Positions 1-64,000 of a DNA stretch of 64,000 nt are shown in pieces. Below the pieces are notes generated by a model. The model searched no databases. It was not told the DNA's origin and saw nothing but the letters and a program-made list of their open reading frames with translations. The first letter of the stretch is position 1. The number at the start of each line of letters is the position of its first letter. Source of the DNA: Halobacterium hubeiense. Its GTDB lineage: Archaea; Halobacteriota; Halobacteria; Halobacteriales; Halobacteriaceae. The stretch spans positions 62,001 to 126,000 of the forward strand of contig NZ_LN831303.1 in the NCBI RefSeq assembly GCF_001488575.1, written 5' to 3'. The position numbers and the translations under genes were made by a program.

Positions 1-65
1 TATCATGGTCGGACCGGTTAAAAATTGTGTTGGAACCGCGTCTATGCCATCGACGGCGGTTGAAT

Positions 66-122
<57 letters not shown>

Positions 123-166
123 GTAACGATTAAAGTCTTATGTGGACGGGCGTTACAGACGACTGT

Positions 167-298
167 ATGACGCAGAACGGCGACGACTCGGTCCGCATCG
201 AGAAGGGGTCGTCCCGGACCCGGCGGCTGTTCGCCAAACTGGGCATCGAGTCCGCGCGCCACCGCCGCGAGCGCGAGCAGTCCGGCGGCCAGTCGTAA
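167..298 (+). CDS. small hypothetical protein, 43 aa
   Basis: This is an open frame with an acidic start (MTQNGDDSVRIEKG) and an Arg-rich second half (RTRRLFAKLG, RHRREREQ). The ATG lies 29-35 bases after an AT-rich stretch (ATTAAAGT at 129-136), so a leaderless or short-leader message is plausible. Composition fits haloarchaeal coding DNA, and many haloarchaeal genomes carry such tiny uncharacterised proteins. No domain is recognised and no function is proposed. It sits between an IS left end and a regulator gene. Confidence 0.5.
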   Translation: MTQNGDDSVRIEKGSSRTRRLFAKLGIESARHRREREQSGGQS

Positions 299-403
299 CC
301 GCGAACGCGCTTTTGGACTTCTCGCTGGCCAGCGGGGCGGGGAATCCGTCGGCTGGCTCCCCGAACCCGGAGTCTTAACATTGTTACCCGGATAGGCGGA
401 CGT

Positions 404-931
404 ATGGCCGACGAGAAACCGACCTACGAGTTCAAGGACCGCGACGTCTACATCCTCCGCGAACTCGCGAAAGACCCCAGCGTCTCCTCCCGGGACCTCG
501 CGGACGTCCTCGAAGCCGAGTACGGCATCGACGTCTCCTACGTCACTGTCAACGAGTCCATCCGGAACATGCGCGAGGCGGGCGTGTTCCGCGAGGCGAT
601 CATGCCCAACGAGGAGTACTTCGTGTTCGAGCTGTTCGAGTTCAAGTTCAATCCCGAGTACTTCGCGGACACGTGGCGGGAGACGATGGAACACATCCGC
701 GACGACGAGCACACCCTGATGTATTTCCTCTCGGACGGCGAGTACCAGTGGAAGTCCATCATGCTGTTCCCCACGCGCGAGCACGGCGAGCGCTGGCTCC
801 ACGAGTTCTACAAGAACCACGGGAAGACGGTGCTGAACGTGCGCACGAGCGTGATGACGAACGTCCTCGAGTTCGGCGCCAGCCCCGACCTCTTCGACCA
901 CCTCGACGTCGCCGACGAGCGGGGGTTCTGA
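404..931 (+). CDS. winged helix-turn-helix transcriptional regulator
   Basis: The protein has 175 residues. Residues about 12-62 form an Lrp-type winged helix (DVYILRELAKDPSVSSRDLA, then VSYVTVNESIRNMREAGVF). The remainder (about 75-165) is an alpha/beta region rich in aromatic residues that could be an effector domain; I do not recognise its ligand. A TATA-like stretch (CTTAACATTG) lies about 27 bases before the ATG, so the transcript is probably leaderless. The gene ends 15 bases from the convergent acyl-CoA ligase gene. Control of the adjacent fatty-acid operon is an attractive but untested guess. Confidence 0.8.
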   Translation: MADEKPTYEFKDRDVYILRELAKDPSVSSRDLADVLEAEYGIDVSYVTVNESIRNMREAGVFREAIMPNEEYFVFELFEFKFNPEYFADTWRETMEHIRDDEHTLMYFLSDGEYQWKSIMLFPTREHGERWLHEFYKNHGKTVLNVRTSVMTNVLEFGASPDLFDHLDVADERGF

Positions 932-946
932 GGCGACGTCCCCGGA

Positions 947-2587
947 CTACTCTTCGGCGGGCAGCGAGCCGTACTCCTCCTCGAAGCGCTCGACGAGGCG
1001 CTGCTTGTTGAACTTCCCGGTGGAGGTCTTCGGCACCTCGTCGACGAACTCGAAGCGGTCGGGCAGCCACCACTTCGGGAACTCTTCGAGCAAGTGCTCG
1101 CGGAGCTCCTCGACGGTCACGCCGTCCGTCGTGGCGACGTACGCGACGGGCCGTTCCTGCCACTTCTCGTGGGCGACGCCGATGACGCTGGCTTCCTCGA
1201 CGCCGTCGTGGCCGATGAGCGCGTTTTCCAGCTCGATGCTGGAAATCCACTCGCCGCCGCTCTTGATGACGTCGTCAAGGCGGTCCACGATGTCGAGGAA
1301 GCCGTACTCGTCGACGGTAGCGACGTCGCCGCTGCGGAAGTAGCCGTCCTCCGTCCACGACAACTCGGTGGCGTCCGGGCGCTCGTAGTACTCGCCGGCG
1401 AGCCACGGCGCCCGCGCCTGCACCTCGCCGGGCGTCTCGCCGTCGTGGGGGACCGGCTCGCCGCCCTCGTCGCGGAGGCGAATCTGGACGCCGGGCGCGG
1501 GGACGCCGGCCTTCATGCGGAGGCGGTCCTGCTCGTCCTCGGGGAGCTGCTGGACTTCCGTCGTCATCAGGGTGTTCGCGAGGTGCGGGGACGCCTCCGT
1601 CATGCCGTAGCCTTGGCTGATGGGCGCGTCGTACACCTCGTCGTACTTCCGGATGAGCGACGCTGGTGGCGAACTCCCGCCGATGAGCACGTCGGTCAGC
1701 GAGGACAGCGACTCCGGGCCGAGGTCGTCGGCGTCCTCGATGATGCGGTCGACCTCCATCCAGACGGTCGGGACGGCCGCCGCAATCGTCACGGCCTCGT
1801 CCTGCACGATGGAGAGGAGTTCGTCGGGGTCGGTGTGCTGGCCGGGGAGCACGATGTTCGCGCCCGTGAACGTCGTCGTGTACGGCAACCCCCAGCCGTT
1901 GACGTGGAACATCGGCACGACCGGCATCACGGTGTCGGTCTCGCTGATGCCGAACACGTCGGCGTGGCTGTGCATCAGGGTGTGCAGGAACTGCCCGCGG
2001 TGGGTGTACTGGACGCCCTTCGGCAGGCCGGTGGTGCCGGACGTGTAACAGAGCGCGCTCTCGGTGTCCTCGTCGATTGCGGGCCAGTCGTAGTCGGTGT
2101 CGTACCCGTCGATGAACGACTCGTAGTCGGTCACCGCCTCCAGCGACGTGTCCGGCACGTCGCTCTCGTCGCCGAGGACCACGTACTGTTCGACGGTGTC
2201 GAGGTCGTCAGCAATCGGCTCCAGCGTCTCCACGAACTGCGGGTCCACGAACATCAGTCGGTCCGCCGCCTCCTCGATGATTTCGACGAGGTGGTGTTCG
2301 GGGAGGCGGTGGTTCACCATGTGGATGCTGCGCGCGCTACACGACGGCCCGAAGTACAGCTCGAAGTGCCGGAAGTGGTTGACCGCCATGACGCCCGCGC
2401 GCTCGCCCGGCTCCATACCGTAGTCGTCTAAGGCGTGCGCGAGCTGGCTGATACGCTCGTAGGCGTCGCCGTACGTGTACCGGTGCGTGCTGCCGTCGGG
2501 GAGCGCGGTGACGATCTCCTTGTGGTCGAAGAGGTCGCGGGCGCGCTCGAGGAGCTTCGTGATTGTGAGGTCGTACTCCATCGTCAT
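947..2587 (-). CDS. acyl-CoA synthetase (AMP-forming, fatty acid--CoA ligase)
   Basis: The 546-residue protein belongs to the ANL superfamily: it adenylates a carboxylic acid with ATP and transfers it to CoA. Visible motifs are the P-loop CYTSGTTGLPKGVQ (about residue 180), GYGMTEASP (about 325), the YFRSGDVATVDEYG hinge region with the ribose-binding Asp (about 420), and the C-terminal catalytic lysine in PKTSTGKFNK (about 525). Length and motif order match medium/long-chain ligases. It is the last gene of a four-gene minus-strand operon, and its ATG overlaps the upstream stop by ATGA, which favours this start over the ATG six bases downstream. The exact acid used cannot be read from sequence. 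Confidence 0.9.
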   Translation of the reverse strand: MTMEYDLTITKLLERARDLFDHKEIVTALPDGSTHRYTYGDAYERISQLAHALDDYGMEPGERAGVMAVNHFRHFELYFGPSCSARSIHMVNHRLPEHHLVEIIEEAADRLMFVDPQFVETLEPIADDLDTVEQYVVLGDESDVPDTSLEAVTDYESFIDGYDTDYDWPAIDEDTESALCYTSGTTGLPKGVQYTHRGQFLHTLMHSHADVFGISETDTVMPVVPMFHVNGWGLPYTTTFTGANIVLPGQHTDPDELLSIVQDEAVTIAAAVPTVWMEVDRIIEDADDLGPESLSSLTDVLIGGSSPPASLIRKYDEVYDAPISQGYGMTEASPHLANTLMTTEVQQLPEDEQDRLRMKAGVPAPGVQIRLRDEGGEPVPHDGETPGEVQARAPWLAGEYYERPDATELSWTEDGYFRSGDVATVDEYGFLDIVDRLDDVIKSGGEWISSIELENALIGHDGVEEASVIGVAHEKWQERPVAYVATTDGVTVEELREHLLEEFPKWWLPDRFEFVDEVPKTSTGKFNKQRLVERFEEEYGSLPAEE

Positions 2588-3096
2588 GCCATGTCACCTC
2601 GTGGCGTGAACTGATAGAACACCCTGTCCTGGTCGGTCGGGCCCTCGACGTCGACGACCTGCAGTTCCACCGGATCCCCGATGGCGAGGTCGTCGTAGTC
2701 GGCGCCGTCGATGCGCGCGGACAACTGGACATCGACGCCGTCGAGATCCACGACGCCCGTGACGAACGGCGTGTCCATCCCGAGCGGGCCGCTGCCCCGG
2801 ACGGCGCCGAACGCGAACAGCTCGCCCTCGTGGGGCAGCGAGACGTACGCGAGGTCGTCGCTCGTGCACTCCGGGCACATCACGCGCGGCGGGAAGTGCA
2901 ACTCACCGCAGTCCTGGCACTCCGTCGTGGACAGCGACCCCTCGCGGAGGCGGTCGTAGAACTCGTGGATTCTGGTGTGTTCGGCGTCCTGCAGGTCGTA
3001 GAAGTCCAGCAGGCGCGGCAACTCGATGGTGTCCGGAACCGAGACGGTCGTGCGCGGCGGTCCACCGGCTCCGTCGTCCGTGTGGTTGTCAGTCAT
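2584..3096 (-). CDS. Zn-ribbon OB-fold protein (DUF35/ChsH2-like)
   Basis: The protein has 170 residues. A rubredoxin-like zinc ribbon (CQDCGELHFPPRVMCPEC, about residues 58-76) is followed by an OB-fold domain (VSLPHEGELFAFGAV to VELQVVDVE). DUF35 proteins pair with SCP2-type thiolases or MaoC-like hydratases and are thought to bind acyl-CoA or help assemble the thiolase complex. Its stop overlaps the ligase start and its own ATG overlaps the thiolase stop, both as ATGA, so it is translationally coupled between them. This supports a thiolase-accessory role. The start was chosen by the ATGA overlap; the open frame continues upstream through the thiolase gene as a shadow. Confidence 0.88.
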   Translation of the reverse strand: MTDNHTDDGAGGPPRTTVSVPDTIELPRLLDFYDLQDAEHTRIHEFYDRLREGSLSTTECQDCGELHFPPRVMCPECTSDDLAYVSLPHEGELFAFGAVRGSGPLGMDTPFVTGVVDLDGVDVQLSARIDGADYDDLAIGDPVELQVVDVEGPTDQDRVFYQFTPRGDMA

Positions 3097-4286
3097 TGTG
3101 GGTCCCTCGCGAGCGTCATCACGCTGTGCACGCTGCCGCTGCCGCTGAGGTTGTGGATGAGGCCGGTCTCCGGGCTGTCCGGCACCTGCCGGGCAGACTC
3201 CACCTCGCCCGTGAACTGCTTGTACACTTCCAGCGCCTGCGAGACGCCGGTCGCGCCCAATGGGTGGCCACAGCCCAGCAGGCCGCCGCGGGGGTTGACG
3301 GCGATGTCGCCGTCGAGTTCGCTGCGGCCGTCTTCGACGAACTGGCCGCCCTCGCCCTTCTCGACCCAGCCGAGGTCCTCGTACTCGATGATTTCGCTGA
3401 TGGAGAAGCAGTCGTGAATCTCCGCGACGTCCAACTCCTTCACGGGGTCGTCGATGCCCGCCTGCTCGTAGGCTTCTTCGGCGGCGACGGTGGCCTGCGG
3501 CCACGCCGACATCGACGGGAGGTTGTTGATAGAGTTGCTCGCCATGCAGGACTGCCCGCTGCCCGTGACGTACGCGGCGGTGTCCGTGACCTCGCGGGCT
3601 TTCTGTTCGCTCATCAGGACCAGCGCCGCCGCGCCGTCCGTGATGCCGCTGCAGTCAAGCAGGCACAGCGGCGGCGCGACCGGGTACGACTCCAGCACGT
3701 CGTCGACGCTGACCTCCTGCTGGAACTGCGCGTACGGGTTGTTCGCGGCGTGGCGCTTGTTCTTCGCGCTCACCGCCGCCAGCTGTTCGCGCGTCGTGCC
3801 GTACTCGTGCATGTGCCGCTGGGCGAACATCGAGAAAAAGGATGGCGCGTTCAGGCCGTTCACGCCGTCGAACTCGCGGTCGAGGACGTTCGTCATCCCC
3901 GACTGGGTCTCCTCGACGTAGTCGTCGCCGAGGTTCATCTTCTCGACGCCGAGCACGAGCGCGGTGTCGAGTTGGCCGCTGGCGATGGCGAGCCACGCGT
4001 ACCGCAGCGCCGCCTGCCCGCTGGCGCACGCCAGCTCGGTGCGCGAGATCATCTTCGTCACGTCGATGCCGAGCAGCTCGGCGGCCAGCGGCGCGACGTG
4101 GCTCTGGAACGCGAACCGCTCGGGCTGGACGGCGCCGACGAACAACCCCTCGACGTCGTCGGGCGTGACGCCGTCCACGTCGTCGAAGGCGGCCTTCCCG
4201 GCTTCCTGCGCGAGGTCCTTCCACGTCGCCTCGCGCTTCCCCCAGTCGGCGTGGCCGCCGCCGACGATTGCGGCAGTCCCGGTCAT
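3093..4286 (-). CDS. thiolase family protein (SCP2-type acetyl-CoA acetyltransferase)
   Basis: The 397-residue thiolase-fold protein contains the nucleophilic cysteine in LACASGQAAL (about residue 87), HDCFS (about 290) and the C-terminal GGLLGCGHPLGATG block (about 335-350). These are the active-site elements of the SCP-x-like thiolase branch that usually needs a DUF35 partner, which is the next gene. In beta-oxidation it would split 3-ketoacyl-CoA with CoA. The start overlaps the stop of the upstream dehydrogenase/hydratase by ATGA. Because haloarchaeal thiolases can also run in the condensing direction, degradation versus biosynthesis is inferred from context. Confidence 0.9.
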   Translation of the reverse strand: MTGTAAIVGGGHADWGKREATWKDLAQEAGKAAFDDVDGVTPDDVEGLFVGAVQPERFAFQSHVAPLAAELLGIDVTKMISRTELACASGQAALRYAWLAIASGQLDTALVLGVEKMNLGDDYVEETQSGMTNVLDREFDGVNGLNAPSFFSMFAQRHMHEYGTTREQLAAVSAKNKRHAANNPYAQFQQEVSVDDVLESYPVAPPLCLLDCSGITDGAAALVLMSEQKAREVTDTAAYVTGSGQSCMASNSINNLPSMSAWPQATVAAEEAYEQAGIDDPVKELDVAEIHDCFSISEIIEYEDLGWVEKGEGGQFVEDGRSELDGDIAVNPRGGLLGCGHPLGATGVSQALEVYKQFTGEVESARQVPDSPETGLIHNLSGSGSVHSVMTLARDPQ

Positions 4287-6226
4287 CGCTCGAACTCCGG
4301 CTCCCGGTCGTCCCGGAACGCCGTCACGCCCTCGACCATGTCGTCGGTCGTCGTCAGCAGGCCGAAGCCCTGACTCTCGACGTCCAGCCCGGTGTCGAGG
4401 CTGGCATCCTGTCCGTCGTCGATGACGCGCTTGGCGACTTTCAGCGCCGTCTTCGGACCGTTCGCGAGGTCGGCGACGAACTCCGCCACCACGTCGTCGA
4501 ACTCCTCGGCGGGGACGGCGCGGTTGAGCAGCCCCCAGTCGGCGGCGCGCTCGGCGGAGATCTGCTCGCCGCGGAAGACTAGTTCCTTCGCGCGGCCCTC
4601 GCCGACGATGCGGGTGAGCCGCTGGGTGCCGCCGCCGCCCGGAATCAGCCCGAGGTTGATTTCGGGCGCGCCCAGCGAGGAGTCCTCGGTGGCGAGACGG
4701 AGGTCGCAGGCGAGCGCGATTTCGAAGCCCGCGCCCAGGCAGAAGCCGTCGATGCGCGCGAGCGTCGGGCGCTCGAACTCGTCGATGGCCTGAATCGTCT
4801 CGTCGACGTCCATCAGCTCGGTCGGCTCCGAGGTCATGAAGCCGGTGATGTCCGCGCCGGAACTGAAGGCGTCCTCGCCCGCGCCGGAGAACACGACGCA
4901 GGAGACGTCGTCGGGGTCGGCGTTGTCGAGCGCCTGCTCGACCTCGCCGAACATCGTCTCGGAGAAGGCGTTGAGGCGCTCGGGGCGGTCGAACTCGATT
5001 TCGAGGACGCCGCGGTCGTCCAGCGACTTGTTGACGTACTGGTAGGGGCCGTCGCCGCGGTAGTCGTGGAACCCCTCGCCGGCGTCGACGCCGGTCTTCC
5101 CGTCCTCGACCAGTTCCACGAGGTAGTCCGCGGGCGCGAACCGCTCGGCGCCCGTCTGCTCGTGGAGCGTCCGGAGTTTGTCGAGGACGGCGTCGAGGCC
5201 GAGTTGGTCGCCGAGCCGGCAGACGCCCTCGGGGAAGCGCGCGCCGAGCCGGCTCCCGAGGTCCACGTCGTCGGGCGTCGCGACGTCGTTGCCGACCAGG
5301 CGAGCGGCCTCGTTGACCATGCGGGCTTCCACGCGGAGCGTGTCGAAGCCCTCGCCGTCGCCCGGCTCGTAGTCGGGGCCGTCACCCTCCCAGTCGTAGA
5401 ACCCGCGGCCGGTCTTCTTCCCGAGGTCGTCGGCCTCGACCTTCTCGGCGATGGTCGGCGGGGAGTCGAGGTCGGTGTCCTCGCGGAAGTGGTAGGCGAT
5501 GTCGATGCCGGTGTAGTCGGCGAGCTCGAAGGGACCCATCGGGTAGCCGCGCTGGTAAACCATCGCGGCGTCGGCCTGCCGGACCGTCGCGTCGCCGTCC
5601 GCGAGCATCCACGCGCCCTCCTCGATGAACGGCAGCATGACGTTGTTCACGATGAAGCCGTGGACGTCGCGCTTGACGTCGATGGCGCGCTTCCCGAGGT
5701 CGGCGACGAACTCGTGGGCGGCCGTCAGCGTCGCCTCGCTGGTCTGTTCGCCGTGGACGACCTCCACGAGGTCCATCTTCACGGGCGGATTGAAGAAGTG
5801 GGTGCCGACGACCTGTTCGGGTCGGTCGGTCGCCGCGCCGATGGCGGTGATGCTCAGCCCGGAGGTGTTCGACGCGAGAATCGCGTGGTCGGGCGCGTGG
5901 TCGTCGACCTCGGCGAAGGTGTCCCGTTTGAGGTCGAGGTTCTCGGGGATGGCCTCGACGACGAGGTCGGCGTCGGCGACGGCGGCCGCGAGGTCGGTCT
6001 CCCCGGTCATTCGCGCCCGCACCGCGTCGGCGGAGTCGTCGAGTTTCCCCTTCTCTTCGAGTTTGCCGAGGCTCCACTCGACTTCTTCGAGGCCGTCGGC
6101 GACGAGTTCCTCTTCGATGTCCCGCACCACCACGTCGTAGCCCGCGATGGCTGCGAGTTCGGCGATGCCGTGACCCATGCTCCCCGCGCCGAGCACGGTC
6201 ACGTTCTCTATGTCACTTTCTACCAT
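4283..6226 (-). CDS. 3-hydroxyacyl-CoA dehydrogenase / enoyl-CoA hydratase fusion
   Basis: A bifunctional beta-oxidation enzyme of about 647 residues. The N-terminal Rossmann domain has GAGSMGHGIAELAA, ASNTSGLSI and the catalytic-His motif GTHFFNPPVKMDLVEVV; the HCDH C-domain follows to about residue 380. From about residue 395 there is a crotonase domain with SGADITGF (oxyanion hole), GFCLGAGFEIALACDLRLA and the glutamate in APEINLGLIPGGGG. The order (dehydrogenase first, hydratase second) is the reverse of bacterial FadB and is common in archaea. The ATG at 6226 is preferred over the upstream GTG codons because a TATA-like AGTTTAAGTA is centred about 28-29 bases upstream. First gene of the operon. 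Confidence 0.9.
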   Translation of the reverse strand: MVESDIENVTVLGAGSMGHGIAELAAIAGYDVVVRDIEEELVADGLEEVEWSLGKLEEKGKLDDSADAVRARMTGETDLAAAVADADLVVEAIPENLDLKRDTFAEVDDHAPDHAILASNTSGLSITAIGAATDRPEQVVGTHFFNPPVKMDLVEVVHGEQTSEATLTAAHEFVADLGKRAIDVKRDVHGFIVNNVMLPFIEEGAWMLADGDATVRQADAAMVYQRGYPMGPFELADYTGIDIAYHFREDTDLDSPPTIAEKVEADDLGKKTGRGFYDWEGDGPDYEPGDGEGFDTLRVEARMVNEAARLVGNDVATPDDVDLGSRLGARFPEGVCRLGDQLGLDAVLDKLRTLHEQTGAERFAPADYLVELVEDGKTGVDAGEGFHDYRGDGPYQYVNKSLDDRGVLEIEFDRPERLNAFSETMFGEVEQALDNADPDDVSCVVFSGAGEDAFSSGADITGFMTSEPTELMDVDETIQAIDEFERPTLARIDGFCLGAGFEIALACDLRLATEDSSLGAPEINLGLIPGGGGTQRLTRIVGEGRAKELVFRGEQISAERAADWGLLNRAVPAEEFDDVVAEFVADLANGPKTALKVAKRVIDDGQDASLDTGLDVESQGFGLLTTTDDMVEGVTAFRDDREPEFER

Positions 6227-6250
6227 CACTACCACACAAAGTAACTATAC

Positions 6251-6260
6251 TACTTAAACT
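6251..6260 (-). promoter_or_regulatory. TATA-like element of the beta-oxidation operon
   Basis: On the minus strand AGTTTAAGTA is centred about 28-29 bases before the ATG at 6226 and is the only strongly AT-rich block in the spacer. Spacing matches archaeal promoters with leaderless transcripts. Confidence 0.5.
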
Positions 6261-6394
6261 ATTGGCTACTGTGTTTGCCGATATTAGTATTTTACTTAAC
6301 TAGTCGTGGTGGGTGGCGGAGTGGTCGGTCGGCTGTGCCACCCCCCGGCGCGACACCCGGGACGCGGAACGGAGCCGCCCGCGGCGACGAGTCG

Positions 6395-7615
6395 TCACTC
6401 GATGGGGAACTGCAGCTCCGCGGCCTGCTCGGTCTGCGGGTAGACGAGGCGCTGGTCGCCGTTCCACCACTGCGCGCTCGCCGCCGAGAGCTGGCCCTGC
6501 TCGGGCATCCCGTACTCGTCGAACGCGAAGTCGCCGATGACGGTCTCGAAGTCGGTCTCGTCCAGCGACGACCGCACCGTCTCCGGGTCCGTGTTCTCCG
6601 CGCCGGCCAGCGCCTGCTCGGTGGTCTGCGCGAGATTGTAGCCGACCCCGACCATCACGCGCGGCGTCTCGCCGTCGTTTCGCTCGGCGTACGCGTCCAG
6701 CAGCTCCTCGTTCCCGTTCCCGGTCATCCCGGGCGCCCACCCCGGACACATCGTGACGTAGTTGCCAGATTCGCCGAGCGCCGTCCACCACGCCTGCGGG
6801 TCCGACGCCCGCACGAACTCGACGAACTCCGGCGTGTAGCCGGAGTTGTTCAGCTGGTTCATCGCGGTGATGCCGTCCGGCGGCTGCGGGCTCGCCACCA
6901 GCGCCTCGACGCCCGCGTCCTCGGTCTGCGAGATGAGCGTCGAGAAGTCCTCGTTGCCCGGGTTGTACGTCTCCCGCATCGCCACGTCGTAGCCCGCCTC
7001 CGAGAGCCGCTCGTCCCACGCCTGTGCCATCTCGGCGCCCCACCCGGAGTTCTCCTCCCAGATGCCGACGACCTCCGGGCGGTCGGCCTCCGGAACGAGT
7101 TCGAGGATCCCGGTAGTCGCTCGCGTGACGTCGCGCGTCTTCGGGAACGGCGTGTACGTCCACTCCTTGTCCCCGGAGACGAGCGGCTCCTCGTAACAGG
7201 TCGCGACCGCGAGGAACGGCAGTCCCTGATTCTCCGCGTACGCCGACCCCGCCATGACCAGCGGGCTGGAGAAGCTCCCCCACACCAGGTCGACGTCGTT
7301 GTTGCTCGTGATCTGTTGGAGCTGCTGTCGGAGGACGGCCGGGTCGCTCTCGTCGTCTCTGACGACGAGCTCGACCTCTCGGTCGAGGTTGCCGCGCTCG
7401 TTGAGCTTCTCCACGCCGAGCTCGTAGCCGGCGAGCATCTCGTTGCCGACCGAGGACAGCCGACCCGTCTCCGGGACGGCTGCCGCAATCGTGATGCTCT
7501 CCGAGCTGTTGGAGCCGCCGAACGCCGTGCAGCCGGCGAGACCGCTGAGACCGACGGCGCTGGCGACGCCGGTGGCTTTCAGGTACGACCGCCGACTGTG
7601 CTCACTGTCAAACAT
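6395..7615 (-). CDS. branched-chain amino-acid-type ABC substrate-binding lipoprotein
   Basis: About 406 residues. The N-terminus has a Tat motif (SRRSYLKATG) and a lipobox (GLAGC), so it should be exported folded and lipid-anchored. The body is a periplasmic-binding type I fold of the LivJ/amide-binding class: SITIAAAVPETGRLSSVG, then a long two-lobed domain ending ERLVYPQ. I chose the ATG at 7615 because GGTGGT sits seven bases upstream, whereas the ATG at 7621 would be almost on top of it. No permease or ATPase genes lie next to it, so it is an orphan binding protein in this window. The ligand is unknown; branched-chain amino acids, amides or other small molecules are possible. Confidence 0.85.
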   Translation of the reverse strand: MFDSEHSRRSYLKATGVASAVGLSGLAGCTAFGGSNSSESITIAAAVPETGRLSSVGNEMLAGYELGVEKLNERGNLDREVELVVRDDESDPAVLRQQLQQITSNNDVDLVWGSFSSPLVMAGSAYAENQGLPFLAVATCYEEPLVSGDKEWTYTPFPKTRDVTRATTGILELVPEADRPEVVGIWEENSGWGAEMAQAWDERLSEAGYDVAMRETYNPGNEDFSTLISQTEDAGVEALVASPQPPDGITAMNQLNNSGYTPEFVEFVRASDPQAWWTALGESGNYVTMCPGWAPGMTGNGNEELLDAYAERNDGETPRVMVGVGYNLAQTTEQALAGAENTDPETVRSSLDETDFETVIGDFAFDEYGMPEQGQLSAASAQWWNGDQRLVYPQTEQAAELQFPIE

Positions 7616-7826
7616 ACCCATACCACCTACCAAGACGAACACTGTGTTAAACTTTACTGTCAAATTAGCGTTTTCTGTGAGGCTAACTCAAAAATTACGC
7701 AGGTGGTGTTCACTAGCGGCGTCGGGTGAGCGCAACCTCGATTGACGTGCCGGCATCGAGTCACGCGTCTCCGAAGGGACGAGAACGGGAGCCGCATTTA
7801 TTGCACTCCCCGCTGAACTCCGACAC

Positions 7827-8276
7827 ATGTACGACCGAATACTGCTATCGACTGACGGGACCGTCGCGTCCGAGCAGGCGGAAGCGCACGCGCTCGACCT
7901 CGCAGCCGCACACGACGCCGTCCTGCACGCGCTGTACGTCGTCGACGAGGACGTCGTGAACGCGTACAGCGGCGACGAGTACGTCGACGAAGCCGAAGGC
8001 CCCGAACACGGCCTCGAAGAGCTCGGCGAGGAGACCCTCGCGGACATCCAGCAGCAAGCGGCCGACGCCGGCGTCGACGTCGAGACGGCGATGCGCCACG
8101 GCCAGCCCGCCGAGGCCATCGTGGCGTACGCCGACGACCACGACACCGACCTACTCGTGCTGGGCACCAAGCGCCGCCCGGAGGAGTACCGCGCCCTGCT
8201 CGGGAGCGTCACCGACCGCGTCCTCCGGCTGACCACGCGCCCGGCGACCGTCGTGAAGACGGAAGTCAGCGAGTAG
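7827..8276 (+). CDS. universal stress protein (UspA family)
   Basis: A single USP domain of 149 residues: YDRILLSTDGTVASEQA at the start, LYVVDEDVVNAY in the middle, DLLVLGTKRRPEEYRALLGSVTDRVLR near the end. The usual ATP-binding pattern G-x2-G-x9-G-S is altered (GTKRRPEEY replaces GxxG), so nucleotide binding may be lost or modified. A TATA-like ATTTATTG lies about 27 bases before the ATG, so it is probably leaderless. It stands alone between the substrate-binding gene and a Tat lipoprotein gene. Confidence 0.88.
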   Translation: MYDRILLSTDGTVASEQAEAHALDLAAAHDAVLHALYVVDEDVVNAYSGDEYVDEAEGPEHGLEELGEETLADIQQQAADAGVDVETAMRHGQPAEAIVAYADDHDTDLLVLGTKRRPEEYRALLGSVTDRVLRLTTRPATVVKTEVSE

Positions 8277-8314
8277 CTGACGCGGCCAGTTTCGGCTGGC
8301 ACGCCGAGCGCCCG

Positions 8315-8968
8315 CTACGAGCCGTCGGCCGCGAACTCGAAGGTGCCGGAAGCCGACGCGGTGACGGTCTCGCCGAAGGTCCCGGACTCGACCGCTCGGA
8401 GCGAGAACGAACACTGCAACGCCGACGGGAGCGACTGGGCCTCGCGGACGACGACGGGGAATTCGACGTTCCCGTCCACGCCAACCTCGGCCAGCTCCAC
8501 GACGAGCTGCCGGTGGATGGAGCCGCTCCGGAGCCGGCGATAGTACGCACTGGTGTCGTCGCTGCGCGCCGGTGGACTGACCAGATAGGTCACCTGACCG
8601 CGCCGGTCGAAGTACGCGTTCGGCGTCGCGAGCCGCACGGTGAACTCGGCCAGCTCGTAGCCCGACGACGGGTCGATGCCGACCTCGACGGTGAACCCCG
8701 CCGACGGAACCGACCCGTCCGAGTAGGACTGTCCGTTCGTGCTAATTTCGACGTACCCGACGCTCTCCGCCTCGGATTGGGCGGGGAAGTCCCACGACAA
8801 CTCCGCTGCGGAGTCCTCGTGAACGACGGTCTCCAGCGTTCGGGGTCCCGTTTCGAACAGTCCACTGCACCCGGCGAGGGCGGCCGTGGCGACCGTTCCG
8901 CCACCGGCCAAGACGCGGCGACGCGTGCGGTCGATGCGGTCGGTTCGTGGAGGCGGGGACTCAGGCAT
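8315..8968 (-). CDS. Tat-exported lipoprotein of unknown function
   Basis: The 217-residue protein begins MPESPPPRTDRIDRTRRRVLAGGG, a Tat signal, followed by a lipobox (ALAGC) at about residue 33. The mature part is rich in beta-strand-like segments and acidic residues, with TYLVSPPARSDDTSAYYRR and VVELAEVGVDGNVEFPVVVRE; I recognise no named domain. The longer frame upstream of 8968 lacks a credible start or signal, so I set the start at MPES. It is probably a cell-surface protein. Confidence 0.75.
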   Translation of the reverse strand: MPESPPPRTDRIDRTRRRVLAGGGTVATAALAGCSGLFETGPRTLETVVHEDSAAELSWDFPAQSEAESVGYVEISTNGQSYSDGSVPSAGFTVEVGIDPSSGYELAEFTVRLATPNAYFDRRGQVTYLVSPPARSDDTSAYYRRLRSGSIHRQLVVELAEVGVDGNVEFPVVVREAQSLPSALQCSFSLRAVESGTFGETVTASASGTFEFAADGS

Positions 8969-9142
8969 ACGTCCGGGTTCGAAAGGAATCGAAGTAACGT
9001 CTTTGCTCGTCCCGCATCGTTCCGAGCGCCGAAGCGTTCCCGAACCCGAGAGCGCTGGGCTCGTGCGAGAGAGTAGCCGCCAACTGGCGGCATAGTGGCC
9101 ACAGCGCACTTCCGGCTACGAGCGCAACGTGGTTCTATCGGT

Positions 9143-10138
9143 ATGAGTGAGCGTTCCCGCCGCGAGTTCCTGTGCGCGACCGGTGGGACTGTCGCGCCGA
9201 CTGTCCTCGCGCTGAACCAATCTTCCCAGCGGGAGGACCGCGGCGACTGGACGGTCGTCGAGACGCCGACGCAGCGAACGCTCCACGACGTCGCCGACAC
9301 CACCACCGGCGCGTTCGCGGTCGGCAGCAACGGGCTCGTCCTCGAACGCGGCGACGACGGCTGGTCGGTCGTGACTGACGCCGGCCCGACGGGGAACGGG
9401 AACAACCTCTCGTCGGCAGCGACCACGACGGACGGCCAGCGACTGTGGATGGCGGGCGCGAGCGGCGTCGTCGGCGAATACGACCCGGAGGCGGACGCGC
9501 TCACGTCGCGGAGCGCGCCGGACGGCGTGACGAACACGTTCACCGACGTTGCCGTGACCGGGCCAGCGGGGGACGCGACTGTCTATCTCGTCGACTCCTC
9601 GGGACACGTCCACCGGTCCGAGGCGAACGGCCGCGAGGGGACGTGGACGCATACGACGCCCGGAAGCGGCGCCGAAATCGCCGCGATTACCGTGGTCGGC
9701 ACGACCGGCTTCCTCGTCGACCAGAACGGCTCGCTCTTCGAGACCACCGACGGCGAGACGTGGACCAGCGTCGACGCGACCGCCTTCGACGAAACGCTGC
9801 ACGACGTCGAACTGCGTGCGTCCGAAACGGTCGTGCTCGCGGGGGCGTCCGGGACCGTCGCGATTGGGTCCGGCGGCGAGTGGGAGCAGGAATCCGCGGC
9901 GAACGACGCGCTCAACGACGTCGAGGTCGGCGACTGCGGCTGCGTGCACGCCGTCGGCGCGAGCGGGACAGTCCTGCACCGGCGCGGCCACGGCACGCCG
10001 CCGCTTCGCACGCTAGCACGAGCGTTCGACTGGTGGACCCGAGCGTCGCCTATCGAAGAGAACCTCAACGCGGTCGCGCTCGGCGACCCCCACGTCGCCG
10101 TCGGCGCCAGCGGCACCATCCTCGAACGGGAGCACTAG
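9143..10138 (+). CDS. Tat-exported beta-propeller protein (YCF48/sialidase-like repeats)
   Basis: The 331-residue protein starts MSERSRREFLCATGG, a Tat motif without a clear lipobox. The rest consists of about six imperfect blades, each with an aromatic/Asp turn and a glycine-rich strand: LHDVADTTTGAFAVGSNG, TLHDVELRASETVVLAGASG, ALNDVEVGDCGCVHAVGASG and NLNAVALGDPHVAVGASG. Repeats of the form GASGTV/TI-L are typical of YCF48- and BNR-like propellers. The start at 9143 is preferred to the longer frame because it places the RR motif at the N-terminus. A ligand or partner is not evident. Confidence 0.8.
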   Translation: MSERSRREFLCATGGTVAPTVLALNQSSQREDRGDWTVVETPTQRTLHDVADTTTGAFAVGSNGLVLERGDDGWSVVTDAGPTGNGNNLSSAATTTDGQRLWMAGASGVVGEYDPEADALTSRSAPDGVTNTFTDVAVTGPAGDATVYLVDSSGHVHRSEANGREGTWTHTTPGSGAEIAAITVVGTTGFLVDQNGSLFETTDGETWTSVDATAFDETLHDVELRASETVVLAGASGTVAIGSGGEWEQESAANDALNDVEVGDCGCVHAVGASGTVLHRRGHGTPPLRTLARAFDWWTRASPIEENLNAVALGDPHVAVGASGTILEREH

Positions 10139-10279
10139 GCGACTGGAGTCGTTCTTCGCAACGCGCGACTCGGGGGTTCGAGGCTGTTCGAGCCGGCGAC
10201 AGGAAGACAGATTGGAGAGTGAGCGGGGTCGAGCCGTCGCGTGGTGTGAACTTATCAGGCTGCCCCGTCATCCGACAGT

Positions 10280-10735
10280 ATGGGCCAACACATCCTTGTG
10301 CCGGTGGACGGGTCGCCGCAGTCGGAGGCGGCGCTCGAATACGTGCTGGACAGCTACGCGGACGCCGAGGTGACGATTCTCCACGTCGTCGACCCGGCGA
10401 GCCCGTTCGGCTACGGCGACGACGAGAACTTCGACTTCGAGAGCTACCAAGCGGAGGGAAAGCGACGCCACGAGCGCGCAACGGAACTGCTCGAAGAGTA
10501 CGGCGAGCTCGCCAGCGAGCGCGGCGTCGCGTTCGACACCCGACTCAAAACGGGGAAGCCGGCCGTCGAGATACTCGAAGCGGCCGACGACGAGGACGTG
10601 GACCTCATCGTCATGGGGAGCCGCGGCCGCTCCGGCGTCGGCCGCGTGCTGTTCGGCAGCGTCGCCGAGACCGTCACGCGCCGCGCCACCGTCCCGGTCA
10701 CCATCTTCAAGCAGCGGGACGACGAGAAGCGGTAG
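10280..10735 (+). CDS. universal stress protein (UspA family)
   Basis: A 151-residue single-domain USP. HILVPVDGSPQSEAALEYVL opens the fold, VTILHVVDP follows, and the C-terminal motif DLIVMGSRGRSGVGRVLFGS keeps the full G-x2-G-x9-G-S ATP-binding signature, unlike the USP at 7827. A TATA-like CTTATC is about 27 bases before the ATG. It is monocistronic. Confidence 0.92.
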   Translation: MGQHILVPVDGSPQSEAALEYVLDSYADAEVTILHVVDPASPFGYGDDENFDFESYQAEGKRRHERATELLEEYGELASERGVAFDTRLKTGKPAVEILEAADDEDVDLIVMGSRGRSGVGRVLFGSVAETVTRRATVPVTIFKQRDDEKR

Positions 10736-10815
10736 TCGGATAGCGGCGCTGGCGGACTCCCCACCGGGGACCGCATTTTGCGCTCGACGCGGCAGATACC
10801 ACGAACCATCCGGGG

Positions 10816-11160
10816 TTACTGGTCGTCGGGGAGGGCGGCCATCACGGGGTCGGCGATGACCACCGCCATGCCGAAGACGAAGAGCCCGTAGCCAAGGACG
10901 CCCGCCGCAATCGATTCTTGGAGCAGGCCGATTGTGCCTCCGGCGCTAACGCCGCCGCCGAGCATCCCGAGCGTCCGCGCGTCGCCGCCGCGCATGGCGC
11001 GCATTGTCGCGAGATTGTCGAGCACGAGCGCCGCCGTCACCCCGTAGACGAACGGAATCGCGACGAGGACCCCGACGCTCCCGTCGCGGGCGACGACTGC
11101 CAGCGCCAGCGCTCCGAGACCGACAACCGCCGAGAGGACGTACCGAATCGACCGTCGCAT
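10816..11160 (-). CDS. small integral membrane protein, 114 aa
   Basis: The protein has about four hydrophobic segments: VLSAVVGLGALALAVVA, VGVLVAIPFVYGVTAALVL, a glycine-rich stretch (MLGGGVSAGGTIG) and VLGYGLFVFGMAVVIA. No catalytic motif is visible. The ATG at 11160 (MRRS) is preferred to the one at 11169 because AGTAAAGT on the minus strand lies about 27 bases upstream of it. Function unknown. Confidence 0.7.
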   Translation of the reverse strand: MRRSIRYVLSAVVGLGALALAVVARDGSVGVLVAIPFVYGVTAALVLDNLATMRAMRGGDARTLGMLGGGVSAGGTIGLLQESIAAGVLGYGLFVFGMAVVIADPVMAALPDDQ

Positions 11161-11169
11161 ACCAACCAT

Positions 11170-11508
11170 TCGCCCACACTACACTTTACTGTCCGGGTCG
11201 CGCGTCAATCTGTGCGGACTGGGCGTGCAACAGCGCCGGTCGAGCGAGGACGAGAAACCCGGCATCGCCTGCTCGTGTGTACGAAAGGTTCGTTCACAGC
11301 GTTATCTCTGGAACTCGGTGCTTGCAGTCGCGCATTCGTCTGATTTTGATTCGGCTCGTTCACACGGGATTCCCCATTTCGTGTGTACGTATCGGAAGTC
11401 GGCTCTCTCAACGTGGAACCCCGTGGGGGAGTGAGTGAAGGGAGCAGAGACGTACCGAACTGTGCCAGTCGCCGGAAAAATTAAGAATTGACGACACAAA
11501 ATTGGTTT
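11170..11508. other. intergenic region with a 10-base direct repeat
   Basis: About 340 bases without a convincing gene. CGTGTGTACG occurs twice (near 11274 and 11381), and GTTCAC/GTGTAC-rich stretches suggest a weak dyad. An AAAAATTAAG block at 11476-11485 is the likely TATA region of the next gene. Confidence 0.4.
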
Positions 11509-12003
11509 ATGGAAGATTCCGACGAGCTTCCGGGTCCTGACCCTGATTCATTAGAGGTGGTTGAGGAGGCTCCGGAGGGAATCAACCCAATCCCGATGAG
11601 AATCACATATACTTCCGATTCCGTGTCTGACTACGTCGCTCTGACCCGTTCAGGGTGGCAAGTGACCTTGGACCTAGCGGACCCCTTACTTGGTGTTGTT
11701 AGAAGTGCTGCGTCGCTATCTGTGAAGATTGATGAACTACGGAGTGCGCTCGCCGCAATTGGAATTGAAGGGATTATAGAGCATTTCACTTCGGTAGTCG
11801 CAAGATACACCAACGAACTGTTACCAGTAGATGCGATTCCTGAATCTATTGGTCTCGGGGGAGCCTTGTACCTGCTAGTGAAGCTACGCGAAACAAGCCT
11901 TCTCACGCTCAGACATATACATCAAGCTTCTATCGACGAGTGGCCTCAGTGGAATAAGCTATTCATAAACGCAGAGAAACATCCAGATATTAACGTCGGA
12001 TGA
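11509..12003 (+). CDS. orphan hypothetical protein, lower GC
   Basis: A protein of 164 residues starting MEDSDELPGPDP. Its codons are clearly less GC-rich than those of its neighbours (for example TTA, AGA and ATA are used), which suggests recent acquisition. Predicted helices dominate (SLSVKIDELRSALAAIGIEG, LGGALYLLVKLRETSLL), with no transmembrane segment strong enough to call. The ATG at 11509 is preferred over a TTG at 11488 because the AT-rich block AAAAATTAAG ends about 24 bases before it. No domain recognised. It lies between a membrane protein gene and the IS-disrupted gene. Confidence 0.65.
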   Translation: MEDSDELPGPDPDSLEVVEEAPEGINPIPMRITYTSDSVSDYVALTRSGWQVTLDLADPLLGVVRSAASLSVKIDELRSALAAIGIEGIIEHFTSVVARYTNELLPVDAIPESIGLGGALYLLVKLRETSLLTLRHIHQASIDEWPQWNKLFINAEKHPDINVG

Positions 12004-12186
12004 AGAGATATTCCAGCGAGTTCGGCGCATTCTAGAAGGTTTCGTATGGAACGCTGAGAAGGCGGTGGGTAGTGTTTTGGATTGGTGGCCTTAGCCACAC
12101 CTTCAGCGCGCTAGCGCACCTCCACACGTCAAAGCTCCACGCACCGAGTCCAATCACACGACACCTGAGAACGCCGCAGACGGCCG

Positions 12187-12288
12187 TCAGTCCCGATTCA
12201 GAATCGCGTCGCGGAGCGCGGGGTACTCCGCTAGCTTGGCGCGGCCGACGAGCGCGTAGAGGTACGCTTCGAGGCGTTCTTTCCACAT
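12187..12288 (-). pseudogene. severed C-terminal fragment of the Tat-exported protein gene at 14110-15378
   Basis: On the minus strand a 33-codon frame starts MWKERLEAYLYALVG and ends ALRDAILNRD before TGA. It abuts the right end of the IS. If bases 12299-14143 are removed, the minus strand joins CTAAC to CCGGGAGCCGATG, and the frame of the upstream gene runs on as SYLL-T-REPMWKERLEAY without a shift. The fragment is therefore most simply the original C-terminus of that protein, displaced by the insertion. It has no promoter of its own that I can see. Confidence 0.75.
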
Positions 12289-12307
12289 CGGCTCCCGGTG
12301 ACATCCT

Positions 12308-12327
12308 CCTCGCCGTAAACGGCGAGG
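12308..12327 (-). repeat. right-end hairpin of the IS (omegaRNA scaffold candidate)
   Basis: A perfect stem CCTCGCCG/CGGCGAGG with a TAAA loop lies just downstream of tnpB. In TnpB systems the right end encodes the guide RNA (omegaRNA), whose guide is copied from the flank. That would make the guide here match the minus-strand flank starting CCGGGAGCCGATG. The RNA itself is inferred. Confidence 0.5.
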
Positions 12328-12351
12328 CTTCCCACGCATGGGGAATACCAG

Positions 12352-13611
12352 TCAGTCGTCGCTGGCAGAGGGTTCCGACTCTTCGTAGGCCGTGAGCGTC
12401 ATCTGCGCTGGTACGCTCTTCTCACGGTGAGTCGTGGCGGTGTCACAACCGCTCCCATCCCGAGGCGAGTCATCGCGTCCGGCCTTGTCAAGCGGGACGC
12501 TCTCTCCCCACGGGTCAACCCGTCGTGCGATATTCGCGGCAGCGTTGATGTCGGCCTGAAACGTCGACACGTGGCAGTCGTTGTTCGGACACCGGAACTC
12601 GGCTTGGGAGTCCCGCCGACCGATACGGTGGCACAAGTGGCACGTCTGCGAGGTGTACGCCGGATTCACGTACTCGACCGGGATACCTGCTTCCGTCGCC
12701 TTGTCCTCGATGCGCCCTTGCAGTCGGGCGAACGCCCACGAGTGAAGGCGACGGTTCATATACTTCCCGTAGTCAAGACGTTCGCGGATGTACGTCAAGT
12801 CCTCCATCACCAACACCGGGTGTTCAAACTGCTTGGCGTACTCGACGGCTTGCCGAGACGCCTTCTCCACGATGTCGGTGAGCGCGTTCTGGTAGTGGTT
12901 GAATCGGTCTTCGATACGCCACTCGGATGCGTCACGCTCTTGGAGGCGTTTCAGGGTCGTGTGCATCTCTTTGCGGAGATGCTTCGCTCTGCTTCCGCTA
13001 CACACAAACGGGTCAGTCGGAGAACCGTCCTTGAGGGCACAGCCCGTGATGAGGGCGGTTTCTCCGATGTCTAAGCCGATGTGCGTGACGTCACCGTCCG
13101 TCGCTGGTTCTTCGACCGGGTACTCGACGGTGACGTGCAGTACCCAGTTCTTCCGGTGTTTCTGAAGCCGTATCTCGCCCGCCTTCGCATCCTCCGATAC
13201 GAGGTCATGCCAGAGGTCTTCCTGTTCAGGGTTGATGCGAAGCGGTATCCAGAAGTTCGTTCCCCGGCCGGGACGCGGAACCCACCATGTAAACTCGTAG
13301 TCGCGTTCGGCGGAGTGGTCGAACTTCGTGGCTTGGTTCGTGAGCCGTATCGGGTGGCCGTCGTCCAACTCTTTGGCATTGTACGTCTTCCGAAGTTTCG
13401 GGACGTAGTTGCAGAGGGCGGCTTTGGCCTGATACGGCAGGTCGTAGGGCGTCACGATGTCGCTCACCGCCGACATGGTACTCGCCCCGGAGTCGAACGC
13501 CTCTTGCAGACCGTCACGATACGTTTCGAGCAGGTCGTTGAGTTTCGACTGCTTGTGCGCCGTCGGTGGCGCGAACGTCGCCTGCAACGTCTTCGTGGCG
13601 GTCGTGGACAT
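12352..13611 (-). CDS. tnpB: TnpB-type RNA-guided nuclease
   Basis: A 419-residue TnpB of the haloarchaeal IS605/IS1341 type. The RuvC catalytic triad is visible: Asp in HIGLDIGETALI (about residue 180), Glu in VLVMEDLTYIRER (about 272), Asp in FQADINAAANIARR (about 357). A zinc ribbon lies between the last two (CHLCH, then CPNNDC). TnpB cuts DNA next to the target motif using an omegaRNA from the element's right end and helps keep the IS at its donor site. It starts three bases after the tnpA stop, so the genes are co-transcribed. The catalytic and zinc residues are intact. Confidence 0.93.
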   Translation of the reverse strand: MSTTATKTLQATFAPPTAHKQSKLNDLLETYRDGLQEAFDSGASTMSAVSDIVTPYDLPYQAKAALCNYVPKLRKTYNAKELDDGHPIRLTNQATKFDHSAERDYEFTWWVPRPGRGTNFWIPLRINPEQEDLWHDLVSEDAKAGEIRLQKHRKNWVLHVTVEYPVEEPATDGDVTHIGLDIGETALITGCALKDGSPTDPFVCSGSRAKHLRKEMHTTLKRLQERDASEWRIEDRFNHYQNALTDIVEKASRQAVEYAKQFEHPVLVMEDLTYIRERLDYGKYMNRRLHSWAFARLQGRIEDKATEAGIPVEYVNPAYTSQTCHLCHRIGRRDSQAEFRCPNNDCHVSTFQADINAAANIARRVDPWGESVPLDKAGRDDSPRDGSGCDTATTHREKSVPAQMTLTAYEESEPSASDD

Positions 13612-13613
13612 CG

Positions 13614-14006
13614 CTACTGCTCCTCCACGTACTCCATCAGCACGTCGATGCTCACTTGGCCGGTCGTGGCGAGGAAGTACCCCGGTTGCCAGAACGCCTT
13701 GTCGAGCGCCTGCCGAATCTCGGGATTCTCGTCACGGATTTTGCGGGACGTAACGCCCTTGAGTGAGTTGATAAACTTGGTGAGGTCGGTCGTTGGCTTC
13801 GCCGTGAACAAGATATGAACGTGGTCGGAACCGCCGTTGACATTCTGAATGTTCACGCCGAAGTCCTCTGAGATGTCGCTAGCAATCTCACCGACCCGTT
13901 CTGCGACTTCGTCGGTGAGGAGGTCTGCGCGGTACTTCGTGACGGTCACGAAGTGATATTGGAGCGCGTAGACCGTGTGCGACCCGGTTTCGAGGTTGTA
14001 CTTCAT
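13614..14006 (-). CDS. tnpA: IS200-type Y1 transposase TnpA
   Basis: A 130-residue HUH single-strand transposase. The HUH motif is HVHILF (about residue 63) and the nucleophilic tyrosine sits in DVLMEYVEEQ near the C-terminus, after the GYFLATTG motif. Length matches the family. It would excise and insert the element as single-stranded DNA without duplicating the target. Directly upstream of tnpB in the same element. Confidence 0.93.
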   Translation of the reverse strand: MKYNLETGSHTVYALQYHFVTVTKYRADLLTDEVAERVGEIASDISEDFGVNIQNVNGGSDHVHILFTAKPTTDLTKFINSLKGVTSRKIRDENPEIRQALDKAFWQPGYFLATTGQVSIDVLMEYVEEQ

Positions 14007-14109
14007 TTAGCCGTATTGATTTCTATACACCCAATTCTAATAAAGGGTTGCAGTCCTGGGGTATTCGGCCTGCAACCGACGGTGGTCCGTGGCACGGAGC
14101 GTACGCGAT

Positions 14110-15378
14110 TCACGCCCGCCCTAAAGGGTAGGATTCTCTCGCTGTTAGAAGATAGCTGTCGCCGAATCCGACTTTCGCGACTTGGAGGTCTTCGACGGCG
14201 CGCCCGATTTGCGTGACGAGCAGCGGCGCGGGGTCGGATCCGACGACCGACTGGTAGGTCGAGCGCGCGCGGCGCTTCTCGGCGAGCGCGTGCCCCGAGT
14301 CGAAGCCGGTGTCGTCCTCGTCGACGACGAGGCGCTCGACGGCCGTGTCGTAGCCGCGGCGCTTCGCCAGCGCGATGGACAGCGCGACCGCGCGTAACGC
14401 GAGCAAGTCCTCGTCGATTGTCGTCGTCCACGGCAGGGGGTGCGCGGTGTCGAAGCACCACCGCGCGAGGCGACTGTGTGCGAACTCCCACGGACCGTAC
14501 TCCTCGACGTCGTCGGGCACGTACTGTGAGAGTGCTTCGTCGCGGGTGGGAGACGAGGCCAAGTCGCCGCGGAACTGCTCGACGACCGCTCGAAGGTGGT
14601 CGGTGTACGGCTCCGTTCGCCCAGAGTGTTTCTCCGCGAGGCGGTCGCGGTACCGCTCGGCGTTCCGAACGTGGATTTCCGCCTGCAGGAGCGACGCCGT
14701 CAGTTCGCCCGCCGTCTCCGGGTCGAGTGAGTCGGTCTCGCCGTCGCGTTCGTCCTCGTCGGGAATCGCGCGGGCGGCCTGCGAGCCGCCGAGTTGTATC
14801 TGCTCCTCGATTCGCACGTACCACCCGAGGTCGCGGCCGGGGTCGGTCGTCGGATACGGGTGCAGGTCGCTGGCCACCGCTCGCGCGCGGTCCGCGAGAC
14901 TGGTGCCGCGTTCGGCGAGCGTCGAGCGGTCGGTCTCGCCGCGTTCCGCGCGAGCGAACCCGAGCGCCTCGCCGGCGAACTGTATCCCGTAGGTCGCCTG
15001 GAACAGCGCCGTGTGGTACTCGCCGCTGTCGAGTGCCGACTGGGCATCCTCCAGCCAGCCGCCGGAATCCACGGTTATAGGCGCCCGGTCCGCCTCGCGG
15101 GTCCCGAGCTGCGCCCAGAGGTTCTCGCTTTGCTCGACAGTTTCCGCCAGCAGGTCAACGGCCTCGCGAGCGTGGGCTTCGGTGACCGTGGGCCGCCACA
15201 GCGTCCCGACTTCGGGTGGCGTCGGGTAGTGTTTCGTCGCGAAGTCCGTCAGCGAATCCGGGAGGACCGTCGGCGCCGTCGCACCGGCGACGACAGTCCC
15301 GCCGGCGAGCGCGGCAGCGCCGCCGCCGAGACCCGTGAGTAACTGCCGTCTGCTAACCGCGGGGAGGTCGGGGACCAT
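14110..15378 (-). CDS. Tat-exported hypothetical protein, 3' end replaced by IS
   Basis: The frame has 422 residues. It begins MVPDLPAVSRRQLLTGLGGG, a Tat signal followed by a hydrophobic segment (AAALAGGTVVAGATA). The mature part is helical (VDLLAETVEQSENLWAQLG, LLQAEIHVRNAERYRDRLAEK, LLALRAVALSIALAKRRG); no named domain recognised. After GDSYLLT the final ten residues (ARESYPLGRA) come from the left end of the IS, and the natural C-terminus of about 36 residues is found at 12187-12288. The protein may still be made with an altered tail. It is divergent from the esterase gene at 15554. Confidence 0.8.
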   Translation of the reverse strand: MVPDLPAVSRRQLLTGLGGGAAALAGGTVVAGATAPTVLPDSLTDFATKHYPTPPEVGTLWRPTVTEAHAREAVDLLAETVEQSENLWAQLGTREADRAPITVDSGGWLEDAQSALDSGEYHTALFQATYGIQFAGEALGFARAERGETDRSTLAERGTSLADRARAVASDLHPYPTTDPGRDLGWYVRIEEQIQLGGSQAARAIPDEDERDGETDSLDPETAGELTASLLQAEIHVRNAERYRDRLAEKHSGRTEPYTDHLRAVVEQFRGDLASSPTRDEALSQYVPDDVEEYGPWEFAHSRLARWCFDTAHPLPWTTTIDEDLLALRAVALSIALAKRRGYDTAVERLVVDEDDTGFDSGHALAEKRRARSTYQSVVGSDPAPLLVTQIGRAVEDLQVAKVGFGDSYLLTARESYPLGRA

Positions 15379-15553
15379 GTGCAGGGACGCTGTTGCGCGC
15401 CCGGCATAAGTCTTCCATCCTGCAGGAAGGACGCGGCGAGTCGGCCGCTCGGCCGCACCACGAAAAGCGGACGAACCATCACGCCGCCCGCGTACATATA
15501 CGATATTTCACACGAACGAGCTACTTTTCAGGCAGGTCTGTCTTTGCACTCGT

Positions 15554-16591
15554 ATGGTCGACCACGCCGACGGCGGTGATACCGACGGCGACATCGAAGC
15601 GGAAGCAGTCGTCACGCACGCCGACCTCACGTACGCCGAACGCGACGCGGGCGAGATGAAACTCGATCTGTACAGCCCGGACACCGAGCGGGCGGTCCCG
15701 CTGGTCGTGTACGTTCACGGCGGCGGCTGGGTGGTCGAGACCCGGAAGAACACGCCCGACTTCGAACGCTTCGCCGCCGAGTGGGACTGCGCGATAGCGA
15801 GCGTCAGCTACCGGCTCGCGGAAGTCCCCGAGCACGTCGAACCGCCACTAAGCGTCGACCCGGCCAACGAGACGCCGAGAGGCGTCTTCCCCGACCAAAT
15901 CGTCGACGTGAAGGCCGCGATTCGGTGGCTGCGCGCGCACGCCGACGAGTTCGGATACGACGCCAGCGCCGTCGCAGTGTGGGGCGCCTCCGCCGGCGGC
16001 CACCTCGCAGCGCTGGCCGGCGTCGTCGACGACATCGAAGACCTCGCCGGCGACACCTACTCGACGCAGGCGCTCGAACCGGTCGTCGCACCGGAGACGT
16101 CCGGGCGCGTGCAGGCGGTAATCACCTGGTATCCAATCACCGACCTCCGCAGTTTACCCGACGCGGAGGACGGCATCACGTCGCTCCTCCTCGACGGCTC
16201 GGTCGCGGAGCACCCCGACCGCGCCCGGTTGGCCAGCCCGGTAACGCACGTCACAGCCGACAGCCCGCCGTTCCTCCTCGTGCACGGGCGAGCTGACGAC
16301 GTCGTTCCCGTCGAACAGAGCCAGGCGCTGTTCGACGAGCTGGCTGCACCCGACGCCGAAGCGGCGTTCTACGAGCTTCCGGACCTCGGCCACGTTTGGG
16401 GCGCCGACTCGGAACGGACGGCGATGGACATCCTCGAATCGGAGCCCCGACCCGACTTCCGGTTCACGGCGACCCCGGGGTTCGGTGAGACGGCGGCGGC
16501 GGAGCAGCCGCTCGACGGCCAACGACCGGTGGGACCGGAGATAATCGACGCGTTCCTCGACCGAATACGCTCGTCGGGTTCGAACTCGTAG
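15554..16591 (+). CDS. alpha/beta hydrolase (HSL-type esterase/lipase)
   Basis: A 345-residue carboxylesterase-like enzyme. The oxyanion-hole motif YVHGGGWV (about residue 55), nucleophile elbow WGASAGGHLA (Ser about residue 142), acid HGRADDVVPVEQS (about 243) and histidine LPDLGHVWG (about 277) give a complete catalytic triad in the expected order. It has no signal peptide, so it is probably cytoplasmic. It may hydrolyse short or medium acyl esters; the substrate is unknown. It is monocistronic. Confidence 0.88.
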   Translation: MVDHADGGDTDGDIEAEAVVTHADLTYAERDAGEMKLDLYSPDTERAVPLVVYVHGGGWVVETRKNTPDFERFAAEWDCAIASVSYRLAEVPEHVEPPLSVDPANETPRGVFPDQIVDVKAAIRWLRAHADEFGYDASAVAVWGASAGGHLAALAGVVDDIEDLAGDTYSTQALEPVVAPETSGRVQAVITWYPITDLRSLPDAEDGITSLLLDGSVAEHPDRARLASPVTHVTADSPPFLLVHGRADDVVPVEQSQALFDELAAPDAEAAFYELPDLGHVWGADSERTAMDILESEPRPDFRFTATPGFGETAAAEQPLDGQRPVGPEIIDAFLDRIRSSGSNS

Positions 16592-16666
16592 CGCTCTACT
16601 AAATCTGCGGGCTACGTGCCTGCGTCACGCTGCTCCAGAGAAACGACACCGACCGCGAGCACGATG

Positions 16667-16708
16667 TTAACCAACACTAACTGGGAGAACGCCGTGTCTG
16701 TTGGTTAA
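16667..16708. repeat. 10-base inverted repeat
   Basis: TTAACCAACA at 16667-16676 is mirrored exactly by TGTTGGTTAA at 16699-16708 with 22 bases between. It lies downstream of the esterase gene and upstream of the MITE, and has no U-tract to make it a clear terminator. It could be a regulator site or the end of another decayed element. Confidence 0.45.
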
Positions 16709-16779
16709 ACACTCGTGTGCCAGTGGCCACGACAGTGCTGCGGCAAATCAAGCGCGTCCCACGTTCCGCGCCGGTTCGT

Positions 16780-17155
16780 TGACATCCTCCCCGCCCTGAA
16801 AGGGCGAGGATTCCCACGGTACCGCACCGCTGGGTTGGGATGTTTAAGGTTTGTAGCCACCCCGAAGGACAGCTACTGGCTGTGCCAACCAGCCGTTACT
16901 CCTATCCCGGCATGGGATTCGGAGGTACTTCTTAGTGCTTACACCCCGAGTTCCGGTACGGAAGAGGGTGTCTTCCACTTGGAATCAGGGAATCCCGATA
17001 CTGTCCGATTAAGCGGGCGGGTAGACCGCCTCGGTTGTAAATTAACACGCCATCTGGCCACTTAAAACATCTGTTCGGCACGTCGAACGTAGTTCAGGTA
17101 GAGCTTGTCGGATCCATCCCCGCCCTGAACGGCGGGGCTTTCTCCTCGCACCTCC
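16780..17155 (-). mobile_element. MITE-like deletion derivative of an IS200/IS605-type element
   Basis: The 376-base segment begins with the same right end as the full IS (TGACATCCTCC plus the hairpin at about 16788-16811) and ends with a left-end hairpin (17116-17137) followed by GTAAC. Orientation equals that of the full IS. Between the ends there is no tnpA or tnpB frame; the longest frame is a 116-codon read with no recognisable content. This is best read as a non-autonomous element that could be mobilised by a TnpA in trans. It sits about 85 bases upstream of a small membrane protein gene. Confidence 0.65.
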
Positions 17156-17239
17156 GTAACTCCAACGCGTGAATGGATTCGCTTGCGTGGCATGCGACTC
17201 GGCTACGGGCTATATTAACGGCTCCCTCCATCACCCCGT

Positions 17240-17350
17240 ATGGACTGGGGACTCCGGATTCGGAAGGACGTTCCGTCGTGGGTGGTGACGCTGGTACTGC
17301 TCGTCGCTATCCTGCTAATCGCCGGGCTACAGTACTTCAACATCATCTGA
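17240..17350 (+). CDS. 36-aa single-span membrane protein
   Basis: MDWGLRIRKDVPSW is followed by one strongly hydrophobic helix (VVTLVLLVAILLIAGL) and a short tail. A TATA-like CTATATTAAC lies about 27 bases before the ATG, matching the leaderless pattern of neighbouring genes. The positive charges before the helix suggest an N-in orientation. Function unknown. Confidence 0.65.
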   Translation: MDWGLRIRKDVPSWVVTLVLLVAILLIAGLQYFNII

Positions 17351-17426
17351 GCGCAGCGGCGGGCACCGTGATTCAGTCTGAGAACTGTCGCGGCCATATT
17401 TATCCGCCGCCGAAAATCTGTGCAGT

Positions 17427-18659
17427 GTGGTTCCTGATACAACAGCCTCGCTCTCCCGCCGACAGGTGCTGGGTGCTGGCGGTGCCGTCCTCGCTGCGAC
17501 GCTGGGCGCACGCTTCTTCCCCCAGTCCCCGGGCGACGACACCACGCGCGTCGAGTGGCCGATGACTCAGCGCGACCCTGGCGCGACCGGCTACACGCCC
17601 ACTTCCAGCGGACCGGTTACAGATGCGACGATCAGGTGGAAGCAGCCACTCGACACCGGCTTTCCCGCCTACTCGGTTCCCTCCCCAGTCGTCGCGGACG
17701 GCGTCGTCTACGCCATCGGACAGGAACTCCTCGCCGTCGATGCCGTCAGCGGCGACATCCGTTTTCGGCGTCCGTACGCCGCTGACGTCGCGCCAGCCGT
17801 CGAGCGCGCACGAGCGTACCGCACGCCCACCGTTGCTATTCACAGCGCGGACGGGGTAACAGCGCTACACGGCCACGGCGGTCACGAAGTCGGTGGCCAG
17901 TCAGTCGCTGCGACCCGGTGGACTGTTCTCGGCGGCCGCGACGCCGACCTGTTGGATGGGGGCGGGTCGGGCGTTCCACCGGTCGCCGCCGACGGAATCG
18001 TGCTCGCGTACACTGACGACTCACTCACCGCGTTCGACGCGAGCAGTGGGCGCGTCCGATGGCGAGAGGCGACCGCCTTCACGCGGCCCGCGGTCCACGG
18101 CGGGGTCGCGTACGTCGGTGTCGGACCTGGGTATGCACTCGGCGCAATCGACCTCGAGACCGGGGCCGTAGAACGGTTTGAGGTCGCGAATGGCTTCGTG
18201 CGCGCGGTGACGGCGACTGAGACGGGGCTGGTCGTCGGGACCGACGACGCGTTGCTCGGTGTCGCCCTCGACGGGTCCGTTGACTGGCGGTTCGACGACG
18301 ACGCGTACCGCGGCTGGGGGGATACCCGCGTCGCGGTCGCGGACGGCACCGCGTACACCGGCATCGACACGGCCGACAGTTCCTCCCTCATCGCAATCGA
18401 CACCGCCGACGGATCGCTGGAGTGGGAGTCGTCGATCAGCGTCGAGCACGCCGACAGCTTCGAGCCGCCCGCAGTCACCGACGACGTAGTGTACGTCCCG
18501 ACCAACGGCGGGCCGCTCGTCGGTATCGAGCGGGCAACTGGCGACCTCGCTTGGCAGTTCCAGGATGGAGAAACGAGGTCGTGGTCGACGGTTGCGCTCG
18601 CGAACGACGCGCTGTACGCGGTGTCGGATGGCACCCTGTACGCGCTGGAGGAACCATGA
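17427..18659 (+). CDS. Tat-exported PQQ-like beta-propeller protein
   Basis: A protein of 410 residues that starts at GTG (VVPDTTASLSRRQVLGAGG), with a Tat motif and a hydrophobic segment. Repeated blades carry the pattern of PQQ-binding-like/BamB propellers: VVYAIGQELLAVDAVSGDIRF, IVLAYTDDSLTAFDASSGRVRW, VAYVGVGPGYALGAIDLETG and VVYVPTNGGPLVGIERATGDLAW. Its stop overlaps the start of the membrane protein at 18656 by ATGA, so the two are coupled. Blades in this family are usually protein-binding scaffolds in archaea; no PQQ-ligand residues can be assigned with confidence. Confidence 0.82.
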   Translation: MVPDTTASLSRRQVLGAGGAVLAATLGARFFPQSPGDDTTRVEWPMTQRDPGATGYTPTSSGPVTDATIRWKQPLDTGFPAYSVPSPVVADGVVYAIGQELLAVDAVSGDIRFRRPYAADVAPAVERARAYRTPTVAIHSADGVTALHGHGGHEVGGQSVAATRWTVLGGRDADLLDGGGSGVPPVAADGIVLAYTDDSLTAFDASSGRVRWREATAFTRPAVHGGVAYVGVGPGYALGAIDLETGAVERFEVANGFVRAVTATETGLVVGTDDALLGVALDGSVDWRFDDDAYRGWGDTRVAVADGTAYTGIDTADSSSLIAIDTADGSLEWESSISVEHADSFEPPAVTDDVVYVPTNGGPLVGIERATGDLAWQFQDGETRSWSTVALANDALYAVSDGTLYALEEP

Positions 18660-19426
18660 CTGGGCACGAGACCGACGTGGTCGACGACGACGCAGCTCCT
18701 GAGCCGGTCACGACTGAGGGCCTGTTCGCGGCCGCCTATCACCGGCTCCGCCACAACCCCCGGGTCGTCGGCGCGTTCCTCGTGGTCGGCGTACTCGCTG
18801 CCGTCGTCGACGTGGTGCGGCGAGGCGACCCGGTTCCGACCGCGTCGTTCACCGGCGTGCAGGAGGGAACGGTGTCTCTCCGGTTCGGCCTGCTCGTCGA
18901 CGTCGTCTTCCGGCATTCGACGCCGATCACGGCGCTCGTCGAACTCCGGCCACGATGGCTCGTGTCAACGGTCGCCCTTGAACTCCTGCGGGGTGGCGCA
19001 CTGGTCGTCGCGAGCGTCTACGGGTACGCTCAGTTGCTCGACGAGACGCCGACTGTCGGGGCGGTGGCCCGCTACGCGGTCGTCGCGTTCGTGCTCGCAC
19101 TTGCCGCCGTCAGCGCCGACGTCGGGTTGCTGCTCGGGCTGCCACTCGGCATCCTCGCGGTGTATCTACTCGTTCGGTTCGCACCGGTATCGGGGTTGCT
19201 CGCAACTGGGGCATCGATCCCGGGTGCGTTCCGAGCCGGCTGGCGGACAACCAGCGGTCACGGCTGGACGCTGTTCGGCGTCGTACTCGTCGTCGGGCTG
19301 CCGAATCACCTCCTCGGAAGCGTCCCACTCATCGGTCCGGTCGGCAGCAGTCTCACGGCAGCCGTCCACGTCGCCGTCATCGCGGTCTTCCTCGACCGAA
19401 CACACGGTGGCGAACGAGGTCGGTGA
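18656..19426 (+). CDS. polytopic membrane protein coupled to propeller protein
   Basis: A 256-residue protein with about six hydrophobic stretches, including VVGAFLVVGVLAAVVDVV, YAVVAFVLALAAVSADVGLL, ILAVYLLVRFAPVSGLLA and LFGVVLVVGLPNHLLGSV, and an amphipathic N-terminus (LFAAAYHRLRHNP). The layout resembles DUF4013-like haloarchaeal membrane proteins, but I do not assign a family. The start ATG overlaps the upstream propeller gene's stop (ATGA), so a joint complex at the membrane is a fair inference. Confidence 0.75.
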   Translation: MTGHETDVVDDDAAPEPVTTEGLFAAAYHRLRHNPRVVGAFLVVGVLAAVVDVVRRGDPVPTASFTGVQEGTVSLRFGLLVDVVFRHSTPITALVELRPRWLVSTVALELLRGGALVVASVYGYAQLLDETPTVGAVARYAVVAFVLALAAVSADVGLLLGLPLGILAVYLLVRFAPVSGLLATGASIPGAFRAGWRTTSGHGWTLFGVVLVVGLPNHLLGSVPLIGPVGSSLTAAVHVAVIAVFLDRTHGGERGR

Positions 19427-19451
19427 CAGCCACCGCGACGCAGACAGCCGC

Positions 19452-19598
19452 GTGCTCACCGCGCGTGACGTCGAGTTGTTCTTCGAAGACCCGGCCAGCG
19501 AGCGCATCGACAGTTCGTCGGCGATGCGAAGATGGAAGAACGACGCTGGACTCGAATGGCTTTCCAAACTCGTCAGTCGCGGACCAGCCGCATCGTGA
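19452..19598 (+). CDS. possible small protein or 3' gene fragment, 48 aa
   Basis: A GTG-started frame reads VLTARDVELFFEDPASER and ends WLSKLVSRGPAAS. Its acidic, balanced composition is typical of real haloarchaeal coding DNA rather than of a shadow frame. It follows the membrane protein by 25 bases and its end overlaps the convergent gene at 19573 by 26 bases. It could be a tiny gene or the tail of a lost one. No domain recognised. Confidence 0.3.
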   Translation: MLTARDVELFFEDPASERIDSSSAMRRWKNDAGLEWLSKLVSRGPAAS

Positions 19599-19761
19599 CG
19601 CCGACCGCGGCGAGCGCCGCGAGGACGCCGACGACGAACGGAACCGGCTGCGTCAGGCCCGACCCCCACTCCCAGTCGAAGAGGACGGACCCGCCAACGG
19701 CGACGAGGACTGCGGCGAGGCCGACGAGCGTGCCGAGACGCGAATCATCGCGGGGAAGCAT
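19573..19761 (-). CDS. small membrane protein, 62 aa
   Basis: Two transmembrane helices are clear: LGTLVGLAAVLVAVGGSVLF and VPFVVGVLAALAAVGVTM, with a charged N-terminus (MLPRDDSR). A TATA-like GTTTATCC on the minus strand lies about 27 bases before the ATG. Function unknown. Confidence 0.7.
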   Translation of the reverse strand: MLPRDDSRLGTLVGLAAVLVAVGGSVLFDWEWGSGLTQPVPFVVGVLAALAAVGVTMRLVRD

Positions 19762-19859
19762 ACCAAACGCCTACGAAGCCGGCGGATAAACAGCCCTCGC
19801 AGGACTCCACGAGCTGGAACTGCGCGCTCGCTTTTATCAGCGCGGGTGGCAACGTGCAG

Positions 19860-20213
19860 ATGGCACGAGTGAATGAGGAGGTGCGCGAAATCAGCGGGCT
19901 GCTGGCCGACGACACCGCCCAGCAGATTCTCGTCGAGACGAACGGCGACCCGATGTCCGCCGAGGAGCTGAGCGACGCGTGCGGAGTCTCACCGCAGACC
20001 GTGTATCGGCGACTCGAACGACTCCAGGAACACGACATGGTAACTGAAGCGGTCGAACTGGACGACGACGGACACCACCACAAGGTGTACACAGCGACGC
20101 TCGACCGGGTGACGATTACGTTGACTGCGGACGGGTTCAGCGTCGAGCTGTCGCTGCGCGAGCGGATGGCCGCTCGCTTCACGGAGTTCGTTCGCGAGGT
20201 GCGTGACCGATGA
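19860..20213 (+). CDS. ArsR-like winged-helix regulator
   Basis: The 117-residue protein has a winged helix at residues about 8-75 (ISGLLADDTAQQILVETNG, MSAEELSDACGVSPQTVYRRLERL as recognition helix), then a short C-terminal part. The ATG at 19860 is favoured over the GTG at 19854 because CTTTTA is centred about 27 bases before it. The stop overlaps the next gene by ATGA. The pair of a small winged helix and a small membrane protein is common in haloarchaea, and the second partner may sense a membrane signal; this role is inferred. Confidence 0.85.
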   Translation: MARVNEEVREISGLLADDTAQQILVETNGDPMSAEELSDACGVSPQTVYRRLERLQEHDMVTEAVELDDDGHHHKVYTATLDRVTITLTADGFSVELSLRERMAARFTEFVREVRDR

Positions 20214-20530
20214 GCCCGCTCGAACTGAGTCCGGCGCTGCGGTCGCAGGTCGCGCTCGCGCTGACGGTCACCTCGACGGTGCTGGGGCTGGCAGTCGGGT
20301 ATCTCGCGTTGCGCGGGTACTGGCAGAGCCGGAGCCGGCCGATGCTGTTCATCGCCGTCGGGTTCTTCCTCGTGTTCTGGACGCCCGTGTTGCTCGTCGC
20401 CGGCCCGTACCTCAGCCCGCTCCTCGGGCCGTTCGTGTACGGCGTGCTGGGAGAGGTCAGTCGCATCCTCGGACTGCTCTCGATTCTGTACGGGCTGCGG
20501 ATGCCGTACCTCCAGCGCGGTTCGTCGTAG
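20210..20530 (+). CDS. small membrane protein paired with ArsR-like regulator (DUF7521-like)
   Basis: A 106-residue protein with three or four hydrophobic helices: VALALTVTSTVLGLAVGYLA, MLFIAVGFFLVFWTPVLLVAG and LLGPFVYGVLGEVSRILGLLSIL. It is translationally coupled (ATGA) to the regulator at 19860. The size, topology and partner match what I recall of haloarchaeal DUF7521 proteins; the family name is from memory. It may modulate the regulator at the membrane. Confidence 0.75.
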   Translation: MSPLELSPALRSQVALALTVTSTVLGLAVGYLALRGYWQSRSRPMLFIAVGFFLVFWTPVLLVAGPYLSPLLGPFVYGVLGEVSRILGLLSILYGLRMPYLQRGSS

Positions 20531-20642
20531 CGCGCGCCAGAGCGGCGGACCACACGTTTGAAATGGGCGAGGGCGAATCACGTAGTGACACGGACAGTGA
20601 CGCGCGACCACACGGCACCGGCGAGCGAGCGGGGTCGAGACG

Positions 20643-21584
20643 ATGAGTGACGGCGACGGGGACGTCCTCGTCGTCGGGGACACGACAATCGACCTCTATC
20701 CGGCGGCCGGCGAAGCCATCGCACCGGGGAGCCGGCTGGAGTGGCACGTCGGCGGGACGGCGGCGAACGTCGCGCGGTGGGCGGCCTCACTCGGCAGTGA
20801 GACCAGCCTGCTCACGAACGTCGGGACCGACGCCGTCGGCGAGATGGCCGCCCGGCACCTCGCCGAGGGGCCGGTGGACACGACGCACGTGACGCGGGTC
20901 GATGGGACGTCCCCGCTCACGATGCAGGTCCCGACCGAGGACGGCGAGCGCTGGGACGCCTGGATTGCGGGCAGCTGTTACGGGTTCACCCCGCCGGCCG
21001 ACGCGGCGGCGCTCGTGACGCCCCACGAGTGGGTGCACTTGGAGGGCGTGACGCTGCCGCCGGGAGTGAACCAGTCGGCCGTTCGACGGCTCGCCGAGGC
21101 GGCCGCGGACGGCGACACCCGCGTCTCGTTCGACTTGAACGGGCGGCGAAACCAGTGGACCACGCCGGACGCCTACCGGCAGGCGCTGCGAGGCGTCCTC
21201 CAGCACTGCGACCTGATTTTCGCCGGCGTGGACGACCTCGCGGTGGCGGGCGTCGAACGCACGCCCGCAGGCTTGCTCGAACTGCTACCCTGCGACCACT
21301 CGGCGACGGTGTTCCTCACGGACGGACCGGCAGCGACGACCGCGCTGACAGTCGAAGACGGCGCGGTCACCGAGCGAGCGACCGCGAGGCCACCCGCGAC
21401 GACGGTCGCGACCACGGCCGGCGCCGGTGACGGGTTCGCCGGCGCGGTCCTCGCCGCGCGCCACGGCGGCGTTTCGGACCTCGAAGAGCTGGCGACAGTC
21501 GGGAACGCGGCGGGCGCGGCCGCCGTCTCGACGGTCGGGCCGTTCGACGGCGACGGCATCAGTCCCGTCGAACAACTCCTATAA
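20643..21584 (+). CDS. PfkB-family carbohydrate kinase
   Basis: A 313-residue ribokinase-fold protein. The N-terminal glycine motif is WHVGGTAANVARWAASLG (about residue 38) and the catalytic C-terminal motif is TTAGAGDGFAGAVLAARHGG (about 258) with the base Asp. Substrate side chains suggest a sugar or sugar-phosphate but cannot be narrowed; haloarchaeal relatives include 1-phosphofructokinase, KDG kinase and nucleoside kinases. It does not sit next to other sugar genes. The 3' end overlaps the degenerate gene remnant that follows on the opposite strand only at its edge. Confidence 0.88.
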   Translation: MSDGDGDVLVVGDTTIDLYPAAGEAIAPGSRLEWHVGGTAANVARWAASLGSETSLLTNVGTDAVGEMAARHLAEGPVDTTHVTRVDGTSPLTMQVPTEDGERWDAWIAGSCYGFTPPADAAALVTPHEWVHLEGVTLPPGVNQSAVRRLAEAAADGDTRVSFDLNGRRNQWTTPDAYRQALRGVLQHCDLIFAGVDDLAVAGVERTPAGLLELLPCDHSATVFLTDGPAATTALTVEDGAVTERATARPPATTVATTAGAGDGFAGAVLAARHGGVSDLEELATVGNAAGAAAVSTVGPFDGDGISPVEQLL

Positions 21585-21589
21585 CCGAA

Positions 21590-21721
21590 CCAGGACGCGA
21601 ACGCCGGGAGAAAATATCGCCTACTACGGCTGGTGGTGGTTATCTTGGGAGCGATTAGGGAGACGCAAATTGCGAACAGCGGTATGAGAATCTGGATGAC
21701 GTTCTGCACTCCACGAACCAC
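21590..21721 (-). pseudogene. truncated paralogue of the 102-aa membrane protein at 44551
   Basis: On the minus strand MVRGVQNVIQILIPLFAIC, LIAPKITTTSRSRRYF and PAFASWFGY align without gaps to the N-terminal half of the protein at 44551-44859 (IFIPLFGICVLLITPKIT, GRSRRYFVSAFIFWL). Similarity stops near 21590, where the frame runs into the kinase gene. The upstream bases also match (TATGTTACAAG in both). It is therefore a 5' fragment of a second copy, its 3' half lost. Confidence 0.75.
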
Positions 21722-21869
21722 TCGAACATTATTGTGGAACTATGTTACAAGATAATATGCCCTCTCGTTCATCGCTTCATCCGCGACAAAACGAGACCCC
21801 TACTTCGTGTGGCTCCAGTATGTCTCTTGACCGATAGGTTGATGATTGCAGTGGGCTATCTTCGGAGTG

Positions 21870-22061
21870 ATGTCTGCCCTCCGGACCGCCCTGTTCGATT
21901 GGGACGCGGCCCGCGTTTCCAGAGTACTCGTCGCTGGACTCGCCTTGTATCTCGCGCAGCGTATCGCAGACGGGTTTCTCGCCGAACTAGGGGCGGTCAT
22001 CGTCGTCTGCGTCGTGCTCGACCTCCTGTGGGTGATTGCGAAGCGCATCGCGGACCGCTGA
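21870..22061 (+). CDS. small membrane protein, 63 aa
   Basis: MSALRTALFDWDAARVSR precedes two hydrophobic segments (VLVAGLALYLAQRI and LGAVIVVCVVLDLLWVIA). The ATG at 21870 is chosen over a TTG 24 bases upstream. Codon use is normal for the host. Function unknown. Confidence 0.6.
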   Translation: MSALRTALFDWDAARVSRVLVAGLALYLAQRIADGFLAELGAVIVVCVVLDLLWVIAKRIADR

Positions 22062-22271
22062 ACGCCAAGTCTCCGAGGATACGTGTTCCCGCCCGGCTGG
22101 AGAAACATCGAAACAGCCGCCTACGGACTCCAGCTCCCGTAGTCGTCGGGTTAGTTCCGCCTCGTCCCGAATGACTCAGCTCTGAGGTCCCGGTAGTCCT
22201 ACTCGCGGCGTTCGTGGGTAGCACTCAGCCCCCAAATGACTATGAGCAGTCGCTGAGAAGTCGATAATGAA

Positions 22272-23387
22272 ATGTCAATTGAGATTGAGGCCGCGGTGGT
22301 GCACGAGGAGAGCGGTGCGTTCGAAATCGAAGACGCAACCCTCGAAGAACCGCGGACCGACGAAGTGCTCGTCCGCGTCGTCGGCGCGGGCGTCTGCCAC
22401 ACCGACCTGATCGTCCGCGACCAGCTGTATCCGACACCTCTCCCGGCAGTGCTCGGACACGAGGGAGCCGGCGTCGTCGAGCGAGTCGGGTCGAACGTCA
22501 GCCGAGTCGAACCCGGCGACCACGTCGTGATGAGTTTCGACTCCGATGGTACCTGCCCGAGCTGTCGGGACGGCCACCCCGCGTACTGCGCGTCGTTCTT
22601 CGAGCACAACTTCGGCGGCGCCCGTCCGTCAGATGAGACCTCCCCTATCTCGCAGAACGACACACGCGTCAGCGGGCGCTTCTTCGGGCAATCCTCGTTC
22701 GCGACGCACGCAATCGCGACCGAGCGAAACGTCGTCCCCGTCGAGGACGACATCCCGCTAGCGATGCTCGGCCCGCTGGGCTGTGGCATCCAGACCGGCG
22801 CGGGCGGCGTCATCAACTCGCTGGACCCGCAGGCCGGCTCGTCGATAGCTATCTTCGGCGCCGGGTCGGTCGGCCTGTCGGCCGTCATGGCCGCCGACAT
22901 CAAAGGCTGTACAGACGTCATCGCCGTCGACCTCAAGGGGAACCGCCTCGAGAAAGCCAGTGAACTCGGCGCGACACAGACGCTGAATCCCGACGAGGTA
23001 GACGACGTTGTCGAAACACTACAGGCGGACTACGGCGGGGTCGACTACGCCCTCGAGACGACCGGTGTCCCAGCGGTCGCTAAGCAGGCCACTGACGTAC
23101 TCACGCAGCGTGGAACAGTGGGGGTTATCGGCGCCCCGGAACTCGGGGCGGAGGCCAGCTACGATGTCAACGACCTCATCCTGAACGGCCGAAACATCAC
23201 GGGCATCGTCGAAGGCGACTCGGACCCCCAACAGTTCATCCCCGACCTCATCGAGCTGTACCGGCAGGGGAAGTTCCCCTTCGACGAGCTCATCACCTAC
23301 TACGACTTCGAGGACATCGAACAGGCGGTCGCGGACTCCGAGAGCGGGGAGACTATCAAACCGGTTCTCCGCGTCACCGACGCGTGA
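22272..23387 (+). CDS. zinc-dependent alcohol dehydrogenase (MDR, aryl/benzyl-alcohol type)
   Basis: A 371-residue medium-chain dehydrogenase. Catalytic zinc ligands are Cys in GVCHTD (about residue 39), His-Glu in LGHEGAGVVE (about 61) and Cys in LGPLGCGIQTGAG (about 172). The NAD(P) fold is IFGAGSVGLSAVMAAD (about 194). In the structural-zinc loop the sequence reads SFDSDGTCPSCRDGHPAYC: only three Cys are present, with Asp where the first is usual. The closest families I recall are aryl-alcohol and benzyl-alcohol dehydrogenases. It oxidises alcohols to aldehydes or the reverse; the substrate is unknown. Confidence 0.88.
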   Translation: MSIEIEAAVVHEESGAFEIEDATLEEPRTDEVLVRVVGAGVCHTDLIVRDQLYPTPLPAVLGHEGAGVVERVGSNVSRVEPGDHVVMSFDSDGTCPSCRDGHPAYCASFFEHNFGGARPSDETSPISQNDTRVSGRFFGQSSFATHAIATERNVVPVEDDIPLAMLGPLGCGIQTGAGGVINSLDPQAGSSIAIFGAGSVGLSAVMAADIKGCTDVIAVDLKGNRLEKASELGATQTLNPDEVDDVVETLQADYGGVDYALETTGVPAVAKQATDVLTQRGTVGVIGAPELGAEASYDVNDLILNGRNITGIVEGDSDPQQFIPDLIELYRQGKFPFDELITYYDFEDIEQAVADSESGETIKPVLRVTDA

Positions 23388-23533
23388 GACACAATCTCGG
23401 TCCAACTGCGACGACTGCCTGACTAAACGGAACGGCCGGTATCGCGCCGAATTCAGAAGTATGCTGGTCGGGCTACGTTCTCGGGGGGACCGGCCCGGAG
23501 GGTGACCCCCGAAAACGTCCGACCACTCCACTA

Positions 23534-23749
23534 TCACGCGACGGCGGGGTCTTCGCCGCGGTTGTAGTGGAGGTACGCGAGCGTCGCGATGACGGCGGGG
23601 AAACCGATTGCGAGAACGAAGTCCAGATTCCCGAGGTCGAGGACTCTCAGACCCCCACCGATGGCCAGGAGAGCGCCGACGACGGCGAACCCAGTGATTG
23701 CGGCGTCGATGCCACTGTAGCCCGCTTTGGTCGTGTTGCTTACATCCAA
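23534..23749 (-). CDS. small membrane protein, 71 aa
   Basis: Two helices (ITGFAVVGALLAIGGGLRVL and FVLAIGFPAVIATLAYLHY) follow a short polar start (MDVSNTTKAGYSG). The minus-strand promoter region has AATATTTATCA about 20-27 bases upstream of the ATG, so the transcript is probably leaderless. Function unknown. Confidence 0.7.
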   Translation of the reverse strand: MDVSNTTKAGYSGIDAAITGFAVVGALLAIGGGLRVLDLGNLDFVLAIGFPAVIATLAYLHYNRGEDPAVA

Positions 23750-23871
23750 GCGTGAATAACTCGTGATAAATATTACCGGGGTTGGGACGCAGACGCCCGC
23801 AGCGATTCGCAGTACAAGTCGGCTGCCCCGCCGGGATAGAAAATATACGCAACGAGACAGTATCCATAGAT

Positions 23872-23967
23872 ATGGCCAGCGACGATGGCGGGGATTCCGA
23901 GGGCGAGCCGGAGAAAAACGAGTGGCTCGACCGCATCGTCAACTTCCTCGCTACCTACCTTCCCTGA
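23872..23967 (+). CDS. 31-aa acidic small protein
   Basis: MASDDGGDSEGEPEKNEW is followed by a short hydrophobic tail (LDRIVNFLATYLP). AAATATAC lies about 27 bases upstream of the ATG, the usual leaderless distance. It is too short for domain calls; the amphipathic end might bind a membrane or a partner. Confidence 0.5.
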   Translation: MASDDGGDSEGEPEKNEWLDRIVNFLATYLP

Positions 23968-24094
23968 CCGAACAGCACATCCACCGGACGCTCGTCTCGC
24001 GGTGGCGGCCGCTCGGACGAGAGTGCTGTAGGGTTACGAGCGACGCTGCGAACCGTCGCTGGGTATTTCACCGTGAGCGAACACGGAAACAGTG

Positions 24095-25489
24095 ATGCCC
24101 TCCACGTCTCGCCGCGACGCCCTTCGATTGCTCGGACTGGCCGGCGTCGCCAGCGTCGCCGGCTGTAGCGCGCTCGGACTCGACTCGGGACCGAACGAGC
24201 AACCACCTGACGCGCTCGGGACGTCGTGGACGCCGGCCGCCGACAGCTGGCAGTTCCAGGCCGCGGATTTGCGGAACACGGCACAGAGTCCACACGGCGT
24301 GGGGACGCGGCCGACTGTCGAGTGGGAGAACCACCGCCCCGAGGACCGACTGGGTCCGTTGCTGTCCGGCGAAGTCGTTGCCGCGACGCCGCAGCGAGTC
24401 ATCGTGGCCGGCGAGTTCGAGAACGAATTCCGGCTCGACGCCTACGACGCCGTCGCCGGCGACCGCCTGTGGAACCGACGCGTCGAGGACTCGTCGGCCA
24501 ACTACGGTCGGTTCGGCGGGCTCGTGGACGGGACGATGTACCTGGCCGGGAGCGGCGCCGAAGTCGTCGCCGTCGATGCGGCCGACGGGACGGTCCACTG
24601 GCGGCGTGACCTCGGCGAACACGTCGCGAGCGAGATTCCCGGGAAGTACCTGTCCGCGCCGAACAGTGCGGCGGACTTCCCGGCGCTGTTCGCGGCGACC
24701 CCCGAAATCGTCTACGTGCAGAGTCCGTACGGGATTCACGGGCTCTCGCCGGTGGACGGCGCCGAACAGTGGCGGGTGTACCTCGGCCGGCAAACCGAGA
24801 ACCCCGCCCTTGAGAAGCCGTACGGGCTGGCCGTGACCGACCGACGGGTCTGGGCGAGTTACGGCGGCCGCGTTCGCTCGCTGTTCGCGGTCGGGGTGTC
24901 CGAGGACGGCCCGGAAGTCAAGCGGGTGGAACTGCCGCTGGAGTTCCCATCGACGCCGGTCGCCACGGGCGACCGACAGGTCGCGCTCACCCACGATGTG
25001 ACGTGGGGGACGAGACCCGTGGAGACGCTGGCCGTCGGGGCGACGAGCGACGGAGTCGAGTGGCAGTTCCCGGGACACGCGGGCGACGGCGCGGCCGCCT
25101 ACTCGCCGCTGGCGACGGACGGCGAGCGCGTGTTCGCCTGTGTGAGCCACGAACAGCCCGCGCAGTTCGTGGCGTGTGCGGTGCGCGCGTCGTCGGGGAA
25201 ACTCGAGTGGCTGCACCGCGAGTCGCTGGCGAACGAGGACGTCGCGGTGAGCGCGGGCCGCGAGTTCCGGCTCTGCCGCCCCGTGGTCGCCGGCGACACG
25301 CTGCTCGTCGGCTACGGAACCGCGCCCGAGCGAGAGCGCGGACACGGCGAAGTTCTCGCGCTCGCACGCCGAGACGGCGGCGTCGAGTGGCGAACCGACC
25401 TCTCGGTCGCCCCGCAGGACCTGCTGGTGACGAGTAGCGGGCTCTACGTCGGCGGGCAACAGGGAAGCGTCCTCGCACTGACCGGCTGA
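24095..25489 (+). CDS. Tat lipoprotein with PQQ-like beta-propeller
   Basis: The 464-residue protein starts MPSTSRRDALRLLGLAG and has the lipobox VAGC (about residue 25). Blades typical of the PQQ-like/BamB family follow: VIVAGEFENEFRLDAYDAVAG, TMYLAGSGAEVVAVDAADGTV, VYVQSPYGIHGLSPVDGAEQW and GLYVGGQQGSVLALTG. It is the second surface propeller of this type in the window (see 17427) and probably scaffolds a complex at the outer face of the membrane. Confidence 0.85.
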   Translation: MPSTSRRDALRLLGLAGVASVAGCSALGLDSGPNEQPPDALGTSWTPAADSWQFQAADLRNTAQSPHGVGTRPTVEWENHRPEDRLGPLLSGEVVAATPQRVIVAGEFENEFRLDAYDAVAGDRLWNRRVEDSSANYGRFGGLVDGTMYLAGSGAEVVAVDAADGTVHWRRDLGEHVASEIPGKYLSAPNSAADFPALFAATPEIVYVQSPYGIHGLSPVDGAEQWRVYLGRQTENPALEKPYGLAVTDRRVWASYGGRVRSLFAVGVSEDGPEVKRVELPLEFPSTPVATGDRQVALTHDVTWGTRPVETLAVGATSDGVEWQFPGHAGDGAAAYSPLATDGERVFACVSHEQPAQFVACAVRASSGKLEWLHRESLANEDVAVSAGREFRLCRPVVAGDTLLVGYGTAPERERGHGEVLALARRDGGVEWRTDLSVAPQDLLVTSSGLYVGGQQGSVLALTG

Positions 25490-25507
25490 GCGCGAGGAGA
25501 CGGCGGC

Positions 25508-26008
25508 TCACTCGCGGGCGAGGAGGTAGCCGACGAACGCGCCGAGGGCGACGGTGCTACCGTACGTCGGGATGAGACCGAGTACGCCGAGGAGAATCGG
25601 CGTGAGGACGAACAGGAGCAAATCAGAGAGCGCCTGCACGAACGGGGAGGCGCCGGCCACCGGCTCGAACGGATTCCCGCGGGCGACGACGACGGCGACT
25701 TCGAGCGCGTAGAACGGAACGGGGAGCGAGAGCAGGCCGACGAGCGCGCCGACCAGTGTTCCGCGAGACGGAGAGCCTGCGCCGCCGAGGCGCCCCCAGA
25801 GCAGCCGCGCGAGCAGGTAGCCGCCGAGGAAGCCGCCGACGACGAACAGCCACAGGAGACCCGGCGGCGGGGAGAACCCGCGTCCCGCGAGGAACGCTCG
25901 GACCGGGGCGAGCAGGATGAACGCGAGCGCGAATCCGCCACCCGTGAGGCCGAACGTCCACGCGGGGTTTCGGCGGGCAAGTTGCAGTGCCGTCTGTGCC
26001 ATACGCAT
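25508..26008 (-). CDS. membrane protein of unknown function, 166 aa
   Basis: About five hydrophobic helices are visible: WTFGLTGGGFALAFILLAPV, GLLWLFVVGGFLGGYLLARL, TLVGALVGLLSLPVPFYALE, LLLFVLTPILLGVLGLI and VALGAFVGYLLA. The start at 26008 (MRMAQTAL) is preferred because GAATAGTTATTC on the minus strand lies about 20-30 bases upstream. It is convergent with the propeller gene. No motif suggests a function. Confidence 0.7.
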   Translation of the reverse strand: MRMAQTALQLARRNPAWTFGLTGGGFALAFILLAPVRAFLAGRGFSPPPGLLWLFVVGGFLGGYLLARLLWGRLGGAGSPSRGTLVGALVGLLSLPVPFYALEVAVVVARGNPFEPVAGASPFVQALSDLLLFVLTPILLGVLGLIPTYGSTVALGAFVGYLLARE

Positions 26009-26110
26009 CCGAACGCTGACTGACCGAATAACTATTCTCCCGGCGGCCCGGTTCGGGGTCACTGGCGGCCCACCAGTAGGAATATTGGAGTGCCGTCCCG
26101 ACGAACAGCC

Positions 26111-26761
26111 GTGCCCTCCACGAGCGACGTCGAGCGACCGTCGGCAGCGGTGAACGTCGTGCAGCGGTATCATCGACGCGAGCGACTGCTGAGTGGGGTC
26201 CTCCCGGTAGTCGTCGTGGGACTGTTCCTCGGGACGTACGTCGTGGCTTCGCTGGCGCCGGCGGTGGTCGTCGGCGTCGCTCTGCTCGTGGTCGTTCGCG
26301 CGCCGATACTCCAGCCGTCGGGGACGGTACGGCTCCGAACAGAGGCGGACGTAGCGACTGTCGTCGATGCGTTCCGCGGGCCGACGCCGCCGGTACTGGC
26401 GTTCCAGTGGGGAATCGCGGACGAGATTGCGACCGGCGACGAGGGAGTGACGTACCGGATGTCGTATCTGTTCGGGGCGCGCTCGACGAGGATGACTGTC
26501 CAGCCCCGGACGGAGACGACGTCAGCGGGCGCGCGGCGAGTGGAACTCGAAGTCACTGCGAACGACCAGCCGTGGGCGACGTACACCGCGACGATTCGCC
26601 GTGAAGACGGGCAGACTGTCGTGGACGTGGCGTACCGCTCGGACCGACGGTTCGGGCTGCGCCGCCTGCCACAGCAGTACTACGCCGAGCGGTACCGGGA
26701 CGAAACGCTCACCGCGCAGGGGTACGCGGTCGTCGAACGCGACTCGCAGTTCGGCCCGTGA
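26111..26761 (+). CDS. membrane-anchored hypothetical protein, 216 aa
   Basis: I start at GTG 26111 (VPSTSDVERPS) because AATATT is centred 27 bases before it. Two close transmembrane helices (GVLPVVVVGLFLGTYVVASL, AVVVGVALLVVVRAPIL) are followed by a soluble beta-rich domain of about 150 residues (TVRLRTEADVATVVDAF to QGYAVVERDSQFGP) containing YTATIRREDGQTVVDVAYRS. I do not recognise the family. The soluble part probably faces the cytoplasm or surface as one unit. Confidence 0.7.
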   Translation: MPSTSDVERPSAAVNVVQRYHRRERLLSGVLPVVVVGLFLGTYVVASLAPAVVVGVALLVVVRAPILQPSGTVRLRTEADVATVVDAFRGPTPPVLAFQWGIADEIATGDEGVTYRMSYLFGARSTRMTVQPRTETTSAGARRVELEVTANDQPWATYTATIRREDGQTVVDVAYRSDRRFGLRRLPQQYYAERYRDETLTAQGYAVVERDSQFGP

Positions 26762-26884
26762 AACTCGAAACGGGCTTGTGAGCCACTCGTGGCCGACCTC
26801 GTACCCGTTCGGCCGACAGAATTTCGCCGCTCCTCGGCGTACCCCCGCCAGTGAGTCGTCTGCGAGGGAGTTCCGCCGAGGTTC

Positions 26885-26903
26885 TGTGACGCTAATCGTC
26901 ACA
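26885..26903. promoter_or_regulatory. 7-base inverted repeat upstream of the TrmB gene
   Basis: TGTGACG at 26885-26891 and CGTCACA at 26897-26903 are perfect mirror halves with five bases between. A looser version (GTGATATTAATAGTGAC) lies near 26970. Both are in the roughly 290-base spacer before the TrmB-family gene at 27051, so autoregulation is a reasonable idea. Confidence 0.4.
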
Positions 26904-27050
26904 ACACACTCGGAGAGCGAGTTAAATCGGCTTACAACCGTGGTAGGACGCGCCTAAACGGAATAGTCGTGATATTAATAGTGACAAGCCATTTCCGTTG
27001 TCCCGTTGTACGAACGATAGACGCCCTTAAATCGAGATGGGTTGGATATA

Positions 27051-27851
27051 ATGAGCAATTCAAGAAATATCGAGGAGGCGATAGAGGTGCTTCAGCAACT
27101 GGGGCTGAAGGAGTACGAGGCGCGGTGCTTCGTCGGGTTGACGCAGCTGGACTTCGGGACGGCGAAGAAGCTCAGCGAGCTCACCGAAGTACCGCGAACG
27201 CGAGTGTACGACGCGATTCGCGTGCTGGAGGCGCAGGGGCTGGTCGAAATCCAGCACTCCAGCCCCCAGCGGTTCCGAGCGGTCCCGCTCGACGAGGCGA
27301 CCGAGACGCTGCGGGACCAGTACGAGGCCCGCGTCGAGCGACTGCAGGACGCGCTCGAAACGGTCGCCGTCATCGACGGGGACAGCGAGGAGGACGTGCA
27401 GAAAATCTGGGCGATAACCGGGAAAGAGGGAATCGAGAACAGGACGAATCAGCTCATCGACGACGCCACCGAGGAGGTCGTGTTCGTCATCGGCGACGAG
27501 GCGCTGTTGACCGACGACCTCGTCGAGGTGCTGACGAGCGTCGACGACGACATCGAGTTGATGGTCGGTGCGCTGACGAAGTCGCTACAGGAGCAGGTAC
27601 AGGAGGTCGTGCCGAACGCGACGACGTTCATCTCGGGGCTGGAGTGGCTGCACGGGGGACAGACGACCGAGGACGAGACGGCAATCGGCCGGCTGCTGTT
27701 GGTCGACCGGTCCACGATTCTGGTGAGTACGATCATCCCGGACACCAAGAACGAGCAGGCGATTTTCGGTGAGGGGTTCGGGAACGGGCTCGTCGTCATC
27801 GCGCGGCGGCTGATGGCGCAGGGACTGCTCCCCGCCCGCGACCCCCAGTAG
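27051..27851 (+). CDS. TrmB-family transcriptional regulator
   Basis: The 266-residue protein has an N-terminal TrmB winged helix (residues about 5-75: AIEVLQQLGLKEYEARCFVG, KLSELTEVPRTRVYDAIRVLE, SSPQRFRAVP). A linker coiled coil (residues 82-105) and a C-terminal phospholipase-D-like sensor domain follow (EEVVFVIGDEALLTDDLVEVL to LLLVDRSTILVS). TrmB proteins usually bind a sugar or other small ligand and regulate transport or metabolism genes. The ATG at 27051 is favoured by CCTTAAATC about 25 bases upstream. No obvious target genes adjoin it. Confidence 0.88.
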   Translation: MSNSRNIEEAIEVLQQLGLKEYEARCFVGLTQLDFGTAKKLSELTEVPRTRVYDAIRVLEAQGLVEIQHSSPQRFRAVPLDEATETLRDQYEARVERLQDALETVAVIDGDSEEDVQKIWAITGKEGIENRTNQLIDDATEEVVFVIGDEALLTDDLVEVLTSVDDDIELMVGALTKSLQEQVQEVVPNATTFISGLEWLHGGQTTEDETAIGRLLLVDRSTILVSTIIPDTKNEQAIFGEGFGNGLVVIARRLMAQGLLPARDPQ

Positions 27852-27883
27852 CGGACACCCCGAGCGCCGAGTCGAGCGCAGTG

Positions 27884-28180
27884 CTACTCGCCGGGAGTCG
27901 GTGGTTCGTCCGCCGCGCCGCCGAAGGCCGTCCGGAGCGGTCGAACGGTCAGGAACTCGCCGTTGTCGATAGTGACGCGGCAGTCGGCGTAGACGAACGT
28001 GAGGTGGCCGCCGGTCCGCGGCGTCCCGTCGAACGACGCCGAGAAGAGCGCGTCCAGCGCGTCGGGGTCGACGACGCGGGCGAGCAGCGGGGTGGAACCG
28101 GGGCTGCACCCGGTGACGGCGGTCACGGCGCGGACGACGGCCATGCTCACTGACTCGTCGTCCTCGATTTCGTACTCCAT
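27884..28180 (-). CDS. HalOD1 output-domain protein
   Basis: The 98-residue protein matches the HalOD1 domain of halobacterial response regulators: VSMAVVRAVTAVTGCSPGSTPLLARVVDPDALDALF, then VYADCRVTIDNGEFLTV. As a stand-alone domain it probably acts as a small output or adaptor protein; the biochemical role is not known. It is convergent with the TrmB gene. Confidence 0.85.
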   Translation of the reverse strand: MEYEIEDDESVSMAVVRAVTAVTGCSPGSTPLLARVVDPDALDALFSASFDGTPRTGGHLTFVYADCRVTIDNGEFLTVRPLRTAFGGAADEPPTPGE

Positions 28181-28485
28181 ACCCCCACTCGGGGCGGGAG
28201 CACGAAACCAACCTCGGTTTTCACCCGAATAATCAACAACGCGTCCGTGCGGCCCGTTCAGCGACTGACTCGAATAATCACAATAGGCCCGTTACCGCCG
28301 GGCCCGTACTGGGTACTATTGAGCGACTACGAAACCATAGCCGTGCCAGTCGGACCCCGCACGAACCGCCGTCGTGCCGGACTGAGTGAGACCGGACTGG
28401 CGGGGATAAGTGATACCGAGCGACGGGCACCGGTCGGTACGGCTAGGCCGGCACTCGACCGGCTGCGTCATCCCGGACGCCAGTT
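28181..28485. other. intergenic region with a repeated 10-mer
   Basis: CGAATAATCA occurs at 28226-28235 and again at 28271-28280. No convincing gene is seen. The repeat lies between the divergent HalOD1 and TraB-like genes and may be a regulator site. Confidence 0.35.
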
Positions 28486-29274
28486 GTGACCGTCTCAGAC
28501 CACACTCGGACGGCAGACACGTCCCTCGACGGCGTTAGCGCTGGCGACCCGCGACTGAACGACGAGTACGTCCGCCGAGTCCAGTTGGGAAGCCACACCG
28601 TCGTGCTCGTCGGCGTCGTCCACGACCACCCCACGAGCAGCTACCGGGTCCGAGCCGTCGTGGACGCCTTCGAACCCGACGTGGTCGCGGTCGAACTCCC
28701 GAATCTGCTCGTTCCCGCGCTCGCGTCGTGGGACGAGACCGACACCACGGGCGGCGAGATGGCGGCCGCCATCCGCGCCGCGATGCCCAGTCCAGCCGTC
28801 GGCATCGACGTCCCCGGGCGCCATCTCTACCGCGCGCTCCGCAGCGAGCAACGCCGACAACAGCCCGGGCTGAGAACGCTCCTCCGGACGGCCCGCTCGT
28901 TCGGTCAAATCGCGGTCCACGCCGCACTCGGCCGGCTCTCCCACCAACTCGGAGCGTACGGGGTCCCCTGGATGCCGTCGGTCGCGGACCTCGAAGACGA
29001 GCACAGTTACGGCCTCGGCGACGACGCCTCGCCCGCCGAACAGGCGGAAAACGAGGGCGCACACCTGCTCCGCAGTGAGACGATGCGCCGGACGCTGGAC
29101 CCGCCGGCCGCGACGAAGTTCATCGACGGCGTCAGAGAGCGGTTCATGGCCGACCGGCTCCGGCAGTTGCGAGACGCGGACGTGGTGGTCGGCGTCGTCG
29201 GCTACGGCCACCTCGATAGCGTCGCGAAAAACTGCAGGTCGAATCTGGGTGAGACGGACCCGGGGACGGCCTAG
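28486..29274 (+). CDS. TraB/GumN-like domain protein
   Basis: A 262-residue protein with a GTG start. TraB-type motifs are HTVVLVGVVHDHPTSS (about residue 36), DVVAVELPNLLVP (about 65) and DVVVGVVGYGHLDSV (about 243). These mark the erythromycin-esterase/TIKI/TraB superfamily, whose members may be metal-dependent hydrolases. Unlike many archaeal TraB proteins it has no C-terminal transmembrane domain, so it is probably soluble. The 3' end overlaps the convergent gene at 29271 by four bases. Confidence 0.75.
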   Translation: MTVSDHTRTADTSLDGVSAGDPRLNDEYVRRVQLGSHTVVLVGVVHDHPTSSYRVRAVVDAFEPDVVAVELPNLLVPALASWDETDTTGGEMAAAIRAAMPSPAVGIDVPGRHLYRALRSEQRRQQPGLRTLLRTARSFGQIAVHAALGRLSHQLGAYGVPWMPSVADLEDEHSYGLGDDASPAEQAENEGAHLLRSETMRRTLDPPAATKFIDGVRERFMADRLRQLRDADVVVGVVGYGHLDSVAKNCRSNLGETDPGTA

Positions 29275-29507
29275 TTCTTCAGTTCGACGCCGTCCTCGGT
29301 GATCGAGTCGACGTCCGAGTGGTCGAGCGTGTACATCTCGTCGGTCGCGTCGCCGAGGACGAGGCGCGTCCGGATGCTCTCCGAGAGGCTGGACTCCGGT
29401 TTCACGTGTGCTTTGCTTCCCTCGACGGTCTCGATGGTGCCGACCTCTTCGCCGTCGGCTGTTCGAACCGTCATTCCCTCGTCGTTGTTGGTGAACGGTC
29501 GTGCCAT
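29271..29507 (-). CDS. small beta-barrel-like protein (PRC-barrel/DUF2171-like)
   Basis: A 78-residue protein: MTVRTADGEEVGTIETVEGSKAHVKP, then RTRLVLGDATDEMYTLDHSDVDSITEDGVEL. The arrangement of a GxxVGxI strand followed by DVDSI resembles PRC-barrel and DUF2171 domains. It starts at the ATG at 29507 rather than the longer frame because no start signal precedes the latter. Function unknown, possibly an RNA- or membrane-associated adaptor. Confidence 0.65.
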   Translation of the reverse strand: MARPFTNNDEGMTVRTADGEEVGTIETVEGSKAHVKPESSLSESIRTRLVLGDATDEMYTLDHSDVDSITEDGVELKN

Positions 29508-29727
29508 AGTAGTACAGATGCACCGGTCGGGTACATCCACTTGTTCGGGACACGCGACACGCGTATTGTATTGAACACGCTACGTGACGGTTCGCTCGGG
29601 TTACCCCGACTCGTCGCACGAGGCCGGGGCGAAACCGAGTCGGCGAACGGAATGGCGGCCGGGTTGTCGAGTAAGAGAGACTTGCACGTCGGTGCCACGT
29701 GGCATCGCTGCGCCACCGCTCGGCGCG

Positions 29728-29877
29728 GACTCGTTCGAGTCGGGCGACGCGCTCTTCGACACCATCTACGGGAACCTCAACGACGACTTCATCGGGCGCA
29801 AGTTCTACGACGACCGCGGCGGCAACCAGACCGCGCCCTCGGCGTCATCCGGTGAGGACCGAGACCAATCGTTCTAG
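29728..29877 (+). pseudogene. 3' fragment of a lost acidic protein gene
   Basis: The frame reads DSFESGDALFDTIYGN, then DDFIGRKFYDDRGGN, and ends GEDRDQSF before TAG. This is typical haloarchaeal acidic coding sequence, whereas the same frame upstream of 29728 is Arg/Cys rich and unlikely to be coding. It looks like the C-terminal third of a gene whose 5' part is gone. No family recognised. Confidence 0.4.
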
Positions 29878-29982
29878 GTGGTCCCTGACGGAGGGTTCGT
29901 CAGTGTGGGTTCCACGGTGGGTTCTTCGAGACCGCTCAGCGAGCAGACCCGTCTCAGTTGAGGAGTTCGAGAACGCCGCCGC

Positions 29983-30144
29983 TCAGGCGGCGAAGAAAGC
30001 CATCGCAGCGAGTAGCAGGACGAAGCCCAGGAACGGGAGCAGGAACCAGACCATGTCCCACCAGCTCGACCCAGCCGAGTCGTCGTCGGAGGGCTGTAGC
30101 GAACCCGGCGGGGAATCGGCCATGGCGCTTCCGGGGTCGTTCAT
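29983..30144 (-). CDS. 53-aa single-span membrane protein
   Basis: A polar acidic N-terminus (MNDPGSAMADSPPGS, DDDSAGSSW) is followed by one C-terminal helix (MVWFLLPFLGFVLLLAAMAFF). GTATTTACC on the minus strand is about 27 bases before the ATG. Probably a tail-anchored small protein of unknown function. Confidence 0.65.
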   Translation of the reverse strand: MNDPGSAMADSPPGSLQPSDDDSAGSSWWDMVWFLLPFLGFVLLLAAMAFFAA

Positions 30145-30354
30145 ACCTGAAATGTTCGAGTGCCCACGGTAAATACTTCGTGTGGGACTGTTCGGAGCAA
30201 CGTCGGTCAGCGCCGCGTCTCTCGTCGAGGTGGGTTTCTGGTGGCTTCGCGGAGCTGTGAGGAGTGGTTTGCATTGGTGACCGTAGCCGTACGCCAACTG
30301 TTGATAATCGTACCATACGTGGGAACTATTTGTCGCGGGTAGAATGTGTCGCCC

Positions 30355-31425
30355 ATGGAAGTCGACCTCGACAGGTTCAGCCGACGTGACTGGGAGGAGC
30401 CCACCGACGCCGACCCGATTCGGTTCGCCATGGTCGGGCTCGGGTGGTGGACGCGCGAGCAGGCGATTCCCGCCGTCGAGAGCGCCGAGTACTGCACGAC
30501 GACGGCGCTGGTCAGTTCCAGCACGGAGAAGGCCGAGGACGTCGCGGCTGACTTGGAGGGCATCGAAGCGACGCTCACGTACGACGAGTACGCCGACGGC
30601 GAGGCGAGCGACGCGTACGACGCGGCGTACGTCTGCACGCCGAACGGATTCCACCGCGAGCACGTCGGCGCCGCGGCCGACCACGAGAAGGCAGTCCTCT
30701 GCGAGAAGCCCCTCGAAGCGAGCGTCGAGGACGCGCGGGCGGCCGTCGATGCCTGTCAGGAGGCGGACGTCCCGCTGATGGTCGCCTACCGGCTCCAGAC
30801 CGAGCCGGTCGCTCGCCGCGCGAGAGAGCTGATTCGGGACGGCGCCATCGGCGACGTCGTCTCGATAGTCGGGCACATGTCGGACACGGTGCTCGACTCC
30901 GTCGACGAGACGAGCTGGCGCTTCGACCGCGACCTCGCGGGCGGGACGACGCTCAACGACATCGGTGTCTACCCGCTGAACACGATTCGATTCATCCTCG
31001 AGGAGGACCCGCAGGCGGTGTACGCCCGGACGGAGTCCGAGCAGCCCGCCTACGAGGGCACTGACGAACACGGGGCGTTCCAACTCGAATTCTCTGAGGG
31101 CACGCTCGCGTCGTGTACGGTCTCCCACAGTGCGTCACTGTCTTCGAGTCTCCGGTTCGTCGGCACCGACGGCGAGCTGAGCATCGAGGGGCTGTTCTTC
31201 CCGACCACGCAGAAAGTGCTGCGTGTGTCCGGGCCGGGCATCGAGGGCGAGTTCCGGCCGGAACCGGTCGACCAGATGCGCGAGGAGTTCGACTACTTCG
31301 CCAACCGCCTCCAGCGCGGCCTCGACCCCGAGCCCGACGGCGAACACGCCATGGTGGACATGCGCGCCATCCGCGCGTTCTACGAGTCCGCCGAGAGCGG
31401 CAGCCGCGTCGAACTCGACCTGTGA
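30355..31425 (+). CDS. gfo6: Gfo/Idh/MocA oxidoreductase, D-xylose 1-dehydrogenase (Gfo6) type
   Basis: The 356-residue protein has a Rossmann domain (IRFAMVGLGWWTREQAIPAV, residue about 22), the EKP motif (AVLCEKPLEA, about 116) and the DIGVYPLNTIRFIL block (about 202). These segments, including FSRRDWEE near the start, closely follow my memory of the characterised haloarchaeal NADP-dependent D-xylose 1-dehydrogenase. It would oxidise xylose to xylonolactone in the oxidative pentose pathway. The ATG at 30355 fits ACTATTT about 27 bases upstream; the GTG at 30346 is less likely. Other pathway genes are not next to it, so another aldose could be the substrate. Confidence 0.8.
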   Translation: MEVDLDRFSRRDWEEPTDADPIRFAMVGLGWWTREQAIPAVESAEYCTTTALVSSSTEKAEDVAADLEGIEATLTYDEYADGEASDAYDAAYVCTPNGFHREHVGAAADHEKAVLCEKPLEASVEDARAAVDACQEADVPLMVAYRLQTEPVARRARELIRDGAIGDVVSIVGHMSDTVLDSVDETSWRFDRDLAGGTTLNDIGVYPLNTIRFILEEDPQAVYARTESEQPAYEGTDEHGAFQLEFSEGTLASCTVSHSASLSSSLRFVGTDGELSIEGLFFPTTQKVLRVSGPGIEGEFRPEPVDQMREEFDYFANRLQRGLDPEPDGEHAMVDMRAIRAFYESAESGSRVELDL

Positions 31426-31442
31426 GGCGGGCGCACAGTCCT

Positions 31443-32012
31443 TCAGCAATTGGTGGCTGACGAGAGCGCGCGGGTTCGGTCGGCCCACTCTCGGAGTGCC
31501 GCGAGCGCCTCGCGCTCGCGCCGGGAGACCGGGTCGTCGGTGCCGAGCGACTCCCCCTCGTACGCGTTCAGGACCGCACAGGCGGCCTGCTCGCAGTAGG
31601 CCGCGAGCCGACGCGGGGCGAGCACGTCGGCTTGGAGGGGGATGGTGGCGTCGTTGACGAAGACGGCGGCGGGGTCGTCGGGCGCGGCGTCGAGGAGGCG
31701 GACCGCGCGCTCGGCGTTGTCAGCGGCGAGCGCGGCGGCCTCCGCGTCGGTCTCACCCGCGGTTCGTGGTGCGTGCGCGTCCAGAATGCCGTGCCAGGCG
31801 TCGTCGGGGACCGTCGTGAAGCGGTCGAGGCGGCCGCCGAGCAGCGCCCCGTTGCGTTCGACTTCGGGCGCGAACTCGAGGACGGCGACGCCGGCGGCGC
31901 CGTTGCGCTCGACCCACGCGTCCATAGCGCGGGCGGTGAGTCGGGTCTTCCCGGCCTGCGAGGGCCCGACGAGGAGTGTCGAGCCCGTGAGCGGGACGCG
32001 ACGGTCACTCAT
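31443..32012 (-). CDS. P-loop NTPase-like protein, 189 aa
   Basis: Walker A is clear: LLVGPSQAGKTRLTARAMD (residue about 13-31). A possible Walker B strand is AAVFVNDATIPLQAD (about 115). The C-terminus is helical with SRREREALAALREWADRTR. The architecture resembles small haloarchaeal ATPases of unknown role. The start overlaps the Nramp gene's 3' end by eight bases, so the two are co-transcribed and perhaps functionally linked; no function is assigned. Confidence 0.7.
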   Translation of the reverse strand: MSDRRVPLTGSTLLVGPSQAGKTRLTARAMDAWVERNGAAGVAVLEFAPEVERNGALLGGRLDRFTTVPDDAWHGILDAHAPRTAGETDAEAAALAADNAERAVRLLDAAPDDPAAVFVNDATIPLQADVLAPRRLAAYCEQAACAVLNAYEGESLGTDDPVSRREREALAALREWADRTRALSSATNC

Positions 32013-33339
32013 TGGACGCGACGGGACCGGCCATCGACAGCCGGACGTACTTCGCGACGAGTGCGACCGTCGCCGCTGTGAGGACGACGGCGAACGCGAG
32101 GATGGCCCCGGAGAGGGCGTCGACGCCGCCCGCGACCTGTTCGGCGACGAAGTTCGCGGCGAGCGCGCCGGTGACCGCCAGCAGCGCGAGGCCGCCGAGG
32201 TTCGTGAGCGTCGAGGGGGACTCGGGGACCGCCGCGGAGTTCAAGAGGTAGAGCACGACCACGATGGCGAACGGCGTGCCGACGGTGCCGATGGCGAGCA
32301 CGAGCGACAGCTGGCTGAGGACCGGCCCGCCGATGAACGCGCCCGGCGCCGAGAGGAGCGCGGCAGCGACCAGCAGCCCCCTGTAGCGGTCGTCGTCGAC
32401 GGTCGTGTCCCACCCCTGCTTGTCCGCGAGGAGGAACGGCGGGGCCATCGTGTTCCCGCCGAGCGTCGAGACGGCGGCGCCGAGCAGCCCGAGCAGGAAC
32501 AGCCACTCCGCGTACCGGCCGGCGAGCGGGCCGAGCGCGCGAGCGGCCTCGACGGCCGAGAGGTCGCCCGTGGTGAGGACGCTCGCCGTGACGAGGAACA
32601 CCGCGACGCTGTAGGCGCCGAAGGCGACGAGCATCGACGCGCCGACGTCGAACGTCGCGAGGCCGTACTCCTCGACGGTCCACTCCCTAGCGCGCATCGT
32701 GTACGAGTGCATCGTAATCAGGGTGATGTGGACGGCGCCACCGAGGACGCCCGCGGCGACCAGCGCGCTCCCGGACGGGAGCGCGGGGACGAGGCCACGC
32801 GCGGCGGCACCGGCATCGACGGGCACGACGAACAGCGACGCGAGGAACGCGACCACGACGCCGGCGACCAGCGCTTTCGCCACGACTTCGAGGAACCGGT
32901 AGCCACGGGTGGCGAGGCCGACGGCCAAGACGACGGCCCAGACGACGCCCCAGATGCGAGCGTCGACGCCGGTGATGGTCTCGGAGACGGTTGCCACCGT
33001 CTTCATGATGAGGAGCTGGGCGGAGCCGGCGGCGAGCACGACGTCCAAGACGAGCAGCCACGCCCAGCTGTCGCCGAGGTGGTCCTCGACGACCGCGACG
33101 ATGCCGCGTTCGGTGAGGAGGCCCAGCCGCATCGCGAGATACTGGGCGAACGCGCCGGCGACGGCCGACAGCACCACGACCCAGAACAGCGCGTAGCCGT
33201 ACCCGCCGCCGGCGGTAATCAGTGACGCCAGCGACGCCGGGCCCGCGGCGATGGCGCCCGCGACCCACGACGGCCCCATCCGCTGGAAGGACTCCCGCAG
33301 CGTCTGCACGGAAGCGACCCCGCCGGTCCGGTCGCTCAC
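32005..33339 (-). CDS. Nramp-family divalent metal transporter
   Basis: A 444-residue protein with about eleven transmembrane helices. GPSWVAGAIAAGPASLASLITAGGGYGYALFW opens the core, which in Nramp proteins carries the DPGN metal site. Here the first-helix motif reads AAGPASLAS in place of DPGN, so it belongs to a divergent Nramp-related branch, like those linked to Mg or uncharacterised solutes. Other Nramp-like segments are MHSYTMRAREW and GGNTMAPPFLLADKQGWD. It begins with GTG. It lies between tenA and the P-loop gene in one minus-strand cluster. Confidence 0.75.
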   Translation of the reverse strand: MSDRTGGVASVQTLRESFQRMGPSWVAGAIAAGPASLASLITAGGGYGYALFWVVVLSAVAGAFAQYLAMRLGLLTERGIVAVVEDHLGDSWAWLLVLDVVLAAGSAQLLIMKTVATVSETITGVDARIWGVVWAVVLAVGLATRGYRFLEVVAKALVAGVVVAFLASLFVVPVDAGAAARGLVPALPSGSALVAAGVLGGAVHITLITMHSYTMRAREWTVEEYGLATFDVGASMLVAFGAYSVAVFLVTASVLTTGDLSAVEAARALGPLAGRYAEWLFLLGLLGAAVSTLGGNTMAPPFLLADKQGWDTTVDDDRYRGLLVAAALLSAPGAFIGGPVLSQLSLVLAIGTVGTPFAIVVVLYLLNSAAVPESPSTLTNLGGLALLAVTGALAANFVAEQVAGGVDALSGAILAFAVVLTAATVALVAKYVRLSMAGPVASNE

Positions 33340-33388
33340 CGGCGACCACCCCTGTCGTCGCGAGCCAGCACGGGCACCCCGTGGACGG

Positions 33389-34054
33389 TCACAGCGACCA
33401 CTCCTCCTGCCGCCAGGCGGCGTCCCAGAAGCGGTACTCGTAGCGGGCCGACGTCTCGAAGCGCTCGCGGTAGCGCTCGCGGTCCGCGTCCGTCGCGTTC
33501 GCAGCGACGTCGTCCATCAGGGACTTGCACCACTCGGTCAGTTCGGTGAACTCCTCGCCGGCGTACATGTGCACCCACTCGGCGTACCGGTCGTCGTCGG
33601 GAGTGCCGCGCTCGGCGAGTCGCTTGCCGGTCTCGTTGAACCCCCACATACAGGGGAGCAGCGCGGCGACGAGGTCGCCGAACGTGCCGGTCGCTGCGAC
33701 CCGCACGAGGAAGTCGGTGTACGCCCGGGTCGTCGGCGACGGCTCGGTCGCCGCCAGTTCTGCTTCCGAGACGTCGAACGCCGCAGCGTACTCGCGGTGG
33801 AGGTCCATCTCCGTGTTCAGCGTCGAGTCCAAGAGGTCCGCGAACGTACCCATCCGTTCGAGCGTGGGCGCTTTCGCCGCGCCGTGGGCGAACACGCGCG
33901 AGTATTCAATCAGGTAGACGTAGTCCTGCCGGACCCAGTACCGGAATGGCGCCTCGTCGAGCGTGCCGTCTCCGAGTGCTTCGACCATCGGGTGAGAGGC
34001 GATAGCGTCCCAGATGGGGTCGGCGACCACTTCCAGTTCGTCCGTGAATGCCAT
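33389..34054 (-). CDS. tenA: TenA-family thiaminase II / aminopyrimidine hydrolase
   Basis: A 221-residue all-helical TenA protein. Landmarks are FRYWVRQDYVYLIEYSRVFA (residue about 37), LLPCMWGFNETGKRLAERG with the catalytic Cys (about 133), and AGEEFTELTEWCKSLMDDVA near the C-terminus with the paired acidic residue. TenA enzymes salvage pyrimidine from degraded thiamine. GTATTTC lies about 27 bases upstream of the ATG. The downstream Nramp-like transporter may import something related; that link is inferred from order only. Confidence 0.85.
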   Translation of the reverse strand: MAFTDELEVVADPIWDAIASHPMVEALGDGTLDEAPFRYWVRQDYVYLIEYSRVFAHGAAKAPTLERMGTFADLLDSTLNTEMDLHREYAAAFDVSEAELAATEPSPTTRAYTDFLVRVAATGTFGDLVAALLPCMWGFNETGKRLAERGTPDDDRYAEWVHMYAGEEFTELTEWCKSLMDDVAANATDADRERYRERFETSARYEYRFWDAAWRQEEWSL

Positions 34055-34095
34055 GTGCGCCCCTCATGCGATACCCAGTGAAATACTTGGGTGGT

Positions 34096-34357
34096 ACAAC
34101 TGGCAAATAATCGCTCGCGGCTCTTCGATGAACGTGCGGATTTCCTCGAAGAGCAGTCGCGCGTAGTCCGGCTGGTAGCGCGCCGTCTGGCCGGCCTCAA
34201 CGCGACGCAGCTGGCCCTGATCGACAAGATCCGGAAGTCCCTCGTTGGTCGTGCTTCAAGCGGCGTCGGCCTGTTCGCTGACCCAGTTCACAGACCGCGG
34301 TTCGCGAAGCATCTCAACGACCGCCCGAATACGGTCGCGGGCGCTCTTCGACTCAGT
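34096..34357 (-). pseudogene. broken N-terminal part of a haloarchaeal winged-helix gene (DUF7342-like)
   Basis: Minus-strand reading gives SARDRIRAVVEMLREPRSVN, WVSEQADAA, a TGA stop, then STTNEGLPDLVDQGQL, RRVEAGQTARYQPDY and FEEIRTFIEE before similarity ends. The TGA stands where this family has Trp (TGG), a one-base change. The 3' half is missing and a second stop lies just upstream, so the gene is dead. Family name from memory. Compare the C-terminal remnant at 35411. Confidence 0.7.
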
Positions 34358-34403
34358 TCAGGACTGGACGCCATTCGATGAGAATTCGGGCATACTCGGC
34401 ACT

Positions 34404-34901
34404 TCAGTCCTGACTGCGATATGGGAGCGTTGTCACGTCGAACGCATCGTAGTGCCGGTCGTACGTGAGGATGTGATCGACCTCTAATGCCTCTATATGC
34501 GCTGCAACAGTAAAATCAGTAAGTGACGCATCAAGGTCGGTCCACTCGATGAACGTCGCTTTCGCGTCCTCGAAAGCGTCCTCGGGGACGGATTCTGACT
34601 GATACAGCGTGCTCTCGTCAATCGTCGTCAGGAACGTGGCTGCGTTTCGCATCGACGCTTGCTTTTTCAGCCGGGTTGCGGCCTCGTCGACGATGTGATC
34701 GTTGACGATGAGACGACGATAGGGGAGGTCACCGTCGCGGACGAAGGCCATGAACGCCCGCGAGACTGCGTGCAGCTGATCTTGGGGATTGAATAATGCG
34801 TACAGGAACTTCGGGCCGACAAGGACCTGATGGCGGACGTTCCCTGGGCGAAAATGCTCGGCTGTGACCGTGCCGATCGGGGTTTCGACTGGTTCAGCCA
34901 T
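34404..34901 (-). CDS. PIN-domain protein (VapC-like), first catalytic Asp absent
   Basis: A 165-residue protein. The PIN fold is recognisable from LYALFNPQDQLHAVSRAF (residue about 33), the acidic motif VNDHIVDEAATRL (about 66) and the C-terminal pair SLTDFTVAAHIEAL and ILTYDRHYDAF. The strand that usually carries the first catalytic Asp (D-T/S-S/N) reads VLVGPKFLYAL, so that Asp is missing. The nuclease may be weakened, or this may be a normal variant of the haloarchaeal group. An antitoxin-like gene ends six bases upstream, making a toxin-antitoxin pair. Confidence 0.75.
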   Translation of the reverse strand: MAEPVETPIGTVTAEHFRPGNVRHQVLVGPKFLYALFNPQDQLHAVSRAFMAFVRDGDLPYRRLIVNDHIVDEAATRLKKQASMRNAATFLTTIDESTLYQSESVPEDAFEDAKATFIEWTDLDASLTDFTVAAHIEALEVDHILTYDRHYDAFDVTTLPYRSQD

Positions 34902-34907
34902 TTACGG

Positions 34908-35216
34908 TCAGGATTGCGACGGGTCGTCGGCGAGCGTGAACGATTCGTCGCTGCCGTGCCACTCGTCGACGAGATCGTCTTCCTCGCGAGCGTCCGTCGC
35001 CGACGACGCTGAAGGGGACTCGTCATCAAGGTCGTCGAGGACGGTGAACGCCGGGTCGTTTGGGTCAGCTTGCTGCTGGCGTTCGATCCACTCGAGAAGC
35101 GCCTCGTGGCCGGCTTCCTTCAGCGAGAGGCCGTGTTCTCTCGCAAACTCTCGGAAGCGTTCGTATTCGTCCTCGTTCAGTTCAGTTTGAACGTGCTTGG
35201 TGTCGTTACTGCTCAT
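34908..35216 (-). CDS. antitoxin-like protein of the PIN pair
   Basis: The 102-residue protein has an N-terminal DNA-binding-like region (TELNEDEYERFREFAREHG, LSLKEAGHEALLEWIERQQQ) resembling a ribbon-helix-helix antitoxin, and an acidic disordered tail (DDLDDESPSAS, VDEWHGSDESFTLADDPS) suited to wrapping a toxin. It directly precedes the PIN gene with a six-base gap, the usual antitoxin-toxin order. Confidence 0.7.
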   Translation of the reverse strand: MSSNDTKHVQTELNEDEYERFREFAREHGLSLKEAGHEALLEWIERQQQADPNDPAFTVLDDLDDESPSASSATDAREEDDLVDEWHGSDESFTLADDPSQS

Positions 35217-35410
35217 AGAGGCCCCATTGCTACTCTCATCTACTTTCTCATGAAGTATAAGATGTTCGCATGACTGAGTTCATGAGCTACTTCAGGTTCC
35301 GTTTGGCAGATTTCGAAAACAAGCCGGTTTGTGGCACCAAGGCAGTGAAGGCGGTCGTCCTTCTCCGGATTCGGACAATACCGGACTTCCATCCTTCCAG
35401 CGAATTGCCG

Positions 35411-35666
35411 CTACTGGCGACGGGAACTGATGTAGTCAATCAGCTGTTCGCGAGCAGCTTCGACATCCGAGGAGAGCGCCAACGCGTGCCTTATGAACTG
35501 GCAGTCATCCAGATTCTCCTCCCAGCGCGTAATCACGCCGCGGCGTTCGTGGAGTTCGGCACTTGCGAGGTTGCCGTCGGCGAGCGACTGTTCGAGCTCC
35601 TCGCGGGTGTTCTCCTCGATGAGTGCCCGAATCTCCTCGAAGACACACGAGCGACCGGGAATGCGG
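35411..35666 (-). pseudogene. C-terminal remnant of a DUF7342-like winged-helix gene
   Basis: The minus strand reads VFEEIRALIEENTREEL, then LADGNLASAELHERRGVITR and DVEAAREQLIDYISSRRQ before TAG. It has no start codon and abuts the stop of the USP gene at 35667. The block FEEIRALIEE matches FEEIRTFIEE at the broken end of the remnant at 34096, so this is the rest of the same family, from another copy or displaced from it. No frame is open on its 5' side. Confidence 0.65.
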
Positions 35667-36536
35667 TCAATCAGGGTTCGCGACCGTAATCACGGGGACC
35701 GGTGCTGTACGGACAGTTTGCTCGGCGACACTCCCCAAGAGGATTCGCTTGACGCCGCGGCGGCCAGTCGTCCCCATGACAATCGCGTCGATGGCGTGGT
35801 CGTCCACGGCCGCCGTGATGACGTCTGTCGGCGCGCCGTGTTCGACGTGGGTGTGAACCGCGGGGACGTCGTAGCGTTCGGCGGCCGCGGCAACGGCTTC
35901 AACGGCATCGTGTGCGGGCTGCTCGAGTTTCTCCGTCGACAACACGGAGCGGACGTCGGGCCCGAGTGAGACGTCGTTGACGACTGAGACGACGTGAACG
36001 GTCGCGTCGATAGTCGCTGCGAGTTCGAGCGCGTGTCTGGCTGCGTGGAGCGCGGTGTCGCTGCCGTCCGTCGGGACGAGGATGTTCTCGTAGGGGAACG
36101 CGAGCCGGCCGCCGGCCCGTATGCGAGCGGTGAGAACGGGCACGCCGGACAACCGTACAACCTTCTCCGTGACACTCCCGAGCAGGGACCGGGATAGTCC
36201 CTTGCGCGCGTGCGTCGGCATCACGATCAGGTCGTAGTCGTACTGGTCGGCGTACTCGACGATGGTCTCGGCCGGGCTCCCCTGGACGACGTCAGTCCCG
36301 TACTCGACGTCCAGTGACGCGAGCGTCCCTGCAGCGTCCTCGACGATAGACTCGCCTTCCTGTTCGAGGGCGTCGACGACGTCCCCGCCGATGACACTGA
36401 CACTGTCGCGACTCGTATCGGCAACGAACAACACCTGTACAGTAGCCCCGGTTCGGCGAGCGAGTTCCGCGGCGTGCCTGTGCACGTCGGTTACGGAGTC
36501 GCTGTCATCGACGGGCAGGAGAATGCGGTCGTACAT
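35667..36536 (-). CDS. tandem universal stress protein (two USP domains)
   Basis: A 289-residue protein with two USP domains. The first starts MYDRILLPVDDSDSVTDVH and ends DLIVMPTHARKGLSRSLLGSVTEKVV; the second starts YENILVPTDGSDTALHAARHA and ends DAIVMGTTGRRGVKRILLGSVAEQTV. The second keeps the full G-x2-G-x9-G-S ATP motif; the first has PTHARKG in its place. The start at MYDR matches the family N-terminus, so I prefer it to the ATG 24 bases upstream. Confidence 0.9.
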   Translation of the reverse strand: MYDRILLPVDDSDSVTDVHRHAAELARRTGATVQVLFVADTSRDSVSVIGGDVVDALEQEGESIVEDAAGTLASLDVEYGTDVVQGSPAETIVEYADQYDYDLIVMPTHARKGLSRSLLGSVTEKVVRLSGVPVLTARIRAGGRLAFPYENILVPTDGSDTALHAARHALELAATIDATVHVVSVVNDVSLGPDVRSVLSTEKLEQPAHDAVEAVAAAAERYDVPAVHTHVEHGAPTDVITAAVDDHAIDAIVMGTTGRRGVKRILLGSVAEQTVRTAPVPVITVANPD

Positions 36537-36676
36537 GGGTGCGTAAGGGTGGCTTTGCAATCCAATGCCATAGTCGTTCGCTACGGAGGACAGTTCCGGG
36601 TGGGGTAAAGCGATCGTTCGGACTGATACGGCTGAAGGAAGCAGGTCGATTCTGACCCGCGGAAAACGGAGTGCAG

Positions 36677-37558
36677 TCAGACGGCCTCGTCGTCACCGAG
36701 CGGTTCGATCGGAACGACCTGCGGGCCGTAGTCCGTCTCGATGACGGTCGCCTCGATGTCGAACACCTCCGCGAGGAGCGGTCTCGTAATCACCGTCTCT
36801 GGGGGGCCGCGAGCGTACACCGAGCCGTCCCTGAGCGCGACCACGTTGTCGGCGTACCGCGCCGCTTGCGCGATGTCGTGGAGGACGAGCACGACTGTTA
36901 TCTGACTGTCGTCGCGCAGCGCCTCCACGATCTCCATCACCTCCAGTTGGTGGTGGGGGTCGAGGAACGTCGTCGGCTCGTCCAGCAACAGCACGTCGGT
37001 GTCTTGGGCGAGCGCCATCGCGATCCAGACGAGTTGCGTCTGCCCGCCGCTGAGCGTGCCGACCTCGCGGTCGCGGAGGTGCTCAACGCCGGCCATCGCG
37101 ATGGCCTCGTCGACGGCGCGCTCGTCGCTTTCGGTCTGGGATTCGAAGAACCCGCGATGGGGGTAGCGCCCGCGTTCGACGAGCTCCTCGACGCTGATGG
37201 TGTCGGGGGCGGTGTTCTGCTGGGAGAGCCGCCCGAGCTTCCGCGCGAGCTCCTTCGAGTCGAAGGAGTCGACGTGCCGGCCGTCCAGCAGGACGCGACC
37301 GTCGTCGGGCTCCAGTCGGTTCGCCAGTCCCTTCAGCAGCGTCGACTTGCCGCTGCCGTTCGGCCCGATGAGCGCCGTCACCTCACCCTCGGGGACCGCG
37401 AGAGTCTGCCCGTCGATGACTGGTTCATCGGTTGTTGGATATCCGACGACGAGTTCGTCCGCGTCGAGCGCCGTCCGCGACGCCGCCTCGTCCGCGCCAG
37501 CAGCCGAGGAGTCGCGACCCGACGCGCGCTCACGCGGCCGCTCGTTGTCCTGCATCAC
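36677..37558 (-). CDS. iron/cobalamin-type ABC transporter ATP-binding protein (FecE/BtuD-like)
   Basis: A 293-residue ATPase: Walker A LIGPNGSGKSTLLKGL (residue about 68), signature TLSGGQTQLVWIAMAL (about 170), Walker B VLLLDEPTTFLDPHHQLEVM (about 190), H-loop VVLVLHDIAQAARYADNVV. The LDPHHQ stretch is typical of ferrichrome/heme/cobalamin importers. It is the last gene of the three-gene importer operon and overlaps the permease stop by four bases. An N-terminal extension of about 35 residues is polar. Confidence 0.9.
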   Translation of the reverse strand: MMQDNERPRERASGRDSSAAGADEAASRTALDADELVVGYPTTDEPVIDGQTLAVPEGEVTALIGPNGSGKSTLLKGLANRLEPDDGRVLLDGRHVDSFDSKELARKLGRLSQQNTAPDTISVEELVERGRYPHRGFFESQTESDERAVDEAIAMAGVEHLRDREVGTLSGGQTQLVWIAMALAQDTDVLLLDEPTTFLDPHHQLEVMEIVEALRDDSQITVVLVLHDIAQAARYADNVVALRDGSVYARGPPETVITRPLLAEVFDIEATVIETDYGPQVVPIEPLGDDEAV

Positions 37559-38667
37559 ACTTCACCCAGGTTCTCGGTCTTCCGCATCAGGTAGAGGAAG
37601 TACGGGCCGCCGACCAGTCCCGTGATGATGCCGACCGGGAGCTGGATGGGGTTGAGCGCGAGGCGCGCGCCGACGTCGGCACCGACCAGCAGCGCCGGCC
37701 CGAGGAACAGACACCCGAGCAGGAGCCGCCGCGAGTCGCCGCCGACGACGTTACGGACCATGTGCGGGACGATGAGGCCGACGAAGCCGATGAGGCCTGC
37801 GACCGCGATGGCCGCCGCCGTCGAAAGCACGGCGATGCCGGCGACCGCGAATCGCATCTTCTCGACGGGCATGCCGAGGGAATCCGCCGTCTCCTCGCCG
37901 AGCGCGAGCACGTCCAGCTCCTTGGTCACCACGAACGCGAGCGCGAGCGACAGCAGCGTGAACGGGAGCGCGATGCGGACCTCGCCCCAGTCGGTGTTCA
38001 GCAGCGACCCGGAGAGCCACGCCTGCGCGGACATCACGGTGCTGAGGTCGTCGATGAAGAAGAACAGCGCGCGCTGGACGGATCCGAAGACGGTGCCGAC
38101 GATGACGCCCGCCAACACGAGCCGGACGGGGCTGGTGCCGTTCTTCCACGCGATGACGTACACCAGCAGGAACGCCGCGCCGCCGCCGATTGCCGCCAGC
38201 ACCGGCACGAACGGGAGGAACTCGGAGAACGCCGTCAGCACGACCAGCACGACGAGCCCGGCGCCGTCGCTGACGCCGAGAATGTAGGGGCTGGCGAGCT
38301 CGTTCCGGGTGATAATCTGGAAGATGGCGCCGGAGACGGCGAGGTTCGCGCCGACGAGCACGCCGACCAGAATCCGCGGCAGGCGGATGTTCCAGACGAT
38401 GTGCTGTTGCTGGGTGAACCACTCGGGGTTGTCCGCGCCGAGCAGGAACGCCCGCCACGCTTCGAGGCTGAACAGGACGCCGGGGTCGAAGACCGCGCCC
38501 CACGCTTCCGAGAGCGTCAGCGGGAACGCGCCGAAGCTCACCTGCAGGAGTGTCGCGCCGACCAGCACTGCGATGCTCCCGAGCGCGACGCCCGCCAGCG
38601 TCGAGCTAGCGTACCAGCGGCTGGCTGCCGCACGGCGGTCCGCGAGCCGGTCGAAGAGTTCCGCCAT
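37555..38667 (-). CDS. FecCD-family ABC transporter permease
   Basis: A 370-residue permease with about ten helices. Family marks include VWNIRLPRILVGVLVGANLAVSGAIFQ (residue about 88-115), ILGVSDGAGLVVLVVLTAF and the cytoplasmic EAA-like loop ETADSLGMPVEKMRF. This class takes up siderophore-iron, heme or cobalamin. It sits five bases behind the binding-protein gene and overlaps the ATPase start, so one transcript is expected. Confidence 0.92.
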   Translation of the reverse strand: MAELFDRLADRRAAASRWYASSTLAGVALGSIAVLVGATLLQVSFGAFPLTLSEAWGAVFDPGVLFSLEAWRAFLLGADNPEWFTQQQHIVWNIRLPRILVGVLVGANLAVSGAIFQIITRNELASPYILGVSDGAGLVVLVVLTAFSEFLPFVPVLAAIGGGAAFLLVYVIAWKNGTSPVRLVLAGVIVGTVFGSVQRALFFFIDDLSTVMSAQAWLSGSLLNTDWGEVRIALPFTLLSLALAFVVTKELDVLALGEETADSLGMPVEKMRFAVAGIAVLSTAAAIAVAGLIGFVGLIVPHMVRNVVGGDSRRLLLGCLFLGPALLVGADVGARLALNPIQLPVGIITGLVGGPYFLYLMRKTENLGEV

Positions 38668-38672
38668 CGGTC

Positions 38673-39875
38673 CTACAGGTCCCCGTTGACGATGTCGACG
38701 AGACGCTGGCGGTCGAAGAGCTGCTCGCTCTCCGGGACGTCACCGACGGCGCCGGGCCACTCCCCGAACTCGTCGGGGTATACCTGCTTCGCGACGGCCT
38801 CCGTGGAGAACATGTCGACGATGGGGCCCATGTACTGGCCGCCGCTTCGGATGACGTTGCCGTTCTGGACGGCGCTGAGCTGTTGGCCGTTCTCGTTGTT
38901 CTCGAAGGGCTCGACGACGTTGGTCACGAACTCCTTGTGCGTCGAGGAGGTGAGCGCACCGACGGCGCCGATGTAGTCGGGGTCGGCGCGGAGCAGTTCC
39001 TCGTAGCCGACCGGGCCGTCCGGGTACTGGCCCTCGAAAGCGTCCTGCATGCCGAGGCGGTAGTAGGACTTGGTGTTGTTGCCGAGGCGGTGCAGCGGCG
39101 CGATGCGGAACCGGCCGGAGTCGGGAGCGACGCCGCGCCAGATGGCGGCGACCGTGGGGCGTTCGTCCTCCGGTGGGAGGCCGTCCTCGATGGTGCTCAT
39201 GAGGTCGTCGTGCAGCGACTGCCACGCCGCGAACTGCTGTTGGCGCTGGAAGATCTTCGCGACCTTCTCGAAGGCCTCGTACATCGTGTACGGGTTCGGT
39301 TCGTCCTGCACGGCGGACTGGGGAGCGAACCGCAGGGTCGTCCCGAGGAACGGACCGGTCTGGGATTCGACGTCCTCGAAGTCGGAGTCGTCCCAGTTGA
39401 CGTAGCGGCCGATGTTGTTCCGGGAGATGAGCCAGACGTCGGCGTCCGCGGCGTAGAAGTTCTCCTTGTCGTAGCCGGACTCGGCGTCGCTGGCGATTTT
39501 GGCGACCTGGCTCTCGTCGAATCCCAAATCGAGGAGGTCGTAGAACTTCAGCGGGGCGCGTTCGAGACCGGTGGTCGCCGTCGGGTGGATTCCGAGTGCC
39601 ATGCCCATGTCGATGAAGGGGCTGGTGCCGACGCCGTACGTCTCGGGTATCTCCTCGAACGTGTAGGGGTCGTTGGGTGCCATCTCGACCGTGTACGGCG
39701 TCGGGTCCGACGCCGACGCCTCGGTGTTCTCCGTCTCGCTGGCGGTCCCGGCGTCGCCTTCCGTACTCGTCGGCTGGTCCGTGCTGTCCGCTTCGGTGGA
39801 GTTTCCGACGCAGCCGGCGAGGCCGGCGGCGAGGAGACTGGCGCTACTCGCGAGCAACTGGCGTCTGCGTGCCAT
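38673..39875 (-). CDS. iron-type ABC substrate-binding lipoprotein (FecB/FhuD-like)
   Basis: A 400-residue protein with an RR-containing N-terminus (MARRRQLLASSASLLAAG) and lipobox (GLAGC), then an acidic linker (STEADSTDQPTSTEG). The body is a type III binding fold joined by one long helix, with SPFIDMGMALGIHPTATTGLERA and VWLISRNNIGRYV. First gene of the importer operon. Its promoter overlaps an iron-box operator (39880-39895), which supports an iron-chelate substrate over cobalamin. Confidence 0.88.
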   Translation of the reverse strand: MARRRQLLASSASLLAAGLAGCVGNSTEADSTDQPTSTEGDAGTASETENTEASASDPTPYTVEMAPNDPYTFEEIPETYGVGTSPFIDMGMALGIHPTATTGLERAPLKFYDLLDLGFDESQVAKIASDAESGYDKENFYAADADVWLISRNNIGRYVNWDDSDFEDVESQTGPFLGTTLRFAPQSAVQDEPNPYTMYEAFEKVAKIFQRQQQFAAWQSLHDDLMSTIEDGLPPEDERPTVAAIWRGVAPDSGRFRIAPLHRLGNNTKSYYRLGMQDAFEGQYPDGPVGYEELLRADPDYIGAVGALTSSTHKEFVTNVVEPFENNENGQQLSAVQNGNVIRSGGQYMGPIVDMFSTEAVAKQVYPDEFGEWPGAVGDVPESEQLFDRQRLVDIVNGDL

Positions 39876-39879
39876 AGTG

Positions 39880-39895
39880 TTTAGGCTGCCCTAAA
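39880..39895. promoter_or_regulatory. iron-box operator (DtxR/SirR/Idr-type) of the importer operon
   Basis: TTTAGGCTGCCCTAAA is a near-perfect palindrome whose edge is only five bases upstream of the binding-protein ATG, across the probable transcription start. Haloarchaeal DtxR-family repressors bind TTAGGCTNNCCTAA-type sites. A second copy lies at 40860. Confidence 0.8.
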
Positions 39896-39980
39896 ACAAC
39901 TTAGTGATTCTCGCTGTTCGATTCGACCCGCCGCGAACGATGTTCACGGCGTGTTACGAACGAACCGCCGTGTTCATCCG

Positions 39981-40847
39981 TCAGGCCGCGTCGCTCGTTC
40001 GCGCAGCGAGCGGCACCGCGCGGTCGCGGTACTCGCCGATAACCCGGTCGGCCCACGCTATCACGTCGGGGTGAGAACACGAGATGATGTCGAACCCGGT
40101 CTCCTGCTCACGGTCGACGGTGAAGAAGACCGTTTCGCCATCGACGAGATCGACAGTACAGGGGACGCGCTCGTCGATACTGTGATACACCGTCGAACCG
40201 ACCTGAGACTGGATTTCCCGCCACGTCGCGCGCAGCGACGCGTCCCCCACCATCGTCTCGGTCACGTTCGAATCGAAGACGACCTGTACGTCGGGTTCGT
40301 TCCCGTCCTGGATTGCCTGTTCGTACCCGTACATCGGGAGTGAGGTGAACGTCCCGACGAGCGACTCGCAGGAGGCTCCGTCTCTGATGGCGTTCGCGAT
40401 GACGCGGGCGGCCGCGAGCGGGTCCTCGCTGTTCCCGTGGACGTGTTCGCCGTCGGCGAGACAACGGAGGTCGAAGTCGAACCAGTCGGTCGGGAGCCGC
40501 GAGATCAGCCGCGGGTAGGTCTGTCCCACCGTTATCGTGCCCTGCAGCCGCGCGAGGTCCCGGTGGACGGCTTCGCCGAACGCGGACAGCTCGTACTCCC
40601 CGTCAGAGCGTCGTCGCCGGATGAGTTCGCGGTCCTCGAGGTCGCCGAGAATGCGGCTCAGGGTGACCCGAGTCGCGTCTAACTGGTCGCGCAGCTCTTC
40701 GCGGGAGGTGGCGCCGTCCGCAAGTCGGTCGAGGACGTGAAAGCGGTGCTCCGAGCGAGTGAGGAACGCCACGTACTCGACCGTGCTCTCGGACAGCCGT
40801 TCCTCTCCCGCCCCCGTCGTTTGCCTCCCCTCGTACTCGGCTGTCAT
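39981..40847 (-). CDS. winged-helix regulator with FilR1-like (MRFM) domain
   Basis: A 288-residue protein. Residues about 22-85 form a winged helix (EYVAFLTRSEHRFHVLDRLAD, TSREELRDQLDATRVTLSRILGDLEDRELIRR). The rest matches the middle/C-terminal FilR1-type domain of archaeal regulators: RLPTDWFDFDLRCLADGE, EDPLAAARVIANAIRDG and VFDSNVTETMVGDASLRATW. Start at 40847. An iron-box palindrome lies 13 bases upstream, so its own expression is probably iron-controlled. It may relay iron status to other genes, possibly including the importer downstream. Confidence 0.85.
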   Translation of the reverse strand: MTAEYEGRQTTGAGEERLSESTVEYVAFLTRSEHRFHVLDRLADGATSREELRDQLDATRVTLSRILGDLEDRELIRRRRSDGEYELSAFGEAVHRDLARLQGTITVGQTYPRLISRLPTDWFDFDLRCLADGEHVHGNSEDPLAAARVIANAIRDGASCESLVGTFTSLPMYGYEQAIQDGNEPDVQVVFDSNVTETMVGDASLRATWREIQSQVGSTVYHSIDERVPCTVDLVDGETVFFTVDREQETGFDIISCSHPDVIAWADRVIGEYRDRAVPLAARTSDAA

Positions 40848-40859
40848 GAGATGCCATTC

Positions 40860-40875
40860 TTTAGGCTGGCCTAAA
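40860..40875. promoter_or_regulatory. second iron-box operator
   Basis: TTTAGGCTGGCCTAAA is a perfect 16-base palindrome 13 bases upstream of the FilR1-like gene's ATG. It differs from the site at 39880 by one base. Confidence 0.82.
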
Positions 40876-41001
40876 TTGCTTTTGAATCCAGCTCCGGCTG
40901 CACGCGGTGGAAGTGGTCTCGTAGGAGTTCGAGTAGTGGTCCAGCGAGCAGGGTCGAAAACAGGATTCGTGAAGAAGGCGACCAGACAGAGTCGCGACCC
41001 C

Positions 41002-41118
41002 ATGAGGAGTCCGTATACTCCCAGCGTCGTGTATCAGCAAGCCATGCTAGACGTTGCGGACGGATCGACTATTGACGACGATTTGGGAAGCTGGCCACGC
41101 TTCAGCTTTGTCGAGTAG
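41002..41118 (+). CDS. possible small protein or gene remnant, 38 aa
   Basis: The frame MRSPYTPSVVYQQAMLDVAD ends DDDLGSWPRFSFVE before TAG, immediately next to the convergent SHOCT gene. The acidic composition resembles coding DNA. No promoter or domain is clear; it could be the tail of a lost gene. Confidence 0.25.
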   Translation: MRSPYTPSVVYQQAMLDVADGSTIDDDLGSWPRFSFVE

Positions 41119-41475
41119 TCAGGTGTCTCGTTCGAGTGCTTCTCGTCGCTGTTTGTATTCCTCGTCGGTCAGCTCGCCGCGGGCGTAGGCGAGCCGAAGC
41201 TCCTCGAGTGCTTGGTCTGAGTTACCCGCATCCCCTGTAATTGCGCGATAGACGAGGTACCCACCCCCGACGAGGGCGGCGAGGAACAGGAGTTGTATCA
41301 CGATGCCGATGATGAACATCCAGCCGGGCATCGTCCCGTCGCCCCACATGTGACCGCCCCACATCACGCCCATCATCGGACCGAAGCCCATGAAGAACAA
41401 CGGGAAGATGAATACGGCGCCGATGATGACGAGGAGGAGCGTAACAAGTCGCGTATCGTCTGAGTTTGTCGGCAT
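41119..41475 (-). CDS. SHOCT-domain membrane protein
   Basis: The 118-residue protein has two hydrophobic segments (LVTLLLVIIGAVFIFPLFFMG and MFIIGIVIQLLFLAALVGGGYLVY) flanking a Met/Gly-rich loop (MMGVMWGGHMWGDGTMPGW). A C-terminal SHOCT domain follows (ALEELRLAYARGELTDEEYKQRREAL). Such Met/His-rich proteins are often near copper or other metal genes. The divergent YHS permease supports a metal link, but this is inferred. Confidence 0.85.
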   Translation of the reverse strand: MPTNSDDTRLVTLLLVIIGAVFIFPLFFMGFGPMMGVMWGGHMWGDGTMPGWMFIIGIVIQLLFLAALVGGGYLVYRAITGDAGNSDQALEELRLAYARGELTDEEYKQRREALERDT

Positions 41476-41648
41476 ATTGTGACCCCTCCGTGTGTTTGGG
41501 TTCTCAGATTGTACTACGCACTACCTATTCAATGCGGTTGTGCCTTTGACCTGCGTATTCCACCCACCGGTATTCTTTTGAATGCCTACTCACTACGGCC
41601 TTGACCACAATTATCTGAGGGAAAACTGCAATAGACGGTCCGCTTGAA

Positions 41649-43043
41649 ATGGTACCTATGGTGGCGACGATGACTGATGGTATCTTCGAAGCTCTCCGCA
41701 TCGGTGTGGGCTTCCTCTGGACCGCGGCGTGGGCGATCATCATGGGCCTCACGATCACGAGCCTCGTCCAGGTGTACGTCTCCAAGGAGCGGATGGCGCA
41801 GGTGCTGGGCGACGGTGATTTGAGTGGGGTGGTCAAGGCGACTGCATTCGGCGCGGCCAGTAGTGGCTGCAGTTTCGGCGCTGTCGCCATCGGGAAGGGC
41901 TTGTTCAAGAAGGGGGCGCACGCGGTCAACTTTCTCGCGTTCATGTTCGCGTCGACGAACCTCATCGTCGAACTCGGGTTGATGATCCTGATTCTGCTCG
42001 GCTGGGAGTTCCTGGTCGCAGAGCTACTGGGCGGGCTCATTCTCATCGCCGTCATGTCCGTCATCGTCCACCTCACCCTCCCGGAGAATCTCTTCGACGA
42101 GGTCCGAGAGACGCTCAACGAGCGCGACCGCGAATCGGGCGTCACCGAGGATCCAACCTGCGGGATGGAAGGCAAAGACGAGTACACGCTTACGACCGAC
42201 GGCGGTGAGACGCTCAAATTCTGTTCGGAGGGCTGCATGGAGACGTATCTGCAGGAAACGTCGAGTCGCGGCGGGTGGCGCGAGGAGTTGCTGTCGTGGG
42301 GTGGCTGGTACAAGGTCGGGAACCAGTACCGCAAGGAGTGGTCGATGATCTGGAAGGACGTCATCGCCGGTTTCCTCATCTCGGGGTTCGTCATCGTCTT
42401 CGTCCCCCAGTGGGTGTGGAACACCCTGTTCATCCAGGGCGATGGACTGCTTGTGACCGCCGAGAACGCGATTATGGGTGTCGCCATCGCCGTTCTCAGT
42501 TTCGTCGGCAGCATGGGCAACGTCCCGTTTGCCGTCGCACTGTGGGGCGGCGGCATCAGCTTCGCTGGCGTCATCGCGTTCGTCTACGCCGACCTCATCA
42601 CGATCCCCGTGCTGAACGTCTACCGGAAGTACTACGGCTGGAAGGTCATGCTGTACATCCTCGGCGTCTTCTTCGTGACGATGGCGTTCACCGGCTTCCT
42701 CATGGAGCTGCTGTTCGACGCGTTCGGCATCGTCCCGGACCTGGCCGGCGGGGAGACGGCGACAGAGCAGACGTACTTCGAACTCAACTACACGTTCTAC
42801 CTCAACCTCATCGCCTTCGCGCTCTCCGGGTTCCTCCTGTACGTGTATCATCGCGGCCTCGGTGCGCCCGGCCAGTACCGGGACCCCGTCTGTGGGATGC
42901 GGACTGACGACAGCGAGCCAGCGGCGACCCACGACGGTGAGACGTACTACTTCTGCTCGCAGACCTGCGAGGAGACCTTCGAGGAGGACCCGGACGAATA
43001 CGCCACCGGGCATCCGATGGTGATGGAGGGACACGACCACTGA
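41649..43043 (+). CDS. DUF318-like permease with two YHS domains
   Basis: A 464-residue protein with two halves of a permease (AAWAIIMGLTITSLVQVYV, KATAFGAASSGCSFGAVAIGKGLFKKGAHAVNFLAF; then IWKDVIAGFLISGFVIVFV, FVGSMGNVPFAVALWGGGISFAGVIAFVYADLITIPVL). A YHS metal-binding domain lies between the halves (DPTCGMEGKDEYTL, FCSEGCMETYL) and another at the C-terminus (RDPVCGMRTDDSEP, FCSQTCEETFEEDP). YHS domains bind metals such as copper. The permease family handles unknown substrates. It is divergent from the SHOCT gene. Alternative ATGs at 41658 and 41670 are possible. Confidence 0.85.
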   Translation: MVPMVATMTDGIFEALRIGVGFLWTAAWAIIMGLTITSLVQVYVSKERMAQVLGDGDLSGVVKATAFGAASSGCSFGAVAIGKGLFKKGAHAVNFLAFMFASTNLIVELGLMILILLGWEFLVAELLGGLILIAVMSVIVHLTLPENLFDEVRETLNERDRESGVTEDPTCGMEGKDEYTLTTDGGETLKFCSEGCMETYLQETSSRGGWREELLSWGGWYKVGNQYRKEWSMIWKDVIAGFLISGFVIVFVPQWVWNTLFIQGDGLLVTAENAIMGVAIAVLSFVGSMGNVPFAVALWGGGISFAGVIAFVYADLITIPVLNVYRKYYGWKVMLYILGVFFVTMAFTGFLMELLFDAFGIVPDLAGGETATEQTYFELNYTFYLNLIAFALSGFLLYVYHRGLGAPGQYRDPVCGMRTDDSEPAATHDGETYYFCSQTCEETFEEDPDEYATGHPMVMEGHDH

Positions 43044-43070
43044 CGGACAGCTCGCCGAGAGTTCACAGTA

Positions 43071-43289
43071 TCAATTGAGTACGTCAGTCGTGCTCGGGCA
43101 CATCCGCTGCCGTGGCCATAGACCGCCGCGACGGCGGTCGAATTCCTCGTCGTCGATCTCGCCACGGATGTACCGCTCTCGGAGGACTGCGAGTACGTTA
43201 TCCTCGGGAGGGACGGCCGGTTGCGTTCCCAGCCAGTGTCCCCGGGAGAACTTTAGAATCTGAATCCGGGACCCGCAACGTGGTCTCAC
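43071..43289 (-). pseudogene. SHOCT-domain gene remnant
   Basis: The frame contains one SHOCT-like motif (NVLAVLRERYIRGEIDDEEF) but both flanks are non-domain (MRPRCGSRIQILKF at the start, GLWPRQRMCPSTTDVLN at the end), unlike the intact SHOCT protein at 41119. It looks like the decayed end of a second SHOCT protein. Convergent with the YHS permease. Confidence 0.5.
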
Positions 43290-43701
43290 GGGGTTGTAGC
43301 TGGCTGGAGCGGACGGTCACGAGCTCACCACCTTCGGCGGGACAGTGACGCGATTGGTGGGTTGTCAGGCCCTGCCGCCGTGAATCTCCGGCGGTGATAC
43401 GTCCCGAGAGACAAAGCCTGCAAACGAATTCTCGTTTTGAATCTAATGTTGGAGGGGTTCAAATTCTGGGTTTTCTAAGAGAAACCGCATTAGAACATGT
43501 GTGCGTACGATAGACTATCTAAGTAATGACGAAATTCTTCAAGCCTGAGCTGACGAGACCCAGCAAGCATAGAAACCACCTGTAGCGCCACGTAGCTTTC
43601 CCGTACTTAGCGAAGCTACGCACCACATCGAGGCGAATTCTTACTAGCGAATACTAAGTGGAACAGCCGCTCAGTCGGGATGCGAACTGAGCACTATACC
43701 T
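43290..43701. other. intergenic region, repeat-bearing, low GC on its right side
   Basis: No convincing gene. A 19-codon frame starts at 43526 (MTKFFKPELTRPSKHRN) and may be the start of a lost gene. Repeat copy A lies at 43600-43690. Base composition falls from about 43,430 onward, marking the start of the accessory region. Confidence 0.4.
43600..43690. repeat. dispersed repeat, copy A
   Basis: The core GCACCACATCGAGGCGA is followed by a segment like CTAGC and AACAGCCGCTCAG. It aligns with copy B at 44131-44220 over its whole length and with copy C at 44462-44525 over the second half. Confidence 0.6.
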
Positions 43702-44067
43702 TCACTTAGTAGCCCACTCTCCAGCTTCTGCTACGTCCTTGAACGATTTCGCCTCAACCCCATCTATCTTCTTAACGGAACTTGCGAAGGCCATTCCCTT
43801 GATTCCGTTCGACACGAGTGCCCATTTCGTGATTCCATGCGGTTTCCCCGCCTTGGCCGCTTCAGCCGCCTTTTCGACCACTTCCTTCGGAAGGGAACTT
43901 TCCATTTGGATTATTGAGACATGCGCGTCTACCCGCTCCTTCTCAGCGAGTTCCTCGAAACGCTCGTTGATTCGAATGAATTCCGATTCCTCCGCTGGCA
44001 TTCCCTCCGGGAACTTTGCATAGACAACGTTCTCATCAACCCACAGTTTCCATTGTGACTCTGCCAT
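43702..44067 (-). CDS. SpoIIAA/STAS-like protein
   Basis: A 121-residue protein whose pattern matches the SpoIIAA-like fold: WKLWVDENVVYAKFPEGMP, INERFEELAEKERVDAHVSIIQ, VSNGIKGMAFASSVKKIDG. Such proteins may bind lipids or act as anti-anti-sigma-like adaptors; the role in archaea is not known. GC is lower than the chromosomal part. It sits between repeat copies A and B. Confidence 0.75.
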   Translation of the reverse strand: MAESQWKLWVDENVVYAKFPEGMPAEESEFIRINERFEELAEKERVDAHVSIIQMESSLPKEVVEKAAEAAKAGKPHGITKWALVSNGIKGMAFASSVKKIDGVEAKSFKDVAEAGEWATK

Positions 44068-44130
44068 AGAACGAATTTCCCGGAGACCATCATTAATCTT
44101 GGCTATTCAAACAAGATTGAGTGATGCGTG

Positions 44131-44220
44131 CATAACCTGTACTTACCGAATCTGCTCACCACATCAAGGCGAGTTCTCCTTAGCTGACTTGGACTGAAAC
44201 ACCCGGTAGGTGAATGTGCT
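44131..44220. repeat. dispersed repeat, copy B
   Basis: Begins GCATAACCTGTACTTACC, then CTCACCACATCAAGGCGAG and TTAGCTGACTTGG. Aligned with copies A, C and D. It lies between two minus-strand genes. Confidence 0.6.
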
Positions 44221-44237
44221 ACTCTATGTGGGTTTGC

Positions 44238-44414
44238 CTAGCTACCTTGACCGCCCGCACCGTCGTTATACGATAAATAACGCCACGCCACGTACACTAG
44301 CACTGGAAGAAGCCCCAACAGAATACCACCCGCTGCTGTCCCTCCAATAAGGAACATGTATACGAATATACCTACGGAACTAACGCCGACTGTGATTTCT
44401 GCAAGGTGACTCAT
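44238..44414 (-). CDS. 58-aa small membrane protein
   Basis: MSHLAEITVGVSS precedes two helices (VGIFVYMFLIGGTAAGG, ILLGLLPVLVYVAWRYL) and a Gly-rich tail (YNDGAGGQGS). The frame is short and easily missed. Its order and composition match the small membrane proteins of this region. Function unknown. Confidence 0.65.
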   Translation of the reverse strand: MSHLAEITVGVSSVGIFVYMFLIGGTAAGGILLGLLPVLVYVAWRYLSYNDGAGGQGS

Positions 44415-44461
44415 GGAAGAGTTCTTGGCCGTAACTGTTACCCGTAGAATGATAAATGTAG

Positions 44462-44525
44462 GTCGGAGTTCTCACTAGCTGATTTGGCGTGGAACAGCCG
44501 CTCAGCCAATGGCGAATGTATCAGA
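44462..44525. repeat. dispersed repeat, copy C
   Basis: Shares GAGTTCTCACTAGCTGA and TGGAACAGCCGCTCAG with copies A and B but lacks their first half. Confidence 0.55.
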
Positions 44526-44550
44526 TACAACCCTTTCTAACGCTGTGACA

Positions 44551-44859
44551 TCACACCGAGGAGATGGAAGATTCTTGTTCTTTCCACGCGGCAAAGAGTC
44601 CGCGGAAGAGCAACCCGATAAATCCGATTAACAGCAGAATTGCACTAATCAACCCGATTAGATGGGGAAATGAGACAAGAGTTCCTTGTTCGAGTCCGAT
44701 CAGTACTTGGAAACTAAGCCAGAAAATGAACGCTGAAACAAAATATCGTCTACTGCGGCCGGTGTCGGTTATCTTTGGAGTGATCAAGAGCACGCAAATC
44801 CCGAACAATGGAATGAAGATATCGATAACGTCCTGTCCTCCACCGAACCACTCGATCAT
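44551..44859 (-). CDS. membrane protein, 102 aa, paralogue of 21590 fragment
   Basis: Four hydrophobic stretches are visible: VIDIFIPLFGICVLLITPK, YFVSAFIFWLSFQVLIGL, LISAILLLIGFIGLLF, and a short polar tail (KEQESSISS). Its N-terminal half and promoter region are duplicated as a truncated copy at 21590-21721. Low GC suggests it is the later arrival. Function unknown. Confidence 0.75.
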   Translation of the reverse strand: MIEWFGGGQDVIDIFIPLFGICVLLITPKITDTGRSRRYFVSAFIFWLSFQVLIGLEQGTLVSFPHLIGLISAILLLIGFIGLLFRGLFAAWKEQESSISSV

Positions 44860-44920
44860 TGTTATAGAACGTATGTTACAAGGACTTATTTTCTCTCATT
44901 CACGCTCAATTGGGATAACG

Positions 44921-44938
44921 GCACAACCTGTACTGACC
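44921..44938. repeat. dispersed repeat, partial copy D
   Basis: GCACAACCTGTACTGACC matches 16 of 18 bases of the first part of copy B. Upstream of the membrane protein gene on the minus strand. Confidence 0.4.
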
Positions 44939-45019
44939 AGTTGTTTCACCTCTTACACTGAATAAAGAAATCGTATTTCAACTACTAGTACTCGAACCGG
45001 ACCTCAATTCCACCGAGGC

Positions 45020-45301
45020 TTACTCACTGAGGTCAACGTACTGGGTTTCCCACTCGCGGCGCGCAGCGAGCTCGCGGCGGCCACGCTCCGTCAGCGTGTA
45101 GGAGTTCGTTCGCCTGTCGAGTTCGCCTTTCTCAACGAGGGCTTTGTCCACGAGCTCGTCGAGATTCGGGTAGATTCGGCCGTGGTTGATTTCTTTCTCG
45201 TAGTAGTCCTCGATCTCGTCTTTGATAGCGAGGCCGTGTGGTTCCTCAAAGTCAGCAATTACATACAATAGGTCGCGTTGGAATCCAGTCAAGCCGTACA
45301 T
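45020..45301 (-). CDS. PadR-family transcriptional regulator
   Basis: A 93-residue winged helix: MYGLTGFQRDLLYVIADFEEPHGLAIKDEIEDYY, then INHGRIYPNLDELVDKALVEKGE and TERGRRELAARREW. The GRIYPNLDELV recognition region is the PadR hallmark. CTACTTTTTA on the plus strand is a TATA-like block about 25 bases before the start. Haloarchaeal genomes carry many such short PadR proteins near mobile regions. Confidence 0.88.
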   Translation of the reverse strand: MYGLTGFQRDLLYVIADFEEPHGLAIKDEIEDYYEKEINHGRIYPNLDELVDKALVEKGELDRRTNSYTLTERGRRELAARREWETQYVDLSE

Positions 45302-45439
45302 CCGTCTGAGTCACTACTTTTTACGCGTTGATTAAGATACCTCCGGTATTCCGGACATCCAACGGCAGTACGACGCGCGACATTCACGAGAAAGAAACTT
45401 CGAACATTTATATATGGGACCGGAGAACCCCCGGGTGGA

Positions 45440-45607
45440 ATGTCTGAACTCATCGTCAAAGCAGCCGTCAAGGACGAGCTCGCGGACAGCAACGTTGCGG
45501 CGGACTTCTACGACGCCCTCGACGAAGAGGTCGCCGAACTGCTCGCCGACGCTGCCGAACGCGCCGAGGCCAACGACCGCAAGACGGTCCAGCCCCGCGA
45601 TCTCTAG
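45440..45607 (+). CDS. DUF1931-family mini histone-fold protein, 55 aa
   Basis: MSELIVKAAVKDELADSNVA, then DFYDALDEEVAELLADAAER and NDRKTVQPRDL match the short haloarchaeal DUF1931 proteins, which adopt a histone-like fold. The final RKTVQPRDL is the histone-type C-terminal helix/loop signature. A TATA-like TTTATATA lies about 27 bases before the ATG, giving a leaderless message. It may bind DNA as a dimer or pair with another histone. Confidence 0.8.
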   Translation: MSELIVKAAVKDELADSNVAADFYDALDEEVAELLADAAERAEANDRKTVQPRDL

Positions 45608-45663
45608 CGCCGGCATTCGAGAATAAACCATCCACACGGACTTTCGGATCTTTCCTCTCGGCA

Positions 45664-48590
45664 TCAGTCCGCTGTTGCCTTCCGCAGCGTCGTCTGGTCT
45701 GCTCGCGGTGCCGCCCCGAAGCGGTACTCCGTCGACGACGTCTCCAACCACCCATCCGTGAACAGCTTGCAATCCCAGCCGAGCAACGCCGCAGCTACGT
45801 TCATCCACGGCCGAATCCACGGCCACCGCTTCGCTGTCGCCTCTGCTTCCTCAGCACTCAGCCGGTAGTCCGTAACGAGATCCAACCACTCCTCGGTACT
45901 CGTCACGTCGATACCGAGCTCCATCAGTGGCCCCTCCAGGACCGCCAGAACCGCCTCCGACACCCGAGGGTCACGCTCCTGCAGGAGCGCCGAGGGCCGC
46001 AGCACCGACCCCTCGCCGGGGTACTCCTCGGGCTCCCGTTCCGGCACGTCATCGAAGCGTTCGCTCTTGAACGGCAGACAGAACCGCCACAGCGAAGCGC
46101 GACCCGCACCCTGCTCGGTGACATCGACGAGGCCGAACGCCTCCAGGACGCCCCGATTATCGCGAAGACTCTGCGTCGAGACGTCCGCCCGCTCCGCCAG
46201 CGTCGACGCCGACAGCGGCTCGTCGGCCTCCAGCAGCGCCGCGACCACTCGAGAGACCGTGTTCCCACCGACGTCGGGCAGGATTCGGTCCGCCGGCAGC
46301 CGGCCCAGCGCCGGCCGGAGCTCCGCGAGGTCTATCTCACGGCACTCGTCCTCGGCGCCGAGCCCCCAGATCGCCGCCGCGACGTCATGGACGCTCCCCA
46401 AGAGCGCGGCCAGCGTCGAAATCATGGCCCGTGTCCCTTCGAGATTCTTCCCGACACCGACCCGGTTCACCGCCGTTGCGATGGCTTCCCGCCGCCAGCC
46501 GTCCTCGACGACGACTGGGACCTCGAACGCCGCGAAGTTCTCGGCATCCGCTTGGAGGTCGTACTCCCGGCCGGCACAGCCTTCGAGGTCGGGACGCAAG
46601 TCGTCGGCGCCCGGCCCCGAGATGACCCACGACCCGATGTGTTCGCCCGTTTCGTCGCCTCTCGTGTCCGGCTGGCCGAGCGTGTTGTCGTTGCACCGCT
46701 TCTCGCTCCGCGGCTCGTAGAGGACGCGATACGCTGAATAGTGGCCGTAGCGCGCCGATTTCGGAATGGCCGATGAGAGGAATTTCACGAGGATGCGGCG
46801 GCGGTCGTGGACGTCGCGACGGTAGTTCTTGACGCGAATCTCGCGAACAATGTCGATGCCGAGGAGGTCGTAGAGCTGGGCGAGCGTTCCGAGCAGTCCA
46901 CTCGCCGGGCGACCTCGCTGGCGATGTCCGTCCGAAACTCCCCGTCCTCGCTGCGGAGATCGTCGAGCATCGCGAGCAGTGCCCGCCGCTCCTTGTGAAG
47001 TCGTTCCCGGAAGTCGTGGCCGTTCGCGTCCTCGTTCGCCAAGTAGCCGAGGCAGCGGCCCTTCCGTAGAATGTACGGATTCGACGTCACAAGGCCAGCT
47101 AAGTCCCCGCCAGCACCGTCAAGACGTTCCTGTGACAGTGCGGAATTCCAGGCATCTCCCTCGGTCAACGCGGCGCACAGCCGCACCGCCAGTACCGCCA
47201 CGTCGTCGGAGTAGTCCACCGAGACCGAAACCTCGTCGCGCTCCTCATCATACCGGGTTCGGCGGCCGCTCACGCTGTCTACCGGACGGTCACGGGTGAC
47301 GATATCCGCGCCATTCGTGACCGAGTGGAGCGCGGCGTGGCGATCAGGCCGCATCCGACCCTCCTTGCCGGGGCGGCCCGTCTCACGGCCGCTCTCGGCG
47401 ACCTCACGCCCCTCAGCCGCCACGTCCCGGCCCTCGGCGTCCCGGGGGCTGTCTTGCCCGCGTATGGGTACACGGCCCCCGCTGGAAGATTTGGGGGGTG
47501 CCGAACGGCCGGACAACGCCTCATCCGCACCGTCGCCACGGCGCACGCGTTCCTCGCGCGCGCCATCGGCGCCAGCAGCGTCAGTTGCCGTGCTGTGCGG
47601 CTTGGGTGTCTGCTCGGTGTGTTCGGTCTCCCAACCGCTCCCGGGAGTGGGTGGCTCCTCACCGCGCTCCTCGGCGTCCTCTTGGACAACAAGTAGACCA
47701 GCAGTCGTGAGACGATGATGGGCGACGCCCGCCCACTCTTGGCGGTCGACCACGCCGAGATCGCGGAGTCGCGAGAGGCGTGAGCGCCACGTCGCCCGTG
47801 GCGCGTCCTCGAGGAGCACGTGGCGGTCAAGTGCGTCGTACGTGAGCATCTGGTCGGCCGTCGTCGCTAGCGCCCGTAGCACAGCTAGCAGCGGCCCATC
47901 ACGGTCCAGCGCATCGAGGGCGTCGCGCGCGAGCTCGCGGTCGCCGGAGAGTGGCGTCCGGTCGCCGACGAGCGCGTGGTCGCACGCGTTGCCGGACGGC
48001 TGTGCGAGTTGCTGAACGCTGTCCGCGGGCAGCTTCCCGGCGTGGCTCCGGACGAGTCGGCGGGCTGCGATGGGCGAGACGACCACGCGGACGGCGCAGG
48101 CGGTTGCGAGCACTGGGAGGAACGACAGCCACCGACGTAATTGCGTACTCGTGACGCTGTCCAGCCAGTCAGCGTCGATGGTGAGGACGACGTCCGGAAC
48201 GACGTCGGCAGCTTGGAGTAACGCCAGCGGCCCGTCGCGCACGTCCTCAAGGGACGTGTCGACGCCGTAACCGCCGAGATTTCGAGTCTGCCGGCGAAAC
48301 TCTCGTTCCTTCTCTGCGCCACGCTTGTCACCAGCCGTTGCCGTGACGTACTGCACAGCGACATCTGCGAACTCTGGTGTCGTCGTCGCTCGCAGGGTTT
48401 CATTCAGCTCCCACGTGTCTGAGGCGTCCTCGACGAACGCCTGCAGCGCATCATCAAGGGCTGACCAGAAGGCCTCGGGGACGACGATGCGGCGCCAGAG
48501 CTCCGGGCGGGACACGGGTGGGTCTTCGAGTTCGACGTCCGCGGTGAGGGGGGCCTGTTGGCTCCACGTCAAGCCGGGTGTCTGGCTCAT
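45664..48590 (-). pseudogene. large double winged-helix protein gene split by a frameshift
   Basis: Two minus-strand frames form one gene of about 975 codons. The 5' frame begins at 48590 (MSQTPGLTWSQQAPL) and is acidic and coherent up to EVARRVDCS near 46,895; beyond that it turns into Ser/Thr/Ala-rich nonsense. In the other frame coherent coding starts at once (GLLGTLAQLYDLLGIDIVRE, then RRILVKFLSSAIPKSARYG) and runs to 45664. Two winged helices are visible (LTYDALDRHVLLEDAPRATWRSRL; ASTLAERADVSTQSLRDNRG). The start overlaps a small upstream frame by ATGA. The role is unknown; position suggests a plasmid/ICE maintenance or replication-linked protein. Confidence 0.7.
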
Positions 48591-48667
48591 CGGGCCACCT
48601 CCTTGGGGGCATCTTCGATGGTCCGGGACCAGCTGCACTCGGAGTAGCCGTTGACGTGGTCGGTCAT
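48587..48667 (-). CDS. 26-aa upstream frame coupled to the large gene
   Basis: MTDHVNGYSECSWSR ends EDAPKEVAR with a TGA that overlaps the large gene's ATG (ATGA). Such coupling suggests it is translated, perhaps as a leader peptide. Very short, so confidence is low. Confidence 0.35.
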   Translation of the reverse strand: MTDHVNGYSECSWSRTIEDAPKEVAR

Positions 48668-49054
48668 CGGCGGGCCTCCGGCTGGGGGGATGCAGGGCGT
48701 CTGGTCGTGGTGGGGCTGACTACGCATACGTTGGGCTACTGGGGCTTCAGTGCGTGTTACGCCGGAATCCAGCAGATACGCGTGGCTGGTGAAGGGGCGA
48801 AACGGTTTTACCAATTGCCCGCGAAAGAAGAACCGCGCATACGTGGTGGTTCTTCGGCACCACGACCCGCATCCCGCGAACGCGGTGGGACGCGTTCGTG
48901 GGCTTCAGGGTCGTGGTGTCACGGTAATTACTGTGTCCTAGCGTGGGGTATTGCTCACCTGATGGCGCGTTGTTTCCACCGGAGCGTAGTAAACGCTTGT
49001 CGGACACCCCGACTGCCCTCAGGTGGTTTCCTGACGGGTGTTCGATGTGGGTCG
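48668..49054. other. noncoding region with nested palindromes and a promoter
   Basis: Between the zinc-ribbon gene and the large gene. A TATA-like GGTAAAACC on the minus strand lies near 48807-48815, giving a leader of about 120 bases before the small upstream frame. The large palindrome (48842-48918) lies just upstream of that promoter. A 103-codon frame from 49058 overlaps the zinc-ribbon stop by ATGA but is not convincing. Confidence 0.45.
48842..48918. promoter_or_regulatory. nested palindrome with alternative pairings
   Basis: CACCACGACCC at 48858-48868 pairs perfectly with GGGTCGTGGTG at 48908-48918. Inside, CCCGCGAACGCG (48873-48884) pairs 11 of 12 with CGCGTTCGTGGG (48891-48902). A third copy, CGTGGTG at 48842-48848, can pair with CACCACG at 48858-48864 instead, so two exclusive hairpins are possible. 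It could be a protein operator, a replication or nicking site, or a structured RNA. Confidence 0.6.
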
Positions 49055-49951
49055 TCATGCGAAATCACCCAGCGTCGTTGAGCGGGCTGACGGGTCTGTT
49101 TCTGTGTCTTCTGGGGGTTGGCGTGGTTGGCAGTCCTTGCAGGGGCGTTTACCGTGGCGGTGTGCTTCGTCGAGGGTGTGCTCGGTGGCGTGTGGGATGA
49201 CTTCGGGGCAGGCGGGGATGCCGCCAGCATCGGCGTGGTAGACATCACCCGTTTGGCTGTACCAGACGGTTGTTGAACGGGTGGCGTGCTGGGGGCGTTC
49301 GTCGTTGGTTGGCGTGGGGTTCGTACACCGCTTGCACCGCGTGTACTTCTCGGAGAGCCGATCCTGTGTGGTTGGCCGGTAAACCGCAGCATCGCGGTAG
49401 GCGCTCGGGCAACGCGGCGCAACCGGATTCTCCGAGTCAGGATAGTGATAGATGTGCGTGTTACTCCGGTTCGTGCCGAGGCGGAGGACGTACGCGCTGG
49501 GGTCTGTGAGATCGATACCAGTGTAGGCTTCGATGACACGGCCACACCCCGGGCAGACCAAGTAGCCATCGGCGGTCGGCGTGAGATCTCGGCGGCGGCT
49601 GGTTAGTCCGCAGTCTTCGCACGTCCGCGTTGGCCGGCCACCGTCAGCAATCAGTCGGGTGGTCGTCGTCGAGTCGTCTCGTGAGTCGTGCTCGTTGGGT
49701 GGGTGTGCGGGGGGCTTGCGACGATGGGATGGGGTGGTCGTTTCGGGGTGGGGAGTGCTGTCGCTAGGCGTGTGGGAGTGCGGCGGCTGCATGGGGATCA
49801 CCGGGAGCTCCCCGAGCAGCGACGCTTCCCACGGTGTGCCGTTGACTCGCAGTTGGAGTGAAGAAGGCAGGCCGGTGGGCGTGTGCTCGCGTGGCTGGCA
49901 TTCTTGCTCGTCGCCTCGCGAGGGACATGGGTGCGTGTGCTGGGGTTGCAT
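49055..49951 (-). CDS. zinc-ribbon protein of a mobile element, 298 aa
   Basis: The N-terminal 90 residues are Pro/His/Ser-rich (PPHSHTPSDSTPHPETTTPS) and probably disordered. A treble-clef-like zinc ribbon follows (CEDCGLTSRRRDL, then CPGCGRVIEAY), with a further pair of CxxC-type motifs (YTRCKRCTNPTP, PCKDCQPRQP). Multiple zinc knots suggest nucleic-acid or protein binding. The start is uncertain: 49951, the ATG at 49792, or another frame from 49992 that overlaps the upstream stop. Part of the minus-strand 45.6-51.2 kb block. Confidence 0.65.
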   Translation of the reverse strand: MQPQHTHPCPSRGDEQECQPREHTPTGLPSSLQLRVNGTPWEASLLGELPVIPMQPPHSHTPSDSTPHPETTTPSHRRKPPAHPPNEHDSRDDSTTTTRLIADGGRPTRTCEDCGLTSRRRDLTPTADGYLVCPGCGRVIEAYTGIDLTDPSAYVLRLGTNRSNTHIYHYPDSENPVAPRCPSAYRDAAVYRPTTQDRLSEKYTRCKRCTNPTPTNDERPQHATRSTTVWYSQTGDVYHADAGGIPACPEVIPHATEHTLDEAHRHGKRPCKDCQPRQPPEDTETDPSARSTTLGDFA

Positions 49952-49984
49952 TCGACGCCAGCCAGAGGCGTACCCCGCGGGTGG

Positions 49985-50275
49985 TTACTCATGCGAGGTC
50001 ACCTCCGCGGCGACGCTTTCGCCGGCGTCGGTGAGCCCGTAGAAGCGGCCTTTCGAGCGCTCTTCGGGGACGAGCAGTTCGACTACGTCGCGCTCGCGGA
50101 GTTCCGTGAGCGTGCGCGAGACGTGCGTAATCGCGAGGCCAGTGCGCTCACCGAGCGTCGTCGGCGTCGCCGGGCCGTCGTTGTCGAGGGCGGTGATGAC
50201 TGCGCGCCGGTAGTCCGAGGCCGCCACGAATCCCAGAGTATCCCAGTCGATGTTGGTGGTGTGGGAGTCGCTCAT
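49985..50275 (-). CDS. winged-helix DNA-binding protein, 96 aa
   Basis: FVAASDYRRAVITALDNDGP, then LGERTGLAITHVSRTLTELRERD and YGLTDAGESVAAEV form a MarR/ArsR-like winged helix. The ATG overlaps the PadR stop by ATGA, so the two are translated together. It probably regulates this block of genes. Confidence 0.85.
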   Translation of the reverse strand: MSDSHTTNIDWDTLGFVAASDYRRAVITALDNDGPATPTTLGERTGLAITHVSRTLTELRERDVVELLVPEERSKGRFYGLTDAGESVAAEVTSHE

Positions 50276-50562
50276 AGCGACACCTCCTCCGATGCCTGCC
50301 AGCGCTGGCGTGCGGCGAGTGCGTCGCGAGCGAGATCGGTGAGTGCGTATTCGTTGGTGCGGCGGTCGCGAGCACTCTTCGTGATGAGGCCAGCATCGAC
50401 GAGTGCGTCGAGGTTCGTGTAGAGGCGGCCGTGGTTGACGTCTTCCTCGTAGTAGTCCGCGAGGGCGGCTTGGATGGCTGTGCCTTTGCTTGCGCCCTCA
50501 TGGGCGAGCGTCCACAGGACATCGCGTTGGAACGCCGAACAGGATGCGAGCGCGTCAGTCAT
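50272..50562 (-). CDS. PadR-like winged-helix regulator
   Basis: A 96-residue protein: CSAFQRDVLWTLAHEGASKG, DYYEEDVNHGRLYTNLDALV, then RRTNEYALTDLARDALAARQRW. It is closely similar in layout to the PadR gene at 45020 (INHGRIYPNLDELV, RRTNSYTLTERGRREL). It overlaps both neighbours (ATGA with the winged helix, eight bases with the zinc-finger gene). Confidence 0.85.
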   Translation of the reverse strand: MTDALASCSAFQRDVLWTLAHEGASKGTAIQAALADYYEEDVNHGRLYTNLDALVDAGLITKSARDRRTNEYALTDLARDALAARQRWQASEEVSL

Positions 50563-51181
50563 CGCCCTCACCCCGCTTTGCTGCCCGGACGGCACTGTGT
50601 GCGTCCTGGTAGGCAAGAGTGCGACCATGCTCAACGCCGGCGTTGTGTTCGTCGTCACGCTGTTCGTACGCTGCTTTCGCGTCGGCCGCCTGTTCGAACC
50701 GACGCTGGAACTCACCGGCAAGACGGTTGAGGACAGTGGTGTCGTCGAATTGGAACCGCGCACGGACACCATCGGTCTCTGTGGTCGATGGTTCGACAGC
50801 ACAGAATCGGAGGCCAGCCCGCCGTTCGATTTGGGCGAGGAGGCCGGCGGGGAGGTTCGTGCCTTCGACCGTGTCGACGAAGAGGTCCTCGCGATTATGG
50901 CGAACCGTAACGTTCGCCTCGTCGACGCCAGCGAAGCAGTTGATGATGTTCCGAGTGTGGGTTTTCGCGGCTTCGAACTCGCGGGTAGTGTGACCGCCGT
51001 CGTAGGCGACTGTCGACGCGTAGGCTGCACAGGACCGGCAGAGCGGCCGTCCGTCAGCGTTCAGGCCGTCTGCCGAACGCGCCCGACAGATAGCACAGAG
51101 AACGCTCTCGGTGGACTTTTGCGATAGCGACACCTCTCCGGCCGTGCGGGGAATTGACCCCGCGTTTGTGTTCGCGGTCAT
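50555..51181 (-). CDS. zinc-finger protein, first gene of the mobile block
   Basis: A 208-residue protein. A CxxC pair is at CAICRARSADGLNADGRPLCRSC (residue about 30), forming a zinc ribbon. The rest is alpha/beta (FAGVDEANVTVRHNREDLFVD, NRLAGEFQRRFEQAADAKAAY) of unknown fold. The ATG at 51181 is chosen because it follows the promoter region; the ATG 21 bases upstream is less likely. A GC hairpin (51208-51229) precedes it. Confidence 0.7.
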   Translation of the reverse strand: MTANTNAGSIPRTAGEVSLSQKSTESVLCAICRARSADGLNADGRPLCRSCAAYASTVAYDGGHTTREFEAAKTHTRNIINCFAGVDEANVTVRHNREDLFVDTVEGTNLPAGLLAQIERRAGLRFCAVEPSTTETDGVRARFQFDDTTVLNRLAGEFQRRFEQAADAKAAYEQRDDEHNAGVEHGRTLAYQDAHSAVRAAKRGEGDD

Positions 51182-51207
51182 ACTCGGGTACCGCGAAACC
51201 ACTTCTC

Positions 51208-51229
51208 GGGGCGCGTTGCAGCGCGCCCC
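51208..51229. repeat. GC-rich 8-base hairpin upstream of zinc-finger gene
   Basis: GGGGCGCG, loop TTGCAG, CGCGCCCC. It lies about 27 bases upstream of the ATG at 51181 and may be an operator for the divergent block. Confidence 0.5.
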
Positions 51230-51330
51230 GGTCTTCCACGACCGATAAGAGTCTCGTACGCCCAGCCAGCGGTCTCGCGTCTACACCAATATCAGCATAC
51301 AGCATAAATGCAACGACGTGGCACTAACTC

Positions 51331-51342
51331 TCTTTAAAGAGT
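51331..51342. promoter_or_regulatory. CTCTTTAAAGAG palindrome between divergent regulators
   Basis: A perfect 12-base palindrome, weakly extended by flanking AACTCT/AGTGTT, lies between the minus-strand block (start 51181) and the PhiH1-repressor-like gene (51415). It is a good candidate operator for one of the winged-helix proteins on either side. Confidence 0.5.
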
Positions 51343-51414
51343 GTTTGTGCTTCGGGCAAAGCAAGTATACTACATCCCGGACTATTAGGCGTTGTTAGGG
51401 CAAATTTGCGCTCA

Positions 51415-51729
51415 ATGAGGCAGTCGGGTTCATGGATGACGATTTGGGACGACCGTATTCTCGAGTATATTGAGCAGGAAGAATCCGGTTCACCTTCCGA
51501 ACTCGAAAAATCGGGGTACCTCAAAATCTCTAAGTCCCAAATCTCTCGCCGTCTCCGGAAGCTTGCGGAACGAGGTCTTCTCAACCACCTCGGTAATGGC
51601 GTCTACGTCATCACTGACGAGGGCAAGGCCTACCTCAGAGGAGAGTACAATGCCGAGACGGAGGCCTATATTAACGAATCTGCGGGAGAGTCGCCGAGTG
51701 CGTCGCCTGAGGAAGTCAACGGTTCCTGA
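51415..51729 (+). CDS. PhiH1-repressor-like winged-helix protein
   Basis: A 104-residue protein beginning MRQSGSWMTIWDDRILEYIE, the typical opening of haloarchaeal PhiH1-repressor-like proteins, followed by the winged helix (PSELEKSGYLKISKSQISRRLRKLAE, GVYVITDEGKAYL). The TTG/ATG six bases upstream is not used in relatives I recall. These proteins repress early genes of halophages or mobile elements. It is divergent from the minus-strand block. Confidence 0.85.
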   Translation: MRQSGSWMTIWDDRILEYIEQEESGSPSELEKSGYLKISKSQISRRLRKLAERGLLNHLGNGVYVITDEGKAYLRGEYNAETEAYINESAGESPSASPEEVNGS

Positions 51730-51746
51730 ATCCGCTCGCTATGACG

Positions 51747-52025
51747 ATGCGCAAGCCCGCCGAATGGATGTGCTCGCTCGATGAACGTATCTTAGAATAC
51801 CTTAACGATGAACCGTGGACCATGCCGCACGTGCTGGAGCACGAGCTTAGCATGGACGCTTCAGAGGAGCGGATTCGAGAGCGCTGCCAGCTACTCGCCG
51901 ACGCCGACCTGATAGAGCCGATTCACAGCGAGATGTACGAGTTAACGACGTGGGGGCGGCTGTACCTCGAAGGGGAGGTTGACGCGAGAAATCAGCCGAG
52001 ACCGCGGCCGGGACGCGTTCTATAG
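51747..52025 (+). CDS. second PhiH1-repressor-like winged-helix protein
   Basis: A 92-residue paralogue of the previous gene: MRKPAEWMCSLDERILEYLND, then DASEERIRERCQLLADADLIEPI and YELTTWGRLYLEGEVD. The start aligns with MRQSGSW of its neighbour, so I prefer 51747 over the ATG at 51741. The pair may act as alternate repressors. Confidence 0.82.
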   Translation: MRKPAEWMCSLDERILEYLNDEPWTMPHVLEHELSMDASEERIRERCQLLADADLIEPIHSEMYELTTWGRLYLEGEVDARNQPRPRPGRVL

Positions 52026-52034
52026 TGATCGCAG

Positions 52035-52790
52035 ATGCCATTCATCGCTCTTCGGGACGGTGAACCTGTAGCCCCCGAAGAAGTCGAGGATGCGTCTGGA
52101 ACGACGCTAATCTGTCCACACTGTCGGACCGAGATGTACGTCCGGAGTTCGTACACTCGTGGACAGGGTACATTCGTCGCCAAGCACTTCTACCACGCTT
52201 CGAACGGAGGAGATGGGAACGAGTGCGCTGGCGAAGGCGGAGAGTCGGCGGAACACCGCCGCATGAAGTCTATCGCTCTCTCGAAGCTGAAGGACCGATT
52301 CCCCGAGCACGCTGAAGCAGGCGTCGAGGTCGAAATCCACGACCGACGCGCTGACGCTGCTGTCCGATTTCCTCATTCAGACCCGCATCGCGTATTCGGC
52401 GAGGGAATCGTGGCAGAGGTCCAGTACCGCCACGAGGAGAAAGATATCGACGCCGCTACGGACGACTTCCTAGATGCGGGCTACACCGTTTACTGGCTCG
52501 AACCGGAGCACTTCCACGGGAAGAATGTCGCGTTTAGCCAGCCACATACACCGACTGTCTACGACGACTTCTCCTCAATACCGGCTCCGAATGCTCACGT
52601 TCGCCCCGACGTTCCACATCAGCACTCGCCGCCACAAGTCGAGGTTCTGCTTCCTCCGGAGTGGTTCGAGCAACACCGTGACGAACTGCGAGAGGGATGG
52701 CAGTCGGGACACTCGCTGTATCAAGAAATCCAAAAAAGAAGCTTCGTGCGGCCTGATGACGACGCTCAGGAGACATTCGATTCGTATTGA
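52035..52790 (+). CDS. CoiA-like nuclease domain protein
   Basis: The 251-residue protein starts MPFIALRDGEPVAPEEVED and has a zinc-finger-like pair (ICPHCRTEMYVRSSY) then SAEHRRMKSIALSKLKDRFPEHAEAGVEVEIHDRRADAAV and IVAEVQYRHEEKDIDAATDDFLDAGYTVYW. In CoiA-type proteins the EVEI...RADAAV...AEVQY pattern is the PD-(D/E)XK-like nuclease core, with Asp and Glu-x-Gln. CoiA relatives act in DNA uptake or defence. It precedes the Hachiman operon by about 100 bases. Confidence 0.8.
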   Translation: MPFIALRDGEPVAPEEVEDASGTTLICPHCRTEMYVRSSYTRGQGTFVAKHFYHASNGGDGNECAGEGGESAEHRRMKSIALSKLKDRFPEHAEAGVEVEIHDRRADAAVRFPHSDPHRVFGEGIVAEVQYRHEEKDIDAATDDFLDAGYTVYWLEPEHFHGKNVAFSQPHTPTVYDDFSSIPAPNAHVRPDVPHQHSPPQVEVLLPPEWFEQHRDELREGWQSGHSLYQEIQKRSFVRPDDDAQETFDSY

Positions 52791-52828
52791 ATCTGAATTC
52801 GAAGTTCCACCTAGCTCCAACTAACCTA

Positions 52829-52859
52829 GTAAAAAATATTATTACAGTGGACAGTCCAC
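52829..52859 (+). promoter_or_regulatory. promoter with palindrome upstream of hamA
   Basis: AAAAAATATTATT around 52831-52843 is a strong TATA-like block. GTGGA-CAG-TCCAC at 52847-52859 is a palindrome just downstream, where a repressor would block initiation. The hamA ATG follows 31 bases later, with AAGGGG before it as a possible ribosome-binding site. Confidence 0.6.
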
Positions 52860-52890
52860 AGGGGTAACACCTCGACAGAAGGGGCCTCTG

Positions 52891-53805
52891 ATGTCTGATT
52901 CAACTACTGATCCGTGGGCTGAAAGCACACTGTTTGACCAAGAAGAACTGCTGGACCACGTTTTCGAAGTCGAAAGCTGGCAATTCCAGAGCTTAGAGGT
53001 CTCTACCTATTGCATCAAGCCCGGCATGGGAACGTTAGATGATGCGGCGTTTATCCAGTTCCTAGGGCGTAAATACCCATATTTCGTCTTTCCAGAAGAT
53101 GAGGTCGATGACTATGATTTCCCGTATCGAGAGGCTCAGCGTCGAGCGGACTTCGATGAAGATTCAAAATACGACGGAAAACTTGGCGAGTTAGTTCTCT
53201 TCGTACTCGTCGATGCTCTTCTTGATTTGCCGTTAGTCAGCCATAAAATCGGGCTGATGCAGGAGCCGGTACAAGATCAGAAAGGGGCAGACGCTCTGTT
53301 CTATGGCCTGTATGATGGAAATGAGGCCCTCGGTGTGGGGGAGGCAAAAATCTACACAAGGAAGAGTCAGGGTATCGACAGCGCCTTCGAGAGTACCGAT
53401 CGCTTCCACGGTGCTCAGGGTGACGCGAAAACACGCCATGAACTCCGTGTAGCTCGGAATAATCTGAGTGCAAATCTCGACGAAGATCAATTCAAACGCC
53501 TCTTAGACGTGTTTTCCCCTGGGAAAAGCCAGCATCTGCATGTCCATCCTATTTTCCTGGGATATCAAGCGGACTGGCTTACCGAGAAACAGAAGGAGTG
53601 TAACTCACCACAGGAGTTAGAAGAGGAGATCGTGACCGAAATAAAAGATTCAGAAATACAAAAAGATGTCCAAGAGTCTTTGTCAGAGGACTATCCCAAC
53701 CTTGAGAAGTACGAGACCGTCTTCATGCTATTCCCGCTAGAAGATGTTGACGAGTTCCGTGAACGGTTACAGGAAGAAATCTTCCCCCACAGCGTTAATC
53801 ACTAA
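52891..53805 (+). CDS. hamA: Hachiman nuclease subunit HamA (DUF1837)
   Basis: The 304-residue protein shows the DUF1837 core: KLGELVLFVLVDALLDLPLVS (about residues 97-117), then KGADALFYGLYDGNEALGVGEAKIY with Asp134, Glu151 and Lys153 as the D...E-x-K nuclease triad, and THELRVARNNL-like helices after it. HamA is the nuclease partner of the helicase HamB in the Hachiman antiphage system, where it cuts DNA when HamB finds damaged or unusual DNA. Its stop shares one base with the hamB start (TAATG). Codon use is much less GC-rich than the chromosome, a sign of transfer. Confidence 0.88.
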   Translation: MSDSTTDPWAESTLFDQEELLDHVFEVESWQFQSLEVSTYCIKPGMGTLDDAAFIQFLGRKYPYFVFPEDEVDDYDFPYREAQRRADFDEDSKYDGKLGELVLFVLVDALLDLPLVSHKIGLMQEPVQDQKGADALFYGLYDGNEALGVGEAKIYTRKSQGIDSAFESTDRFHGAQGDAKTRHELRVARNNLSANLDEDQFKRLLDVFSPGKSQHLHVHPIFLGYQADWLTEKQKECNSPQELEEEIVTEIKDSEIQKDVQESLSEDYPNLEKYETVFMLFPLEDVDEFRERLQEEIFPHSVNH

Positions 53806-56408
53806 TGGACACGTATTCAGTCGCTGCTGAGCTTGAATCGTTCAACCGCTGTCTGGACCAGATGGCGGAGAACCTCATAAGGGATGATCTGGGCGTAAGG
53901 GAGACGGGTGGTTTATCTAATTGGGGAAATCAGACGATATCCCCACATGGTGACCTAACCCAAGAAAATGTGGAGAAGAGTGCGTGGGTGGCGTCATTTC
54001 TAGCTTCTAGTGATGATTCAGAACATAAACGGAAGGCCCTCGCATTCGGTATTCTATCGTATCTACACTATAATGATACGGAATATGAGGAGATGTATGA
54101 GCGGTATCTGTATATCATCCTTTCTCGTGTTGGCAATCTTCCCGCGTTTAGAAACGTGAAGCGGTCCGAGAGTCGTGTAAATTTCAAAGCAGACCTCATT
54201 CATTCGTTAGACTCCGTTTTGGGAACAGAGCTCGGCACCAATTCCAGTCGGTACAGCCTTGAGAATGGAGATGTTCTCTCCGAATTTCAGAAGGAAATCT
54301 ATGAGCATCTCCTTGCGGGAAGAAACGTGGCTATCTCAGGACCAACATCGGCAGGTAAATCCTTCATATTGCGGAGGTATATTGAGGAAATGGCGAGACA
54401 GCCTGGTAACTTTGAAGTCATCTATGTTGTTCCAACAAGGGCTTTAATTTCTGAGGTTAGTCAGAAACTCACGGATTTGAACGACTCGCTGGATAGTCCC
54501 GAAAACGAGTTTGATGTCCTCACAGGCGCACACTTCCCGGAGGATGAGGATAGATCAGATAACTCCTTCCTGGTGGTGACCCCGGAGAGATGCCTGAAGC
54601 TAATTGACCCGGATGTTCGGAAAGAGATTGACCCTAATCTGGTCTTCTTCGATGAAGTTCAAAATATAGAGGACGACGAACGAGGTGTCCTATTCGAGAA
54701 TATTGTTCGCTCGCTTGAAGACTACTATTCCTCAGCTCAAGTTGTCGCTGCTGGTCCTTATCTTGAGAATCCGCAGGAGACACTTGAAGATTTAACCAGT
54801 AACGAGGTTGCGGAGGTGAAGACAGGATTCACTCCCGTTCTGCAAATGAGGTGCGTGTTGAGGTTTATCAGCCAGAATCGGTCAAAGAATCGGAAGCTGG
54901 AAGTTAGAATACATAGCCCCTCTGGAAATATAGAGGAAATTGAGGTCCCCGAACCTGAGTCAATGACTTACTCTGAGGTCAAGGGGAATAAGAAGAAATC
55001 CTTGCGCAAAATCGTTCGCCGATTTGGATCGGACTCAAAGAATCTGGTCTATTCAAGCAGGAAGGACTATGCTGAGGATAGAGCGAAATATATCGCTCAA
55101 GATAAAGAAAAGCAGACCTCTTCTGAGGAACTTGATGACTTAATCAATTTCCTAGAAGAGACGATCCATGAAGACTACTCTCTCATCGACTGTCTGCAAC
55201 GAGGCGTAGCGTTTCACCACGGGATGGTCCCCAAGATTGCGCGAGAAAAAATTGAAGAGATATACAGTAATCAAGCAGTCATCGATACCATAGTTACAAC
55301 TCCAACACTAATGCAGGGTGTCAATTTACCTGCGGAGAAAATTTTCTTGGTAAGCTCAAACCGGGGTCAGAATGAACTGAGCGACTTTGAATTCGGGAAC
55401 CTCATCGGTCGAGTAGGACGGATTGACACTAAACTCTACGGGGCGATCTACTGTATCGAGGGTGAAGATGAAGAGTGGGCAGACAATAAGCTCGAGAATA
55501 CTGGTGACAAGGCGGTTGAGCCTGCGACAAATCAGGCTGTGGATGATTCAGATGAACTTATTAATGCCTTACAGCAGGAAGATCTGGGCTCGGTTGAAGA
55601 GCCCTCTGTCAAGTACACCTCCGTCCTTCTTCGTGGAAGATATCTAAAAGACCAGGAAATCAGTTCATATCTATCTAACAAGGGAATGGAGGAGGGTGAG
55701 ATTGAACGGGTTAATAGCGCCCTAGAGCGAACACTATCGGATATTGAAATCCCTAACTCGCTATTACGCAAGAACCCGACTGTTGACCCAATAAAGCAGG
55801 ATATCCTATTTAATGTGGTACAGTCCAACCCCGAACAGTGGATTATCGGAACTAACTCTCGCGACTTTTCTTACTCTTCCTTTTTGAGGATTACGAGGCA
55901 GCTAAACAAGATTTTCAAGTTCACTAACGACGACGTAGCTGGCGTTGATCCAGAGCACGTCGAGACAGACTATGGGGCTCTTGAACCAATTGTAGTTACT
56001 GCGAATCACTGGCTTAGAGGAGATACCTATCACGCAATGATTGAGAGCCGTAGAGATGCTGAGAACGTGAATGATGGGAGCCTTGATAAGTCTATCCGGA
56101 ATGTTTTGGAACTTGTCAACACAGATATTCGGTTTGTATTAGTGAAGTACTACGGTATTCTCACGACTATCTTAGAGTATCTGGATTACGAGACCCCGGA
56201 ATGGATGTTGAACTTTGATCAGATGTTGGAGATGGGATCTATGGAATTCAACCGTATCCACTTGATGTCTCGTGGAGTGGATCGTTCAATTGCCGTCGCT
56301 CTTTACTTGCCACAGAGTGTTGACGACCCGGTTGCGTACCTAAACGAGAATAGTGGCCGGATTGTTCCCTTCCATAGGAGCCACTTGGAGAATCAGGGGA
56401 TTTTATGA
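53805..56408 (+). CDS. hamB: Hachiman helicase subunit HamB (SF2)
   Basis: An 867-residue superfamily 2 helicase. Walker A is GPTSAGKSFILRRYIEE (residues 179-195), Walker B is FFDEVQNIEDDE (DEVQ at 283-286), TPTLMQGVNLPAEKIFLVS and EFGNLIGRVGRID are later helicase motifs. An N-terminal region of about 160 residues and a long C-terminal part have no named domain. It is translated with hamA from overlapping codons, the standard Hachiman arrangement. HamB probably translocates on DNA and holds HamA inactive until it meets a target. Confidence 0.88.
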   Translation: MDTYSVAAELESFNRCLDQMAENLIRDDLGVRETGGLSNWGNQTISPHGDLTQENVEKSAWVASFLASSDDSEHKRKALAFGILSYLHYNDTEYEEMYERYLYIILSRVGNLPAFRNVKRSESRVNFKADLIHSLDSVLGTELGTNSSRYSLENGDVLSEFQKEIYEHLLAGRNVAISGPTSAGKSFILRRYIEEMARQPGNFEVIYVVPTRALISEVSQKLTDLNDSLDSPENEFDVLTGAHFPEDEDRSDNSFLVVTPERCLKLIDPDVRKEIDPNLVFFDEVQNIEDDERGVLFENIVRSLEDYYSSAQVVAAGPYLENPQETLEDLTSNEVAEVKTGFTPVLQMRCVLRFISQNRSKNRKLEVRIHSPSGNIEEIEVPEPESMTYSEVKGNKKKSLRKIVRRFGSDSKNLVYSSRKDYAEDRAKYIAQDKEKQTSSEELDDLINFLEETIHEDYSLIDCLQRGVAFHHGMVPKIAREKIEEIYSNQAVIDTIVTTPTLMQGVNLPAEKIFLVSSNRGQNELSDFEFGNLIGRVGRIDTKLYGAIYCIEGEDEEWADNKLENTGDKAVEPATNQAVDDSDELINALQQEDLGSVEEPSVKYTSVLLRGRYLKDQEISSYLSNKGMEEGEIERVNSALERTLSDIEIPNSLLRKNPTVDPIKQDILFNVVQSNPEQWIIGTNSRDFSYSSFLRITRQLNKIFKFTNDDVAGVDPEHVETDYGALEPIVVTANHWLRGDTYHAMIESRRDAENVNDGSLDKSIRNVLELVNTDIRFVLVKYYGILTTILEYLDYETPEWMLNFDQMLEMGSMEFNRIHLMSRGVDRSIAVALYLPQSVDDPVAYLNENSGRIVPFHRSHLENQGIL

Positions 56409-56432
56409 TATTTCTGTTCTCTACTCGCCGTT

Positions 56433-56825
56433 GTGTCATCAGTCCCGGGTGACTTCGAGCAGGAACTCCGTGACACGCTCTCCGAGCGGACCGGCTACGA
56501 GTGCGCCAAGCAGTTCGAAGTGGGGAAGTCGGGGAATCGCTGGAAGGTCGACTGCGTACTCCTCGACGAACATGGCGTCAGGAAGGGCTACGTAGAGGTC
56601 AAGGAGACCTCGCGCTCCGCGAATCGTAGCACGTACATCAACCACATGCGACGGGCGTACGCGGAGATGGGGGACTTCCGGCAACTTGACGCGCCGAAGG
56701 CTGTGGTCGTCGCGGAGAAGTGGGACTTCGGGCGAATCGACTGGGACGCGATGTTCCGCTCAATCGACTGCTCTCTCGTTGACCTCGACGAATTGGATCA
56801 GCTCGTCTCACGAGTCAAGGAGTGA
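56433..56825 (+). CDS. PD-(D/E)XK nuclease linked to Hachiman
   Basis: A 130-residue single-domain protein with a GTG start. The core is WKVDCVLLDEHGVRKGYVEVKETSRSAN: Asp, then Glu-x-Lys (EVK), the PD-(D/E)XK nuclease signature, with FEQELRDTLSERTGYECAKQFEVGK before it. It lies 24 bases after hamB on the same strand and may be co-transcribed. GC is higher than in hamAB, so it may have a different origin. A third effector of the defence operon is possible but unproven. Confidence 0.75.
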   Translation: MSSVPGDFEQELRDTLSERTGYECAKQFEVGKSGNRWKVDCVLLDEHGVRKGYVEVKETSRSANRSTYINHMRRAYAEMGDFRQLDAPKAVVVAEKWDFGRIDWDAMFRSIDCSLVDLDELDQLVSRVKE

Positions 56826-56858
56826 CAGACTGACTCCGCAGTCTCGACTCCTTTCAGA

Positions 56859-57137
56859 CTACCAGCCGCCGTCGAGGAGGTTCTGGAGGTTCTGCTGCGT
56901 GTTCCTGTCTTCTCGGACTTCGAAGTCGGAAGACGCTGCGATCATCCGCATCGACTCCATAGCAGATTCGTCACGAGGAACGTACTCGGCGACTGAGTTG
57001 TCTTCGTCGCTCTGCTGCTTCTGCAGGATTCGCCCGCTCTCGTCCCCGAACTGGACGATGTAGTAGTGTCGTCCCTCGTCGTCGACGAACTCTTTGACCG
57101 CGCCACTTCGTTCGAAGGCTTGACCGTGACTACCCAT
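56859..57137 (-). CDS. hypothetical protein, 92 aa
   Basis: MGSHGQAFERSGAVKEFVDD, then HYYIVQFGDESGRILQKQQS and ESMRMIAASSDFEVREDRNT. Beta-rich start and a Gln-rich tail (NTQQNLQNLLDGGW). TTTATAG lies about 27 bases before the ATG. No family recognised. Convergent with the nuclease gene and divergent from the AlbA-like gene. Confidence 0.65.
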   Translation of the reverse strand: MGSHGQAFERSGAVKEFVDDEGRHYYIVQFGDESGRILQKQQSDEDNSVAEYVPRDESAMESMRMIAASSDFEVREDRNTQQNLQNLLDGGW

Positions 57138-57233
57138 AGCTAGCAGTTAAATTACTACTTGTTTATAGCTACTCCCGGACCAGCTGAGATAACGTTAAGG
57201 TGCTACTGAGGGACTGACTAATTTGAACAGCGA

Positions 57234-58598
57234 ATGGACGTAGAGCGTCTACTCGAGGAGGGGAACATCGAGACCTCGACCGTCGAGATCAAGCACGAGA
57301 ACGTCGACAACGAGAAGATCGTGAAAGAGATCGTGGCGTTCTCGAACAAGGGTAGTGGATCTGTTCTAGTTGGAATCGCAGAGGGAGATGATGGCCCCGT
57401 TGTAACCGGTGTGACGGACCTCCAGAAACTTGAGGAAGAAGTTAGTCAAACGTTGAGCCGCCACGTTTCGCCACGTCTTGAGCCTGAAATCGAAGTCCAC
57501 CACATCGATGGAGGGGACGTAGTCGAGTTTCAAGCACGTGGCGATTCCGCCGTTCGGAGCTTCGGCATCGACCCGCCACGGTTCCCCATCCGTCAAGGCT
57601 CTACGACGACGTATCTCGATGGAAGCGACCTCAGGCATCGGTACAGCACTTACTCGGAAGAGCAACCTACCGAAGATTCCCAGACCGAGGCAGACTCTGA
57701 AGTAGAGTTCAAGCAACTCCCATCGAAGCAGCACTGGCACGACCACGGCCCACACTACATCCCGAAGCCCGATGGCCACATCGCTCACCTCTGCACCTTC
57801 GGGGAAATGTATGTTCCCCGCGATCCGGTGCGCGTAACCGCGTCAGGACATCGACCGGATTTCCAGACTCTCGAACACAACCTTTCCTATCTGGCCGATA
57901 CATTCGCCCTTCAGGACATCCAGGGCCACTTTACAATCAACCAGGAGAACGGAGCATGGATTGGGGCCGGTCTCTCAAACTTCCTTGACGCAATCAAATC
58001 ACAACAGTAGCGGTATGAGGCGGCGGATCTTCACCCCAAGAATCTCTACAAGTGCGAGGAAGCGGTCTTCGTTGCGAATCCTGACCTCCCATATTCGGAG
58101 TCGTTACTCGTGATATACGCTGAGCCGTGGGTCTCGAACGACTTCTGTAGGCACTTCAAAGTCGTGCTGTTGACCAATGGATATCCAATCGACACCCGCC
58201 CACTCAACGAACTTGGCGACGAATCCAACCTGAACTTCGGCACAGCGGAGTCGATAACGGTGTCGAGTACCGGACTTGCTCGTCCCGAGAGGATGCCTGT
58301 GCAGCCTGTTGAGCAGGTCCAAGGACAAACGTCAGATCCTGTGAGCGAGGGAAACGAGATTATTGGATACCTCCTCGAAAATCCGTTCGAGGGCGATGAA
58401 GAGGCGATTTCGAGACACTTGGACTCGAGCGTTTCGACTCCGCTCTCTGAATTTTCGCACCTCTACGGGCACTTTCTACAGCTCCCGCCTGCGGACTTTG
58501 ACAAGCCTGAGCCGGCTCACTTCCAAGTTTACGACTACGACGAGTTCGCCAATATTCCCCTCGATGCAGTCCACGTAGACTTCCAGCTGGATTGGTAA
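57234..58598 (+). pseudogene. AlbA/Schlafen-type gene with an in-frame TAG
   Basis: The first 258 codons contain an AlbA_2/Schlafen domain: TVEIKHENVDNEKIVKEIVAFSNKGSGSVLVGIAEGDDGPVV (residues about 17-60), the fold of many defence-linked ATP-dependent proteins. After TAG (58008-58010) the same frame continues with good coding sense (RYEAADLHPKNLYKCEEAV, then LLVIYAEPWVSNDF) to 58598, about 195 more codons. One stop therefore splits a gene of about 454 codons; it is a nonsense mutation or, less likely, a read-through. A later ATG at 58110 could restart only the tail. Confidence 0.7.
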
Positions 58599-58621
58599 CT
58601 CTCTCGTTCGGCTATGTTGAC

Positions 58622-58772
58622 TCAGACTGTCCGCGCCCACTCGCAGTTAGTGCAGGAGAGGCGATGCCAGTCGTCACCCTGGAACCCGTCCTTTCTCTTC
58701 TTCGACTACGTTTTCGCCGCGCTCGGGACAACTATCTCGCTTGATTTCGTTGGCGACAGGGTCACTTCCCAT
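58622..58772 (-). pseudogene. frameshifted small zinc-finger protein
   Basis: MGSDPVANEIKRDSCPERGE continues VVEEEKGRVPG and then hits TGA. Shifting the frame at that point restores GDDWHRLSCTNCEWARTV, ending in a natural stop. CPER and CTNC resemble the CxxC halves of a small zinc ribbon, but the first reads CPER instead of CPxC. One base was probably lost or gained. Confidence 0.55.
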
Positions 58773-58897
58773 ACTCGAACGTCGGTCCTCTCCCTGTAGA
58801 GCTTCTTCAACCGCGGTGAAACTGGACGGCGAAGCGTCGTCGACCACATTAGGACTTTATCTGAGGGAGCGCGTACTGTGAGTTAGGTCCGTTAGTT

Positions 58898-59716
58898 ATG
58901 TCCGCAATTTCTGGTCCGAACGGCCCCGAAGGGGCGGCCGAGCAGCTCAAGCAGTTCTCGGACCAGTTCGTCGAAGACCTGAATCGAATTCCAGGCGTCG
59001 ACGAGGAGGTCATCAAGCAGGTTCTTCAGGGAGTATGTGAGGCCCCTCCCGAGAAACGCTTCACTGACTCGATGCGCATCTTCAGAGAGGAACTTCAGGG
59101 CAAGATTGGGGAAGACCTCAACTCCTCCGATTTCGAAATTCAGGTCGTGGAACGACTGGTTCCAGTCCTGTTCGACCGATTGAACCCAGACATCGAAGAG
59201 GTTCAAGAGGACTTCCTAGAGGTTGTCGTTGCGAATCGTGAGGCGGCGGAAGTGTCGCTGATACTGACGGTGTTCCTCGAGAAACTATCTGATTCACTGA
59301 CTTCGTTGTACGAGAGGAGTCTTACTGACGAAACGGAGGTCGACGAACTGCTCCCCTCGATTCTGATAGCGTTGAACGGCCGCCTCGTAACCTTCCAAGA
59401 AGACGGCGTTGACACCCTCTACAAGGACTTGATCGAGGATATCGTGTACGCTAACTACTACCTTGCCGAGGCAACCGACCGTCCGACCCCGACTCATCCA
59501 TCTAAACTCTCCGACGGCCGCATGCGTAAGCAAGTCCTCACGACTGGTGCGACGAAGGCGTACCGGGAACTGGACATCTCACTGAGCCGCGGTGCAGAAC
59601 TCGCGGGGATGTCTCTCGACGAGTTCGAAGCGGCGCTCTCCCAGCAAGGCATCCAGCCCGCGCAGGGTCCGGACGCCGACGAAGAGTTGTACGACGAGAG
59701 CGAGGACTGGTTCTAG
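58898..59716 (+). CDS. protein with C-terminal UPF0175-like antitoxin helix-turn-helix
   Basis: A 272-residue protein. Residues 1-210 are helical, acidic and unrecognised (SDQFVEDLNRIPGVDEEVIK, FEIQVVERLVPVLFDRLNP). The C-terminal part TKAYRELDISLSRGAELAGMSLDEFEAALSQQGI closely follows the UPF0175 antitoxin helix-turn-helix. A truncated PIN frame begins five bases after it, so the pair is a toxin-antitoxin locus with an enlarged antitoxin-like partner. Such extra domains are common in defence-type TA systems. Confidence 0.7.
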   Translation: MSAISGPNGPEGAAEQLKQFSDQFVEDLNRIPGVDEEVIKQVLQGVCEAPPEKRFTDSMRIFREELQGKIGEDLNSSDFEIQVVERLVPVLFDRLNPDIEEVQEDFLEVVVANREAAEVSLILTVFLEKLSDSLTSLYERSLTDETEVDELLPSILIALNGRLVTFQEDGVDTLYKDLIEDIVYANYYLAEATDRPTPTHPSKLSDGRMRKQVLTTGATKAYRELDISLSRGAELAGMSLDEFEAALSQQGIQPAQGPDADEELYDESEDWF

Positions 59717-59721
59717 CGTCG

Positions 59722-59877
59722 ATGGTAGCCTCCCCGATCGTCCTCAACACTGGCGTCCTCAGTTCATTCCTCCTCGCGGGCTGGTTCGAGAACCTCAACA
59801 TCTCAAGGATTGAAGCATCCGCCACGAACACTTCGATAACGGTGAGTGGTGTTCCGGACGAACCTGTGAAGGATTGA
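59722..59877 (+). pseudogene. truncated PIN-domain toxin partner
   Basis: MVASPIVLNTGVLSSFLLAGWFENL is the N-terminal strand and helix of a PIN domain, with Asn where the first catalytic Asp normally stands. The frame loses sense after GWFENLNIS, where a CRISPR-like repeat begins (59787), and ends at TGA 59875-59877. The toxin is therefore truncated, probably by recombination at the repeat. Confidence 0.55.
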
Positions 59878-59945
59878 AGCACCGTTGACGGAAAAACTCG
59901 GTAGTCCGCGATTCTGTTCTAGACGAACTATGAAGCGTTGATTCG
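59787..59945. CRISPR. CRISPR-like relic with three degenerate repeats
   Basis: Three 30-base repeat-like units lie at 59787-59816, 59851-59880 and 59916-59945, separated by spacers of 34 and 35 bases. Units 1 and 2 end in AAGGATTGAAGC; units 2 and 3 begin GTTCNNGACGAAC. This matches my memory of haloarchaeal type I-B repeats, which start GTTTCAGACGAAC and end GGGATTGAAGC (24 of 30 bases for unit 2). Repeats are degenerate and no cas genes are near, so it is a relic. Unit 3 also encodes the tail of the minus-strand membrane protein. Confidence 0.55.
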
Positions 59946-60290
59946 TTCCGTCCAGATTTGTCGTTCCGCTTTGAATCCAAACCAGAATGCGGTGAGTAAT
60001 ATTGGAATTGCGATACGGGTTGTCAGCCCACTCAATGCCAACAGCGACCACGATCCAAGCGCGACGAAATAACCCGCTGAATTTGTCGAGGTCGTCGCGC
60101 CGGAGGTGAAAATCAGAACCGCACCGATCCCGTTTACGCCCGCCAAGACCACCGAGACACGACCAGAAAACACCAGTAAACCGTATGCCCCCACGATACA
60201 CAGAACGATTCCGAGCAGATCGCGTGAGACAATTGAGCGGAGGGGCAAGCCACCAGCGTCAGGCGGATCTGTCTCCGAGGCCTCATTCAT
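59928..60290 (-). CDS. membrane protein, 120 aa
   Basis: The start at 60290 (MNEASETDPPDAGG) is chosen because GTTTTATTT on the minus strand is about 27 bases upstream; the longer frame starts inside noncoding sequence. About four helices follow: LLGIVLCIVGAYGLLVFSG, VVLAGVNGIGAVLIFTS, FVALGSWSLLALSGL and IAIPILLTAFWFGF. Its last codons lie in repeat unit 3 of the CRISPR-like relic. Function unknown. Confidence 0.7.
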   Translation of the reverse strand: MNEASETDPPDAGGLPLRSIVSRDLLGIVLCIVGAYGLLVFSGRVSVVLAGVNGIGAVLIFTSGATTSTNSAGYFVALGSWSLLALSGLTTRIAIPILLTAFWFGFKAERQIWTERINAS

Positions 60291-60436
60291 AGGAGGACAA
60301 CTGAGAGGAGGAAATAAAACGTGACCGAAGAGTTTGCTATGTCTGCTCTCTGAACTACCCATAGGTTTAGCGTGCAATCGGACGGTTCACACGAGAACTC
60401 GCTTCCCGAGATTCAGATGAGCCACGTACAGACAGT

Positions 60437-60610
60437 TCAACTATCGCCGAATTCGATGATAGCAGCCCCGAGGACGTAAAACGGGAATAAGAACAGAATC
60501 ATCAAAACGGGAATTACGATAAAGTCAGGCGTATCTATGTCTCCTGTCACGTATACCTGTGCAGCTAGCAGGTAGATGATTGCGGCGAGGAACAGCTCTG
60601 TTCGGTCCAT
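60437..60610 (-). CDS. 57-aa small membrane protein
   Basis: MDRTELFLAAIIYLLAAQVYV is followed by DIDTPDFIVIPVLMILFLF and PFYVLGAAIIEFGDS, giving two membrane helices. GATAAAC on the minus strand is about 27 bases upstream of the ATG. Short frame, easy to miss. Function unknown. Confidence 0.65.
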   Translation of the reverse strand: MDRTELFLAAIIYLLAAQVYVTGDIDTPDFIVIPVLMILFLFPFYVLGAAIIEFGDS

Positions 60611-60839
60611 ACGTTCGCAAAAGAGCCTGAGTTTATCATCATTGCGCGTCTAGCTGGATGCAACGGGAGGAAAACCGGGTTTGGCGGAGTACAGGAAGTC
60701 TCGTCCTCGGGACTGACTCCGCTCTGCAAGCAGTTTTGTACCTCATCGGTTTTCTATCGGGCTAACCCAGAGAATAGAGCCTATGACGGGGCGCCATGGC
60801 GTCCACGCCGTGGAGGGGGAGGGGCAATGTGCTGGAGGG

Positions 60840-60992
60840 CTACTCCGGCTCGACGACATCCTCACACGAGGGACACTCTGCCCAGACGCCGTCAGTTCCG
60901 TCGTCTTTCGTGTATTCAACAAGCAGCCATGCGTGAGAAATTGGTTCGCCGCAGTTCGGACACTGACCAAGCGACAAGTCATCGGGAGGCAT
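60840..60992 (-). CDS. 50-aa zinc-ribbon protein
   Basis: MPPDDLSLGQCPNCGEPISH, then VEYTKDDGTDGVWAECPSCED and VVEPE. Two CPxC knots (CPNC, CPSC) give a complete small zinc ribbon of the type common in haloarchaeal genomes (I recall DUF7837). Probably a nucleic-acid or protein binder. Confidence 0.7.
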   Translation of the reverse strand: MPPDDLSLGQCPNCGEPISHAWLLVEYTKDDGTDGVWAECPSCEDVVEPE

Positions 60993-61188
60993 GCCTAGGG
61001 GGTGGAAGGAGCGTGTGACAGGTCCTTCACGTGGGGTTCATTCGGTTCGGATGGTAAGCCTTTGGCGGATTCGCTGGTCGTACACCCGCGGATTTCCGGG
61101 GATGGGGCTGGATGGGATATTGAAGGCCTTCAAGAGATTGTTCATGGATCGGGGTGTTGCTAGTTTCGCCGGGCGAAACATACTTTTC

Positions 61189-62472
61189 ATGCTGAGAGAG
61201 TGGCTAGGTGTGAATCGGCGGGCATTTCTCTCTAAGTTACGACTCGGAACAGTGGCTGCCGTCGGTGGAACTCTCGCAGGATGTTCCACTGGTAACGGTC
61301 AGGATAACGATCAAGATAGTCCGCCTGTAGACCGCCAGTTCAGGTATTTTTTCAGCGATGAGTCGGGGACGCTGGGGGGTGTTGGTGACCATAACCAGCC
61401 ACCAGATGACGTGAATGAGTGGCAGATTATCGAGAATACACGGACCGAGGATGAATGGCGTGATCTCCGATTAAACGACGTTGCATATGCTGAAGCATAC
61501 ATGGCCGGTGAGACGGTTCAACCAACAGACGGGACGCCTGGAACGCCAGCGGAAATCGTTACGCGGACACAAGAGCTGTACGAGGCGACTGACGAAACCG
61601 GTCCTGTCGCATTTACGAATGCGTTGATCGCTGCTGAGGACGAAGTCTCAAGTGCAGATTTCCCCGGTGAGATCGTCCCGAATATCGCAGAACACGCAAT
61701 ATCAGAACTCGGGTATAACTTCCCAGCGTATAGTCTCACTTCAACGCGGGCGGTTCATCCTGTATCAGCCGACTACGACGGTGTCAAGCCGGAGACAGTC
61801 CGGGAGACAGGCGTTGGTGCACCGATTGCTCCGGAACGGGTCGGTACCTTTGGCGAAATGCGGACAACCCTGTACTTGTTGATGTTCAAGGATAACGATG
61901 GGTTCCAAATACGGTACGTCAATCGGCCAGGATTCAGCCCCTGGTATTTACGTGATACACTTCGGAAGCCTTCGAAAAGTGTCTACCGGGAACCGCTAAG
62001 CAAGGATTACTTCTCCATGACGGGAACACAGGGGCGAGCACTCAAACAGTATCCCGAACACTTCGTCACTGCTCTGGATTACCGGAAGGCAGTAAAAATG
62101 CGCCAGCAAGGACTCCTCAAAGATGGAGAGTTCCGAAAAGCTCTGATTGGCACCCTATTATCGATGGTAGATAACGGGGGCAATGACGAGAGCATTCCCG
62201 CAGGAGCAGTCCTCGGCTGTAACGGTAATCGTGGCTATCAAATCGAATCGTTGACTCACGAGTTTGGCACGTCTATCGAGGACTTTATCGTGAATCCCTC
62301 ATCTGACCGGGCAGAGCAGTTTGTTGGACTTGGACGCGCGATATACTTGATATTTGAGACGGAATTTGGGGAAGATTACAAAGGCGACCCCAAGTTCGGC
62401 TACAACCAACCCCTCAAAATAACGGGAACCCTAGCCGCTCCCGAACTGTACCATCGCCCAGAACAATGCTAA
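61189..62472 (+). CDS. Tat-type lipoprotein of unknown function
   Basis: The start at 61189 gives MLREWLGVNRRAFLSKLRLG with RR and a lipobox (LAGC) at about residue 34. The mature 390 residues contain YLLMFKDNDGFQIRYVNRPG, ALIAAEDEVSSADFPGEIVP and AVLGCNGNRGYQIES, with no named domain. The polar, rather uniform composition and lower GC fit the accessory region. It is probably anchored on the outer face of the membrane. Confidence 0.7.
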   Translation: MLREWLGVNRRAFLSKLRLGTVAAVGGTLAGCSTGNGQDNDQDSPPVDRQFRYFFSDESGTLGGVGDHNQPPDDVNEWQIIENTRTEDEWRDLRLNDVAYAEAYMAGETVQPTDGTPGTPAEIVTRTQELYEATDETGPVAFTNALIAAEDEVSSADFPGEIVPNIAEHAISELGYNFPAYSLTSTRAVHPVSADYDGVKPETVRETGVGAPIAPERVGTFGEMRTTLYLLMFKDNDGFQIRYVNRPGFSPWYLRDTLRKPSKSVYREPLSKDYFSMTGTQGRALKQYPEHFVTALDYRKAVKMRQQGLLKDGEFRKALIGTLLSMVDNGGNDESIPAGAVLGCNGNRGYQIESLTHEFGTSIEDFIVNPSSDRAEQFVGLGRAIYLIFETEFGEDYKGDPKFGYNQPLKITGTLAAPELYHRPEQC

Positions 62473-63230
62473 CAGTCGTTGCAAATTCGAGTTCTGTATT
62501 CAGCGTGGACGACGCCAGCAGGCCGTTCCACGCCGACTTACTCGGTGATTCCTGATACCACGTCTGCGTTTTCAACTACTGCTAAACGAAAGGCCTGACT
62601 ATCAACACCTACCACGATTCCAATCCCACGGTGGAGTTTCTGCGCGTGCAACTCAGCGACACCCTCATACGAATCCTGAACCGAGTTGGTAGTGTCGTCG
62701 GCCACTGTCGGCCATCCACCCTGGCCGCCGAGGACTGCGTTGGTTCACAGGCACCTCACCTGGCCGACGACAGCCTCTGACAGGCATACACCATCCTCAG
62801 TGGTGTTTCCCTGCATGAAACCCAGCACCGACACGACATACTCCCGAGTATGTAGTCGATGGGGTCGTCAATCCTCCAAACAGAGTCCATTCGGCCAACG
62901 AAGAGTTAGGGAGTGGCGGAAATCTGTGGAGCAACCCCGACGTGGCCGGCGACACCCCCCGACCCAATTGCTCCGTGAGCCACCAATCAAACCACATAAG
63001 TTTGATTGGGCGAAAGCACTCCACTGTCGTCGGCCATGGCTGACTCGCCACACCAGCCTCTCCCGGTTTGAACCATCGCGCCAGCCCGCACCCAAGGGGA
63101 GTGGCCGACGACACCCTACCATCCTCACCACTCAGCAACCCTCCTCAGAATTGGCTGTACCAATATTCAATACGACAAGACTGAGTATCGAATCGTTAAA
63201 CATAGGACGGCATCGTGCTGTCTTCCACAC
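62473..63230. other. 758-base noncoding region with a 13-base motif in inverted pairs
   Basis: The motif GTGGCCGACGACA or its complement occurs at 62693-62705 (minus), 62760-62772 (plus), 62942-62954 (plus, one mismatch), 63025-63037 (minus) and 63101-63113 (plus). Two inverted pairs (62693/62760 and 63025/63101) can form large hairpins, with a single copy between. No convincing gene lies here; the longest minus-strand frame is not protein-like. A role in replication, recombination or control of the flanking genes is possible. Confidence 0.6.
62983..63009. repeat. 10-base perfect hairpin
   Basis: CCAATCAAAC, loop CACATAA, GTTTGATTGG. Inside the 62.5-63.2 kb noncoding region, between two of the 13-base motif copies. 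Confidence 0.6.
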
Positions 63231-64000
63231 ATGAACTGGTCCCCTCCCTCCATCCGAACTATCGCAGTCCTCCTGTTAGTCGTCGTCGGCGTCGTCCTCA
63301 GTTTCTCGTTTCACGCCTCCATGGACAGTGCAAGCGTCACGTATACTGCAACTGCCGTCGATCCCGGAGAGAACTCGGACCTAGTCACACGCGCAGCAAG
63401 GAACATCACCAATCTCGACGACCAACTCGCAGGCACGGCGACACAACACCAGCGACCGATTGAGAGAGCTGCAGCGACCGGCTCCTATACCGGCCGTCTC
63501 GGCCCAGAACTCGATATCGTCATCGACGATATCGAATCACCATACGTCTGGTACAATGACCAATACTACACGTGGACAATCTCGACTCAATCCGAAACAA
63601 CGAATGCGACAATCCGCATGCAGCCGACCGACCCGCAAACAGTATTCGAGGATGTCGTTCGCCCGGTTGCTGATGCACCCCCAGTAGTCAAAACCGCACT
63701 CAAGGAAGGCACAGCGACTGGCTTAACCGTCGAATCCGGGATATACCAGCAGAACGGCGAGTATTACGCCGTCACACCCGAAAACGAGGGGGCAGTGTTC
63801 GCCCAACTTGCGAAAGTCTTCGCCGGGTTTGTCCTGACACCAGTCGGTCGAGCGTATGCTGCGGTCGGGATCGGCCTGCTCGGGTATCGGTTCCACGAAC
63901 CAACGCGTGATCGCCCGTTGACCGGACGACGAGCAATTGCGGTGTCCGCACTCGCGATCCCGGTCGCACTCCTTGGAACAATTCTGTTCGAGACTGGGTC
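63231..64000 (+). CDS. membrane protein, partial (runs off the window)
   Basis: The frame starts at MNWSPPSIRTIAVLLLVVVG and has at least three helices: IAVLLLVVVGVVLSFSF near the start, FAGFVLTPVGRAYAAVGIGLLG and AIAVSALAIPVALLGTILF toward the edge. Between the first two lies a soluble acidic region (PYVWYNDQYYTWTISTQSE, TGLTVESGIYQQNGEYYAVT) that is probably extracellular. TTAAACATAGG lies about 27 bases before the ATG. No stop is reached by 64000. Family unknown. Confidence 0.75.
   Translation, partial: MNWSPPSIRTIAVLLLVVVGVVLSFSFHASMDSASVTYTATAVDPGENSDLVTRAARNITNLDDQLAGTATQHQRPIERAAATGSYTGRLGPELDIVIDDIESPYVWYNDQYYTWTISTQSETTNATIRMQPTDPQTVFEDVVRPVADAPPVVKTALKEGTATGLTVESGIYQQNGEYYAVTPENEGAVFAQLAKVFAGFVLTPVGRAYAAVGIGLLGYRFHEPTRDRPLTGRRAIAVSALAIPVALLGTILFETG

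Follow-up and report, generated by a model that had tools for sequence, protein, structure and literature searches.

A nested palindrome in front of repH

The window analyzed here, a stretch of 64,000 nucleotides from Halobacterium hubeiense (contig NZ_LN831303.1), carries on its minus strand a RepH-family replication gene that is split between two frames. The N-terminal part occupies 46785–48590 and loses its frame near 46901, and the C-terminal part, which has a helix-turn-helix match, lies in another frame at 45664–46788. The frameshift corresponds to a 4-base difference from an intact 977-codon gene on a 54-kb plasmid of Halobacterium noricense. The protein has homologues on named haloarchaeal plasmids, where they are annotated as RepH or replication protein H, the intact H. 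noricense orthologue matches a replication-protein PHROG (7.9e-106), and RepH relatives are present in 70 of the 293 Halobacteriales genomes searched. Elsewhere on the 349.5-kb contig that holds the window are two Orc1/Cdc6 genes, and thus the contig need not depend on RepH. Since repH is frameshifted in this genome, its control region may be out of use here. The window also encodes an ArsP-type permease fused to YHS domains (41649–43043), a Hachiman-type defence system of HamA and HamB genes (52891–56408) and, adjacent to these defence genes, a protein with a Schlafen AlbA_2 domain (57234–58010).

A nested palindrome (48858–48918) is firmly placed at repH, 268 bp upstream of the start codon. 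Its outer stem pairs CACCACGACCC (48858–48868) with GGGTCGTGGTG (48908–48918) over 11 perfect base pairs, and its inner stem pairs CCCGCGAACGCG (48873–48884) with CGCGTTCGTGGG (48891–48902) through 11 Watson-Crick pairs and one exception, a G.T when read on the plus strand and a mismatched A.C when read on the minus strand. An earlier sequence-only reading of this DNA had described an 11-base perfect outer stem and a 12-base inner stem, and both are confirmed, the latter with its one G.T pair. The same reading took the two for mutually exclusive hairpins. The stems are instead nested and form jointly in both the MFE and the centroid predictions, from which a 7-bp alternative pairing is absent. 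A third copy of CGTGGTG, claimed to compete for pairing, is indeed present at 48842–48848 and can pair with 48858–48864, but the predictions show no stem displaced by it, and H. noricense does not conserve it. A role as a switching RNA is possible, although its basis is weakened because the copy on which it was said to rest is unconserved.

Perfect stems of 11–12 bp are common in the G+C-rich window, which contains 11 stems of at least 11 bp (loops up to 80), so the unusual feature is the nesting of the stems rather than their length. To count as nested, a perfect stem of 11 bp spanning no more than 61 bp had to enclose a perfect inner stem of at least 8 bp. None of 4000 dinucleotide-shuffled versions of the region 48590–49055 (466 bp) contains such an arrangement, and 4 of 636 overlapping tiles of the window do. 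The lowest MFE in the 64 kb belongs to the 100-nt stretch from 48826 (100-nt stretches sampled every 25 nt). Folded alone as RNA, the nested palindrome reaches −53.8 kcal/mol (z −5.7) on the plus strand and −43.6 kcal/mol (z −4.5) on the minus strand. The element has no match among 4227 Rfam models.

Several further parts adjoin the palindrome. A side hairpin (48827–48855) with the 8-bp stem GAAGAACC/GGTTCTTC contains the CGTGGTG copy. On the other flank, preceding the palindrome in the rep-sense direction, lies a box, AGGACACAGTAATTACCG (48922–48939, minus strand), that is common to the repH region of pNRC100, where it reads AGGACAGAGTAATCACTG. On the repH-sense strand, a closing stem of 48919–48924 with 48819–48824, CCG(U/C)GA with UCGCGG, is predicted to enclose both hairpins in a three-way junction (48819–48924). 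Another copy of the outer arm, GGTCGTGGTG at 48703–48712, is identical in H. noricense and could be a competitor for pairing. Nearest to the gene is a 26-codon open frame (48587–48667, minus strand), ending in a stop codon that overlaps the start of RepH (ATGA). A putative repH leader would span 48590–48963 on the minus strand, as similarity to H. noricense begins at ~48963 and continues into repH.

The earlier reading had placed the palindrome a short way upstream of the large gene's promoter. A putative repH promoter would instead lie across the palindrome, at about 48991–48996, where the TATA match is weak (two mismatches to YTTAWA). Neither strand of 48590–49055 has a TATA that comes within a single mismatch of YTTAWA.

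Conservation and folding upstream of RepH genes

Within the sequences searched, the palindrome has one true orthologue, that of H. noricense, and the element is present in 2 of the 26 genomes of the family; in most of the RepH family, this exact element cannot be recognised. The window and the H. noricense plasmid share ~93% identity over a joined block from ~48963, where similarity ends abruptly, into repH, and the box, the palindrome and the side hairpin are all kept. In the side hairpin, the 8-bp stem is retained in H. noricense (GGAGAAGC/GCTTCTCC) via two compensatory pairs together with a 3-base loop change. In the closing stem, one U.G pair in the window is C-G in H. noricense. The consensus fold, a comparison of these two sequences only, is the three-way junction with 36 pairs, including 2 double-side and 1 single-side changes. 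Between the two, the nested palindrome differs at a single stem position, which becomes a plus-strand G.U pair, and double compensatory changes are absent from it. Conservation of pairing in relatives had been named as a check: the pairing is kept and two compensatory pairs support it in the adjacent hairpin, but not in the palindrome itself. The 26-codon frame stays open in H. noricense with 13 of its 26 codons changed, so its peptide is not conserved.

The box matches at 15 of 15 fixed positions in the rep sense in the window, H. noricense, pNRC100 and three pNRC100-like regions, and at 14 of 15 in one further region (L028), the sole independent match. Among 86 repH-upstream regions there are seven full rep-sense matches, counting a chance match in other sequence (G011) that was included on purpose, and the best opposite-strand score is 11/15. 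A search with the box pattern found it in 6 of 392 genomes, with 0 for the reversed control. Five of the six precede RepH on the same strand, two of them being the window and pNRC100, from which the pattern was derived, and the other three close pNRC100 relatives (RepH N-terminus 88–100%); the sixth, G011, has no RepH within the 6 kb examined. By our own estimate, a blind box match between the window and pNRC100 is about at chance level, and the weight rests on the position before palindromes and on L028.

Across the family, the most negative folding z falls upstream of repH at 12 of 34 loci, where 5.0 would be expected (p 1.2e-4). The longest inverted repeat hardly separates this region, being strictly the best block at 5 of 34 loci against 4.2 expected (p 0.037), and was rejected as a family-wide signal for having nearly no effect. 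Both counts cover 34 of 41 loci, after six duplicates or near duplicates and one locus with less than 430 bp upstream were dropped. A GTCNGAC operator spotted by eye was likewise discarded (53 occurrences against 47–74 in shuffles). Coupled leader frames, with a stop overlapping the start codon, occur at 12 of 36 loci; they were given little weight because G+C-rich DNA readily yields long open frames and an A often follows the start. Two Haloarcula-type repH upstream regions (L019 and L021) are nearly identical except that the central hairpin carries its inner loop in opposite orientations, as if the palindrome permitted inversion of its loop.

A second, unrelated nested hairpin linked to repH is found in pHV2 and eight other genomes. 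By similarity it was detected in 9 of 392 genomes, with RepH within the 1.5-kb flanks at 6 of the 9 loci. Over the nine sequences, 14 tested pairs are 94.4% paired, and 4 pairs are changed on both sides in 9 cells; the covariation score is 0.238 against 0.075 when shuffled, and 0 of 500 shuffles reach 0.238. A coding explanation was rejected, as a one-base insertion in one genome (G230) breaks the frame. The covariance model built on this hairpin matches 19 of 392 genomes at E 0.01, with 10 scoring at least 38 bits. The matches examined were two new ones, G179 and G170, and one weak one: in G179, RepH shares strand and contig with the hairpin, and G170 has no RepH in the locus. A loop stretch of this hairpin (771–828 in L053 and similar loci) is invariant in seven genomes, and G179 and G170 have a different loop. 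The model gives no credible match in the window or its own genome, and thus the pHV2-type hairpin is a parallel and not the same element. Additional scans for relatives yielded none, apart from one locus that was used only in the covariance-model search. In the phage phiH record, the 5' end of transcript T4', 117 nt before repH, is annotated as an RNA cleavage product, and this end falls inside a predicted hairpin.

A candidate replication-control region and its rivals

A position in regulation or replication control is supported, as the palindrome occupies the interval ahead of a RepH-family gene, is conserved with H. noricense and adjoins the box common to pNRC100. Our preferred reading, held tentatively and at somewhat less than even chances, is that the palindrome forms the centre of a structured leader or control region of a RepH-type replicon, acting mainly as RNA and limiting RepH synthesis. 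It draws on the placement at repH, the conservation of the block, the compensatory changes next to the palindrome and the covarying hairpins linked to repH elsewhere. Transcription of the region together with repH, action at the RNA level and control of RepH synthesis are what we infer from these. The palindrome would sit in the 5' leader of the repH mRNA (minus strand), where the box, the nested hairpin and the side hairpin may fold into the three-way junction, and this fold would limit or time RepH synthesis and hence copy number. Since comparable folded regions precede repH in several haloarchaeal plasmids and viruses, the element probably helps set how often the plasmid is copied. Against this reading, the palindrome has a single orthologue and no double compensatory change of its own.

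The strand evidence is mixed. All non-Watson-Crick pairs of the nested palindrome in the window and H. noricense are G.U on the plus strand, which together with the A.C on the repH-sense strand and the more stable plus-strand fold points away from the mRNA sense. The changed pair of the closing stem favours the repH sense. Over all scored stems (36 of 41 loci), G.T and A.C pairs number 12 and 15 in the rep sense; with no family-wide bias, this test favours neither strand and was set aside.

Because of this mixed picture, a site acting at the DNA level stays a serious rival, even if a somewhat unlikely one. The palindromes would then be duplex binding sites or extruded cruciforms for RepH or a winged-helix regulator, at an origin or an operator. 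PadR and HVO_A0261-type proteins are encoded nearby. The lack of a family-wide preference for G.T over A.C fits such a site, as does the DNA folding z of about −5 on both strands, by which the stems are equally marked as DNA. An imperfect dyad inside the box, CACGGTAATTACTGTG (48920–48935), would also suit protein binding, and according to PMC1906834 the replication of pNRC100 requires repH and sequence 5' of it. However, binding sites of a single protein would be expected to resemble one another in sequence, whereas the hairpins of different RepH lineages differ in sequence and no k-mer in the repH upstream regions rises above shuffles (68 of 85 regions after removal of similar ones).

Returning to the structured leader, a broader form of it is rather unlikely: that haloarchaeal RepH replicons share a replication-control RNA, in which a leader made of the box and a nested hairpin sets RepH synthesis and copy number. 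An antisense RNA or the extra arm copies might act as the switch for its fold. Such an RNA would combine fast sequence turnover between replicons with a stable architecture, like copy-control and incompatibility RNAs.

An antisense RNA is an unlikely alternative. A short plus-strand transcript from ~48830 that contains the hairpins would pair with the repH leader and restrain copy number, in the manner of the countertranscribed RNAs of plasmids. The plus-strand G.U pairs and the better folding of that strand are what this possibility would predict, and a conserved GCGAAACGGTTTTACC-like sequence upstream on the plus strand (48797–48812) may be its promoter. This sequence, however, is more than one mismatch from YTTAWA and is absent at pHV2-type elements, and the changed closing pair, U.G to C-G, is on the repH-sense strand.

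It is very improbable that the palindrome is a chance feature or a relic, a strong but functionless structure carried along with a decaying repH replicon. The frameshift in repH, the two Orc1/Cdc6 genes on the contig and the single orthologue would agree with decay, but the shuffles never produced the nesting, the compensatory pairs are adjacent and the element is conserved with a plasmid whose repH is intact. A nicking site for a rolling-circle initiator of the HUH type, one of the roles first suggested, was rejected, as five aligned RepH proteins share no invariant histidine and a Pfam search of RepH returned no HUH family.

Comparison with known replicons

In the literature searched, which covered few subscription journals, we found no description of the repH hairpins, nor one of copy number or incompatibility control for RepH replicons (pNRC100, pHV2, phiH and others). 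The folded region linked to repH and the shared box give a defined stretch to mutate in plasmids with existing genetics, and with such a control region the copy control of archaeal plasmids could be tested directly.

Among the closest known systems are the repH regions of the Halobacterium salinarum plasmids pNRC100, pNRC200 and pHH1, which share with the window the orientation of the RepH-family gene, the box and a long gap (~470 nt) before repH. The box of pNRC100 is directly followed by a nested palindrome with stems of 10 and 8 bp. Unlike the window, pNRC100 has a distantly related RepH, unrelated hairpin sequences and an AT-rich stretch further upstream. Published accounts of this upstream region disagree: it tolerates interruption and partial deletion according to PMC1447603, and mutating or deleting the AT-rich sequence abolished replication according to PMC1906834.

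The Haloferax volcanii plasmid pHV2 resembles the window in having a nested hairpin shortly upstream of a RepH homologue, with pairing kept by covariation, but this hairpin differs in sequence and length and its model does not recognise the window. In phiH and phiCh1, hairpins likewise stand immediately before repH, with the annotated cleaved RNA end of phiH located there; unlike in the window, these hairpins lie within or beside an upstream gene and there is no box.

Among bacterial plasmids, the copy-control leaders of R1 (copA/tap-repA) and ColIb-P9 (inc/repY-repZ) combine a structured rep leader with a short coupled frame and extra complementary copies of the hairpin arms. Their replication proteins are different, and an antisense RNA, a pseudoknot and coupling would be hypothetical in the window. 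The likeness lies in the structured leader, the short frame and the extra arm copies.

Follow-up and report, generated by a model that had tools for sequence, protein, structure and literature searches.

What does a gene-free stretch of a haloarchaeal megaplasmid do when it carries the same short motif five times? The window analysed here, a stretch of 64,000 nucleotides (G000:C2:62001-126000), belongs to a 349,522-bp (349.5-kb) Halobacterium megaplasmid in a genome totalling 3.13 Mb. An earlier note had described, near its end, five copies of a 13-base motif in alternating orientation, with a separate perfect 10-base hairpin and no gene over 758 bases, and had suggested an iteron-like, recombination or regulator array, possibly at an element boundary. 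Much of that description holds. The gap runs for 758 bp between an open reading frame ending at 62472 and one starting at 63231, the hairpin is exact, and within the gap the 13-mer occurs at five sites: two are exact (site 1, 62693-62705, minus; site 5, 63101-63113, plus) and three have one mismatch (site 2, 62760-62772, plus; site 3, 62942-62954, plus; site 4, 63025-63037, minus). The orientations do not strictly alternate, since their order is -,+,+,-,+, but sites 1/2 and sites 4/5 each make up a clean inverted pair. A 12-base core, TGGCCGACGACA, is exact in four of the five sites, and the arms are close to GTGGCCGACGACA. We propose that the array may be a rare accessory structured noncoding element found in two Halobacterium species and probably working as a folded RNA, a reading to which we give something approaching an even chance.

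The motif is clustered. Allowing up to one mismatch, the 12-mer occurs five times in these 758 bp vs four times in the remaining ~62 kb of the window, and when the region was randomised 200 times under a first-order Markov model, the most frequent 12-mer had at most three sites. The sequence TGGCCGACGACAC is exact at only four places in the genome, two of them inside the cluster. The objection anticipated by the earlier note, that the motif might be equally common in ordinary coding DNA, did not materialize genome-wide: outside the cluster it appears as single occurrences, and those examined fall within open reading frames. The open reading frames that cross the array itself are not acidic in composition, unlike haloarchaeal proteins.

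Alignment of relatives, which had been proposed as a check, yielded one homologue and with it the paired arms. This single block homologue, found by blastn, lies on the chromosome of Halobacterium noricense JCM 15102 (G011:C1:1275100-1275416) and is a complete unit without the site 3 insert, matching window positions 62637-62772 and about 62955-63129; the window segment between those two parts is mostly unmatched by blastn in H. noricense. Gaps of 1, 2 and 6 nt in the two-sequence alignment break any common reading frame, and the conserved block is non-coding. The flanking genes at the two loci are unrelated, with no shared neighbouring regulator gene or gene order found between them, and no promoter or terminator common to both was recognised by eye.

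Because the H. noricense homologue shows pairing, the plasmid sites are read as paired arms: sites 1 and 2, and sites 4 and 5, form stems of 11-13 bp on either side of a conserved hairpin. The unit is best explained as a structured noncoding element of ~320-330 bp made of a long stem-loop, a short AT-rich hairpin and a second long stem-loop, and the 13-mer would be the sequence of the stem arms. On the + strand, the left arm of stem 1 (62693-62704, site 1 in minus orientation) pairs with the right arm (62761-62772, site 2) over 12 bp, enclosing a 56-nt loop with an inner hairpin (CGGCCA/TGGCCG, 62709-62727). The central AT-rich hairpin, CCAATCAAAC-CACATAA-GTTTGATTGG, occupies 62983-63009 (arms 62983-62992 and 63000-63009); its sequence is conserved in H. 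noricense, with 8 bp there vs 10 bp on the plasmid. Stem 2 (left arm 63025-63036, site 4; right arm 63102-63113, site 5) was placed from the motif sites and the two-species comparison, and has 11-12 bp and a loop of 65-76 nt. Loop sequences are also conserved between the species.

Pairing within each stem is conserved even where the arms have changed. The H. noricense arm pairs are TGCCGTCGGCCAC...GTGGCCGACGGCA and TGTCGTCGGCT...AGCCGACGACA; its arms differ between the two pairs (TGCCGTCGGCCA vs TGTCGTCGGCT), each altered together with its own partner only. In stem 1, a T-A pair on the plasmid is C-G in H. noricense, both arms having changed in concert. In the inner hairpin, where the placement of one 1-nt gap matters, A-T becomes G-C and two C-G pairs become U.G. 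Pair 11 of stem 2 is C-G on the plasmid and T-A in H. noricense, in an alignment-dependent way. Judged on these two sequences, the changes are compensatory, as would be expected of a structured noncoding RNA, with two of the three compensatory pairs hinging on the placement of one gap; covariation is limited to two sequences because only two genomes carry the element. Under independent changes, the naive chance of keeping full pairing is 0.06 for stem 1, 0.011 for the inner hairpin and 0.07 for stem 2. Since the arm changes are complementary and confined to pairs, base pairing is favoured over one common protein-binding motif: the differences track the partner rather than the motif. What has been kept between the species is complementarity within each stem together with particular loop and hairpin sequences. 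The arms could also have been held complementary by gene conversion acting on inverted DNA repeats.

Folding statistics point in the same direction. Alifold was run on the alignment of the two units after correction of the hairpin gap, the window row being joined across the insert; it gave z of -5.7 to -6.2 on the + strand and -3.2 to -4.5 on the - strand against column-shuffled alignments, with no shuffle as good. Folded singly, both + strands are stronger than their shuffles (z -2.2 and -5.0); on the - strand the window is stronger (z -4.4), whereas H. noricense is not (z -0.8). The wobble pairs function on the + strand only, where six of six pairs are kept vs four of six on the - strand. 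An RNA read from the + strand and folded into the stem-loops would be the most likely working form; that the element is transcribed, that this strand is used, and that RNA rather than single-stranded DNA is what folds, we infer from these patterns.

The plasmid copy also appears more complex than its chromosomal counterpart. A covariance model built from the window and H. noricense units has two matches in the window, and the array may be two tandem copies, of which the first has lost its 3′ half and the second has a 5′ half in decay. Copy 1 (62624-62797; match 62637-62801, 161 bits) comprises an A half and a short 3′-end piece, without the hairpin and B half; its A half is 75% identical to that of H. 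noricense over ~136 bp. Copy 2 (62798-63130; match 62882-63129, 186 bits), of full length, comprises a diverged A′ half, the hairpin and the B half. Its A′ segment (62798-62941) resembles the A half of copy 1 better than any of 1000 shuffles did and has no significant resemblance to the first half of the H. noricense unit. A tandem duplication of the plasmid unit, followed by loss in copy 1 and decay in copy 2, would account for such an arrangement. Site 3 would then form the right-hand side of copy 2's decayed stem, with a degenerate partner at 62885-62897: across 62885-62954, the CGGCCA partner (62892-62897) and site 3 can form 6 bp plus 3 bp, which is suggestive only. The overall inverted symmetry of A and B halves is significant in the window and not in H. 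noricense. A kissing interaction (TGGTTCA/TGAACCA) was considered and dropped, as it may just follow from the inverted likeness of the two halves.

The five sites might instead be a DNA-level array bound by a plasmid-encoded dimeric protein, such as a partition, regulator or nucleoid protein, with the motif as its recognition sequence. Four of the five sites carry an identical 12-mer, well beyond chance, the inverted pairs are similarly spaced (67 and 76 bp) and the position on the megaplasmid is intergenic. The regulator array of the earlier note is nevertheless weakened because the H. noricense arms changed in complementary, pair-specific ways; conservation of the loops and hairpin, and the separate gene neighbourhoods of the two loci, also speak against bound sites, and we consider this reading rather unlikely. 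Folded single-stranded DNA serving as an attC-like recombinase site would agree with the fold of the H. noricense unit under DNA parameters (z -4.1), yet a scan of flanking genes in both genomes recognised no recombinase gene except an IS transposase gene 2.9 kb from the H. noricense element, and there is neither a GTTRRRY box at the stem ends nor a cassette array; such a site seems very improbable. The structure might also be a remnant of a non-autonomous mobile element, either a fold-back MITE or a PATE moved by IS200/IS605 TnpA, that reached a plasmid in one species and the chromosome of the other; we consider this rather unlikely, to the same degree as the protein-binding array. Flanks that differ between the genomes, tandem and partial copies, and the palindromes that haloarchaeal PATEs carry near their ends (PMC3119063) are consistent with mobility. 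So are the repeat-rich surroundings of both loci: the first ~115 bp of the gene-free gap are a MITE copy outside the element (62469-62585, + strand), and a 53-bp IS605-end-like repeat lies near the H. noricense unit. However, the covariance model finds a single unit or tandem pair in each genome and no further copy in either, the conserved part is internal, and comparison of the unit ends by eye showed no terminal inverted repeat that the two share; no target duplication was identified and no empty site was recovered. The suggested element boundary holds in part, through the repeats that adjoin the array. The adjoining MITE-like repeat has imperfect terminal repeats (CAGTTGTTG...) and occurs seven times in the genome and once in each of two other Halobacterium genomes; the palindromic 53-bp IS200/IS605-end-like repeat (L023:8025-8078), 21 bp upstream of the H. 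noricense element, has scattered copies in most Halobacterium genomes.

Replication remained to be weighed, since the earlier note had called the sites iteron-like. An origin with ORB- or iteron-like sites around an AT-rich centre would fit the inverted sites that surround the AT-rich hairpin and a cdc6 gene 3.2 kb off (C2:128356-129531), or 8.9 kb off in H. noricense (G011:C1:1284320). Other genes, however, intervene over the 3.2 kb, the two cdc6 genes are just 36% identical, and each has its own repeats right beside it. The plasmid repeats, GAACAGCGGAAGCAGTGGGG, flank the gene on both sides, being inverted at C2:128004-128300 and present again, in part, at ~129640, and resemble the published haloarchaeal ORB, TAACAGCGGAAACAGTGGGGTGGGGGGGT (PMC3528665). 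Three Halobacterium relatives with a 95-96% identical Cdc6 keep these adjoining repeats (83-88% DNA identity over gene and repeat block), and none has the array, whose site flanks lack a consistent G-run or G-string. We rejected the array as an origin for the nearby Cdc6 because the gene, 3 kb from the array, has its own ORB-like iterons on its flanks, conserved in relatives without the array; the origin reading is accordingly highly improbable. Inverted motif clusters near cdc6 need comparison with relatives before they are called origins.

The region has further features of its own. The plasmid origin module (C2:128004-129653; L009:18004-19653) places cdc6 between inverted iterons (AACAGCGGAAGCAGTGGGG) and is directly adjoined at the gene by a CRISPR array of 49 exact repeats (GCTTCAATCCCACGAGGGTACGTCTGAAAC; C2:129752-132972), after which the genes (L010:3335-12432) resemble a type I-B cas operon. 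The window also holds, at 52891-56408, a Hachiman defence pair: HamA of 304 aa and a HamB helicase of 867 aa that scores 1027 bits against HamB1. Next to it come a weak Mrr-like match and then a Schlafen/AlbA protein. A segment of ~203 bp at 60900-61102 is 78% identical to unannotated DNA of Halobacterium salinarum plasmids (pNRC200), and ~120 bp of it is also similar to several other haloarchaeal plasmids. The product of the gene starting at 63231 (L009:15231-16265) is predicted to be a membrane protein of 344 aa and falls in no Pfam family; it has close homologues in differing gene contexts on Natribaculum, Halolamina, Haloplanus and Halocatena plasmids, and a link between array and gene was rejected because these four plasmids lack the array.

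The structured element is rare. Of 392 haloarchaeal genomes drawn from the whole order, covariance-model searches located it in two, and searches of two whole families (170 and 146 genomes) did not find it; its own family (26 genomes), searched with laxer filters, yielded the same two loci, one per genome. The large searches used strict filters, so weak relatives may be missed. Rfam had no match in the window at gathering, and at E up to 10 there were only sub-threshold matches far below gathering; blastn against plasmids and phages gave no convincing match. Several candidates were set aside. A 45-bp match (H19) on Haloarcula pHsi204 lies in C-rich intergenic DNA where the covariance model gives no score, a weak match of 19.7 bits in G306 was attributed to chance, and blastn matches of 22 bp in coding-like DNA of G342 and G031 look accidental. 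Exact-pattern scans of conserved pieces over viral and genome contigs returned chance matches only, in a Bacteroidales contig and apparently one coding region of two related viral contigs. As a separate observation, Haloarcula sinaiiensis pHsi204 carries three intergenic 56-nt direct repeats at 81-bp spacing beside an IS1595 transposase (L060:6364-6581).

We therefore return to the folded element. It would be a putative rare accessory noncoding RNA borne on plasmid and mobile DNA in Halobacterium. That it represents an undescribed structured RNA family of haloarchaeal mobile DNA, ~320 nt long with near-identical long stems around an AT-rich hairpin and arranged in tandem on the megaplasmid, is a possibility we hold with reserve. 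Should it prove to be transcribed, archaea would gain a new noncoding RNA linked to plasmid DNA, with H. noricense JCM 15102 as a cultured carrier. Among known systems, Orc1/Cdc6 origins likewise combine inverted repeats in intergenic DNA with an AT-rich centre on a megaplasmid and near cdc6, but the array is not beside that gene, has no G-string and is unrelated to ORBs in sequence. Haloarchaeal MITEs and PATEs are also short, non-coding, palindromic and at home in repeat-rich accessory DNA; the element differs from them, since neither dispersed copies nor a shared terminal inverted repeat or target duplication was found for it. Large structured noncoding RNAs of phages and plasmids, such as GOLLD and ROOL, are rare, several hundred nucleotides long and conserved in their pairing. 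Although the element has no Rfam match and counts two members only, it may resemble these RNAs in its rarity, its association with mobile DNA, its length of several hundred nucleotides and its conserved pairing.
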